Source: Scatophagus argus (taxonomy: Eukaryota > Chordata > Actinopteri > Scatophagidae). Taken from it: DNA of 64,000 nucleotides. Every line of letters starts with the position of its first letter. The stretch's first letter is position 1. Under the pieces are notes generated by a model. That model was not told the DNA's origin. It saw only the letters and a list, made by a program, of their open reading frames with translations, and ran no database searches. The DNA is taken from contig NC_058499.1 of the NCBI RefSeq assembly GCF_020382885.2, forward strand, positions 9,719,872 to 9,783,871, given 5' to 3'. Below are positions 1 through 64,000 of the stretch, piece by piece. Both the position numbers and the translations under genes were made by a program.

Positions 1-3000
1 GGAAAGCATCACAGCACAATGCATCCCTATGCCGAATTCTTTCTATACTACGTGTGTCCATTTACCCAATTTTAACGCAAGACATGTCTGACAATTGATA
101 ATAAAACTGGAAAGTCCCTTATTGTCAGTGTTATGTCAACAAATCCTCAGTTTTCTTTGACAGAATTTGAATGATTCTTGTCCACTTTCTGAGACCGTCC
201 CTCTAATATAAACAGGTATTTACCAACCAGTTCTTTTGACGCATAAATTGACCTGCTCTTAACCTGCAAGGTAAAATTAAAGGGTTGTGTTATTGTATCA
301 CTTCAAACAGGAGGGGGTTGACACATCCCCATAATATCACCAGCCTGTTTAAAATGTGTGATGTTTGTCTCTTAAATCTGTTAACAAAAGCAGCAGCTAA
401 TCTCCTGAGCAGTAAATTTAGTATTTGTGGCAATATGTAGCATTTCTGTCTTTCTCCAAGTGAGGAAATATCACACTTGGATGTGAAATTATAAATGAAA
501 CATACAGTATTTCCTCCTCGCGCCATGTTGTTGTTGTTTTTTTTATTCTGTTCAGCGTATTATTGTTTTGTGTCAGCATGGGGTAACAAACTGCAGTGAG
601 TCGTGCCGAGGGCGACTGCAGCTTCTAAAGGGTCGTGAAGAATGGCATTCATTAAAACTCAGATCCAGCCTCCATCTGGTGGTGTGAATAGGGAGTCCTG
701 CGACGGGCGGGGTGGAGGGGGGTAGAGCCCTCCCTCGGCACGTGCCTAAGCCGCTTCAGCCCGGCCCTTGTCTGGCCTCGGTGACAGATCACAGAGGCAG
801 GAGGGCCCCTCTGCACACCTGTGTCCCATTCAGAGAGATGCTGACGATCAACATCATCAGGCATGCACAGACAGGAAGAGGGACCGGAGCTTTAATTTGG
901 TTTTTCACAGTGAAGCTGACAGAGAAAGGCGGCTGTTTCCTTATGACATGAGATGTAATGTTTCTGCGGCCTCATATGAAATGCTGGCACGGCTTGAGAA
1001 GGACAAGATGGTAGAAATTCACGTCGTCCATCCCGCTAAAAAGTGCACAGTCAGACACAGTGAAGTGCTGTGGCTGCAGAAACTCTGCTGTGTTTTGTCT
1101 TGTGTTGCTGTGTTGTGACTGCTGGACATATTGGTAAAGCTAAAAAGAACAAAAGAAAGTACATTTCTACTCAAAAAAATGAATCAGAGAATATTTTAAT
1201 AATTGATTAATCGTTGAGGTCTTGTTGAAGCTTCTCAAAAGTGAAAATTTGCTGCTTTCCCTTGTCTCACATGAAATGAATCTTTGGGTTTTGAAATGTT
1301 GGTTGCACCTGATGATCTTCATCTTCCATTTTTGGTTGTTACATAGGTCAAGTGAAATATAAACTAATGTGCAGGTTATGAAAATGGTCATTAGTTGCTG
1401 CCCTGAATGAAAAGTAACTTTGTTTATGGAGTGGATTTTTTTCTAAAAAATTATGTGCGGGCGGTCAAAATAATAAATATAAGCTGTAAAATAATTTCCC
1501 ATATTATCTGCAGATTCTGCCATCATTTTCCTTCAGATTTCAAAGCAAAACTGTGCCAGCAATGACAAACATCGTGTAAAATCTTATCAGCCCTTCATCC
1601 TTTGTCTGAGTGCGATGCGGGCATGATATGAGCATGTTGTAGAGAGGAGGGTATGAAGCTGTCAACGCAATGTGATGTGGGGGAGGGGAACTGGAAGGAC
1701 CTGTGATAGATTACCTCACATGCAACTGTAGGAAACCAGTTCTGTGGAGGAAAAAACAATTGGATGTAGCTGTATTCTTCTCCTCTGATGGTGGACATTG
1801 CAGCTCTCCCTCCACGAATCACAGGTTTGAAAATGTAGCCTTTATATGGCATCACTGTTTCCCTGCCTCATTACTGCGGCTGAAATAAAATCTAGTTTTG
1901 TCCTCATAAATGTTTCAGTGGGCTTGGGTCCACAGATGAAAATGATAGCACACAGTTCTTGCTTATGGGAGCTAAACAAGATGGAGACAGTTCACAGTGG
2001 TGGATATTTGCATATCACAAACGGGAGGAGTTTTTTTTCTCTCTAAAGTGAGCATCTTTAGCAGAAACAAGAGCTTTTAAAAGAAATCGTGCAGGAGACA
2101 TTCAGAAATCACTTTGGAAACGCGGCGGCCCTTTTTAAAATATTTAGTTTGCATATACGTGCGGCAGTGGGCAGAGAGCAGACACATATAATGTTATTAC
2201 AGATGAGACAGACTAATTCAGGGTGCTGAGCTCTCCATTAATAAAGCAATTAGCAAGGGAGGAGAAGGAGGCGTGTGTGGATTCAATTGCCTGGGGGGCA
2301 GTGTAATGTCACACTGAAGGGTGTCATAAAACAGTAATTACTCCTATGCTGCTTGGAAATTTTGGGCTGTAATTACTTGATCTTTTAAGATTAAGATGGA
2401 GTTGAATTTTAGCTTCTTTTTTTTTAGCTTAGTGAGGTAAAGGATTTTCAGACAGCCGTGTGGAGCCATCATTGTGAACAGTCTGGACTGCAGACTAGAA
2501 AAGACAGAAGGGATCAGGAGGATAATTGCATGCAGGCAGAGTCCCAGGGGAGGAGTGCAACCCCGTCATCAAACACTCATTCTGCCTGGGCCTCATCCCA
2601 TTACAGTCCCCCAGGAGCCAAACTGCACCTGCCCCACATACTGACAACTACTCAATCCCCCTTCACTCAACCTCGCGATCAAGCAAACAGCATCAACAGC
2701 ATCCCCGAGACTAAGTCTGAGATGCTGCAAAAACACAGAGGGTGGAGGTTAAAAGCAGCTGAACGCTGGGAGAATTTCTACCGATTAATGAATTATTGAC
2801 ACCGGATATCATTCAGTTACAGTGAGCCTCAACAGGCACGTCACCAGTTCAACAGCCATGACCGCCCCGGCTGGTTAGGCATGAGAAAACATGTTCCACG
2901 TGGCTGGTGACACAATTGTGTTTTCTGTCAAATTAACATGTGCACCGAGAAGCAGGCGGTGGCGAGCGTTAATGGTTTCCCTCCTCAGCTGGGCAGATAA

Positions 3001-5189
3001 TCGCAGGAGAAACTGAGATTTATTGTAATTGCTGCCACTGCTGGTGCAAGTGTTTCAGACACGGAGCTGCTTCCTGTGATCGAAGCATCAGTCAACACAG
3101 ACTAATGTAGACTCAACCCTGCCACTGCGCATTTAATTGATTCAGGCTGTCTATCATGTGCATAAAACCGATGGTCAACACCTTAACCCCCAACCCCAAA
3201 ACACAACATGCCTGTCTATCATTTATTCTTAGCTGAGAGGGGAGTTGCAAAGGAGTCATTTGCAACAGGTTGCAGAGGTTTTTTCCTGCACTTATCCACT
3301 CTATTGCACAGTCAGAGGAAGGTGGAAAACCTACAACATTTAATGGCTACCAGTCGCTCACTTAGTCATCATGTGTAATGAGGACCTTCGGGAAGCCGGT
3401 CTGACCTCTGATGAGGGACTCGCACATTACAGAATACTGCTCTTGTGTTCAGTATTTGCTCGATGTGTCTCATTACCACTTGCAGAGACTGAACGGCTCA
3501 ATCAGAATCCTGGTCTGATACGTCCACCATCTTACACATTATAGATCCCTTCCTGCTGGAGGGGGGAGCTCAGAGTGAGGCACGTGGAGTGATGGACGCC
3601 ATGTTTCCCTGAATTATTAACCAACTCACTGAGGGGCTGCAGTTTATCGGTCTACAGAGCAGCACGCTGGACATACTGCGGAGCAGCAAAGAAGAGCCAC
3701 AGAGGGTACCATCACCTTTGCTGTTCACTCTCTCACTTCAGATTTAACTGAGGCACATAAGACCTCCATCAGTTGTCTCACGACTCTCTGAATGTGGGGT
3801 TTGTCGGTGAATGAATTACCATGTGAACCTGTTTGTACAATTTAGCACATTCTGCACATGCCAATGCGTGTGTGCTGACATACAACACCCTCTGCACATA
3901 CGGGGGTCTAGACATCATTATGCTACTATAAAACATATATATTCATACTGCTTATCTGTCAGGGTGGCAGGGGGACATATATATTCATATTTTGTATATG
4001 CACTATATGTTCCATATTAAATTTTTCATTATTCTTTTTTCCCCACAATTTTATAGACTTTTATCAGGTAAGATTAGCAGAAATTTTCAGCTACTCCTTT
4101 TTTTTTAATTGTTTTCTTCTTGTTGTATTTTCTCAGGTTGAATTTTTTTCTAGCCTGACTTTCATGAAATCAATAAAATCTATCAATAAAACCCTTAATA
4201 TTTCAAAAAGGAAGTTACCAATTTTCGTGGGAGGGCATCATCACATGACAAAGCTGAGTTCATGTTTCACCTTGTAAAGTCAGTATTGTGAAGCCATTGA
4301 ATTTGTTTCTAAAAGATGCTTGTTTTGTTGAAAATGTAGAAATCTGATCGTACTCTACAGCTACACTCACCGTACGTTACAACTGCATTTAATTAACTGT
4401 GCTGTCAACATGAACATAATCCATGTCTCATATGCTGCATTTTAATTCTGTGTTTATGTCGATTGTTTCTCTAGCAAAGATGACAACCAGGAAATACGGT
4501 ATTAACTTCAAGGGTAGCAGGGCCTTCCTTTGTCACCAACATTTCTTCTGAATTCAAACTTTTATTAGAAGCTTTTTTTTGTTTTATAACTCCCAACACG
4601 TTCCGGGGTATTGATTTGCCATGTGATGAGATTTAATGCAGGAGCTGGGTCAATAGCTGAACGTGTTGCATGTAAAGCCGCTGACCTCAGTTGTGCAGAA
4701 GAACAGACACTGTGAGGGAAAACAGGGCGTGTTTCTTTCTCACTTGTGCCTCTGATCGTTCTTTTTCCACAGAAATTAAGTGTGAGATGCTGCTGGCCCG
4801 ATGTGATGTGCTGAGAGAATTAATCAGTTCATCACATCTACATGACACCTCTGCAGCACATTCTACGCGGCAGACAATGATTCTGGTTTGTAGGGATGTA
4901 AACCCCAGTAATAGTATTAACATTGCTGTTCTCTCTCCTTTTACCAATTACCAAGCTACCAGGTTCAATACTCTTTCCTGGACTCAAGAGACCTCAGCCA
5001 TTGATTTGCTAATGAGGAACGAGGAGAGAACAGGAGATGCATGATGCCGATTGGAGAAGGTGTTTAACTGGTTAGGTAGTCCGCCTCCAGTCTCTGAGGA
5101 CCACAAATATTCAAATAAACAGCTGCAACACACTCCAGTATATCACATCGACACACAAGATGAAATGATGACTAAGAATTACAAAAACA
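1..5189. other. Intergenic region downstream of slc17a6, no gene recognised
   Basis: No open frame here is convincing: all are short, lack recognisable domains and are not linked by splice sites in consistent phase. The sequence is AT-rich with a few more GC-rich, complex patches (about 700-850, 2450-2720 and 3540-3720). Around 2230-2380 there is a cluster of homeodomain-like AATTA motifs. Near 3920-3995 a short ACATATATATTCATA unit occurs twice. The region could hold distal regulatory elements for slc17a6, but that is inference. Confidence 0.6.
2230..2380. promoter_or_regulatory. Candidate enhancer with clustered homeodomain-type sites
   Basis: The 8-base palindrome GTAATTAC occurs at 2334-2341 and again at 2369-2376, exactly 35 bases apart. 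CAATTAG lies at about 2248 and CATTAAT at about 2236. TAATTA is the core recognised by many homeodomain proteins. The patch lies some 4 kb beyond the 3' end of slc17a6, a neuronal gene, so a neural enhancer is possible. Only the motifs are seen; function is inferred. Confidence 0.25.
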
Positions 5190-6669
5190 TCACTTTTTTT
5201 TTTTTTTTTATAAAATGATATGAGTATTTTTATAACACTTTTCGACATCAACATACCTCTTCATTAAACACAATAATAGAAGCCATAAAATCACATTTAT
5301 CTGTTTTACATAAACTTCAGGCACAAAGCCATAATAGCATCTTTTGGTCATATTAAACATTCTTATATATTCATATATTTTTAAACATCCTTGCAGATTT
5401 CATACAGCAAATGAAGAAAGTATTCAAATGGCAAATAAAGTCAGGTGGAAGAGCCTATTATATTAATTCATGTGGTCCACTCAAACGTGACAATATCAAA
5501 GTGTCCATAAATTACTTTTGGTGACAGTGGGAACAACCGAGAAACACCAAGGGATCACTAAAACCTGGTTGTTCATATACAGTACTGCATTCCTCGCCGT
5601 CAAAATGCAACAATACGTCCTGCATCATGAGCACTAAAGCTGGATTCTCCAGACACTAGTAAATTTGTTAAAACACACACCTTAATGTTGATCATCACAT
5701 GACTCCAAAACAATTACAGTTAGATACAGCAAGCCAGCGTTACATTACAAAACAGAATGTGATGGGTGGCGGCTGGTACACAGAATTTATTGCAGTGCAC
5801 ACCAAACATCAATAAACAATGTCTTCTGAGCGATCGCCTTCAAAACTCTTTTGATTTGTCTCACATCACAACTGGAACCTGATTATGAAAGTTCATTTTA
5901 TTATTTCTAATGGCAGAAGACGCTTATCTAAGAACAAAGCAGCAGGCTGAATGTGGACTATCAATGACGGTGAGGCGGCTGCATCTGAAACATTGATCTG
6001 AGCAAATTCATGCAACAAACACACACTAAAACTCTACGGTTCAACCCCACTCACGCTATTTTTGTCATAGTGTATTACAGGCCTCGCTTGAGAAGAAGAG
6101 GACCTTTTTTGCAAGCAGACATCTCCCTGAAAAGGTACTGTCCATGAAAAATATGGCCTTTTATATCAATGTTAACACAGATCAACGACCCAAAATCCAC
6201 AATAGTCTCACAGAAACAGTATACAGGTATATACAATACATAAAACACATTTGAGAAACAGAATAGAATCTTGTTTTAGAATACTTATAGTTTCAGTGCA
6301 ATCAGAGTGGTATTTCAGAGAAAGACCCTACGTGATGGTCAACTGCAGTGTCATCTGGCTCATGTTGTTCAAGTAGATTGATGAGGTTTGGGTGCCTAAG
6401 AAGTACAACATAGGCCTGCAGTTTTCTTTGTAACCGCTCTCTGCTATAGTGAAGCCCTACAGTAGGTAGATGTGACGAGAAATGTGTGAGACTCTAATGA
6501 GGATTGTTCTGCATTGCAATGAACTATTTCTATACACTGGCTTTTTGAAACTACTAACTGTTTTCATCGAATACACAGAATGGATTTAAATATCTAAGAT
6601 AATGCTTATTTGTGCAATCGGTGACGGAGAGTCTGTTTTCGAAAGCAGACTCACCACAGCTGTCTGGTT
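5190..6669 (-). other. slc17a6: Probable 3' UTR of slc17a6
   Basis: The stretch follows the slc17a6 stop codon directly and has no coding potential. On the minus strand AATAAA occurs at 5786-5791, and several T/A-rich sites lie nearer 5190-5220, next to a long T run on the plus strand. The exact cleavage site is not decidable by eye, so the outer limit is a guess. Confidence 0.4.
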
Positions 6670-14694
<8,025 letters not shown>

Positions 14695-15860
14695 TTCCAA
14701 ATTATCTTCTAAAAATTCTATAGTGCTATAATAAAAAGAAGCGCCGCATTAATGAGCATATTGTTAAGATATTAATCCATAAAACGAACCTCGGTTTTTG
14801 TTTTTGGGGGGTTTTTGTTTAAAGCAGCAACCGTCTCGATGTCCTGAAAGATGAGGCAGAAAATGGAGACAGAGGGGAAACACGTTCAGTCTGAAAGGGC
14901 TGGTTTCACAGTCACAAAACAGCAGTCAAATAAGTCCGCTTTTGCCTTGCGCAATGTTAATCCATGCAGTGCCATCTTCAGATCCAGTCAGCGATTAGAA
15001 AACCGCAAAACAGCACATAAGAAGTTGACGATTTTGTCTTTGAGAGGCGAGAACAGTGGAAAAATGTTGAGCTGGTGCAGGTTAAGAGGAGCTCCGGTCT
15101 AATCTGAGGAGAGGATCTCCGGTGAGGCAGCGTTCCGGAGGTTTCAGCACCGCGGACAGCGCGCGCAGCTCACCTGCCTGTCAGCAGCTCCGTGCGGCGC
15201 CCCTCCTCCCTCCGGTCCCAACGCTCCCCTGCTCCCATTCAGTCACTCCTCCAAAATCTGTCTGCAAATTGCTTAAACTCCCCTCTTCATTTCTATCTAA
15301 CAGATTAGAAAAGCGTTTAAGGATGTGCTCCTATCACTTATAAATCACTCGCTGCAGCAGGCACAAAGCAAACCTAAACCCCCCCAACACACCCACCCAC
15401 CCTGCCCTTCCTCTACATCCGGTTATTTCTCGGTTTTAGTTCGACCGGTGGCGTTTACAGACAGTGTAAAACCTAAGGGACAAATTGGGGTGAACGATTT
15501 GCTTTCACTAAATTGACTAAACTGTGGATTCTAATATATTTTTTCCCCCGCGGGATAAAAGAAAGACACGCTGTTCACGCTTGTGGATCCAGACTGTAAA
15601 GTACAGTATGCAGTCAGCCACGCAGAGGCGGTGTTGTGTAAGGACGTTAATGAAACCTAAGCTCAGATATGAGATAGAAAATGAAATTAAATAATGAAAG
15701 TGGAAACCGTTGTCATGTACAGTGTATTTATCTTAGAGCTCATACCGCCACTAAAAGAAACGAGTGAAATCCTGGTTTTCTGTACAGTTTCATGTTTGAC
15801 AGAGTAAAATAGATAGATATTATAATAGAAGATAGATAATACTCATTTACTCTACATGTC
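14695..15860 (-). promoter_or_regulatory. slc17a6: slc17a6 5' UTR and promoter region
   Basis: The stretch upstream of the slc17a6 start codon holds a short GC- and CpG-rich patch at about 15118-15250, in contrast to its AT-rich surroundings; this is the likely core promoter or first untranslated exon. On the minus strand a consensus-like donor (CAGGTGAGC) occurs near 15170, compatible with a spliced 5' UTR. Beyond 15260 there is nothing recognisable until the stop codon of the GPCR gene. Confidence 0.4.
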
Positions 15861-16937
15861 TCATGAGGATCTGGGTGCAGGCTCCTCGCACACAGGTGTG
15901 ACAGCACACATCTCCTGCCTTGTCCTCGCCACCATCCGGGCCCGTTTAGACACCGCTGATGCCACCTGCGTACCTGAACACTGAGGAAACATGGCAACAA
16001 AAGTGTCGTGAAACTCCCTCCTGAACTGGCCGCCTATACAGCAGCTAAACAGAGGGTTGATGCAGGTGATGAGGCTGCAGAAGCACATCTCCAGGGCGAA
16101 GGCCAGGTCTGCATGGCGCCAGTAGGCGGGGCTGTCAGGGTAGACCGCTCTAACTATGATGGCGGCGTTGCGGCTCAGGTGGTAGGGCAGGTAGAACAAG
16201 GCGAAGAGGACCAGCGCTGCGGTCAGCACCCACCGGAGCCGCCGCTGCTTGTGGTGCGGATCGGGGCGGCGGGGCCGGTGGCGCAGCTCTCTGACGCTGC
16301 GCAGGCCGCAGCAGCAGATGGAGAGCAGCGGGAAGATGAAGCCGATCGTGGTGCATACAAGAGAATAGGGGAGGCTCTCCCCGGTCTCACTCAGCAGTAT
16401 GTACAAAGTACAGATGGTGCGGTTGCTCCCGGGGCAAGTCTGCATCAGGCTCATAGTGCCAACAGGTGTGCTGAGGAGCAGAGTGAACACCCAGACCGCC
16501 ACACACAGCAGGCAGGTCTGCCTCCGGCCCAGCAGCACCAGAGAGCGCAGCGGGTGCACTATGGCCACGTACCGATCCACACTGATGCAGGTGACGAAGA
16601 AGATGCTGAGATAAAAGTAGTTGTGGTAGAACATCCTCACCGCTCTGCAGAGCGTCAGCCCCACCCTCCAGTACAGGTGGTCCAGGTGGTAAGCGATGAG
16701 GAAAGGCAAGGCCAGCAGCCACAAGGTGTCAGCCAGGGTCAGGTTGAAGAAGAACACAGTGCTGCGCGTCCATCGCCGCAGACGGTGGAAGAAAACCCAG
16801 AGGGAGAGCAGGTTGAGGGGAAGCCCGAGGATCAGAACCGCTAGGAAGAAGGACGGCATCACGTAGAGCTGGACCACCGCTAAACCCTGATTTATGTCCA
16901 GGTTGCAGAAGGCTTCCTCTGGAGGCTGGATGGGCAC
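15861..16937 (-). CDS. P2Y-like class A G-protein-coupled receptor, start exon not found
   Basis: One long frame of about 355 residues with seven hydrophobic helices, GC-rich against AT-rich flanks. Rhodopsin-family marks: LNLLSLW in TM1, LTLADTLWLLALP in TM2, a TM3 cysteine (TLCRAVRMFY), CISVDRYVAIVHPLRS with an intact DRY, and a TM6 PYHLSRN matching the H-x-x-R of P2Y and related lipid/nucleotide receptors. TM7 reads CINPLFSCC, so the NPxxY tyrosine is replaced by serine. The frame opens with GTG at 16937, not ATG; upstream codons reach a TAA at 16964-16962 without any ATG, and the first in-frame Met is already in TM1. A CCATCCAG acceptor-like site next to 16925 suggests the start Met is on an upstream exon. 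The gene sits between slc17a6 and ano5 on the same strand. Ligand unknown; I cannot name the orthologue. Confidence 0.8.
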   Translation of the reverse strand: MPIQPPEEAFCNLDINQGLAVVQLYVMPSFFLAVLILGLPLNLLSLWVFFHRLRRWTRSTVFFFNLTLADTLWLLALPFLIAYHLDHLYWRVGLTLCRAVRMFYHNYFYLSIFFVTCISVDRYVAIVHPLRSLVLLGRRQTCLLCVAVWVFTLLLSTPVGTMSLMQTCPGSNRTICTLYILLSETGESLPYSLVCTTIGFIFPLLSICCCGLRSVRELRHRPRRPDPHHKQRRLRWVLTAALVLFALFYLPYHLSRNAAIIVRAVYPDSPAYWRHADLAFALEMCFCSLITCINPLFSCCIGGQFRREFHDTFVAMFPQCSGTQVASAVSKRARMVARTRQEMCAVTPVCEEPAPRSS

Positions 16938-17354
16938 AGCAGGTCTATTACATGATAGCTGTTATCTTCACTTTGTTCATCATTAGCTTCAACACTTGGG
17001 CTTCAGTATATAAAAAAAAGGTCTATGAACATATAGTGGATCCTATAGCAGTTGGCAAACACGCTGCTGAAAATCTGTATTTGTCCTTCCATAATCGTCT
17101 TAATGATAATAAAATGTTTAAGGTCACGGTGAACCTTTCCAACCTACCTGAACCTGAGCGTTGCCCATGTCTTTGTTACAGTGGCTTCTCTGTGAGCCAA
17201 GAGGGGGGAAAAACATGCCAATATATTTTGGTATAAAAACACACCCACCAGTGAGAGCAAACACTGGATGGATATCAGTGTTCTCTCTGACCATCTGTTA
17301 TGTGAACAGCAACTTTCAAGCCCTCAGCATTCAGGACCAAACCAAACACAGGTA
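16938..17354. other. Short gap between the GPCR and the ano5 3' end
   Basis: No long reading frame is seen. If the GPCR has an upstream exon carrying its start codon, it must lie here or further upstream within the ano5 transcription unit, but I could not pick a convincing ATG plus donor pair. Confidence 0.4.
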
Positions 17355-19161
17355 CTCGAGTTGAACCGGTACTTTATTTTGGAGATTTGTCTTTGTTTAC
17401 AATACACTTGGATATGGGACAGTTACAAAAACGACAGAAAGAAATCAATGAAAACATGAAACTTTAAGCATACAGTAAACAGATTTTAACAAGCATGGTG
17501 ACAGTATAAAATAAAATATTATCAAGCATAATAAAAGATGACAAAAACATGTTTTAAAAAAAGCTTGTTTTAAAGGAGATGTACAAGTAGATACAATAGA
17601 AAACAAATGATCTGATATATTAAGGCATCAACAGGCCTGACTTCAGCTGAGCGCAGGGCATGTAAAGGCAAACTGGAACCGTCAAACTTTGCATCCACAT
17701 GCATCTCAAACAAACATGGATTTAGTGGCCTGACTTTGTCGCACAGCCAGTCAGCTATTTTACCTAAAATCAAAATACTTCAACAACAGATCCTTCAAAC
17801 ACATTTCAATGTAGGCAGCTTAATAAACGTGAAACGTCCTTCATGGAATTTCAAAACAAAAAGCTACATCTTTGTCCAAACAGATTCAGAACAGGGAACA
17901 ACTTGTTTCATACGATACAGTTTTCATCCCATTCAAAAGGAAAATAAACACACAGGGCTGCTTCAAAACACCGATGATGAGTACGTTAGTGTCATGACAA
18001 CAACTAAACCGACACGTTTATGTTTTGGTAGTCATGTTTCATTAAGTGCTTTGTGCAAAATGTAAAAAAAAAAAAAGATAAAGAAAAAAGAGTGTATCTT
18101 TCCGTCTCTACACAGACGCAGCTGAGGAAAACAGAAGAACCAGGCGATGGCTGATGTGCATTGTGTAATGGAGCAAACATAGTTCAGTAGGTAGGAGCAG
18201 GCTGTCATTAGCTCTGACATGTTGGTAAACAGAGGCACATTAACAAATGGATCTCTTTGCTCTCTCTCTCTTTCTCTCTCAGAGCTTTTCACTTCTGGAT
18301 CAGGACTCGCTGTCAACAGTCAATATGCACCAGCTGCTCAAAAAAACAAAAAACTGGCCATTGCAGGACACAATCTGCCCTCACTCACAGTAGTAACAGC
18401 AGCACAGATTTGTCTTCATAAGAAAAAAAAAAAGACACTTCACGTGTCAGATTTTGGCCTGGAGAAACTGCGGGGCTGTTTATGAGATTAAAACAAAATA
18501 ATGCAGGAGCAGCCCATTAACTGGTCCACTGCCAGCGGAGTGAGGCAAATGATTTGGCAAAATTGTGTTAATTCTGTGCTCTGACCTCAATGCTGTCAAA
18601 TAAACAAAGCTCACATTTGTTACAGTAACTGTAAAAACAAAACAAAAAGCATTGAACATACACTTTATGACGGAAACCTTCATACAAGCAAGCTCTGAGT
18701 TTACAATAACACCAATCGCTATTCTCCTGGCCAAAACAGCCAATAATAACTTTGTGATATATTAAGGCGTTCAATCTTTGGTTGCTTGTAGTGGCACTTT
18801 AATAAATAGCATCGTATTTAAATAAGAGTAAGTTGCCTGTCTTAGACACAGTGTATTTTCTCTTCCTTTTCCTTAAAGCAAGTTTTGATTATCCTCAGCA
18901 CTATGATTACAACATAAGAGAATGAAAAGCCATGAATACGAGACAGGGGTTTAAATTCATGTGCTTCAAGATTCAGCAAGCATGGAGACTTGGTCTTTCA
19001 CATGTGTGCACTTCCATTATCAGGACATTAGTGGGGGGGGGGCTATGGTGCGCACAAACAACACAGGCACTACAGCAAAACGATGGTCAGTATCATAATA
19101 CACAAGCAGGGCAATCTACATCACCATGTCCTTCAATCTGATGGACCAGCAGCTCGCTGGG
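17355..19161 (-). other. ano5: Probable 3' UTR of ano5
   Basis: This follows the ano5 stop codon with no further acceptor needed. A minus-strand AATAAA at 17373-17378 would end the transcript at about 17355, giving a 1.8 kb 3' UTR. It contains A/T runs (for example 18062-18085 and 18421-18433), a short CT tract near 18260 and a G run near 19032. No open frame here has recognisable domains. Confidence 0.5.
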
Positions 19162-22100
19162 CTAGAGACACTCTGACAGCACCTCGTGTCTGGGTAAAGA
19201 CGGATAGATCATGGGCGCGCAGGTACACTCATTGTGGTCGTGTTGGGTAAGTTGGATCTTCAGCTTCTCCACTTCATAGTTATGGAGGTACTCCTGGACC
19301 AGGTAGCGCTCTCTCTTTATTCGAGCCCTCACGTCAGAGGGAACATCAGGAATCATCCAGGCCACGAAGAACTTGACCAGGAACACGACATGCTGCGGGG
19401 GAAGAAGACACAACAGGTGAGTTTTACCTCGAAGCTAAGAGCTGCAGAAGTGAAGTCTGCATGGACTTGTGTTACATCTGAATAATGTGTGTGTGTGGGA
19501 GAGCGGGAGTTACTATTAATGTCACAGTCAGCTACTGCCCAGTAAGTGTTGGTGGTGCTGGTGAAGGCACTGCGGCCCAGTTTTACCTCCATGATGATGA
19601 TGAAGGCCAACTTGGCAGCCAGAATGTGCCAGAACTGCATAGTGTGGGAGTACTGCTTCTCGTGGCCAGGAGGGTAGCGGTAATCACGATACCTGCAAAG
19701 AAGGAACATGTCAGAAATTTTCTGCAGATTTTTATACCAACTTTGATTCAAGATTGTTCAGTGTTGAAAAGAAATAATAAGGGATTATATTGCAGTTTTC
19801 ATAAAAGTGTAATTATTATTAACCACCATCTGAAGTTAAATAGTGATTAAAGTAATCTAGTTGTTCAGTTAAGATACTTAGAGGTTTTACTACATTATAA
19901 TTCATAGCTAAAAAAAAAAAAAAAAAAAAATAAAAAAATCAAGTTATCATTTGCAAAGTGCTGCACCAGGAGCACACATTACCACGACCAGACATTTAAT
20001 TTACCAGTGGTGAAAAGTAACTTAACACATTTGTTCAAATAATTTACTGAAGTGGTACTTGTGTTTTACTATTTTCATCATTTTATACTCCAACTGTGTC
20101 TTAAAGGGATACGCCGTGCTTTTTATTCTACTTAACTTATTCAACAGCTTAAGTCACTTTTTATTTACATACAGCGCATATAAATGTATATTTTATGATA
20201 CATCACTGTGGACTAAAGGCCGTGCACACCTATGCAGGTGTAGTCAACTGCTGCTGCTGCTCATTTGACCCACTCTTGTTTGAATTGTTCAAAACTGAAA
20301 GTTACTTGTAAGAATTTTTTATTTTAAAATTATATTTACTTCTCAATCACAGTCCCAGGTTAACGTAGAAATCACTCTGTTTTTCTCTCTTTCTTTTTAC
20401 CATCACACCCACCTGCAGGTAGTGATGGTGCTGTTGAACCAGAATGGATTCTCCCCATCCTCAGGCCTGTTGGCCAGAGGGATCTCAGAGATATTAAACA
20501 CCGACAGGCTGTTGTTTATGTAGCCTTTCATATTCATCTCGCCGTCCGGCTGGTAGGCGTACATGTACACGAGCCGAGGGATCATATCAGAGGTGAAAGC
20601 CACAATAAACGCCTGGAAAGCAGAGAGAGTGATGTGGTTTAAACTAGGGATAAATCAGGGTGGATAATCTGTGCGTAGAAAGCACACAGATGTAGTCCAG
20701 GACTTACATTTGTGACAACAGAGAGTATGGCCATCCCATTGAGGATTTCCTGCCAGGCCCCGATGCTGTGGGCTTTTGCTGCCACAGGACGTCTGAACTG
20801 AGTGGTGAGCTTCCAGGAATCCACTCTAACCTCTATGACGTTATTGAAAAGCGCCAACAGGGGCGCCAGGGGGAAGGAGGCGACGAACAGCGTGATGAAA
20901 CCAAACTGGATCACTGGGACACAGAGAGGAGGGAGGTCAACAGACAGTAGAATGAAAACAGCACCATCTGCAGGATCTCAGAAGACACTGCGTCTATCCA
21001 TTTATCACTTCTAAAATCAGATGGATGAGGATGAGTTTATTTTTCTCCCAGTATCATAAATACTTAATCATCTGTGTTTGTTTATGTACCGCAACTTTGC
21101 TGCAGTATTTTAACAGGTAATCGCGAATATTTGTTTCAGTTTTGCTGACATAGTTGTTCCTGAATTCCTCTCTCTCTCTGCGTACTGGACTGACTTTGTG
21201 CTGAGTGCTTACCCATTTCCAGATACTCGTAGAAGAGGCCCAGCTGCCCAAAGCCTTGCAGGTCGTGGTCCTGCTCCCAGCGGCTGTACAGACTCTCTGG
21301 ATGGCTTCGTGCCTTCCTGCTGCCCCACCAGTTCATCAGCCACCTGAAAGGCCACAAGGGGGCGATAGAGACATAGTTCACATACATTACTTGTGTAGAC
21401 GTTACCTTTCTAAATCCTCTTGTGGGCTATCTGACAATGAAAACACAAATACATATCTAAGCAGACATGAGTCTAAGCATTGATCAGCAGTGATATCAAA
21501 ATACAGAATCAGGTCCCACCCATGGTTGTTGTATCTATGAATTATGTGATTCAGCTTCAAATACCCCTCTGTAACTTTTCTGTATGCAGATGAAGTGTGC
21601 TTTGGATGGGTCAGTTCAGCTGAAGTACTCACGGGACCAGAGCCTCCTGGATGTTTCCCCACACCTGTTTACCAGTCATCACTATCACCAGCTGGGTGGT
21701 CAACTCGATCAAACAGCCACCAGGGTCACACTGAACATAAACAGGTTAAAAGAGACGAGGGATGGATGGGAAGGACGCAAACTTTAACTCCAGCTGAGGT
21801 AACAGCATTAACCTAACACAATGTCATGAAGTTATGAATGGTACCTCTTCATTCCTCAGTTTGCTCCACTTGCCAAACATATAAGCATAATCTCCAGGAT
21901 AACCGACAAACTTGCCCTTAAAGAAAGCCACGTAGAAGCAGGAGGAGTAATAGTTGACAAACTGGAAGAGGAACATCTTGACTGTCAGTTTGTTCTCATA
22001 CTCCAGATGGGTCTTGGGAATTTCTGCCAGATTTAAAAAAAAAATAAAAAATCACCAAACAACACATCTTCACATTTCAACAATTTCAAGGATCATTATC

Positions 22101-25100
22101 AAATACATAATGGATAAATAAAGACACAGAAATGGCATAATCTGGGATCGCTCTCTTGCTCTGACCCTCACCCATGTCAGTGATCCAAACAGCCACTCTC
22201 TCATACATGAGGTTGAGGATCATGATGATTACAAAGTTGATACAGGAGGCGGTGACAGAGGTGGCCAGCTGTGGTGTGATGAAAGGGCCAACCACCTGCA
22301 GTTGGGTGGTGGGACTGTCCTTCATGATGCTGGCGAAGGCTGCGTATACCGCCAGGCGGTACGCTATCACCCCAATGATGCAGGCAATGATCAATGAGAT
22401 CTTCAGGACAGAGACAACAGTGACAACATGAAAGACAACTACAGCAAGTCACAAGACAAAAGTACAGTGAGTACCACACAGCAGTTGTGATGCACGTACA
22501 AACACCAAAACACATACGGACGCACGACTGAAGCACGATGTTAGGAGTAAGCGTCATGCCTGAAGTGTCCACACATGCTCCATAAAAGGAAATCTACCAT
22601 CGTCTTCCCATTTGCTTATTCACATTTACAGGATTTTACACACAAGAGAACACAGCGGTAAAACAAAATCTGGACCATCTGCATAAAGCCAAAAAACCCT
22701 CATCCTAAATGGGCTTTTAAAATTTAGAGTAAATGCGTAAACATTACATTTACATTCTGACTGTTTAAGTGTTGATGAGAGCTCAGTTTCTTAGAAGCTT
22801 TATACATAAAGCACCGTTTATATATTAGCAGTGATGATGAACAAAAAAACATATAAAACGGGAGAACGGGTGAAAGATGAAAGCAAATTAGATTCACCAA
22901 CTATACCAGAGATAAAACGCTCACCCAGAACAGGACGGTGGCTCCAGACAGTAACGTGCGTGCACACTTGCTTGTTATGGGTAAGTATGGCTCCATTTCC
23001 TAAATCATAAGCAAGCAAAGCAGGGACATGGAAGTCAGTCACCCTTTGTTACACCCTGAAAAGACACCTCTAAAAAGGCCAGGTTGCTTTAATTACCCCT
23101 GGTCTCAGATGCGAGGCAGAGCGAGGTCACCTAATCAGAGCTCTTTTGGTGTTGACATTTAAGTCCAATTCTTTCATCTGGCAATCTCCTGGTGAAGCCA
23201 TGCTTTTGCAAAAGTCTCTTTCAAGATGCTGATCTGTCAGAGGAGCAGTAATGTGGTGCCTCTGAGTCTTTTCAGAAATGACAGTGTTATCCACACCAAC
23301 TACACCACACCAAGACTTCTTCCTCACCAATTTGGCATTCCACGTTAAGTACTACCCTTACCCAGAGTACCACGGTGGCCCAGCACAGAAGTAATTTCCC
23401 CATTAGATCTGTAGTAGTCCTGTCAAGTACCCACTCCATTTCCTAAAGACGGGTGGGAAGTGGTCAAGGCGAATTACAGGACTCATTTCAGAAATCACTA
23501 TCGCGTTTCTCGAAAGCACAGATGCTGTAAAGTGTTAATTGTCTTATACCCGTATACCTGTCTGGTAAAGTGTCAAAGCTACACAGTCCTAAAGCTGTAC
23601 ATTAGAATAGTGGTTCCAATCTTGGGCTCCATGCTCCCCCTCCTCAGTGGGGCACCAAAGGCCACAGGGGTTAAGTTTGGTCTGCTCAGAGGTTGTCAAA
23701 TGTTAACTAAGAGCATAATAACACATTTAATGGGTAATTTCTGTTTTTAGCTCCTCCTCGTTTTCCCTGAAACCAGAGCATCACTGTGTTATGAATGACT
23801 GGGGCTCAGCTTTTCTAAGAGATAAGTAAGGTAGAGTTAGTATTTCATGAGCACACAAACACCTGAGTGATGCGATTCATCTTGCGGTTGTGGCACTTGG
23901 TCTCATACTCCGGCCGAAGCTGGAGCTGCTGTTGCTCCTCCTCAAAGTCGACCAGATCCCACTCGTACTCAAGACGAGCCTGCCGTCTCTTCCAGAACTC
24001 CAGAAACAGCGTCACTGCAGAACACACAACCCCCAAACTTCATTTTTCAGTGCTTTGACCCCCATTTACCGCCATTGTGTTGGTGTGGTGGCAGAAGGGG
24101 TGAAAGATCTCAGCAGCTCAACAGATGACAAATTAGAAACTGTTTTTTGTATTGTAAGAAAATGTGCTCTTTAGTTACCATTGATTTTAAATGACTAATA
24201 ACTGTTTATCAGCTTCCACTAGGTGGTGCACTGGGTTAGAAAACACAAAATGCAGAGAGCACAAAAGTTTACTCACCCCAAATCCCCATAAATATGGCAA
24301 AAAACACCGTCCCCACATTGTCAAACAGGTGTGATTGCTGCAAGAAGAACATGTTCGAGAAATAGTGAGATAGTGAACATGAACGTGAATCACGATCAGT
24401 GAAGACAACTCAGGCCTAAAGCCAGAATGTCTCACCCATGAGGAGTTGCATGTCGAGTTGAGCTTCCAGTAGCCACATTTCTTGTCACACAGCGGGCACA
24501 TGACGATGTTGCCCCCAATTTCTTCACTACAGATTTCTTTACTGTAGGGAAACGACAGTAACAGAAATGTGTTAATGAAAAGATATCTAAAAGATGGACA
24601 AAATAAACTAGTGTTGTTAGTAAAAACAAAACAAAAAACAAATCACCTCCATTCGTTGTCGTCGTAGGTGAGGAATCCATAGATGAAACAAATTGTCCCC
24701 ACTATTGCAGCGAACAACAGCATCTCAGTGTAGAAACCCAACCACGCAAAATAAATACCTATCTTTTCCCCATAATACTTCCTGTTGAAGGGAAAAACAG
24801 CATATTTGCTTTACTTCCTTCTGGTGCTGGACTGATGTTGAGTAAAGTCACATCAGGAAGACTACTTTTGTTTTCAAGCCGTACCTTATGAGATTGAGGG
24901 GCTGCTCCTTGTAGAAACAGAGGAACTTGGCCCAGTGTTTGTAGAGGTTGTACCTCTCACTTTCGCAGTTAGGGTCCTTTGATTTCATCCAGTATCTACA
25001 CTGCACGCACACAGAAGCACACAGTTCACTACCATATCCACTGCATTATTGAAACATTATCCATCCATGCAATGCAACGTCCAACACTGTCTGCTACAGG

Positions 25101-27460
25101 ATGTAACCATTGGAAAGCAACAAGAGAACATTCTGCTGAAGGCTCGTCAGCTTTATCCAATGACAAGAAAGTGTCAAAAGTTAACCAAAAGAGGCTCACA
25201 TCATGCAGGGGGAAAGCAGCAGTGTAGGTGCCGTTGTTGAGTAACCTCTTGATTCCCTTCTTGTCTTTGTCTCCACATTTATCCCTTAGGTACGAACAAC
25301 GTGAAAGGATGTAGTAGACCTGGGCAGACATAATGTTTTGTTATTCAGAGAAATTAGAATTAGGATAAAAACAGAATTGTAAGTTGCTTTGCAGCAATGT
25401 AAGATGATTCAATTTCTCACAATAGATATAACCTACTAAATTTAAAACTTGGTCATTTAAAGCAGGCTTTTCAAAAATGTAACTCAGTTGTAGCCACGAT
25501 TGAGCCTACACACAGAACTGCATGATCTGAACACCAGAGGAATGTGTTCACTTGAGGGTCACAAACAAGTTAAGACAATTGTGGCCAAAACATCCTTACT
25601 ATCCTGTTGCGAGTAGAAGGGGGGAAGAAGGTCTCTTTGTTGTCGATGAGGAAGAAGTCAGACTTGCTCTTGTTGAAGGGAGCTGTGAAATAGTCTGGCT
25701 CAGGGTGCATGATGTGCTCCGGCAGACGGAAAGGGGTGGACAACCAGTTCATGGGCATCTCGCTGTTGTCAGGGATGTCGTTGACCTTGAATGGGACCTT
25801 TATCTTCAGCACGTCTGCGTAGGTGGCCAACACTTCCCAGGGAGCGTGGATCTTCACAAAGTAAGTCTTTCCATCTTCTGACTCCTGATGACAGTGAGAC
25901 AGGTGTCACAGTATAATGATTGCTGGCTATTGATAACACATGAAAACACATGTGATATGATATGCAGTTCACATACATAAATCTTCATTCCCTTTTACAC
26001 TGGACATTATCAAATCCATAACAGGACTTACTGATTTATCTTCTGTCTCCAGCTCCAGGCCGACGTCCTCGAGGTTGGCCTCATACACCTTCCTCCTCTC
26101 CTTGATAAGAAAACAGAGCACAAATCCATATATTTATTAGTTTGACTTACTGTACAACAATATTAAGTACACACAAAATGTCTGAAGAATCAATATAAAC
26201 CAAAGCTTGAAATAAAAGAGCCTGAACAGTGGGAAAAATATTATTCAAAAAACACTGAGCAGCATATATTTAAGAATATGATGTACAATGTGTTTCACAC
26301 TGTATGATATAAAAGTCATGATATACAACCCATATAGTGTTCAATACTGCAAATGTATTGTAAGTACTTCAAGATAAACTGTAAATAAAGTGTGTGAAGT
26401 TAACAAAATACCCGCTTCCACAAAACTGAAGTTAATGTGAGCTGGAATACAAAATGTTCAGAGTGCACATCTACACAAACAAAGCAAAATAAAGGGAGGA
26501 TGGAGTCAGAGTGAGGGTGGCAGGTGTAAAAGTGGTACGAAACAAGTTTAAACCAGTGTGGACAACGTCCCTTAGCTCAGAACTTTAAATAGTACCAATC
26601 GCTGTGTACAAACGGGTAGTGAAAGTTAACTGGTGGGAGTGCAGTAGTATGAAATGACGCGAACACTTGTGACTTGGAATAAGGTTTAGTGCTTTCAGAA
26701 CTGGATTTAAAAAATGCCTTGTTAGAGCTGTAATTTACTGTCACATTTTACAGCCCTTTAGGATAACACACAGGAACTGGCCTCTTGTTTGCCTTTCCAT
26801 GTACAGTGGAAAAAAAAACGTGTTAGTTCCTGACCAGGCCAGAAGTCTGCGTGCTGACTCACTAACAAGGCCGTGACAAACTGCCTCATACCCGAGGGCT
26901 GCTGACACAGAGATGTGAAGGCTAACAGCTTAGTACCAAACACTAAAGTTTTTCAGCACTCCAGAGCTAATAAAAGATACTATTGTAGTTACAACAAAGA
27001 TGAGCAGCACCAGCATACTTCAAAGTTGATTTACATAAGAAAACAGGTTTGTAAGCCTATCTCTAGAAGTGACCTTCTGAGGAAATTCCTTGAGGATTAC
27101 CAATACAAGCTGAGAATAACTTTATCTAACTTCATCAGTGTTGTGGTATTTATGGTATGCCACTGTCACAAAATGAGAATATCCTGTATGAATCTGTTCT
27201 TATCAAGAAGTGGACAAACGTGAGCTGTTCTGCTTTGGTTGATACAGTAAGATTTCAAGATTTTCACCAGCAGCCGCTTAACTTGTTTATAGAAGACAAA
27301 AATTTTGTTTCTTACTTGTTTTCTCTCGCCATCTTTATCATCGACGTAGGACAGGACAAAGTCAATCCTGCGCACGCCGTCACGGAAGAACACAGAGTCT
27401 TTACTGTGCTGTTGTTTGTCAATCTATGAAGAGACAGAACAGAGGTCACAAGATTTAAAC

Positions 27461-27492
<32 letters not shown>

Positions 27493-30400
27493 CACAGATG
27501 CATTCAGCACTGCAGACCAGAGTCAGTCAAACATATACAGGATGTGTCGAGGCCTAACAGCAAAACCCAAAGAACAAGGCCTCCACACCACATCACACTC
27601 AACTGTTGGTCTGAAACAACAAAAATAATGATTGTAATACTTTTACTGCAAACACAGACTGCATGCTAAAATGGATGCTTCACGTGGCCCTCTCCAGGAT
27701 TTGGTGAACAGGAAGAGAACAGGCTTTTATAAGAAATCTCAGAATCAACTCCAGAATCCTGTGTATGCTTTGACCATTAAACAGAACCTAAAAGCAACCT
27801 AAAATGATATATGGAGAGACAAATCCATTAATATTATTCTCTACACAGCAGGGACATCCAACAGCCATATCAGGTTTCTAATACTGCTGTACTTTATTTG
27901 CCTCTGCCTTTCTGCAAATCCTGAAGAGCATGAAGTGCATGAAGAGCCACTGTATTGGTGGCTAAAGAAATTCCAAGCATGTTTTTAGTCAGCAAATGCT
28001 AGCTGTTCAGCGGTTGCCTCTTCGGCCGCTACTGGGCTGAAGAGACACAGAAATGCTTTAAAGGGAGGACAGGAGAGCTTGACTGCTGTCTGTGCAGCTT
28101 CAGCTGTTCAGAGAGCTAAAAATAACTAAGTAGCATGAACGTCTGTCATCCCTACTCATGACTACAGAAGGTACGTACACAGGACTGCAGAAAATTCAGA
28201 GGATGCAGGCATTTAGCATCGCAAAAACTACAACATCTCACGCAGCCACATCTATGGCTACTGTACTGCACTTGTGACAGGAATTGTCCTGTCGGTCAAC
28301 ACTGCACTGTGAGGGGGTAGGGAGGAAAGGAAGAGCACTTTACCTCCATTGTTCACTCCCTTTGTAGTTATGATGATGCATCAGCGGAAAGGCTGGCCGT
28401 TTGATAGAGCAAAATTGCCTTTCTCAAGGGAGCAGAGTCCAGCTCAGAAAGCACTGCCTCACCCTTCTCTCACTCCACTCTGATCCCCCCAGCCAGAGGA
28501 GCTCCATCCACTCCACTCACGTCCCAGGACAAGCCCTCACATGCTCAGACATCCAGAAAACCAGAAAAGGGAGAACGAGAGAGACAGGAGGAGGAATACT
28601 TGGAGAGAAGTAGAGCAGACTCCCAGAGATGACATCAGCATTGGGGGGGGGGGGGGGGGGGGGGGGGCATAGCTGATGCCAGCTAGCTAGCTAGTGCAAT
28701 AAGAGCACAGCACTGGAAAGGGGGAGGTGGCATCACAGTACTGTACATCTCTGATCAAAGTAAAAGTAACAGTCTCTCATTCACTTTGTCTAATATTTCA
28801 GAGAGCCAGTAAAACCTCAGCTCAGATACCACATGAAAAATCCTGACACATCTGATAAGGGTTAACCATGTGGTAAATAATCTTCCCAGTCTGACTTGAA
28901 TGTTTAAAACTAATCATTTAGACAATCTTGAGACCTGACCACAACAGTGCATAAAGAGTAAATGGACAATATCATTGGAAAATGCCTGTAACTACCTTGG
29001 ACGTTGCACAAATCTACAGACATATAGTAAGTAACTACTACACGGTTGGATCTACCATCCTTGTTCCTACTGTGCTAATCTGTACTTTACAATTATTTGT
29101 GTCTACGTGCTTAACTTTTTTTGTTTTTTCTTCTTTTTTTTTTTTTTTTACAGTTTTCTGAAATTATGCATATGTTCTAACCGCTGGTCCGCATTGCCTC
29201 AGGGCGGGAGCTTTCTTTAAGTGGGACGTTGCTGCAGAAACTCTCTAATTTACCGTAATTATAGATGAGCAGTATGGAATCAGCGCATCTGCTAGGACCT
29301 GCTTCTGCTCAGCAAAGCCCGTAGAGGCCACAGAGCTCCATACGTTTGCCAACTAACCCCTAACTAGTGGGTGTTCAGACATATGTACATCTTTTATCTT
29401 AATTAAGGAGGGTAAATGTAAAAACATAATGTAAGATAAATAGGCTACTAGTTTCAGGGAGGGGCTTCTTTGAAATGTGACTTCCAAAGCATTTATTTTT
29501 GGGAGCTTAAGAGTTTGGGAAAGAGCTTCTTTGATTTTAAACATGTCATCATAAATGTTGGGTGACTCTGCTGAGAACAACTCTTCTGTCCAGCTTCATT
29601 TTCTACACTTCAGCATCATGGAAAGTCTCTAATATGCTCTGATATTATTATCTCAAAATCTATTGGCAAAGGTGCAGTTCTCTCACAGTTTTGCTATTAT
29701 TTCAATAATACAAAATCAAAGAGCTGAATCAGTCAAATTTAAATTCAATTTCAGTATCTCCATGGAAAATAAGTCAGTGTAATCTCTGGTTTAGTAAGAC
29801 GTTAGTTCACATTCACTACAGAAAAGTTTCAAGGAGCTGAAAACGTATTGTAGGAGGAGGGTCATACACTCTCCATTTGTTTCCACTCTTTATCACAGCA
29901 GCAATTTATAGATGCGCAGCCTTCTCCCTGATGAACTCCTTGATGTGATCCTCCTCTCTGCTAAATCATAGCCTTTGGTTGGAGGCAGCCAGATTAATAG
30001 AACAGCTTATTGCAGGGTTTGCCCCCCCTAAAGATTAGCCACGGTTAAAAGGGGTAATAATTGGACTTTCCATTTAAAGAGTTTGGTCCAGACCTGCTCT
30101 AATTGGAAACTGTCATGAGACGACTTTTTGGCGCTATATAAATAAATTGAACTGAACTGAATTAAGGAGGACCACACTGAAAAAGAGAAATCCTACAGTA
30201 TATTATGTGGTTAGCCACAGCAGAGTTCAGCACAGGGCAGGGTCATGATTACAGTACAGACCATATACTCTTACAGTACAAACACACACAGAAGGAGCAA
30301 AAGTGTATGTGTGTGTGTCCAAGGGTGCACTTTCTAATTATGCTGTCACACCAAGCTGTTGCTTTCTCTTCAGTGAAGCAGACAATTATCACAGGTGAGA

Positions 30401-33400
30401 ACAAAGCAGGTGAAAAGGGCCTCTCAATTTTTAATGAACTCTCATGATGCATCAACACATAGCTCATGCCAACAACTTTCCATTACTCTCTGCAGAAAAA
30501 AAAAACATGCTACCCCAAAGCCAACATCAGCTCTCTACCCAGAAATGTGTATTGATTTCAACTCTGATGTGAAAGCTTTATTCTCTCAATATGTACCAGT
30601 GGACAAACCGAACACTGAACAGACTTTCCTCAAGAAGCAAATAAAAGGCTGGCAGGCAGACAGACATATGTACACACTGTTGCATCACATCACAAGTCTG
30701 TTTTACCATGCCATACCCTGGAACGAAACTTCAGGAATAGCGCCCGCTTTCTCGACAGCTGTGGAGGAACCGAGTGGAGAGTGAGGGAAAGCCTAACAAC
30801 ACAATGCATTCAGCTACAACAAGAGCAGCAACCTTACAGAGCTGTTCAAAACAGATCGCAACGTGAGACACTCCACACTTGCATTACTTTTACACATGAT
30901 TAGAAATTACGTTCAGAAATGCTCTGACAAAAATCACAGCATGTTATGAGTCCGGCAAGGTCACACTTAGTCTACTAACACACTTAGTCTAACTTACTCA
31001 GTTACAGTCCTGAGTTCGGCGACGATGCGAGATACCACAAACACGCAGAGAGCGACACAGCAGCATGCATCTGTGTCCCCGACTGGTGCCTTACCCCAGT
31101 CAAAGCATTGATTTGCTCAAATGTCTGTGCTTCAAAGTGTGGACTGTCGCTGTGATCAGAGGGGGCCAAGGAAGCCAGGCTGGTGTTGAGAGACTCACAG
31201 GTCTCTACACACACATCAGACGTTAAAGGAGACTTTAAGTGCAGAGTGACAAGGGGAGAATAGACAGGAACATAATGGTTATCGCTGACTCTCTCATGAC
31301 ATTTTGCAGGTTGTAAACTATTAAAATCAGATTGGAAAAATGTACTTAATCTCATAACTGAGACTATTTACTCTGAGCTCTGCTAATATCCACAAGCTAA
31401 ACTGCCTTTCCACATCTGGGGTGCTGATGGGTGGGGGATTTACAACAAGGAAATCAAGAGAGAAGGAAGGAAATCTAAATAAAGCATTTTACTTGTACAC
31501 AATGAGCATACTTGTTTACAGGAGGAACGCCAAGGTCAAGTTAGGATGCAGTCAAACAGAAAGCTAAATAATAACTTATAGGAGGGACACATTTTCCTAT
31601 ATTTAAATATCTAGTACTGGTTAAAATCATCAGAAAAATATGCAGATTATTCTGAGGTACTTTCAAGCATAAAATGAAATGAAATGTTATGAAATTTGTA
31701 TGAAAAGAAACTCTCTCTCTCTCTCTCTCAGACTGTCAACATTCAAAACAAAAGAAGCTGCTTTACAGAAATGTCTGTATGAAGGTGCTGAGTGACTGTA
31801 AGCATGTGGTGAGTTTGGTGTTTACCGCTGGCTGTCCCTGCTGGAGGGATCCTGTGCTGGATGAGGCGTGTTGATGGTAGCCATTTGATTCATCTGTAAG
31901 ACACAAGAACCACTAGATTAACAACAAAATAACCAATGATAATTACTGCACTTTTCTCTAACCACTGTAACAGCATAATAACAAATAGCAGAGTGAGTCT
32001 CAAACAGGCAGGTTGGTGGCAGTAGAGTTACAGGCACATGAACAGCTGCCTGAGTGAGCAGAGGAGCACTGACTGACTGACAGCCAGTGTTGGCTCTATA
32101 TTTGTGCAGCATTTTGTGCCAGGGCTCCCACAGGCCAGGCAGCATGACTTAACAGGATCACAGTGAACGAATATACACAGCCATGTTGCTGTGCTGTGCC
32201 GTGCTGCGAGTACACCAGTGAATCCCCTCTATGTGTCCGAAAGTGAAACTGCCTGTGTGATAAAATGTGGCTTTAAGCACAATGAAGTTCTCCTTTCCCC
32301 TGTGCTTCATCGCATGTCGAATGCAATTAAAGCCTTCCAGAGAACATCACGAGAAAAAAAGATTTACATAAACAAATGGCAGGGCAGCTGGAAAAGCAAA
32401 AAACAAACATCATGTACTGCTGGCACGGCTATGGCCAAAAAACAAAGCAAAAGAGGGTTTCAGCCTCAGTGTCAGAGTTTTTAAATAGAAATGCAGCCGA
32501 CGTAATTGATGGTCTCTCTGAGGTTATATTTAGTCTGGACTCAACACAGAAAATGCGCTTACACAGACCTGAAACAAGGATCCGAGCCTTGTAATATGTT
32601 AACCTTCTCTGTCTCTACCTTATTACACACCGAGTCAACAAAGTATAAGTTAGAGGTTCAAAACTAAAATGAATGACATATAAAAACTCAACTACAGAAC
32701 TGAAACAGAGCCCAGCCTGTGGTGCAGACCATTGCTTTTTATTCCGCTGGACTAAATCACAGTTTTCACTCAAGCTTTATTCACATCTGTGGGCTCTTGA
32801 TAACATCTCATAGCAACAACTGAAAGAAATCTAATTTTATCTATGTAAAATATAAAAATTAAGCTTGCTGTTATAATTCACATACACAATACACTTACTG
32901 TTAGTGTTATCTTTCGAGTTATGGCAGGATGTGGGCGTTTACAGGGTACTGTTTTCCACCATTATGACTAACAGCAGGTTTGGGCCTAAAGCTAAAACAC
33001 ACAGCCACCCTTGCATGCGAGCTTTGCGATGTTTTAACAACAGCATCAGTGCCAACTTCTCATTTCATCTTTCTTAACTTTGACTTTAACTTGAATTGCT
33101 TCCAAAATACATTTATTTAACAACATATGAGAATGCTTCTCAAAGAGCTGAGCATATTTTTGCGCAGTTGGACGCAGTGTTGGGGCACTCAGTAATATCC
33201 GTTCAGCTGTGCCAACAGACATTTCCCACCTAACTAAGACACTTCCACAGTTAAAGCTTTGTTTGAGAGAGAGAGCAGCTGATCACAGTGGAAATGCCAC
33301 AAGGCTGCTTGTGTCTCCTTAGTTTCATTACCACAGCAACCCAACTGACTGAAGAGAGCAAACCTCACATCAATTATTTACAAAAAGAAAGTTAACTCAG

Positions 33401-35074
33401 TGCTTTGATAACATTGATAATGAAAAAATACAATCTGGTGAATCCTAAAAAAAGTACAGCTGTTTATTAAAATAACAATGACGTGATCTCCAAAATATTT
33501 TGCTCTTTAGTATAGCTGTATTGAATTTAGTCCTCATAGTTTTGTTACCGCTGCTACCTTGTGCTACCTTGTGTTAAGTGTTAAGTTAACATAAATTCAG
33601 CAGTCTCGCTTCAAACTGCCAAATGCTATATATAAACACACTGGCTGGGTTTGTCTCAGTTCGTCATCATGTCTCAACCAGAAGCGACAATCCAAGTTAG
33701 TTTGAATCTGTGTGGTCAAACCACAACCATAAAAAGTGTGGGGGACTGCACCTGCAGCACATTTTGAATCTGTATTTAAATACCCTCCACAGGTAGGTTC
33801 GTGCATCACCTTTCAGGACTCTCAGATTAAATGTGCTCCACTGCGTGTTTGTCCATTGCATCTGTAAATACTTGCAGTCTGTGGATATGCAACAGTAACA
33901 GTATGACTTTTTTTTACGTTTTTTATTTAGAACTTAAAAGTTGATTTTTACTAGCTCTCTGTCGCACAACAGGAATTCAAAAGAGATATTCAGTTCTGGT
34001 GGTTTGTAGAAGTTAGATCCAGTTTTCAGGGTTGAATCTATCTGTAAAGATGTAAAAATAATGAGTATTTGGAGCATCGCTGAGGTTTGGCACCTTGAGC
34101 GTGACATCAGGAAACCACTGTCTCCACTGTTATCTCAACATACCACACACACACACACACACACACACTCAACACCAAGGTAACAGCTATGGCTCATGAT
34201 CCAGTAGTGATCACTCACAATTCATTGTTTCTATACTGCAGATCAAACACCACACTTTTACACTGGTTCATACAGGTAAGGGTGGCTGGAGAACAACCAG
34301 GGTGATTCATGCTCCATTCAACAACACCATAAATGGCCAAAAACACAGTCCACTATCCGAGTGTTTAAAATTCACATTATAAACCAAAAGCAGAGAGGCG
34401 TTTGGAGTTTTGTGCTGGTGGATATCGTGGCCGCTTGCATGTGACAGAGTGTTTCCAGTAAACAGGCCAGCTGTCTGAGAATCACTTCTTGGAAAGAAAG
34501 AAAACCAGACTATGAGCTGGTTATGACTTTAAAGGGGAAATGTGCAGGGTGGATACATCTTAAAACAACCGAACCGTTACTTGAATTCATTTTATAATAT
34601 CTTGTGTATTGGTATACAGGTTGTTGTTTCTGGCACAGCAGACACTAATTTGCCAGTTAAAGGCATGCCAGAAATTGCCTGTGATTTATGTTTATTTAAC
34701 TCAGTTGTCGGTGGAGAAATGTTAGTTTGTTCCAGAGATTTTGCTTGCTTCGTTTATTTTTTACACAATACTGAATTAGCATAATGTTAACATAACGTAT
34801 TACGTGTATTTGTTCAGATTGTTCGTAAGTTTTGGCCTACTCTTAGTTCTTCTTAAGTCTGGGGGGGATTAGTCTTAATTGATTCCCCAGTGGGATGGTA
34901 TTACAGCACAAATGAAGACTAACTCATCAACTTCATAGCGACATTTTAAATGTAACTACGCATCTACAGACTGAGGTCAGACCAGCTGGCTTTTAGCTAC
35001 TCACCGCTGAAGGAGTCCGTTGGGCTCATCTCAATTAAACTGTCCCCTCCTGCTTTTCCCGTTATTCGGTGCAT
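19162..35074 (-). CDS. ano5: Anoctamin-5 (TMEM16E), complete, 21 constitutive coding exons
   Basis: TMEM16-family intracellular membrane protein, linked in humans to limb-girdle muscular dystrophy and gnathodiaphyseal dysplasia. Exons in transcript order: 35074-35005, 31893-31826, 31202-31095, 27423-27316, 26100-26032, 25884-25600, 25319-25200, 25000-24885, 24781-24647, 24541-24436, 24337-24277, 24014-23863, 22999-22925, 22400-22172, 22023-21845, 21730-21633, 21343-21213, 20913-20708, 20612-20413, 19692-19587, 19392-19162; 2853 nt, 950 aa (human 913). ANO5-type stretches: [18 protein letters not shown] (dimerisation domain), [58 protein letters not shown]. Ca2+-site acids are present in TM6 (GNIQE), TM7 (YEYLE) and TM8 (IEVRVD); the first TM6 ligand (Asn in TMEM16A) is Gly, as in human ANO5. 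Exons 1-3 are less sure: the exon 3 acceptor must be TAGAG to keep phase, and a human segment (RFNLFLRRRLMF-like) was not found. An extra exon lies at 23362-23442. Confidence 0.94.
19910..19937. repeat. A-rich tract in an ano5 intron
   Basis: An A run of about 21, then T, then a further A run, between the exons at 19587-19692 and 20413-20612. It precedes a stretch resembling a fish interspersed repeat. Confidence 0.9.
20005..20240. repeat. Diverged copy of a common fish interspersed repeat
   Basis: Phrases such as AGTGGTGAAAAGTAACTTAA, TGGTACTTGTGTTTTACTAT and TTTTATACTCCAACTGTG resemble, from memory, a high-copy percomorph repeat built around AGTGGTGAAATGTAACTAAG and TACTTTATACTCC. The copy is degenerate; its ends are not clear. 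Confidence 0.5.
22925..22999 (-). other. ano5: ano5 canonical exon A of a duplicated exon pair
   Basis: 75 nt, phase 0 at both ends, acceptor TTTAG and donor GTGAGC. Encodes [20 protein letters not shown] then TVLFW, which aligns with the human ANO5 segment starting EMEPYMPLYTRI and ending LSGATVTLW at the start of a membrane helix. Follows exon B by about 360 bases. Confidence 0.9.
23362..23442 (-). other. ano5: ano5 extra exon B, probable duplicated alternative exon
   Basis: 81 nt, phase 0 at both ends. It has a pyrimidine-rich acceptor (CACCCGTCTTTAG) and a strong donor (GTAAGG). It encodes [20 protein letters not shown] then WATVVLW. It shares the opening GAAATGGAG, an internal GCCACCGT and the closing TCTGG/TTCTGG with exon A, so it looks like a diverged tandem duplicate. 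Using it instead of A changes the residues leading into a membrane helix and adds two; using both adds 27 residues. Not part of the human protein as I recall it. Splicing is inferred, not shown. Confidence 0.6.
23605..23705. repeat. Possible relic of a short fish repeat
   Basis: The order GTGGTTCCAATCTTGGG, CCCCCTCCTCAGTGGGGCAC, CCAAAGGCCACAGGGGTT recalls a common fish repeat that begins GTGGTTCCCAACCTGGGG. It sits in the ano5 intron directly upstream (in the sense direction) of exon B. Assignment is from memory and weak. Confidence 0.3.
27461..27492. repeat. ano5: (CA)n microsatellite beside the ano5 exon 4 acceptor
   Basis: About 15 CA units (one interruption at the start), read as a UG repeat in the ano5 transcript, ending about 40 nt upstream of the exon 27316-27423 acceptor and followed by a pyrimidine-rich tract. 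Confidence 0.9.
28643..28667. repeat. Run of 25 consecutive G, then an AGCT repeat
   Basis: An uninterrupted G homopolymer on the plus strand (C in the ano5 transcript), followed at about 28680-28695 by AGCTAGCTAGCTAG, a self-complementary tetranucleotide repeat. Such a G run can form G-quadruplex DNA and is difficult to sequence, so its true length may differ. Confidence 0.9.
30040..30165 (+). repeat. SINE-like interspersed repeat, 3' end
   Basis: Contains TTTGGTCCAGACCTGCTCTA, AACTGTCATGAGACGACTTT and TTGGCGCTATATAAATAAAT followed by a GAACT-type short tail. From memory this is the 3' part of an abundant fish short element ending GGCGCTATATAAATAAAATT. The 5' limit is uncertain. Confidence 0.55.
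31712..31730. repeat. (CT)n tract
   Basis: About nine CT units between ano5 exons 2 and 3. Confidence 0.85.
31894..35004 (-). other. ano5: ano5 intron 1, no further feature recognised
   Basis: 3.1 kb AT-rich intron. Apart from a CA repeat at about 34144-34168 I see no exon-like frame, RNA gene or mobile element. Confidence 0.6.
34144..34168. repeat. (CA)n microsatellite in ano5 intron 1
   Basis: About 12 uninterrupted CA units. Confidence 0.9.
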
Positions 35075-38000
35075 GATGAGTCCCTCGTGTACCCAAATCG
35101 TGCCTTTTGGGTCCTCATGTACACCAGGTTATCCCCCAACCAGGCGATTTCTGTCCCACCTTCCCACGCCTGAACTCCGAGCCGTTCTCCTTCACAGTAG
35201 TCTCCTAACAGGCGCCTCAGCTAGCAGAGACCAGGCTACTTGGCAGGCAGCCCACCCTCACCCAGTGACCGCCGACTGCTGCATCACTTCAGCGCAGAGG
35301 GAGGTTTGAGAGGGGAGTGACTCCACGCCAACAGCCAATGATCTGAGCCTGGCTGGGAGGGAGAGGTTTGGGTAGATACTGTATCCAAATACATACATTT
35401 TACTCATGTAGAAATAAACGAATACAAACGGCTAATCTAAATATGTTGAGATATGTTAGCATACAGAAGCTAACGTTAGCTAATCATGAAGCTGGTACGA
35501 GACCTTTTTTTTTTTACTGCGTGGAGTTCAGCAGTTTAGCCTAACTTGTACTCCTGTATGCTACTTACCAAGGAGGAAAAGGGGAAATATAGCCACATTG
35601 GGTCTAACAAGTCGTCTATTTTTAAGTCAGTTTCCAGTCAGATGAGAGTTAGTGTAGCGAACCGTTTTTTTGTTGTCGTTTGTTTTGTCTTTTTCAGATC
35701 TGACACCTGTCAGCCAATCAGAAGCTGTTTTATTGGCCGCACTTTCGTGAAGTGATGATCTGTCAATACTATTTACGTGGACACAACTGTGTAAAACACG
35801 TATTTCTCAGGAGTCTGTGTTATATTTGAGATTCTGTTTAACACAGCATCTTTTTGGCTGAAAAATAGGGAAGTTAGATCATAGTGGAGTACAAAATTAG
35901 ACTAGCACTCATACCATGAGATAACATCCGCAGTCATAACTCATAGAATTTGTTAAGGTACGAATTAGTCTATATTGAACAAACATAGACTACAAGGCTA
36001 GAAGGCTTTGGGAATCTTGGAATTTGATAGGTTGTCACTATAGATAAGTTGCCTCTCAAGCTCAGGTAGGCTAATTTGTTTGCTTAGGAATCCCATTTGT
36101 TTGGCAAAATGGGTGAGAGCTTCCATGAACTCTTTCACAACAAAAATCCCAAAAGATTCAAGTCCCTCACATGAGATTATATTAAAAACAGGCTAAAGAG
36201 AAACATCTGTTGCAATTGGAGAGTGAACCACCAGTAATCATTTAGTTTATAATTTTAAAACTACCTCGGTAGAAGAGAAACATGTTAGACATTCGTATCA
36301 ATTGTTTATAGAAGTGCTTCTTCAAGGACTCTGGACTGTTTTGTCTTGTTTTGTCAGAACAGCGTGGTGTTTAGCTTCACGTCCTGGTTGCTCACACGTC
36401 TCTATCAGTTTCTTATGTGACGGGGAGTTCAGAAGAGGGTCTGTCAGCAGCTTCCCATTGCCTCCCAGCCACCTCTATACCCTGTACTTCCACTACAGTC
36501 AAATTTAGTAGCAGCGGCCCCCTCTGTCACCTTTGAAGTGGTTTACACGGCCCTGCACCGTTGTAATTAAGCTATCCTCCTCTGTGGGGTGTGGCCAGGG
36601 ACAGAAATACAGCTGCTCATTTTCGCGACCACTTTTTATTCAGCCTCTCGACTTTGACATGTGGGTCTTTTTGGGTGTGCTCTGCCATCCAAGGTTTCCA
36701 AGACTAATGGTAAAATCTTCTTTAATAAGAAGGCACAGAAGGCCACCCGTTTTACATGTTAGTTTTACTTTTTTGGCAGTCAAAAAGAAAAGATGGGAGA
36801 CAGGAATAGGTCCACAATGTGCAATGAGAATCACATCTAAGAAAAAAAAGCAAATCTTAAGCCCAAAATCAGGCCTAGCTGCCATAGAGGAGAATGTCTT
36901 CTATTGCAAGAGTCAGTATAATTTAAAGTAGTTAGTAGTTAGATTTTTTTTTTTATCATTAAATTTTCAAAATATGGAAATATACAGCCAAAGGGAGCAA
37001 GAGGCCAATGATCAAACATTGAGTAAGATTTTTGCCTTTAAAATTTTACATAGGTAGAAGTAGCATCAGCATAAAATATACCTAAAATATTAAGGTAAAA
37101 GTACAAGAGAACAGGTTTTATTATCACTCTTTTCACTCTGAATGGTTCAAAAACTATGATCCTATGATCCTTTCAGTGTGTAATGTAAGTGTCAGGAAGG
37201 AATGGAGAGAAACTGTCCTTATTGTGGGGCCACTAGTTAAACACTATGTTGTTGATTGTCTCCATTTGCTATTTTAATGGGGAAAAACACAATCTTTAAA
37301 AAAAAAGTAAGTTTAAAAAGTTTAATTTCATTGAAATGTGACAATCTAAGATGTCTCATCAACAAAACATAAGCAGGAGAAATCATTCCTGTTAGTGCAT
37401 TTTATATCCTTACATGACAAAAACGAAATAAAACTCTCATCCTTATGTCAGTCACTTTCTATCAGTGACACATGTTGTCATATGGGAGAACCAACCCCCA
37501 AAGAGAATGAGACAACATCCCCATTGTGAGGTCATGTATCCTGAATGTAAAATAATAATAACAATATAATACAATGATAGCCTCTATATAAGAAGTGATG
37601 GGAGTAGCTCAAAAAGGCGCAATAATTCCCTGTGAAATGTACAAAGCTGAAGTTCTCAGGTAAATTAAATAAAGCCTGTTAATTTCAGCTCTAAAAACAT
37701 CAACAGTAAATCTGCGTCTGAGTCTGAGTGTCAAAGTCACAGTGGGTAAATCTCGTGTATGTTCCATTAATTCATGTTATGTAACTTCTGTGTTGGTACG
37801 ACGTCTTGTCAACGTGGACTGTGGAAACTGGCAGTAGTAACTATAAACCTGTGAAGCAGCAGCAGTTTAGAAAGCTACTCTCACACTGTATAAGCTCTAT
37901 GAATACTAATTACACGAGTTAAACACGGATATTCAATATACTGAACTCCTAATACCAGATCAGTATCAACTGATCCTGTGTATTTGCAGCTGAACTGATA

Positions 38001-38695
38001 CAGTCTCAATGCCTACCAGGAAACCAACTAACGCTCATCCTACGCACTTTTTGCTGTGAATGTTAATGGACCTGCTCAGCCTCTGAGATGCTTTAAGGAT
38101 CGTAATTCAGTGCCTTTATTGTAGAAGCGTTGCTGTTTTTTTTTTTTTTTAAACAAATGTCACAGTAAGTGTTGACTGATGAGTAGGATGAGTCAGCCGG
38201 TGCGCGTAAAAGTCACTGCGTTTGCTTCCATCTAGTGGTGGATCGGTGTCATTACGTGTAGGCTTCCAGTGAGGAGGAGGTAACGCAAGCAGTATATGAG
38301 ATTCAATGACTGAAACTGACAAGCCTCATCGATTCAGTCTCTGTCAACTGCGTGAAACACACAGCACGCCCTGTTTTGTTTGTGTGTTTGATGAACGCAT
38401 CGCTGGCTGCACTGACAGAAAAAAAAAAAAGGTGGAGGCCACGCAAAATAAATGCTGTGGCACCAGCAACAGGTAGAGTCGCTTTTTTTTAACATTCCTT
38501 TGCTAGTGATACGACAACACGTTTGTTCCTGGAGGAAGTACGGAAGTTGCTTATATTGCCTGCTCAAGAGCTCTCTTGTCATTTTTATAGTCGGTGCTGA
38601 TCGGTGAGCGAGGCTGAGCGTTTGAGACCACTGGATGGTGACTGTGGCTCTTTTTTTCTTAAATCCGGCATCTGCATTCAGCACCTAACGCAGTC
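35075..38695. promoter_or_regulatory. Head-to-head intergenic region between ano5 and ano9
   Basis: ano5 starts leftwards at 35074 and ano9 rightwards at 38696, so both promoters lie here. The first 260 bases next to ano5 are more GC-rich and probably hold its 5' UTR. GCTAACGTTAGCTA, a sequence often seen in fish repeats, lies near 35470. Short frames at 36302-36508 and 36533-36931 have no recognisable domain. Around 37070-37110 a few phrases (AAGGTAAAAGTACAAG) recall the same repeat type as at 20005. The two start sites are 3.6 kb apart, too far for a compact bidirectional promoter. Confidence 0.5.
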
Positions 38696-41600
38696 ATGCC
38701 AGTCCACAAGAGGCAGGTAGGTGACCTTGTTCCTTCACGTTAATGCAGAGATCGTATCGATATGTGATTGAGCTGTTCCGTGGCCAGATTCTACCCCATC
38801 TCTGTTATGTTGCTATAGGCCTGCTGCTGCCCTTAACATCACTGTCAATCCAGTACTTGTCAGACCAAACAGCTCCAGCATTGCTGTACCAGATCCAGTC
38901 CGGTATAAAATACTGGTGCCAGTGGTTTATTCTGAACCAGGATTGGATGGGATGTATGTGTTCCCAGTGGTACCATCATGTCCAGATTGTATTTTGAGTT
39001 TGCCACACCTTCACTCTCATGGCCATGTGTAGCCTGTGTGTAGGCTGCTCTGTAAGTGTATAACCTGGGCTGGCATGATGGTGATACCAAATCTAGATGC
39101 CACACTGTTCAGTCAGGTTGGACCGACTCTTTCTCGCTGAGAATCCTGCACGGTGAGTCAGGATCATCGCAGGTTTCTCTCAGCACAGTGGCATTCATTG
39201 ACACACCCCCACATGACAGACAGGATTCTTTAGTGTAGGATGACCTTTCTGCTGATTCTTATTACATCTCAGTGAATTGATATTGGGAAATCATTGTATA
39301 TCACTGAGGCGCGTGGGTTTTTAAAAACAAAATCATTTGCTCCGCATATATGAATTTGCCATAATTCTGGAGATAACTTCGTCTTGACTGACATTATTAT
39401 TTGTCGTTGTTTTGCTGTATAGCCCAGTATTGAGCTGCTGGAATTAATGGGAGTTGTGAGAGAGAATGGCAATGACCAGACATCACTTCCTCCTGTGGTA
39501 AGAATTTAATGTGTCCATATTAAATAATAGATTAAGTCTGATTAATTTATTCCAAGTCTGACTTTGGCGTATCATTTTTGTCAAAGCACACCCCACTGTC
39601 GTACGACTACGTCCTGGTTGCCAAAAGAAGCGTTAATTGGGAGGGAGAGACTTTCAAGAAGCAAACTGCGTACATTGAAGAACTGAAGAAAAAGAACATT
39701 AAAGTCACAGTAAGTTTAATTTAATTTGATCAAAGACTTACCTTCACTCATTCTCGTCTTGAACTTCATGGGTGAACATGAGTTGCAAAGCTCAGGTTTA
39801 TTATTATTACTACTATTAACATTATTTATGTTTCTGTCAGGAAATTGTAGACGATGATCTCGTCTTCTATGGGATTCAAGCGCCTAAAGAAATTTTCGAG
39901 AAGTACAGGTATCTGCTCAAAGTATCTGATGCTTGTAACTGGAGCTCGGATCAGAACATTGTGCCACTCAGCACCAGGTAAACCATATTGCATATCTATT
40001 TTTGACAGTCAAGGGTGACGTTCTCGTGCAAATGAGCTTTTAAACCTGCACATTTAGACAACACGATTCCCCATAAGTGACATGGAGATGGAATCCTACT
40101 TTGTGTGTTTGCATGAATGAGATCTTTTAAATGATCTGAAAGATGATGCGAGTCTTTCTGCAAGTTAAGCCTTATGAGTCATACATTCTTTGTTTCAGGA
40201 TAAGGATTGTCCACTTCATCTTGAATCACACCCCAATCAGCTCAGGAGGTGAGAAAGGCTAACCGTATTTACAACCCCCATGCACCTCAAGTAAGCAGAC
40301 AACTAATCTGTGGCGCTCTTCTCGCCTGTTGTTTTCCCCAGAGAATTTGCGGGATCTTCTGAAGATGAAGGTTTTTGAAGCAAGGTTCTGCTTACATGAG
40401 GTAAAAATCGCAGAGTGTAATCCTCGTCCTTTCTGCTGCATCTGTTATATATCAGAGTCTGTTACAGCTTGCAATGTTGTCACCATCTCTGGCCTCATAA
40501 TTGCACAATTGATGGGATTTAAACAGCCAGCTTAGGCCTTAAAGACTGCAGCATGAATAAAGAATGAAAACAGGATCCACGCATCCTCATACTTAAGATA
40601 GTGACACTGTTATCTAGTGTTAAATCTCTTCTTTTCACATGGCTGCCGAAGTGTTTTTCTTTTCTTAAAAGCTTCTGAAATTATGAAATGTAACTTGGCA
40701 GTGACCTTACAACACAATAGACTGCTGCCAAAAAAAAAATTTGTTCACAGAGATGCTATTCGAGTCATATTAATGCAGTGAGTCATCCATTGCTGGGAGT
40801 AAGTGGGCATGTGTGTGAACGAACATCGATGCGTGCTGTCTGCGCACATATAAACATGTACATATGTGTTCTTGTGTTTACTCAATAACACTGTGGGAAG
40901 TGAAATCATTCCTACAAGACTGAATGTCCAGGAAATGTAAATAAATTTCCAAATTCTTCAAAATATGCAGCAGTATTCTCCTTGGATGTTTTTTTTTTAA
41001 TTAAATAATCTTAAATTAAGTCAACTTGCCAGCAGATTATGTTTCTACATTGTAAGTTTCTGTTTGAATGTACGCATACGTGTTAACCAGTATGTATGAA
41101 GGTGATCTTCTCCGTGTTGCTGATTTTCTTTGATTTCTTTGTGCTTCTGCCTTCAGAAAAAGAAACAGAGAGAGCTGAAGGAGAGCTGGGCACGCTGGAC
41201 AGCCTGTCTCCAAGGGCAACCCATAAGTGCTGTCAGGTTTGGACTGCAACACAACAGCCTATTCATTACTCTGCTCTTTACAGTTGCACTTATTGCAGCA
41301 TTATTGTTTTCCATGGCATCCTACTGTGAAGTAGGTTGTGGTATCAACAAGACAACAGCAATCAAGTCAGCCCCCACGCACGAGGCAGGCATTGTTTGGG
41401 TTCATCATTTAAAGTACTTAATGCTGGTGCAGATTAGCCTCATTGTCTTTGTCTTTTGATGTACAATACAAACACGTTTCCTAGTACTAATAGTTCACAG
41501 TAAGAGTGAAAATATGGATAACCTTCATGTCCGTGTACATGAAGTCTCTCAGTAATCCACAGCGTCATCACTTCACATCAATCGGTCAAGTACTTTTTGT

Positions 41601-42849
41601 CCTCATAAGTGTAATTATTGTAAACACCAAGGGACTAAAACACACCCACATGAAAAAAAAATGAATGTATGTTGTACACATAAACATTTTATAAGCTTTT
41701 TGTGATGATATGTGACCATACAGGGTTTCTCTCTATGTGTTGCTTGACAAAAGTCCATTTTTGTACCGATTATACGTGAAACGCTACACAGCATAGTTAC
41801 ACAAATGTTGATTTGGTACCACATACTGTTCTTAAACATATCCCTTATACAATATAACTTGTATACATTGTGTGTAACATATATATTTTTGTACGGTATG
41901 CACAGAAAGCAGACACAGAACTTTAAGTATAAGGTTGTATATTGTCATTTTCTCCTTCTGTGTGTGTGTTAACGTGTGTGTTCTTGTATCAGAAACTACT
42001 TCGGGGAGAAGGTGGCCTTGTACTACCTGTGGCTAGGCTGGTACACATACCTGCTCATCCCACCTGCCGTCATTGGGGTCGTAGTTTTTCTTTATGGCCT
42101 TGCCTTCTTTAACAGCTCGCCCCTCATGTAAGTTCCTCCACGACTCCACAGTATCTGTGTCATAACAGATCAATCACACTGGGATAAATGAAGCCATTTC
42201 TGTGTTGTAGAAAGGAGGTTTGTGAGGCCGACACGGTCATGTGTCCGCTTTGTGACACGCGATGCAAAGTGTGGAAGCTCTCAGACACCTGCACATATGC
42301 CAAGGTACAGCAGTGAGTTTACAAAAGACAGCTGAACGTTTGCCTGCCTGTTTGGGCTCATCGCTGTGTTTTATTTTTCTACTCACAGGTGAACTTGCTG
42401 TTTGATAATAATGGCACAGTGCTCTTTGCGATGTTCATGGCAGTATGGGGTGAGTTGTGCATTTCTAAATAACATGATAATAATAATAATGATTCTTGTG
42501 TTGATATTCAATATTCAGATCCCCGTTTAAGATGAATTATCACAGGTAAAGCCCATGCAGCAGGTACAGTTACTGGCTGGCTGGAAATCAGGGTGCTGAA
42601 GTCTTACAAATGAGCCTTTTATCTGCCTCAGATTTTTTTATACAACTGCCTGGATGTTTTTCATGCTCACTCAGACATGCACTGCCAAGTAGATGCCACA
42701 TCACTGAGAGAACCTACTCGTCCTGGCTACTCTCGTCATATTCAGCCCCGGCCATCTGGCTCATGGGGGTGGTCAAGCAGTCATCTATAAGAACATATTC
42801 ATGTTCTTTCACTGCCTTACTCCTCTGCTTTCAGTACCTCCATGTTTTT

Positions 42850-42887
<38 letters not shown>

Positions 42888-45800
42888 AATGCTTGCAATC
42901 TGCAGTCAGATCTCTTTTCATGTCAAATTCATACCCGCTGTAGGAAACAAGGATTTGGGCAAGATGGTGATTTACTTATGCAAGGTTTATTAGCACAGCT
43001 GTGGGAAGACAGTTAACAAGAACAGCTGATGCAGTGATTACATGAGAGGAAGTGTGAGAGGGTGGGAGGAGATAAAGAAAGAGAAAGAGTGCATCATTGA
43101 TAGGAAAAAATGAACTGTTCCCAGCTGATTGGAAGTCCCTTTAAAATACAAAGGCTGGAGTTCACATCATACAGTTTACTGTCAGCTTGGCAGACCACAG
43201 AAGTAGGGATCAGGTCTTGAGTTTTCTTTCTTTTTTTTTTTCTCTAATTTGTATTTTTAAAGCTTTTGTTCACTAAACTTAACCCAGGCTGTCTCCAAAG
43301 TTGATGTCCCAAAACATAAACATCACAACCAGCATTGTAACTGTATGTTGTTTAGCCCAGTAGATTTTGTTACTTTCACTTTGTTAGTCATTATAAGCAA
43401 CCGATATTTGGCAAAATTAAGACTTTTTTCACAGACTGTTAAACCATGATAGGAGGCATGTTGATATTTTCATTTCACCGCTACCGAAATCCCAAAAGTG
43501 GTAAAGGTTATTAGAAACCTGATGTGTGTTTTCAAAAGCTGTCAGCCTTGTTTGTTGTTCAGTCCTCATATTGCTGTTCAGGTAAATTTGTGAACTCATG
43601 TGAATCCCTGGTCTTCACAGCAACACTGTTTTTGGAGTTCTGGAAGAGACATCGAGCTTCCTATGTGTGTGAATGGAAAGTGTCTGATTGGTGTGAGGAG
43701 GAGGTATGATCAGTTTTAAGCATTATTTTTTTTATACATCATTTTTGTTTCATTTCAGTAAAAGCACATCAGGGATTATTGTGGAATTTGTGTCTGTTTT
43801 TTCTGTCATGTTTACCTTTAGGAGGAGTTGATCCTGGAAATACTGAACAATGTCAACTGTGAACCAAAACAGTATAAGCACTCCTATCTGCGTAGTACTC
43901 TGGTTTTGATCTGTGTCACAGCGATGGTGGGTGTCATTTTTACACTCTTCACATAGAATATTTATTGGACTTGTACAGAGATCAGCAAGTTGAAGTTGGG
44001 AAGGTTCAAGTTTAGGCGTGTGCAGCAGTCGAGGTTAGCATTAGGTGCTGCAAAGAAAGATGTTGTTAATGTAGGCTCTCACAGGCAGACTAATACAAAT
44101 GAGCGTTTTGGTGTTTCCACAGATATTGGTGATTATCGGCCTGACACTTGCCTTGGTGGTGTTTAGGGCGATTGCAGCAGTGCTCTTGGCTGAGGGATCA
44201 TGGGAGTTTTTGAGCAACTACTCGAACAGCGGCGCAATGATGCTGGGGGCCGTCCTCCATTACCTTGTCATCACTGTCATGACACGGGTATGCAGATCTC
44301 TAAATGTGCATCTGTGTTTCCTGTTTCTGTTGTCATCTGTGACTCTGACCTCGCCTTTGTTTTTCCAGGTTAACAGGATTGTAGCCATGAAGCTCTGTGA
44401 AATAGGTATGTTTACTTTACCTATTGTAATTATTTGACATTTTTATATGGCACAAAATTTGAAAGGGGTGCTGTCACATTATCATCCCACTCATGTTACC
44501 GGGCAGTATTAAATGGTACCTTTAAAATATCCTGAAATATTTCCTGAAAGTTATATCCTGAAAGTTTCTGGATAAGAAAATGTTGAATGAGCAGATATTT
44601 GAACAGTCAAAAATGGGTTTGCGTGGTGGGCTGTGAAAATACAAAAGAGACAGCAGGTAGTCAGACAGGAAGCAGGTCAGACACACAGATAACAAACTGA
44701 TGACTGGCTGAACATTCAGAAAGGAGGGTTGCCTGAGAGAAACTTGAAACTTTCTAAAACCCTCTGGCCTAAATCTAGCATCCGTCCTTACAGTCCTTAC
44801 AATGTTTTTTGTTTTTTTTTTCTAAAAAAAGCTGTGATGGTTCAGTGCTGACTCACTGAGAAACTGGAAAGTGCTGGACTGCATTCTCAAGAAACTTTTA
44901 TTCATTTTCTGTGCACTTCCTCCCATTGTTACGCTGTACATATCAGCATTCTCATGCTAAAAACAATGTCAAGGAAACCCCAATTTTTTAAATTTTTTTT
45001 TTTAATTTGTTAAACTGCCAGGACAAGTGTAGATATACACAGCAGGAAGCTCAGTGTCTTTATTAAGAAAAGGAAGGATTATGAACAAACAGCTTTCTGG
45101 GCTCTGGGTGGACATTGGAACTGGGCCACCATATACATTAACTAGGGAAATCAGCAGCAGTTGTAAAGGTACGTGATAGGTCAGGTGATATTCAAAGGAG
45201 GGAAAATCAATGAGGCCATTTAGTGGGAACATGAGGAAGGGATTTGAATGTTTTAGAACATACGGTGCATACGGTGCACTAGGAGTGGAAAGAGAGAGAC
45301 AGAGAGAAAAGCAGAGAGAAAAGCTGCAAGAATCAGCATGAGAACATGGGCTATAATGAGAGGTCTTTCATTTAAATCTGTTGGACCTGTCATGTCATCA
45401 TAAGACAAATCTGAAAGTTTGCAAAATGACTAACAGGAGTGAAGAAACTTTCTAAGAATGTTAGAGCTCCTCAAACCTCTAAAAACTACCCAAATGAAGC
45501 AATCTGAAAAGGGAACCTCACACTTCAGAATGCTTACAATGCAGAAACAAGTGAGGGGGAGGGCTCATGTGTAGCCATATCTTCAGTTTAACAGGTCATA
45601 AGCCAAAAAGGTTTGTGAGCTGGTGATGTAGGGCCCCTCTACATTTCATTTGGTTCGGATGTGCATTAGTGAGCCATTCAAGTTCAGCTGTGATGTGTTT
45701 GTAAACCCTGCCTTTGGAAAATGAAAAAAAAAAAACCCAAAAAAACATTAACTATAGATCACTTGATCACCCAAACACTTATGAATGTGTGCATATGATT

Positions 45801-48800
45801 ATCCCAAGTAATAAAATGTAAATAGATATAATAATGTAATGGATGTAAGATTACAATTCTGTAACTCACCCTCTCAAGTATGTGAGATTGTGCCATCCCT
45901 TGACCAAACAATGAACTGCATGAACACTGACCTGAAGTCTGTTTTACCAGAGAAAACAAGATCATTTGCTGCCACAGAGAAGAGCTTCACCGTCAAGATG
46001 TTCACCTTTCAGTTTTTCACCTATTTCTCGTCCCTCTTCTATGTAGCCTTTTTTCTTGGCAGGTAAGATTTAGTGGACTCTTTCAAGGCTGGGCAATTCA
46101 ATATTCACTCAGCTCTGGACTCCAGATGCACTCAACAAATTGTCTTAACCTACGGAACTTTACATTAATGTACAAATAAAAGAACTTATTGTCCTTACCT
46201 AACACCCAGTGTCCTAACCTGATGAACTTGTGAGACTAATAATGACATGTTTGTAACATACCTGACAGGATAAATGGCCATCCTGGTGGTTATGTCCGTA
46301 TTGCAGGAAAATGGAGGCTAGAGGAGGTAAGTAACATAAATATGTTTCCTATTTATAATGACTTAGCTTAGTGTCCATTTTCAAGTCAAATTGCTGGTTA
46401 AATTCAGGTATTGCATCTGATTGCTCTACAAACATTTCACTTTCCCATGTGCAGTGTCATCCTAGTGGATGTCTTACCGACCTCTTCATCCAAATGGCGA
46501 TCATAATGGTACTCAAGCAAACCATCAGCAATGTCTTTGAGTTCACTGGCCCGTACGTATGCATCAGATTTCTGATTATATTCTGCACATGTGCACTGTA
46601 TAATCCACTTTACTTACGTTGGGTCTCTGCCTCATGTTTGCAACAGCTGGCTCTGCAGGTGGTTGAAGAAAAAAAGGACCAAGAAGCTCCAGAGGAAATG
46701 TGGGCACTGCTTCCTGAAGGATGATGCAGAGCCCAAACATGGAGCTGAACTCTGTGATAACTGCAAGCTTCGAAACTGGCTCAACAACTACCGTCTCAGT
46801 GATGTCGACTCCTTCAGCCTGTTCAATGAGTTTCTTGAGATGGGTGTGTAATCTGCTGAATGCTTTAACAACAAAAAACATTAGACTCTGGACAAATACT
46901 GGTCTGGTTTTTATCAAATAATATTTTTCTTTGCTCTCTCCTAAGTGATCCAATTCAGCTTTACCACTATATTTGTGGCAGCATTTCCTCTTGCTCCTTT
47001 GCTGGCTCTCATTAACAATGTCATTGAGATACGCCTGGATGCCATTAAAATGGTCACTCTGGAGCGCAGACTGATTCCCAAGAAAACCAACGATATTGGT
47101 AAGAATGAATTTGTTAACTCTTAGTTGGGGTCAATAAACTGTTGTTTGTCCTAACTTTAGGTTAGTAAAATTCTCCTCACATGGGATGCATGTTGTTTCT
47201 TCAGGTGTGTGGATAGATGTGCTGGAGGCAATTGGCGTCTTAGCTGTCATTGCGAATGGGCTGGTCATTGGTGTATCTTCAGACTTCATCCCTCGATTGG
47301 TGTACCTTTACCGCTATGGCCCATGCGCCAACGGCACAGCAACAGATACTGAGTAAGAATGTGCTCTCTTCTTGAAAATGTTGATGTTCTGTCATACTGT
47401 TTGTGACACTCACTTTTAAATAAGTTCTTCTGCTTTCTCAAGCTGCATGGTAGGCTACATCAGCAACACTCTCTCCATTGCGCGAATGGGTGACGAGGAA
47501 TTTAACAACGAGTTTTCATATGATCAGATGAACATTCCAGGTGACGTGAATGTCACTTACTGCAGGTTTGTTCTCATTTAATCTTATTTGTCTTAAGCAT
47601 TTGAAGAGTTATTTAAAGGTCCAGTGTGGACAACTGGTGGCTCCTAACAGTGTGGGTGCAGACTGCAATCATCTGGACACCCCTCTTTGCACCCTACTCT
47701 ATGATAGCCCCTTGAAACTCAAAAGGCCCTCTCTAGAGCCAGTGTTTGGTTTGTCCATTCTGGGCTACTGTATAAACATGGAAGTGCAACATGGTGGAAG
47801 GAGGAACCACTCCCTCTATAGATACAACCAGGCAAATTCTGAGGTGATTGGAATCAGAATCAGAATTGTCTTTATTGCCATGTAAGTGAAGAGGTTTCCC
47901 ATTACTAGGAATTTGTCGCGGTGATTGGTGCATACATAGAATGTAAGAACGAGTAACATATAATAATAGAACAAAATAAAATAGAATAAGGTAAAACAAA
48001 ATAAAATAGGAGAAGATGAAAGCACAACAATCATTTGTTTCGGGTGATTATACACTAATGAAAACATAAATGTACATAAACATAAAATATTATACTCCAT
48101 TTCTTCCCCTAAATCCTACACACTGTACCTTTAACTGTCATGACTTTTAGGTTAGAAGAAACTCGAATCAAAACATGTAGCTAATTTGAGTAACAACAGA
48201 ATAGAAAGTAGTCATACTTGTCACCACCAGCATTTAAAAACTGTTCAGTGTTTACAGCATTCTGTTATTATCCTGTTAGTGTTGCTCTGTTGCCGTTCCT
48301 GAAAGGATTGTGCCACCTCAGTAAATAAAAGTGCTCCATAGATGAAGATTAAATTCATTTCAAAAATAGATTGGCATCACCGCAGCATCTAACCACAATT
48401 ATCCACTCTGTGTGCTATTTAAATAACACAAGGGAGATAACATCTGGCTCTTGTTTGTTTTTGCAGCTACAAAGACTACAGGAGCAATAAGGACTACAGT
48501 TTTACCCCACAGTTCTGGCTAATTTTAGCTGTGCGCTTTGCATTTGTCATCCTGTTTGAGGTGAGCTTTAACCACAACCAAGCAAGAAACCACTAACCAC
48601 CTATTCTTGCACTGGTTTGTTTGTAACAACACAACAGCAAAATCCCTAAATCTTCCCACCGCTTAATTTGTCTATTTTAAAACTCAGGATTTCATACATA
48701 ACAGTGAGAAGGGCTACAACAAAGTCAGGAAGTGTTATTTTTAATTAAAGTATATTTTGACAGATTATAAAAATTAACATTACGTTTCTCCCATCTTTCC

Positions 48801-49768
48801 ATCTTTTTGTAGCACGTTGTCGTCATATGCAAATTCATTGCAGCCTGGTTTGTACCGAGTGCTCCTATGCAGGTCAAGAATGACAGACTCTTTGATAAAC
48901 TCAAAAGACTAAAAGAGGAACTCAGGTGAGTCTCAGATAATATGCAGTCAGACTGGCTTGGCAGCTAGTTGCCAAAAAAGTGAAAGCTTGCTCATTTCTG
49001 TTATGCATTAACATAATATAACATGTGCCTCTGGTGGTTTTATTAATGTTTGAAACAGAAATATAAGTTCACACAGTTGTTTTCTAAGTTTACCTGTCAT
49101 GCACTGACTATGGATTCACCTTTCTGATATGCTGGATCCATATTGGTGATGACACTGACTTCATCAGTTAGATCAAGAATTGGCCATGACGTGACACATT
49201 CACAATGAACACATTTTTGTCAGTGTCAGTTTAAACATTTGTGCTTCTGCTGACTTTGTTTTTAAAGCCACTTCGATCCCAGTGAGGTTTACAGATTTAC
49301 AGATTTTTTTTATGACAAAGGAAGAATAGGAATCAGTGCCAGGAGAGAAAAAGTTAGATCAGTACATATCTAGCCAAACCACAAACTGCATGTTTCTTTC
49401 CATGCAAGCATGACAGGCATCTGCATTTTTTTTATTTGACTCTAGCATAACTTACAGTATTTTCATGTTGGAAGGATCTAAATAGACTGAGTCTTAATAT
49501 CTTTCTTAGCATCATTTTTTGAAATTGTGTCCCATTGCATTAGCATTTGTATGTGATAATTTCTCTAAAGTTTGTAAAATGGAAGCAAATAAATGGTTGC
49601 AGGCTAGCTAGCTCGCTAGCTAGCTAGATACAGACTTTCATTTGAAAACATTTTGAAAAGTCTATTTTCAGGCTTTGTGTACTGCTTTGTGTTGTCACCT
49701 CTTTTTGACATAGATGTGCCAACTGACTTGTCCTTTGTTGTTTTTCTCACAGTTCATTTGAAGCGTGA
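38696..49768 (+). CDS. ano9: Anoctamin-9 (TMEM16J), complete, 24 coding exons
   Basis: TMEM16-family ten-helix membrane protein; mammalian ANO9 is described as a Ca2+-dependent scramblase and/or cation channel of epithelia. Exons: 38696-38716, 39423-39497, 39587-39709, 39841-39977, 40199-40248, 40342-40400, 41157-41236, 41993-42127, 42211-42304, 42389-42449, 43621-43703, 43822-43926, 44123-44287, 44369-44405, 45951-46062, 46269-46326, 46455-46552, 46659-46843, 46946-47098, 47205-47352, 47443-47565, 48467-48560, 48813-48925, 49753-49768; 2325 nt, 774 aa (human 782). ANO9-like stretches: [84 protein letters not shown]. Acidic Ca2+ ligands remain in TM6 (SNVFE), TM7 (FNEFLE) and TM8 (IEIRLD); the first TM6 ligand is Ser, as in human ANO9. 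Exon lengths of 135, 61 and 98 nt match ano5 exactly. The TM6-TM7 loop carries an unusual CxxC...CxxC insert. First exon codes only seven residues (MPVHKRQ), so that start is the least certain part. Confidence 0.94.
42855..42884. repeat. (GT)n microsatellite in an ano9 intron
   Basis: Fifteen uninterrupted GT units in the 1.2 kb intron between the exons at 42389-42449 and 43621-43703. I recognise no other element in that intron. Confidence 0.95.
46699..46764 (+). other. ano9: Zinc-ribbon-like CxxC...CxxC in the ano9 TM6-TM7 loop
   Basis: Residues C512-G-H-C515 and C530-D-N-C533 of the deduced protein, with 14 residues between the pairs and a basic run (KKKRTKK) just before. The exon is 185 nt against 131 nt for the matching ano5 exon, about 18 residues longer. 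Human ANO9 as I recall it has no CxxC pair here. Zinc binding is inference. Confidence 0.6.
47612..48134. mobile_element. Short inverted-repeat transposon (MITE) in an ano9 intron, with an insert
   Basis: Left end TTTAAAGGTCCAGTGTG and right end CACACTGTACCTTTAA (48119-48134) are near-perfect inverted copies. Internal text such as AGTAGCCCAGAATGGACAAA and ACACTGGCTCTAGAGAGGGC (on the minus strand) matches, from memory, an abundant non-autonomous fish element. The middle is interrupted by a separate retroelement tail at about 47848-48010. No transposase is encoded. Confidence 0.75.
47848..48010 (-). mobile_element. LINE/SINE-type 3' tail nested in the MITE
   Basis: On the minus strand the sequence ends GGCAATAAAGACAATTCTGA then TTCTGATTC, the repeated-TTCTGA tail seen on many fish non-LTR elements. 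An AAAATAAAATAG-type simple stretch lies at the other end. A tail of the same type occurs at 55300-55484 in the opposite orientation. Family name not determined. Confidence 0.6.
49602..49628. repeat. CTAG tetranucleotide repeat
   Basis: GGCTAGCTAGCTCGCTAGCT followed by AGCTAGA, a self-complementary tetranucleotide repeat in the last ano9 intron, 125 bases before the final exon. The same unit occurs in the ano5 intron near 28685. Confidence 0.85.
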
Positions 49769-50345
49769 CAGCATTCAGACTCTTTAATGGTTCACATTTT
49801 TCCCCTGAGGACATGAACCCAATGTTGCCTTGTGCATTAAAAGTGTCCAGGCTACCACAGTGTTGAGTCAAACTTCGAAGCCATTAATTATATCTCTGAG
49901 GAGTTCAGACGGAGGGCTCTTACTCCCTTTTTATTGTTTGCAGTCAAATGTTAAATGCTGGCTATCTAGATTCTCATCTATGAAATGGGCTTTGAAGACA
50001 CACTATTTTTTCTTGGACAGAAGTGAACAGTAACTGATTTTACTGACCATGTTGTTCATGAGATTATTCTATTTTAAGAATGCACTGACAGCTAACTGTT
50101 GGATTTCTATATTTGTGAGACGTATGTGATTGTTTTTATTGAAAGCCTAAACATAATTTAAATTGCTACTGCACATACAGTACTGATTGTGTGTTATAAT
50201 GTTGCCTTATACTGTAAAAAAGCACTGCAATGAATGTCATTATTGCCGACAGATTCTGATGGTGTCTTTTGTATATCAGACGTAAGAATGTTTTGCATTA
50301 TGATATTTTATATTATTGAATAAAAGCGCAAATTTTTGGCCTCAT
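49769..50345 (+). other. ano9: 3' UTR of ano9 with poly(A) signal
   Basis: Non-coding sequence after the ano9 stop, ending in an AATAAA at 50319-50324. Cleavage would fall at about 50335-50345. Confidence 0.65.
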
Positions 50346-51250
50346 GTAATGTCTTTTTAATGTAAGGTCAGTTGTTTAAAAGGTGCCTTATTTTGACATT
50401 TTGAATTTTACCAGATTTATGTGCTGCTCTCATCTGCCTTGTTTTGTATAAATCAGACAGCTGCATTTCAACAACAGCTACATTTATGTCAGTGTTGTTT
50501 ATGGGTATTAGGATTAAAGAACTGAGAAGAATTTTATATTCTGTAATTACATAGAGTAAAATAAAATATGAAAATAATAAATGTAAAAATAAAAATATAA
50601 TAATAAAATAAATAATAAATTGATGTAGAATGTTGATAAAGACCCTTTACTTACACTATTGGATGACCAACATTTAAAACTGCAAATAATGCCATATAGA
50701 ATAAATAAAAACCTGGCAACAACAACAACCTGGCAACGTGGTTTATGTAACTGATGTCATTATAAACGTTAGCATATTATTTTATTCTATTCTATCTATT
50801 ATTATCAAAGCCTTTAGTTGTAAAATCATGTATAAAAGGTACCTTAATGGAAAGTGGCAACCTTTGACTACTTATATATATATTTTTTAAAAGTCATCTT
50901 TTTGAGAGGCTGATTGGATGTAGATGCGTCTCAGCTATTTTTGTATTTATGTATTTTGTTTCACTGCAACAGCTTGTCAGTGTGTAGTTACACTGTAGCG
51001 CAGGTGAAAGCCCGTGCAAATGTCACGTGACTAAGAGGAGCCAATGGCTAGCAGAGTTTCGGGTCTCTCCAGGTGCAGTTTATCAGCCAGAAGGCTGACG
51101 TCTGCGTAGTCACCTTCACGGCTCCGCTCATAGTTACTAAAGTGTTATAAAGTGTCCACGTCTTCTTATAGGTGATTATGTAGGTTCACAGGATTATTCG
51201 ACTCAGTTCATTTCTCACCTGAGGGAGGAGGAAGAGGAAGACTGCGGCTC
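50346..51250. promoter_or_regulatory. ano9-sigirr intergenic region and sigirr promoter
   Basis: The first part is low-complexity (AAATAA-type simple sequence at about 50555-50625). The palindrome GTCACGTGAC lies at 51022-51031, about 220 bases upstream of the sigirr start codon. It contains a CACGTG E-box of the kind bound by USF/MITF/TFE-family factors. The rest, up to 51250, is probably sigirr 5' UTR. Confidence 0.45.
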
Positions 51251-54200
51251 ATGGCTGTGATTTTGCTCGTTTTCACATTGGTGTTCACTGTTGAGTGGGA
51301 CAAGACTTTCCTCGCAGTCGGTAAGAATATAGAAAATAAACTGTGTTTGCTTGAGTTTATATTGGGTACACTTTATTGGGAACTCCAGTTTTAAATACTC
51401 TAAATTCGTTGTCAACTTTCTATATTTGTAAATGTGTATTCTTTATGTACTCTTAGTCACAGTCAGACTTGAGAGATGCTGGCTGGGTAAATATCAGGTC
51501 AGGTTTTTGTGTGTACAGGGTCACGGTATCTGTCACGCAGTCACATGCTGTTGCCTGGCAACATGGGGACCAGACCGGACTTTGGACCCGGATGTGTGTC
51601 CAGTTGTTTGAAAAACCGTTGAAAGAAAGAAAAATAAAATAAAGTGAGATCTAAAGGGATGTGGAGAGGGCAGTTGTGTGGGTTATTTGTGGTTTTGGTC
51701 ATAGTCACGACAAGCGCATGCGCTGAATATCCCGAAGAACAGGTTTCAATGGCACAAGGTCACTGTTCAGATTGTCTGAGATGTAGATTGCTTTAAATCT
51801 GTTCTGACAGAGGCGTAGTTAAATGTGAGTCATGTTTGAATGGGACTCTGTTGTTGACTATAACCTCAAACGTAAAGGAACAGTCCGTGTGTTTTTCTGT
51901 CTTTCAGTCAGTAAAAACGCCACTTTGAATATGTATTTGCCATAGACATGCTTTGTTAAAGCCTACACTAGAGCAGAACACAGTCTTCCAAAGCTCCACA
52001 GTGTATGCAAACTGCATCCACAGATTGTATGCAAAGTGTACTTCTCAAAGGGAAGTACGGCTACTTCTGCTGGGTATGTGTTTGCAGCATGTGTTTGATC
52101 ACACAACATAAAGTAGACATGCACTTATCATGTAGAGCCGATTGGTATCGGCCCCAAGACATGACATTACACATTAAATACAGTTTCTTCATCTATGTTA
52201 TTACGGATGCGTTGCAATGCCTGCACTCATGTTACCTTACATGAACGATCCTAATGACTTTCTGTTCTGTGAGATTCACCAAAGTTAAAGTTAGGGATCA
52301 GAATCATTTAGGGGGGCAAGAAAATGTTGAACTGTTGCATCTCTAATGTTAAAGTGAGTATAAACTCCCTCTGTCTCTACTTGTAGCTCAGACCTGTGTG
52401 GATGAGAGCACGACTGAGGAGCAGGTGCTCTATGTGGGGCAGCAGAGGCCTCCATACCAGCTGAACTGCCCTCTGAAGCTCATTGCGCCTCCAGGTTCCC
52501 CCCAGCTCAAACTGACCTGGAAGAAGGACTGTCAACAGCTCCCTGGCCAGGAAGGGAGGTCCTCCTTGGAGTTTGCCAGCCTCAGCTTTGAAGACCAAGG
52601 GAATTACACCTGTGTGCATGAGGGCAACAGCACAGCCTCATTCACTGTTCGTCTCATAGTTAAAGGTACATATTATTTTCATGTGTAAGTGCAATGAGGC
52701 CATCTCAAACCTGATACTGTTATTGTGTGGCTCTCGCAGTAAGTCTTTATTTGCCCCTGCAGTAAGCTTAGACTTTGTATGTGGGGGTTGAAGGGGCTTG
52801 TTTAACACCTGCAAGGAGGCATTTTGTTTCAGTGTGCCTTCCAGCAGAAGGCTGTACCTGGCAGTGCACATGAAGGCCTCTATTGTCTGAAGCTCCTGCA
52901 GTGAAAACAGATAACAGTGGTATGTCTTAACACAGAGTCCCAGTGCTCCAAAGCACCAGAATTTCAGCCTAACGGGGATCTGACCAGACTTTTGGGGGAT
53001 GTGGGATCCACTGTGACACTGAACTGCACTGCTCTCCTCCTCTGGGATCCAAGAGAAGACCAATGTGACACCACGCTGCAGTGGAGCAAAGACGGCCATC
53101 CCCTCCCCAATCATACACATTACACACAGAATACCTCCTCATGGTGATTTGAAGCTTTTAAAGCATCTTTTTTTTCAAATATTAACAATGTACTTGCATC
53201 AAAAAAAGTATCTGTGACTTTAAGTAAATTTTCTGTTCTACTTATGAGGTCTCCTGCTGCTGGCCAGCTGATGGTAAACAGTCTCCTGGTGATCACCCTC
53301 ACAGAGCTGGATGATTTCGGGCTCTACAGCTGCACAGTGAGGAACATTTCCACTGACTTCAGCCTATACAGTTCAAGTAAGACAACCATATCTGCTGGGT
53401 CTGTTAAAGGCTGTCCTGTATCTTGTGCTATATTTTGAAAAATATTACATACCCAAAAATGAACAAGCATAAATTTGCAATGGCTGCAGCCACCTTTGTG
53501 AGTGTGTCAACGCATTCATGCATTTGCACACACACATTCTTGCAACCACTTGACTTCCATGGCATATTTCAGCCTCATAGAAAGCCTATGAAAGTGCATC
53601 ACTGATATGATCAGTTTATATCAAAACCATCATGAGGATGTCAGCCAGCCCCCCAGTCCCTCTTTTCTTTGTTTTGACATACAGCATTTTAACTTGCCAT
53701 ACAGAGAGTGCATGTGCCACATACACTGATACATCCAGTCTGGTCTGTATAATTAAACAGTATCTCAACAGGGCTGCTGGCCCAGCATGTATTATGTCAG
53801 CACCAAACAAACAGTAAACAACATGAATAGATTCTGATAACTGTGACTTATCTTTGAATTTACATTTCATTTAAAATGTCAACAATTTAAATTTTTTTAA
53901 TTGTAGGGATGTAGTCAATACATAACCTGTAAATTGTTATTATACATTTTAATTAAGAGTAAGTACTGGTTGCTTAATTTCAGTTATTTCTTGCTCAGGC
54001 ATCCCCAGCCACACAGCTGCTGTTATTGCAGCCACCGTCCTTCTCATTTTCCTGGCTTTAGCTGCTGTCGTGTACTCCAGATGTCACCTAAACATCAAGC
54101 TCTGGTACAAGAACTCCTATGGAGATTTTGAACTCAATGGTGAGACTTCTCTTGAAGTGATATAAGATGGGCTGTACTCGTGTATAAGACTAATAATAAC

Positions 54201-57200
54201 ATCTCTGGTGTTGTTTGTGTTTTCATGTCTTCAGATGGCAAACTATACGATGCCTATGTCTCCTATGTCAACAACGATCATGATAGGAAGTTTGTGAACT
54301 TTATTCTCAAGCCTCACCTGGAGAATAAAAATGCGTATAAGCTGCACCTTAATGACAATGATATCTTACCTGACTCAGGTAAGACTTCTGGAATTTATTG
54401 TTGATGCTGAGTTTTTGTTGGTTTTAATCTTCACAATTCAGGATTTTTAGATTTTGCTGTCACAATCATTGCCTTTTATTCAAAGTCTGTTTCACCCAGT
54501 CTGAAGCTGCAATTTGCACCATGAAATAATTATCTCTCATTTTAATTTTGACACATCTCAGGCCCCCTGTGTAGCAAATTGTAATGTGAAGCTGTGCACA
54601 ATTTAGCAAGAAACAACAATATTATTTGTCTCCAGAACCGTCTGCAGAGCTGCTAATGAACATGAGTCGCTCTCGGCGTCTGATCGTATTGCTCTCTCAT
54701 GCTTACCTTGAGCAGGACTGGTGCACCAATAACTTCAGGTCAGACTCACGCAGATACATTTAATGTAGAAACAAAGCTGTTTAAATGGCACTATATGTAT
54801 TTGACAGAACAGATCGTTGTGGTGTCATTACGGTTCACCACTTGAGGTCAGTGTTGCCGCTGTTCTGCAGCGTCTCAACTGAGCATGTCCTGTCATGACA
54901 TGACAGACATGACATTGTGGCTCTGTGTGTTTTCAGACAGGGTCTGCTGCACTTGCTGGAGTTATGTCAGCATCCCATCCTCATCATGTTGGAGGGTCAG
55001 TACAAACGCATGAGGCCTGAGATCAAGCAGCAGCTCAGTGAGCACCAACACTGCCTCACCATCCTCACCTGGAGACACAACTCTGTGGTAAGATCCACAG
55101 TATTTGTTAGTATTAGATAATATGATGTAAGATATTTATGTATGATAAAGAAAACTTACAACAAAATACGAGTATTTAAACACCATTATGTTTCTGTTTC
55201 AAACACAAAAAAAGGAAAGGTAAATTCAGCCAACTGACATGAAAATTATATATATTATCATCTTTTGAGGTTTTGAGGTTAGATCTCTATCTTTACTGAG
55301 GTTAGATCTCTATCTTTATCTTTACTTTACTTTATTTTATATTTTTATTCTTTATTCTTTATTTTTTATTTTATTCTATTCTCTTGTATTTTTGCACAGT
55401 TGTTAGAAGGAGTGTTGTTTTTTTCATTTCACTGTGGATGCACATCCACATGTGACAAATAAAGAATTCTGATTCTGATTCTTAACAGTTGGAGCCTGTT
55501 CTCTATCTGCCTTCTCTCTTTCTCACACTCTGAGCATGTGTATTTGGCTAGTAAATCGAAATAATCATGCAAATAGACATTAGATCTCTAAAAGCTCCTG
55601 GAAACCCTGCTTTAAGTATTTTTCTAAAGCACTAAATATGATTGGCTAAATACTTAGAAAAAACTTTTAACACTCAGAAACTCAGTGGGTCTGTTTCCTT
55701 ATGACTGTGTGGGTGTGGTCTGATCAAATAAAACTAGACTAGACTAGCCTGTGACTGGACAGCGTGACTGTCATCACATTTTGATTAAAATTCTGCTAAA
55801 TCCTGAATGACGCGCAAAAGTATGTGACATCATCTTGTGAAACCAATGAGAGGAACTCAGAAAAAACATAGCACAGATATAACAGATAACATTTCTACAT
55901 TAAAGTGTTTAAAAATGAAAACTGAGTTGTGTATTTACATCATCCTAAATGGATGTGACCACATGTGATGTGGATAAAACATTAAAACATTACCCCATCC
56001 GTGAGCATTTCTGCTTGAGTCACATGGACTTTCCACAAAGGTTTAAGTGTTTCTGTGGGAATTTCTGTCCATTCATGCAGTAGAGCATTTGTGAGCTCAG
56101 GCACTGATGCTGGACCAAAAGGCCTGGCTTGCAATCTCCATTTACGTTCATCCCAAAGGTGTTTGATGGGGTTGATGGGGTTGAGGTCTGGGGTCTGTGT
56201 GGGTCAGTCAAGTCCTTCCACACCAAACTCATCCAGCCATGTCTTTATGGACTTTGCTTTGTGCGCTGGGGCACAGTCATGCTGGAATAGAAAAGGGCCT
56301 TCCCCAAACTGTTGCCACAAAGTTAGAAGCATAGCAAATGTCTTGGTATGTTGAAACATTAAAACTGTCCTTCACTGGAAGTAAGGGGCTGATCCCAACC
56401 ACTGAGCCTCATAGCCTCATACCACATCTGAATTCAAGAGTAAAGAGGTGTGTCCCAGTACTGTTGTTCAGAGTTCACTCAAACAGGATGTTGTAATGTT
56501 TGGTTCCTGTGTGTTTGGTGTCGACAGACTCCCTCCTCAGTCTTCTGGAAGGAGCTGGCCTTAGTGATGCCTCGCAGAGTCATCTTCCACAGTAAGTCAG
56601 CAGGCGACCCTCAGACGATGCTACAGGATGACAAGGACCCCATGCTGACCCTCAGCCCTGACTACCTGGACTGCCACTCAGACACCGACCCTGCTGGAGA
56701 TCTGGGTGAGAACAATAAAAAAGACAAAAAAAAAAAAAAAAAACAATAAAAAATATTGCCTGGACAGACATTGTTTTAAATTGCAACTGGAGAGCAGAGG
56801 CCTTCAACTGTGCTGTGCTAATTCTGTTTGCTTATTCAAGCTGCACTACTTGCATAAATGACAAGGTATGACAATGCAAGATGACTGTTTGTGGTTGCAA
56901 CAAACTGAAGCAAGCATGCTCATGTTTAACAAGCATCTGGCAGAGATGGAAATCTTGTCAACTGTCCTGGAAAGGGATTATTTTTCTGTGATTATTTTTG
57001 TTTTCATGTATTTCCTATGTAGTATGCCTTCAAGTTTAAAAGGGACAAAAAGTGTGTAGAAACCAAAACCAAACCTTTGAAATTCAGAGTGTATTACTGA
57101 TTTACATAAAAATCACAATACAGTTCAAACAGTACAACACTAAAGCAGTGAAACATATAATGCATTAGATTTGATTTGGTTGTTCAGCTCTTTTCAGCTT

Positions 57201-57390
57201 TTCTCCTTCTGTTGCAGGCCTTCGGCTGCCTGTGTACAAGGCTCTGGCCTGTACAGCTCCTGTCCTTCCTGCTGTTCCCATCACTGTGTCTGAACCCAAA
57301 CCCTCAGATATCGACGTGTCGGATCTGGGATCACGCAACTACGGAGCTCGGTCAGACTTCTACTGCCTGGTCTCTGAGGAGGACATGTGA
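51251..57390 (+). CDS. sigirr: SIGIRR-type IL-1 receptor family member with two Ig domains
   Basis: Membrane protein expected to damp IL-1 receptor and Toll-like receptor signalling through its TIR domain. Exons: 51251-51320, 52387-52665, 52936-53143, 53249-53376, 53999-54139, 54235-54378, 54636-54738, 54937-55087, 56528-56705, 57218-57390; 1575 nt, 524 aa (human SIGIRR 410). Order: signal peptide ([14 protein letters not shown]), Ig1 (about 24-116, YQLNCPL to NYTCVHE), Ig2 (about 117-228, VTLNCTAL to [10 protein letters not shown]), membrane helix (about 233-256), TIR (about 276-425) with box 1 KLYDAYVSY, a box 2 region reading NDILPDS, and box 3 FWKEL, then a tail with [14 protein letters not shown] and [19 protein letters not shown], near-identical to SIGIRR. 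The Cys in human SDCPEDRKF is Asn here. Ig1 is absent in mammals; a two-Ig fish form has been described as DIGIRR, and this may be that gene. The exon 5 acceptor has an in-frame alternative at 53984. Confidence 0.93.
55275..55320. repeat. Two-copy 23-base tandem repeat
   Basis: GAGGTTAGATCTCTATCTTT plus three bases occurs twice in direct tandem, leading into T-rich simple sequence, within the sigirr intron. Confidence 0.8.
55300..55484 (+). mobile_element. LINE/SINE-type 3' end in a sigirr intron
   Basis: T-rich sequence is followed by CACTGTGGATGCACATCCAC, then ACAAATAAAGAATTCTGATT and CTGATTCTT, the same TTCTGA-repeat tail as the inverted copy in ano9. 5' truncated; no reverse transcriptase frame remains. 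Confidence 0.6.
56033..56405 (-). pseudogene. Tc1-like transposase relic
   Basis: On the minus strand the sequence reads as the C-terminal part of a Tc1/mariner-type transposase: [20 protein letters not shown], then [11 protein letters not shown], a stop where tryptophan is expected, then [10 protein letters not shown] duplicated [10 protein letters not shown] and [20 protein letters not shown] follow. The DDE-type catalytic core upstream is missing and the frame is broken by at least one stop, so it is dead. It lies in the 1.4 kb sigirr intron between the exons ending 55087 and starting 56528. Confidence 0.75.
56723..56755. repeat. A-rich tract in the last sigirr intron
   Basis: An uninterrupted run of about 18 A, then further A-rich sequence, 20 bases after the exon ending at 56705. 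Confidence 0.85.
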
Positions 57391-57945
57391 TCGACGCTCT
57401 GCTCACGTTTCTTCTCTGTTTTTAAAATCTAAGTGTTACCTTTTTCTGTTTCCACTTACCAAAGACTCATTTGTTTTTATATTTTTTACTGTTGTGTTAA
57501 ATATTTTATAAGAACTTGTGCAAGAAATTATCTTAAGTATTTGTGTCAAGCAGGGGAATAAATAACTTACTATGAATAGATCGAATTTTTGAATCCAATG
57601 TTGTCGTAGCCAAGATGTCTCATGACATCTCCAGCAGAGGGCAGTGTAATGTTAGAAAAAAAGATGAAGGAATTCTGCTTTTTTGGCATTTTGTCTTAAT
57701 TTGACAGTTGACAGTAGACAGAGGGTTGAGAAAGACAGAGACAATACATGTGACAAAGTTCTGGAGTCAGATTTGAATCCACAACACTCTGTATCTGTTC
57801 ATACTTCAGCCAACTGATGGACGAGGACACCCGTGATTGAAGAACTCAAAGTTCTTGACATTTCTGTACAGGTGGGGGCTTTTGAGTGTTATGTAACCTG
57901 ACTGTGATGATACCAGGGCAGTCATGCTAATAAAGCAGTTTAACA
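57391..57945 (+). other. sigirr: 3' UTR of sigirr with two poly(A) signals
   Basis: AATAAA occurs at 57557-57562 and again at 57929-57934, giving a short and a long 3' UTR option. No coding sequence remains. Confidence 0.6.
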
Positions 57946-58205
57946 ATATGCTTGGCTGTGTCTCTCTGTAGTATGATCTCAGATAATCTCCGTCCTCATG
58001 GAGTAATGATTACCTTCTGTGAAATGAGGGCCTAAATAAGGGCGCAGCAGGGAAGGACAGGTATTGTTCCTGTCTGAGCAGGAGCAAATATGTAAACAGG
58101 GCGTGGCCGACATTTCATCACGCCAGTGTTGGCCCGTTACAGCCATAGCAGACGCTACAGCACACGCGTGAGGAAATGCTTATAAAATGACACTACAGTT
58201 CCATG
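57946..58205. other. Gap between convergent sigirr and pkp3
   Basis: About 260 bases between the distal sigirr poly(A) signal and the pkp3 poly(A) signal on the other strand. Includes a GC-richer patch at 58040-58170. No gene seen. Confidence 0.5.
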
Positions 58206-59470
58206 TCTGTCTCTTTATTTGCTTTAAAAATATCCACATGATACATCTGCCTGCGTACAGCAAAAAGGCAGCCACAGAAACACATGGTGAGCATTTATCC
58301 AACAGCGCAGTAATAGTTACAGTTCCGAGATTTATCTGAGTTTGTGAACAAAACATTTTGTGAGAATATTTACAAGTTTCACAAACAGAATTTAACTCTT
58401 ATATGTGCCAACAGAAATAAGTTTCGTTGGGGTCTCGATCTGAAAAGCAGCCACATTAAAAGACGGCAGATACTAAACAAGTGTTGTATTTGTTCAGAAA
58501 ACAAAGTTAAGTGTTTCACTCCCAAACCATATATTAAAATAGAACAGTAGTTGTAATGGTATGTTAAAGAAAAATAAACAGACATAATGGTGCTAGTATG
58601 AGTTTTGTTTGACAAAGTGATTACAAATGTCACAAACAAACATTCTGTATGACAACAAGAAGATTCTGTCAGCTACAAAAAGCACATAACTAAAGACATG
58701 CACAATCCTTATTCCCTGATTTCTGAAACAAATCACATCCAAATTTCAGTAATTCTCTAAATTTAAATGGTTTACATTCCAAAATGACTATATGTTTTAG
58801 TTTTGACTCATATATAAACATATATTTATCTATCCAAAAATCACAAAATGCAAAGTTCATAGCCACAGTATAAAAAAAAACCCCATTTGATTTCTGCTTA
58901 AAAGACAAAGCAGTATTTACAAAAATGCCATGTTAGTACCACATTTGTTTTCGCTCATGCTGTAATTGAGGTGCAGCAGTGACACAATAACGCACACACG
59001 TCCACCATGCTGTCCATCAACAGGAAACTGTTTTCAGATGTCAGACACACAAATGGCTGCAGTTTCATCTCAACACATGTTGCACAGAGAGAAAAGAAAC
59101 CCCTGATTCCACGCTAAAACATACAGTATTCAAACAAAGAGAGTAGATGGTTAAGGTGCATACATTTGCATCAGGGTCCATCAATAGTCCACCATACAGG
59201 ATCCACATTTCTTGAAGTGTACTGACAGTTCATCAAGATTTTAAAAAAACAAACAAACAAAAAAAAAAAAACAGGAAGTCCATCCGGTCCATCATTTGTG
59301 TGTTCATGTTCTCATCACAAAGTACGGCACACAAAAAGTCAACCTATGTCATGTTTGAATAGAATAAAAGAGTCCATTTACTCTCGCACATCCGAGAAGG
59401 TTTCCTCCAGAAGGGGAGTGCAGGGCTGCTCACTGTTGTAGAAGTGAACTTGTAATACATTACCTTTGTT
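58206..59470 (-). other. pkp3: Probable 3' UTR of pkp3
   Basis: About 1.25 kb of AT-rich sequence without usable frames follows the pkp3 stop; a minus-strand AATAAA sits at 58214-58219, close to the expected end. Confidence 0.55.
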
Positions 59471-59929
59471 TTAGATCGTCATATCTACAAAGTCCTCTCT
59501 CTTATAACCTTTCTGTAACACAAAGAAACAAACATGTTATGGCGTTGTGTGTACTTTAATGAAGAATTTATTAAAATATGAATTCAAATGTAAACCAATG
59601 AGATGACAGCAACAGCTCCCTCTCTGTTGAAATTGGACCTGAAGTGACCTTTGAGCTCATAATACGACGCAGTCTATTTCAGAGTTATGCAATTCAGTGT
59701 TTAAATAGCTTAATGTTTTTGTGGATACTTTCTATAACATGTACCGAGGTGGTGCAAGCATCAGAGTATCACGTTAAAGTGTGTTTGAGTATTCGCTCTG
59801 CTGGAACATGTTCATTAGGAAATAAACTGAACGCCGCACCCTTGGGAGGGGCAAGCTGTAATCTGCGAAAGGCAGTAAACCTACCTGGCCCTGCCCAAGA
59901 TGAGGAGGGGCATGACTGGGTGTGGGTGT

Positions 59930-59975
<46 letters not shown>

Positions 59976-62958
59976 AAAGATTAGCGTGAGATATACAGGC
60001 TCTGAACACGGGCCAACCACCTGATGATGGAATTACAGTGAAAGAGGAATGTCATCTGTCACACAGACACACACACACACATAATGTCTGTCACTCTCAC
60101 TCTTTCACACACATATACAGATTTGAGAATGAAGGTGGGGCTCCATAAAGGCAAAGCTTTTCCACTGAGCTGGGATTTTTGTGTGGCAGTCAACATGCAG
60201 AAACAAGTGTTTTGTAAAGAAAAATGTGCTAAGTAAAACCAAGTTGGACGCGTTTTACGTTGGTGTATCTTTCTCATATTTTCTTCACTAAATTAAATAT
60301 GACTATTAATGTGTGAAGTATGAGAAGTAAGTCGAAAGATGACGGAAAAAGGTTAAGCTTTAGTCATGCAAATATTGAGGGTTGTTTGAGATGATGTGCT
60401 GATGTGTTTTAAATCTTTAATAAGACATCAGTGTCATATAGTCTTGAATTTCTTGAATTTCTTGAATTTAAACACCTGAATTTCCCTCGGGATCAATAAA
60501 GTATCTATCTATCTATCTACAGTCATACATTTAATCTAAGTTGCAATCTAAGTTCAAAAAGTGTTTTTATGGCAGAACCATCTTTGTTTTCAACACACAA
60601 ATTCACGATTCAAACCTGCTACTGTGCGAGAGTTTTCTTACATTTTTGTATGAGCTGTGCAGTTTCTTGTACTGGAACATGTTGCTGAGAACTGTGGCCG
60701 CTGCTTTCGCTGCTTTTGTCTTTCCAGAGCTAGAAAAAACAGATTCATCCAAGGTTAACATGGGGTACAAATAACCTCATGTGCACAGATATTTTGTGTA
60801 ACATTCAACATGAAACGTCTTGCAAATGTATAAATTTCTGTATCAGGCTTCATGAAAGTACACCTCTAACTAGCACAGTATGTTTAACCAAAGGCCACCT
60901 CACACTCACTCACCTGCAGTCATGTGAGGTTTTGATGCCGACCAGTTTTGGCAGGCCATCAAAGAAGGTGATGTCTCTGGCAGCTACAGAGCTGCTGGTC
61001 ACCAGGTTATTGAGAACACCACAGATGTTGACCACCACGTCGCTGGACGGCTCCTTCTGGTGTCCGTCAGCAGGAAGTTTGCTCACCAAGTTGTTCACCA
61101 CCTTTGTAGCTGGTTAAACCAATAAGTAACATTAGGCTCATATGTTCAATTTTCACAATAAAATAATTCCTATTGGCAGCGGGGTTCTGCACAAATGCAC
61201 AATTTTATTTTGTAAGTTTGAACAGTTTGATTGTTTCATGTGGAGGTATTATGTATTATTTTTTCTTTTGTTCCATCCACTAACAGTCATGTTGTTGCTC
61301 ACTAATGTTGAAGTTTCCATGCACACAATTGGTGGCTTAAAAACTATATTTTCAAGGTAACTTTCCCAACACTGCCAAATAAGGATAAAATAAAGAAAGA
61401 CTAACCCATGTCGTTCTTATCCCTAGCGTGGCGGGACAGATTTCGGAGTAAGCCTGTCAGAGAACGCAGCTCCAGGTCATTGTTGGTACGCAGAAGGTCC
61501 AGCAACACTGGCAGCACGCGCTCCTGCTCCAGAGCCACCCTGCTGAGCACCGAAGCCCACTGCCGGACAACGAGACAGAGACAAATTAGATATGGAACCT
61601 AGTCTGTAGGGTTTGAATGCTTTTTCAGGAGAAATAATGAACATGCCGCTTACCCTCTTGTCTCCAGCGGTGATGTTCTGCAGCGCTCCAGCAGCGGCCT
61701 CGCGGGTGGTGGAGTTTATCTCACACTGACGTAGCACACTGTTGTACACTCCCACGATCTGAGGGTGCCACAGCCACTCCATGCCCCTTGGCACCCGAGC
61801 AACCTCTGAGAAAATGAAGAGATCCTGGTTCTTGTTCTGTCAGGGGAAGAACAACAACAAGACAGCGTTGAGATGGATAGTCGGGACCATGTGCATAAAA
61901 TGCTGAGGGTACGTCTCAGGTGTGCGTACATTTTTGGCTTTCCTGCTCTGAGGTGTAAAGCAGCCAATGGCATCACCCTTTCCTGAGCCCTCAGCTCTGG
62001 TTGGTCCTTCCAGGCGCATCAGAGCAGATGGAGGCATCTCACTGTAGAGCTGGTAGGAGAGGTTCCTCAGGATACACACTGCATTTTCAACCCCCTATAA
62101 ACACACACACACACGTATGGACAAATGAACGTGTTGGACTAGATTTGGACAGATCCAGCAATATAAATTCAACTCAATCTCTTCTTGTCTCACCTTGTCT
62201 TCTGCCTTGCTGTCCTCACTGAAGGCCTTGATGTAGGTCACCAAAGAGTCCACTAGTCCAGTTGTTTCTCTCATCATCTGACGGGTCTTCTCATTCACAG
62301 AGCTCAGATTCCTGAGAGCACACAGATCAAGTGCCAGGTCAGAGAGGTATTTCAGGTACAGTTCGGTCGGAAATCGTGCATACAGGAGGAGTGTGTTCCC
62401 TCTCCAGTCACAGTGCAGCGGAAATAAAGCATTAAAGTACTCATTTCACCAGGACACTGAAAAACCAGGAGCAGGAAGCATTTCATATATTTCCCCCAAA
62501 TAGCAACTGATTAGGTGATAAAAAAAAAAATGCTCCATTGATAAGAAGAGCAGAAGCAAAGCAGCTGAAGACTGGAGTGACATCGATTTTGGCAACAACA
62601 ACGAAAAGTGACGGTAAAAGGGAAGGGTGTGGTAAAAGCTCCTGTAGCTGAGACATGCCAAAACAAGTTCCCAAAACGTGACCATGAGAGGGAAAAAAAA
62701 ATAAAAAATCACACACAGGTGAACCAATGAGAAATACATTTTAACAAAGGAGCACGTTGCAACCACAGAGGGACGATGTGCACCTGAGGCATCCCGTGGT
62801 GTTGTGGAAGATCTCTGCCTCAGAGGGAGACAGATTGATGTCCTCAGAGTCTCTGCTGCCTGACAGAGGGATGAGGATCTTCTCAGTCAGATCAGGAAGT
62901 GTCTCCTTGGCCAGTTTCTGCTTCAGGTTGTCTTTGGACGAAAGGTTCCAAAAGATAC
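59471..62958 (-). CDS. pkp3: Plakophilin-3, C-terminal part (5' exons outside the window)
   Basis: Armadillo-repeat protein of desmosomal plaques, linking desmosomal cadherins and desmoplakin. Exons in transcript order: 62958-62784, 62311-62194, 62094-61930, 61836-61654, 61559-61406, 61109-60914, 60729-60642, 59512-59471; about 373 residues to the stop. Armadillo repeats are clear: IFWNLSSKDNLKQKLAKETL, EAEIFHNTTGCLR then NLSS, VENAVCILRNLSYQLY, EAAAGALQNITAGDKR, LELRSLTGLLRNLSRHARD, VVVNICGVLNNLVTSSSVAA, followed by a conserved C-terminal KGYKRED. The IFSEVARVPRGMEWLW and AARDITFFDGLPKL stretches favour PKP3 over PKP1, PKP2 or PKP4. Phases agree at all junctions. The donor after 61406 (GTTAGT) is unusual. 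The first exon here begins in phase 1, so more exons lie beyond 64000. Convergent with sigirr, the same neighbour as in mammals. Confidence 0.93.
59919..59972. repeat. (GT)n microsatellite in a pkp3 intron
   Basis: GGGTGT units pass into about 19 uninterrupted GT units, in the intron before the last pkp3 exon. A smaller CA tract follows at 60063-60080. Confidence 0.9.
60441..60520 (+). mobile_element. Fragment ending in a LINE-type (TATC)n tail
   Basis: CTGAATTTCCCTCGGGATCA then ATAAAGTATCTATCTATCTA is a tail typical of fish non-LTR elements. Just before it, CTTGAATTT occurs three times in tandem (60443-60469). Only the tail is present; family name not assigned. Confidence 0.55.
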
Positions 62959-64000
62959 CTGTACATATACACACAAAGGGAGTGTGAGCACAACCCACAT
63001 TTATGCCTCATTTTGAATAACTAATCATTATTTCACATTTATTTCAGTTTAAATGAATAGTCCAACATTTTAGGAGACAGATTTATTGGTTTCTTTCAGA
63101 GAGTTAGATGAGAAGATCACTCTCTTGTCATTCCCTTCAGTAGGAACCTACACCCAACTGCTTGTTAGCTTAGCATGAAGACTGGAAATGGGGAAATAGC
63201 TCGCCTACCTCTGTCAAAGATGAATCCAACAAAAACTGCCTACTAGCATCTCTAAAGCTCACAAGGTAACACTTCACAGCACGTCAGTTTAATCTTCTCA
63301 GAAAGCTTTTGTTCAAATGAAAGCCAGGTTTACGACCTTTGGACCAAGTCAGGCTAAATATTTCCAAATTGGTGCTAAACTAAGCTAACTGGCTGTAGCT
63401 TCATATTTGTTTTACAGCCTAACTTTCAACAACAAAGAGAAATAAGGGTATTTCCTAAAATGTTGAAATATTCTAAAACATTTATGACACACAAATTCCT
63501 TTCAAAATCTTTAGACACACTCAAATGAAGACGAAACAGTAGTTCGCACGATGCGGGCAAGATAAGACCTCTGTGTCACATTTTGGCAAGCTACAAGGAA
63601 AAAACTGCACTCTGTTATCTATCACAAGTTTTTACCGAAAACACAACACCAACATGACTGTTTCTTAGTGATCCAACAGTTATGATTCAAGGTGTGACAG
63701 CTCAAAGTAAAACGTGTCAAAGCCTTTGCTCATGAAAAGGAGTGGCAGATAAACTGTTGGTCCACAGGTTCAAACATCTCCAACAACCTCCCTTATTCTC
63801 CTCTTCACATACCCTATAGAAACAACTGAAGCTCCCCCTCCTTCTCTGTAATTACTTAGACACACTACATGCTTTGAAAATCTGTACACTATGGAGGTAC
63901 AAAATCCATTTCCTGAAATTTCGGTCCGCACTTCTGCTGACATCAGATAACAGTGAATGGTAGACAAACAAACAGCAAAACTTGACTGAAATAAAGAATA
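62959..64000 (-). other. pkp3: pkp3 intron running off the window edge
   Basis: No further pkp3 exon is visible upstream of 62958. The intron carries the MITE-like element at 63056-63472; the rest is AT-rich without recognisable features. Confidence 0.6.
63056..63472. mobile_element. MITE-like non-autonomous DNA transposon in a pkp3 intron
   Basis: Left end AATAGTCCAACATTTTAGGA and right end TCCTAAAATGTTGAAATATT are inverted copies with few mismatches. Internal phrases TTAGCTTAGCATGAAGACTG, GGAAATGGGGAAATAGCT and CATCTCTAAAGCTCACAA match, from memory, a very common percomorph element. No coding frame. Confidence 0.75.

Follow-up and report, generated by a model that had tools for sequence, protein, structure and literature searches.

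A candidate alternative exon at the start of membrane helix TM3 in one of two ano5 genes of Scatophagus argus

Two similar, neighbouring stretches of an anoctamin gene raise the question of whether the entrance to membrane helix TM3 is encoded twice and, if so, whether one version would replace the other, be joined to it, or lie unused. The window (the whole stretch of DNA that was analysed, 64,000 nucleotides, G000:C7:9719872-9783871) was examined together with the 570.7-Mb genome to which it belongs.

The ano5 locus and its exon pair

The minus-strand gene at ~27.4-19.2 kb of the window matched the Pfam family Anoctamin (PF04547), with ANO6 as its nearest solved relative, and was identified from its sequence as ano5 (ANO5/6-type Anoctamin domain, beside slc17a6). 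In human, too, ano5 and slc17a6 are linked genes. A second ano5 was found on contig C1: the placed exons of the C7 gene match this copy and a slc17a6-type transporter gene follows ano5 in both blocks, which are probably a duplicate pair from the teleost genome duplication. Genome-wide, the 85 Pfam Anoctamin matches were counted as 17 loci. The features of the C7 gene are as follows (positions of the window):

19165..27423, minus strand: ano5 gene body, from an exon-by-exon match to the C1 paralogue, by which the 5' end was not located
23863..24014, minus strand: ano5 exon ahead of the pair, 152 nt, ending ...RITQ in phase 0
23362..23442, minus strand: exon A, candidate alternative exon, 81 nt, 27 residues
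23000..23361, minus strand: intron between A and B, 362 nt, with a branch-like site 36 nt before exon B
22925..22999, minus strand: exon B, conserved TM3-start exon, 75 nt, 25 residues
22172..22400, minus strand: next ano5 exon, 229 nt, encoding the rest of TM3

A preliminary description had placed the two exons about 360 bases apart, and its placement proved exact to the base (362 nt apart). Read on the minus strand, exon A is preceded by ...CCCGTCTTTAG and followed downstream by GTAAGGGTAG, and exon B is preceded by ...TTATGATTTAG and followed downstream by GTGAGCGTTT. Reading A and B bore out the shared features that had been described: both exons start with GAAATGGAG, have GCCACCGT in common and end in CTCTGG and TTCTGG, respectively. 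With ATCACTCAG closing the exon before the pair at 23863 and ATCTCATTG opening the one after it at 22400, the junctions are phase 0; the exon boundaries thus agree with the earlier claim of phase 0 on A, B and both flanking exons. Since 81 and 75 are both divisible by three, inclusion of A and B together or skipping of both keeps the frame, and the claim that either exon, or both, preserves it held as well. Like tandem duplicated exons, A and B are adjacent homologous exons of one gene, in the same frame (phase 0/0) and of similar length (81 and 75 nt).

Other genes of the region were recorded alongside. An intronless 358-aa rhodopsin-type receptor (PF00001; 15861-16937, minus strand) lies between ano5 and slc17a6; its nearest solved relative was P2Y4 (E 8.9e-37), and it had no match in the compared 50 kb of the C1 block. 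A second anoctamin gene occupies 41997-48560 on the plus strand, where six exon-like stretches match ano5 peptides (39-66% identity); the Pfam Anoctamin matches to it lie at G000:C7:9761859-9767007. A further anoctamin is situated ~50 kb ahead of the window start (C7:9662474-9669903), making three anoctamin genes inside ~105 kb.

Likeness of the exons and strength of the splice sites

The exons were aligned end to end, and the likeness exceeded that of shuffled sequences for DNA (score 12.0 against a shuffle mean of -12.9, z 6.1, reached in 0/5,000 shuffles) and for protein (score 33 against -16.8, z 6.3, 0/5,000 shuffles). Identity amounted to 36 of the 75 codon-aligned bases, or 52 matches in the 70 aligned columns of a gapped DNA alignment. 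For ranking, all AG..GT segments of 60-100 nt that do not overlap exon B were compared with exon B (10,467 minus-strand segments, counting exon A itself, and 10,662 plus-strand ones). Of these ~21,000 segments, exon A ranked first for DNA (12.0), the best segment other than variants of exon A scoring 7.0, and first for protein (33) among the open in-frame segments (983 and 1,179, respectively), where the best non-variant among those listed scored 13.

Without anchoring, the likeness is faint: tblastn did not detect it (E = 1.3), and the local score of 33 falls within the 26-38 obtained as best chance matches of 14 other exons tried. It is the anchoring at both splice sites that makes the likeness convincing. 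In a local-score test against 1,000 shuffles, the score of the exons was reached by 2, compared with 829 and 116 for the 200-nt upstream and downstream flanks, and 620 and 590 for the 60-nt upstream and downstream flanks. The introns beside A and B being unlike, the duplication is old rather than recent; the exons being alike where the flanks are not, the exon has been better preserved than its surroundings. On these alignments, exon A is a genuine, old, in-frame duplicate of the TM3-start exon in one ano5 copy, and the tandem, diverged, in-frame pair that had been proposed at this place stands up to both the shuffles (0/5,000) and the ranking (first).

Splice-site matrices drew on the ano5 and slc17a6 genes (two copies each), which gave 48 acceptors and 46 donors. 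The exons behind them were 24 hand-picked matches; one donor could not be located, and a few of the automatically set boundaries may be inexact. The exons left out include 24570-24430, 20651-20409, 19422-19165, 9908-9780 and 6999-6673. Among real donors, 63% score no higher than the donor of exon A (7.9), and among real acceptors, 29% score no higher than its acceptor (6.0). Both sites of exon A fall inside the range of real sites and are usable; the preliminary description had called them good. Exon B, scored with itself left out, reached 7.1 (donor) and 7.9 (acceptor). On the minus strand, four open phase-0 AG..GT pairs (50-250 nt, A included) had both sites at least as strong as those of exon A. 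A decoy acceptor at 23055 (score 11.3) is the best between the flanking exons and looks stronger than that of exon A; it lies within one of the two arms of a perfect 10-nt inverted pair (23055-23065, 23266-23275), which may be due to chance.

Predicted consequences for the protein

Whichever of the two exons is present would encode the last part of the TM2-TM3 loop along with the first turns of TM3. The hydropathy peak of TM3 is similar in the two forms (2.75 with exon A, 2.68 with exon B); exon A is more hydrophobic near the membrane, has a net charge of -2 versus 0 and is two residues longer. Against Pfam Anoctamin, the exon B form scored 105.1 bits, the exon A form 92.5, the form with both exons 87.4 and that with neither 80.5. 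All ten shuffled controls of exon A fell below the exon A form (81.4-91.9 bits versus 92.5); the five that keep the polar/nonpolar pattern scored 86.4-91.9, and one of them nearly equals exon A (91.9 versus 92.5). Compared with mouse ANO6, the score was 152.9 bits with exon B and 145.3 with exon A. When both exons are present, hydropathy stays below 1.6 in the windows that cover exon A, so that an additional membrane helix is not predicted.

Position -15, counted ungapped from the exon 3' end, is occupied by K or R in 6/6 other copies compared and by L in exon A. At position -12, exon A shares a basic residue with the four ANO5/ANO6-type copies among these six, and the two ano1/ano2-like ones have none. 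In mouse ANO1, KLTWRDR starts at 476 and thereby puts D481-R482 at -16/-15. According to PMC6704070, neutralization of ANO1 R482 brings faster desensitization and an impaired effect of added PIP2, and D481A likewise speeds desensitization; a review locates ANO1 PIP2 sites in the TM2-3 loop and TM3-5 (PMC8640346). With leucine at the position of this PIP2-site arginine, the clearest prediction for the exon A form is changed phosphoinositide control.

Competing readings of exon A

The best explanation, to which we would give an even chance, is that the TM3-start exon of the C7 ano5 was duplicated in tandem long ago and that the copy, exon A, has been kept as an alternative exon that replaces B. 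Splicing of 23863 to 23442 and of 23362 to 22400 would exchange exon B for A; the product would have the same expected topology with a different cytosolic entrance to TM3, would carry leucine instead of a basic residue at the place that corresponds to ANO1 R482, and might by analogy be altered in its regulation by PIP2 or lipids. We infer that exon A is used in RNA and that it substitutes for B, substitution fitting better than insertion. Counted in favour were the A/B homology, the unlike flanks, the open frame and splice sites, the Pfam score and the kept hydropathy of TM3, together with the enrichment of tandem duplicated exon substitutions in ion-transport and membrane genes given in PMC9741552. 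Counted against were the C1 copy without the exon, the higher scores of exon B (Pfam, ANO6), the flat codon signal and the want of an exclusion device.

The pair resembles SNAP25 exon 5 and OGDH 4a/4b in being adjacent homologous internal exons of similar length and the same frame that alter one restricted part of the protein; it differs from these mutually exclusive exons in that its alternative splicing is putative. The distant-branch-point device described for OGDH (PMC7969005) was not found in the ano5 pair, and neither was a short distance from donor to branch point. In the literature on ano5 and anoctamin splicing and on teleost exon duplication, none of the titles and abstract openings listed reports such an exon, and the main texts of two exon catalogues (PMC9741552, PMC5740500) do not contain 'ano5' or 'anoctamin'.

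Somewhat unlikely, in our judgement, is that exon A is an unused remnant, an old duplicate intact by luck and included rarely or never. Drift was simulated with exon B unconstrained (20,000 runs, indels being assumed at 2% per site): AG, GT, the frame and freedom from stops were all retained in 7.6, 3.6, 1.7 and 0.7% of runs at 20, 30, 40 and 50% substitution, respectively. The simulation favours retention of exon A and is short of proof, since exons that look intact are those that attract attention; survival in up to 7.6% of runs counts on the side of a remnant. So do the large divergence from B in codon alignment, the absence of the exon from the C1 copy and the codon composition of exon A, which gave no coding signal (its score is matched by 36% of the 1,776 open windows) and is uninformative. 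A remnant fits poorly with exons that are alike end to end between flanks that are not, with a donor better than most real donors, and with the best score of all segments ranked.

The paralogues bear on the age of the arrangement. The C1 ano5 has the same exon structure, the same neighbour and the same conserved TM3-start exon (22/25 residues identical to B); it differs in that a 115-nt intron at the equivalent place, before the TM3-start exon, leaves the conserved exon alone, with no second copy. The exon A peptide had one match in the genome, itself. The second-copy scan took in three of the 17 loci (C1 ano5, the ano6-like gene and C7:25.3M) and found no second TM3-start exon: among the segments listed, the known exon and overlaps aside, no open AG..GT segment scored above 15 for protein, versus 33 for exon A. 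Locus L016 was covered in the paralogue reading for its TM3-start exon. Phase 0/0 TM3-start exons were read in C1 ano5 (25 residues), the ano6-like gene (26) and two ano1/ano2-like genes (23 and 25), and their occurrence in several anoctamin types indicates that the exon slot is old.

Insertion, by which A would be optionally added before B as a cassette and lengthen the TM2-TM3 loop by 27 residues, like segment d of ANO1, is unlikely and nevertheless a live rival, because segment d seems to occupy the equivalent intron. ANO1/TMEM16A segments c and d resemble exon A as alternative in-frame exons in the TM2-TM3 loop, where they change gating (PMC3170211, PMC8480199); they are optional insertions, whereas exon A duplicates the TM3-start exon itself. 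Segment d is exon 15, of 26 residues (PMC3170211). Its placement, which is by exon count, is inferred from two points: exon 14 (24 residues, with S462) directly precedes exon 15, and the TM3-start exon has its end near residue 496. Exon A and segment d are likened by location, not by sequence. The EAVK position used in the count is one that we assume.

Insertion would also suit the finding that A is in frame with B, that the double form is predicted to gain no membrane helix, and that nothing was found that prevents A-B joining. The distance from the donor of A to the branch-like site before B is ~326 nt rather than <~50 nt, as steric exclusion would have it, the branch sites being assigned by motif alone (22 and 36 nt before exons A and B). 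The AG-free zones measure 37 and 42 nt, and the latter, before B, is not the long zone of the distant-branch-point type. Exclusion guarded by the frame does not apply, as joining A to B keeps the frame. With regard to competing RNA structures, the introns hold two 10-nt inverted pairs and the fold of the A-B intron is ordinary against shuffles (z -0.01), as seen in this single genome. In the three introns around the pair (22401-23862), GCATG, which we take to be an Rbfox-type motif, occurs 1, 1 and 2 times versus 0.4, 0.3 and 0.4 expected by base shuffles (four in total versus ~1.1), counts too few to weigh.

In human mutually exclusive exon clusters, as surveyed in PMC5740500, a donor-branch-point distance <50 is found in 9% and a U2/U12 conflict in 0.79%; because only 9% have a short distance, the ~326 nt are weak evidence against exclusion. 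Numerous similar neighbouring exons are, by the same account, not mutually exclusive (PMC5740500). Since no cis device was found, the choice between the putative A and B forms would by default fall to trans-acting splicing regulators. Against insertion stand the copying of B by A, including the end that leads into TM3, and the Pfam score of the double form, which is below that of the exon A form (87.4 versus 92.5).

That exon A is an intron stretch resembling B by chance, or a fragment of a mobile element, is hardly credible. The weak unanchored local similarity would suit chance, but the anchored one was reached by no shuffle and ranked first of its segments. The 601-base stretch searched against the genome had no matches other than itself and the conserved exon of C1, which disfavours a mobile-element origin of exon A.

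Returning to replacement of B by A, a bolder form of this reading, which we regard as speculative and doubtful, is that a fish lineage evolved a switchable entrance to TM3 of ano5 in one of two duplicate genes: an exon without the basic PIP2-site residue would yield a scramblase form that escapes phosphoinositide control or is subject to it in another way. Loss of ANO5 function has been linked to muscular dystrophy and gain of function to bone disease (PMC8835819). If exon A is unused, it is an ordinary relic. If it is used, the C7 ano5 could make two forms of its membrane protein, and the natural alternative entrance to a membrane helix would be a ready-made experiment on TM3 and on the control of an anoctamin by PIP2.
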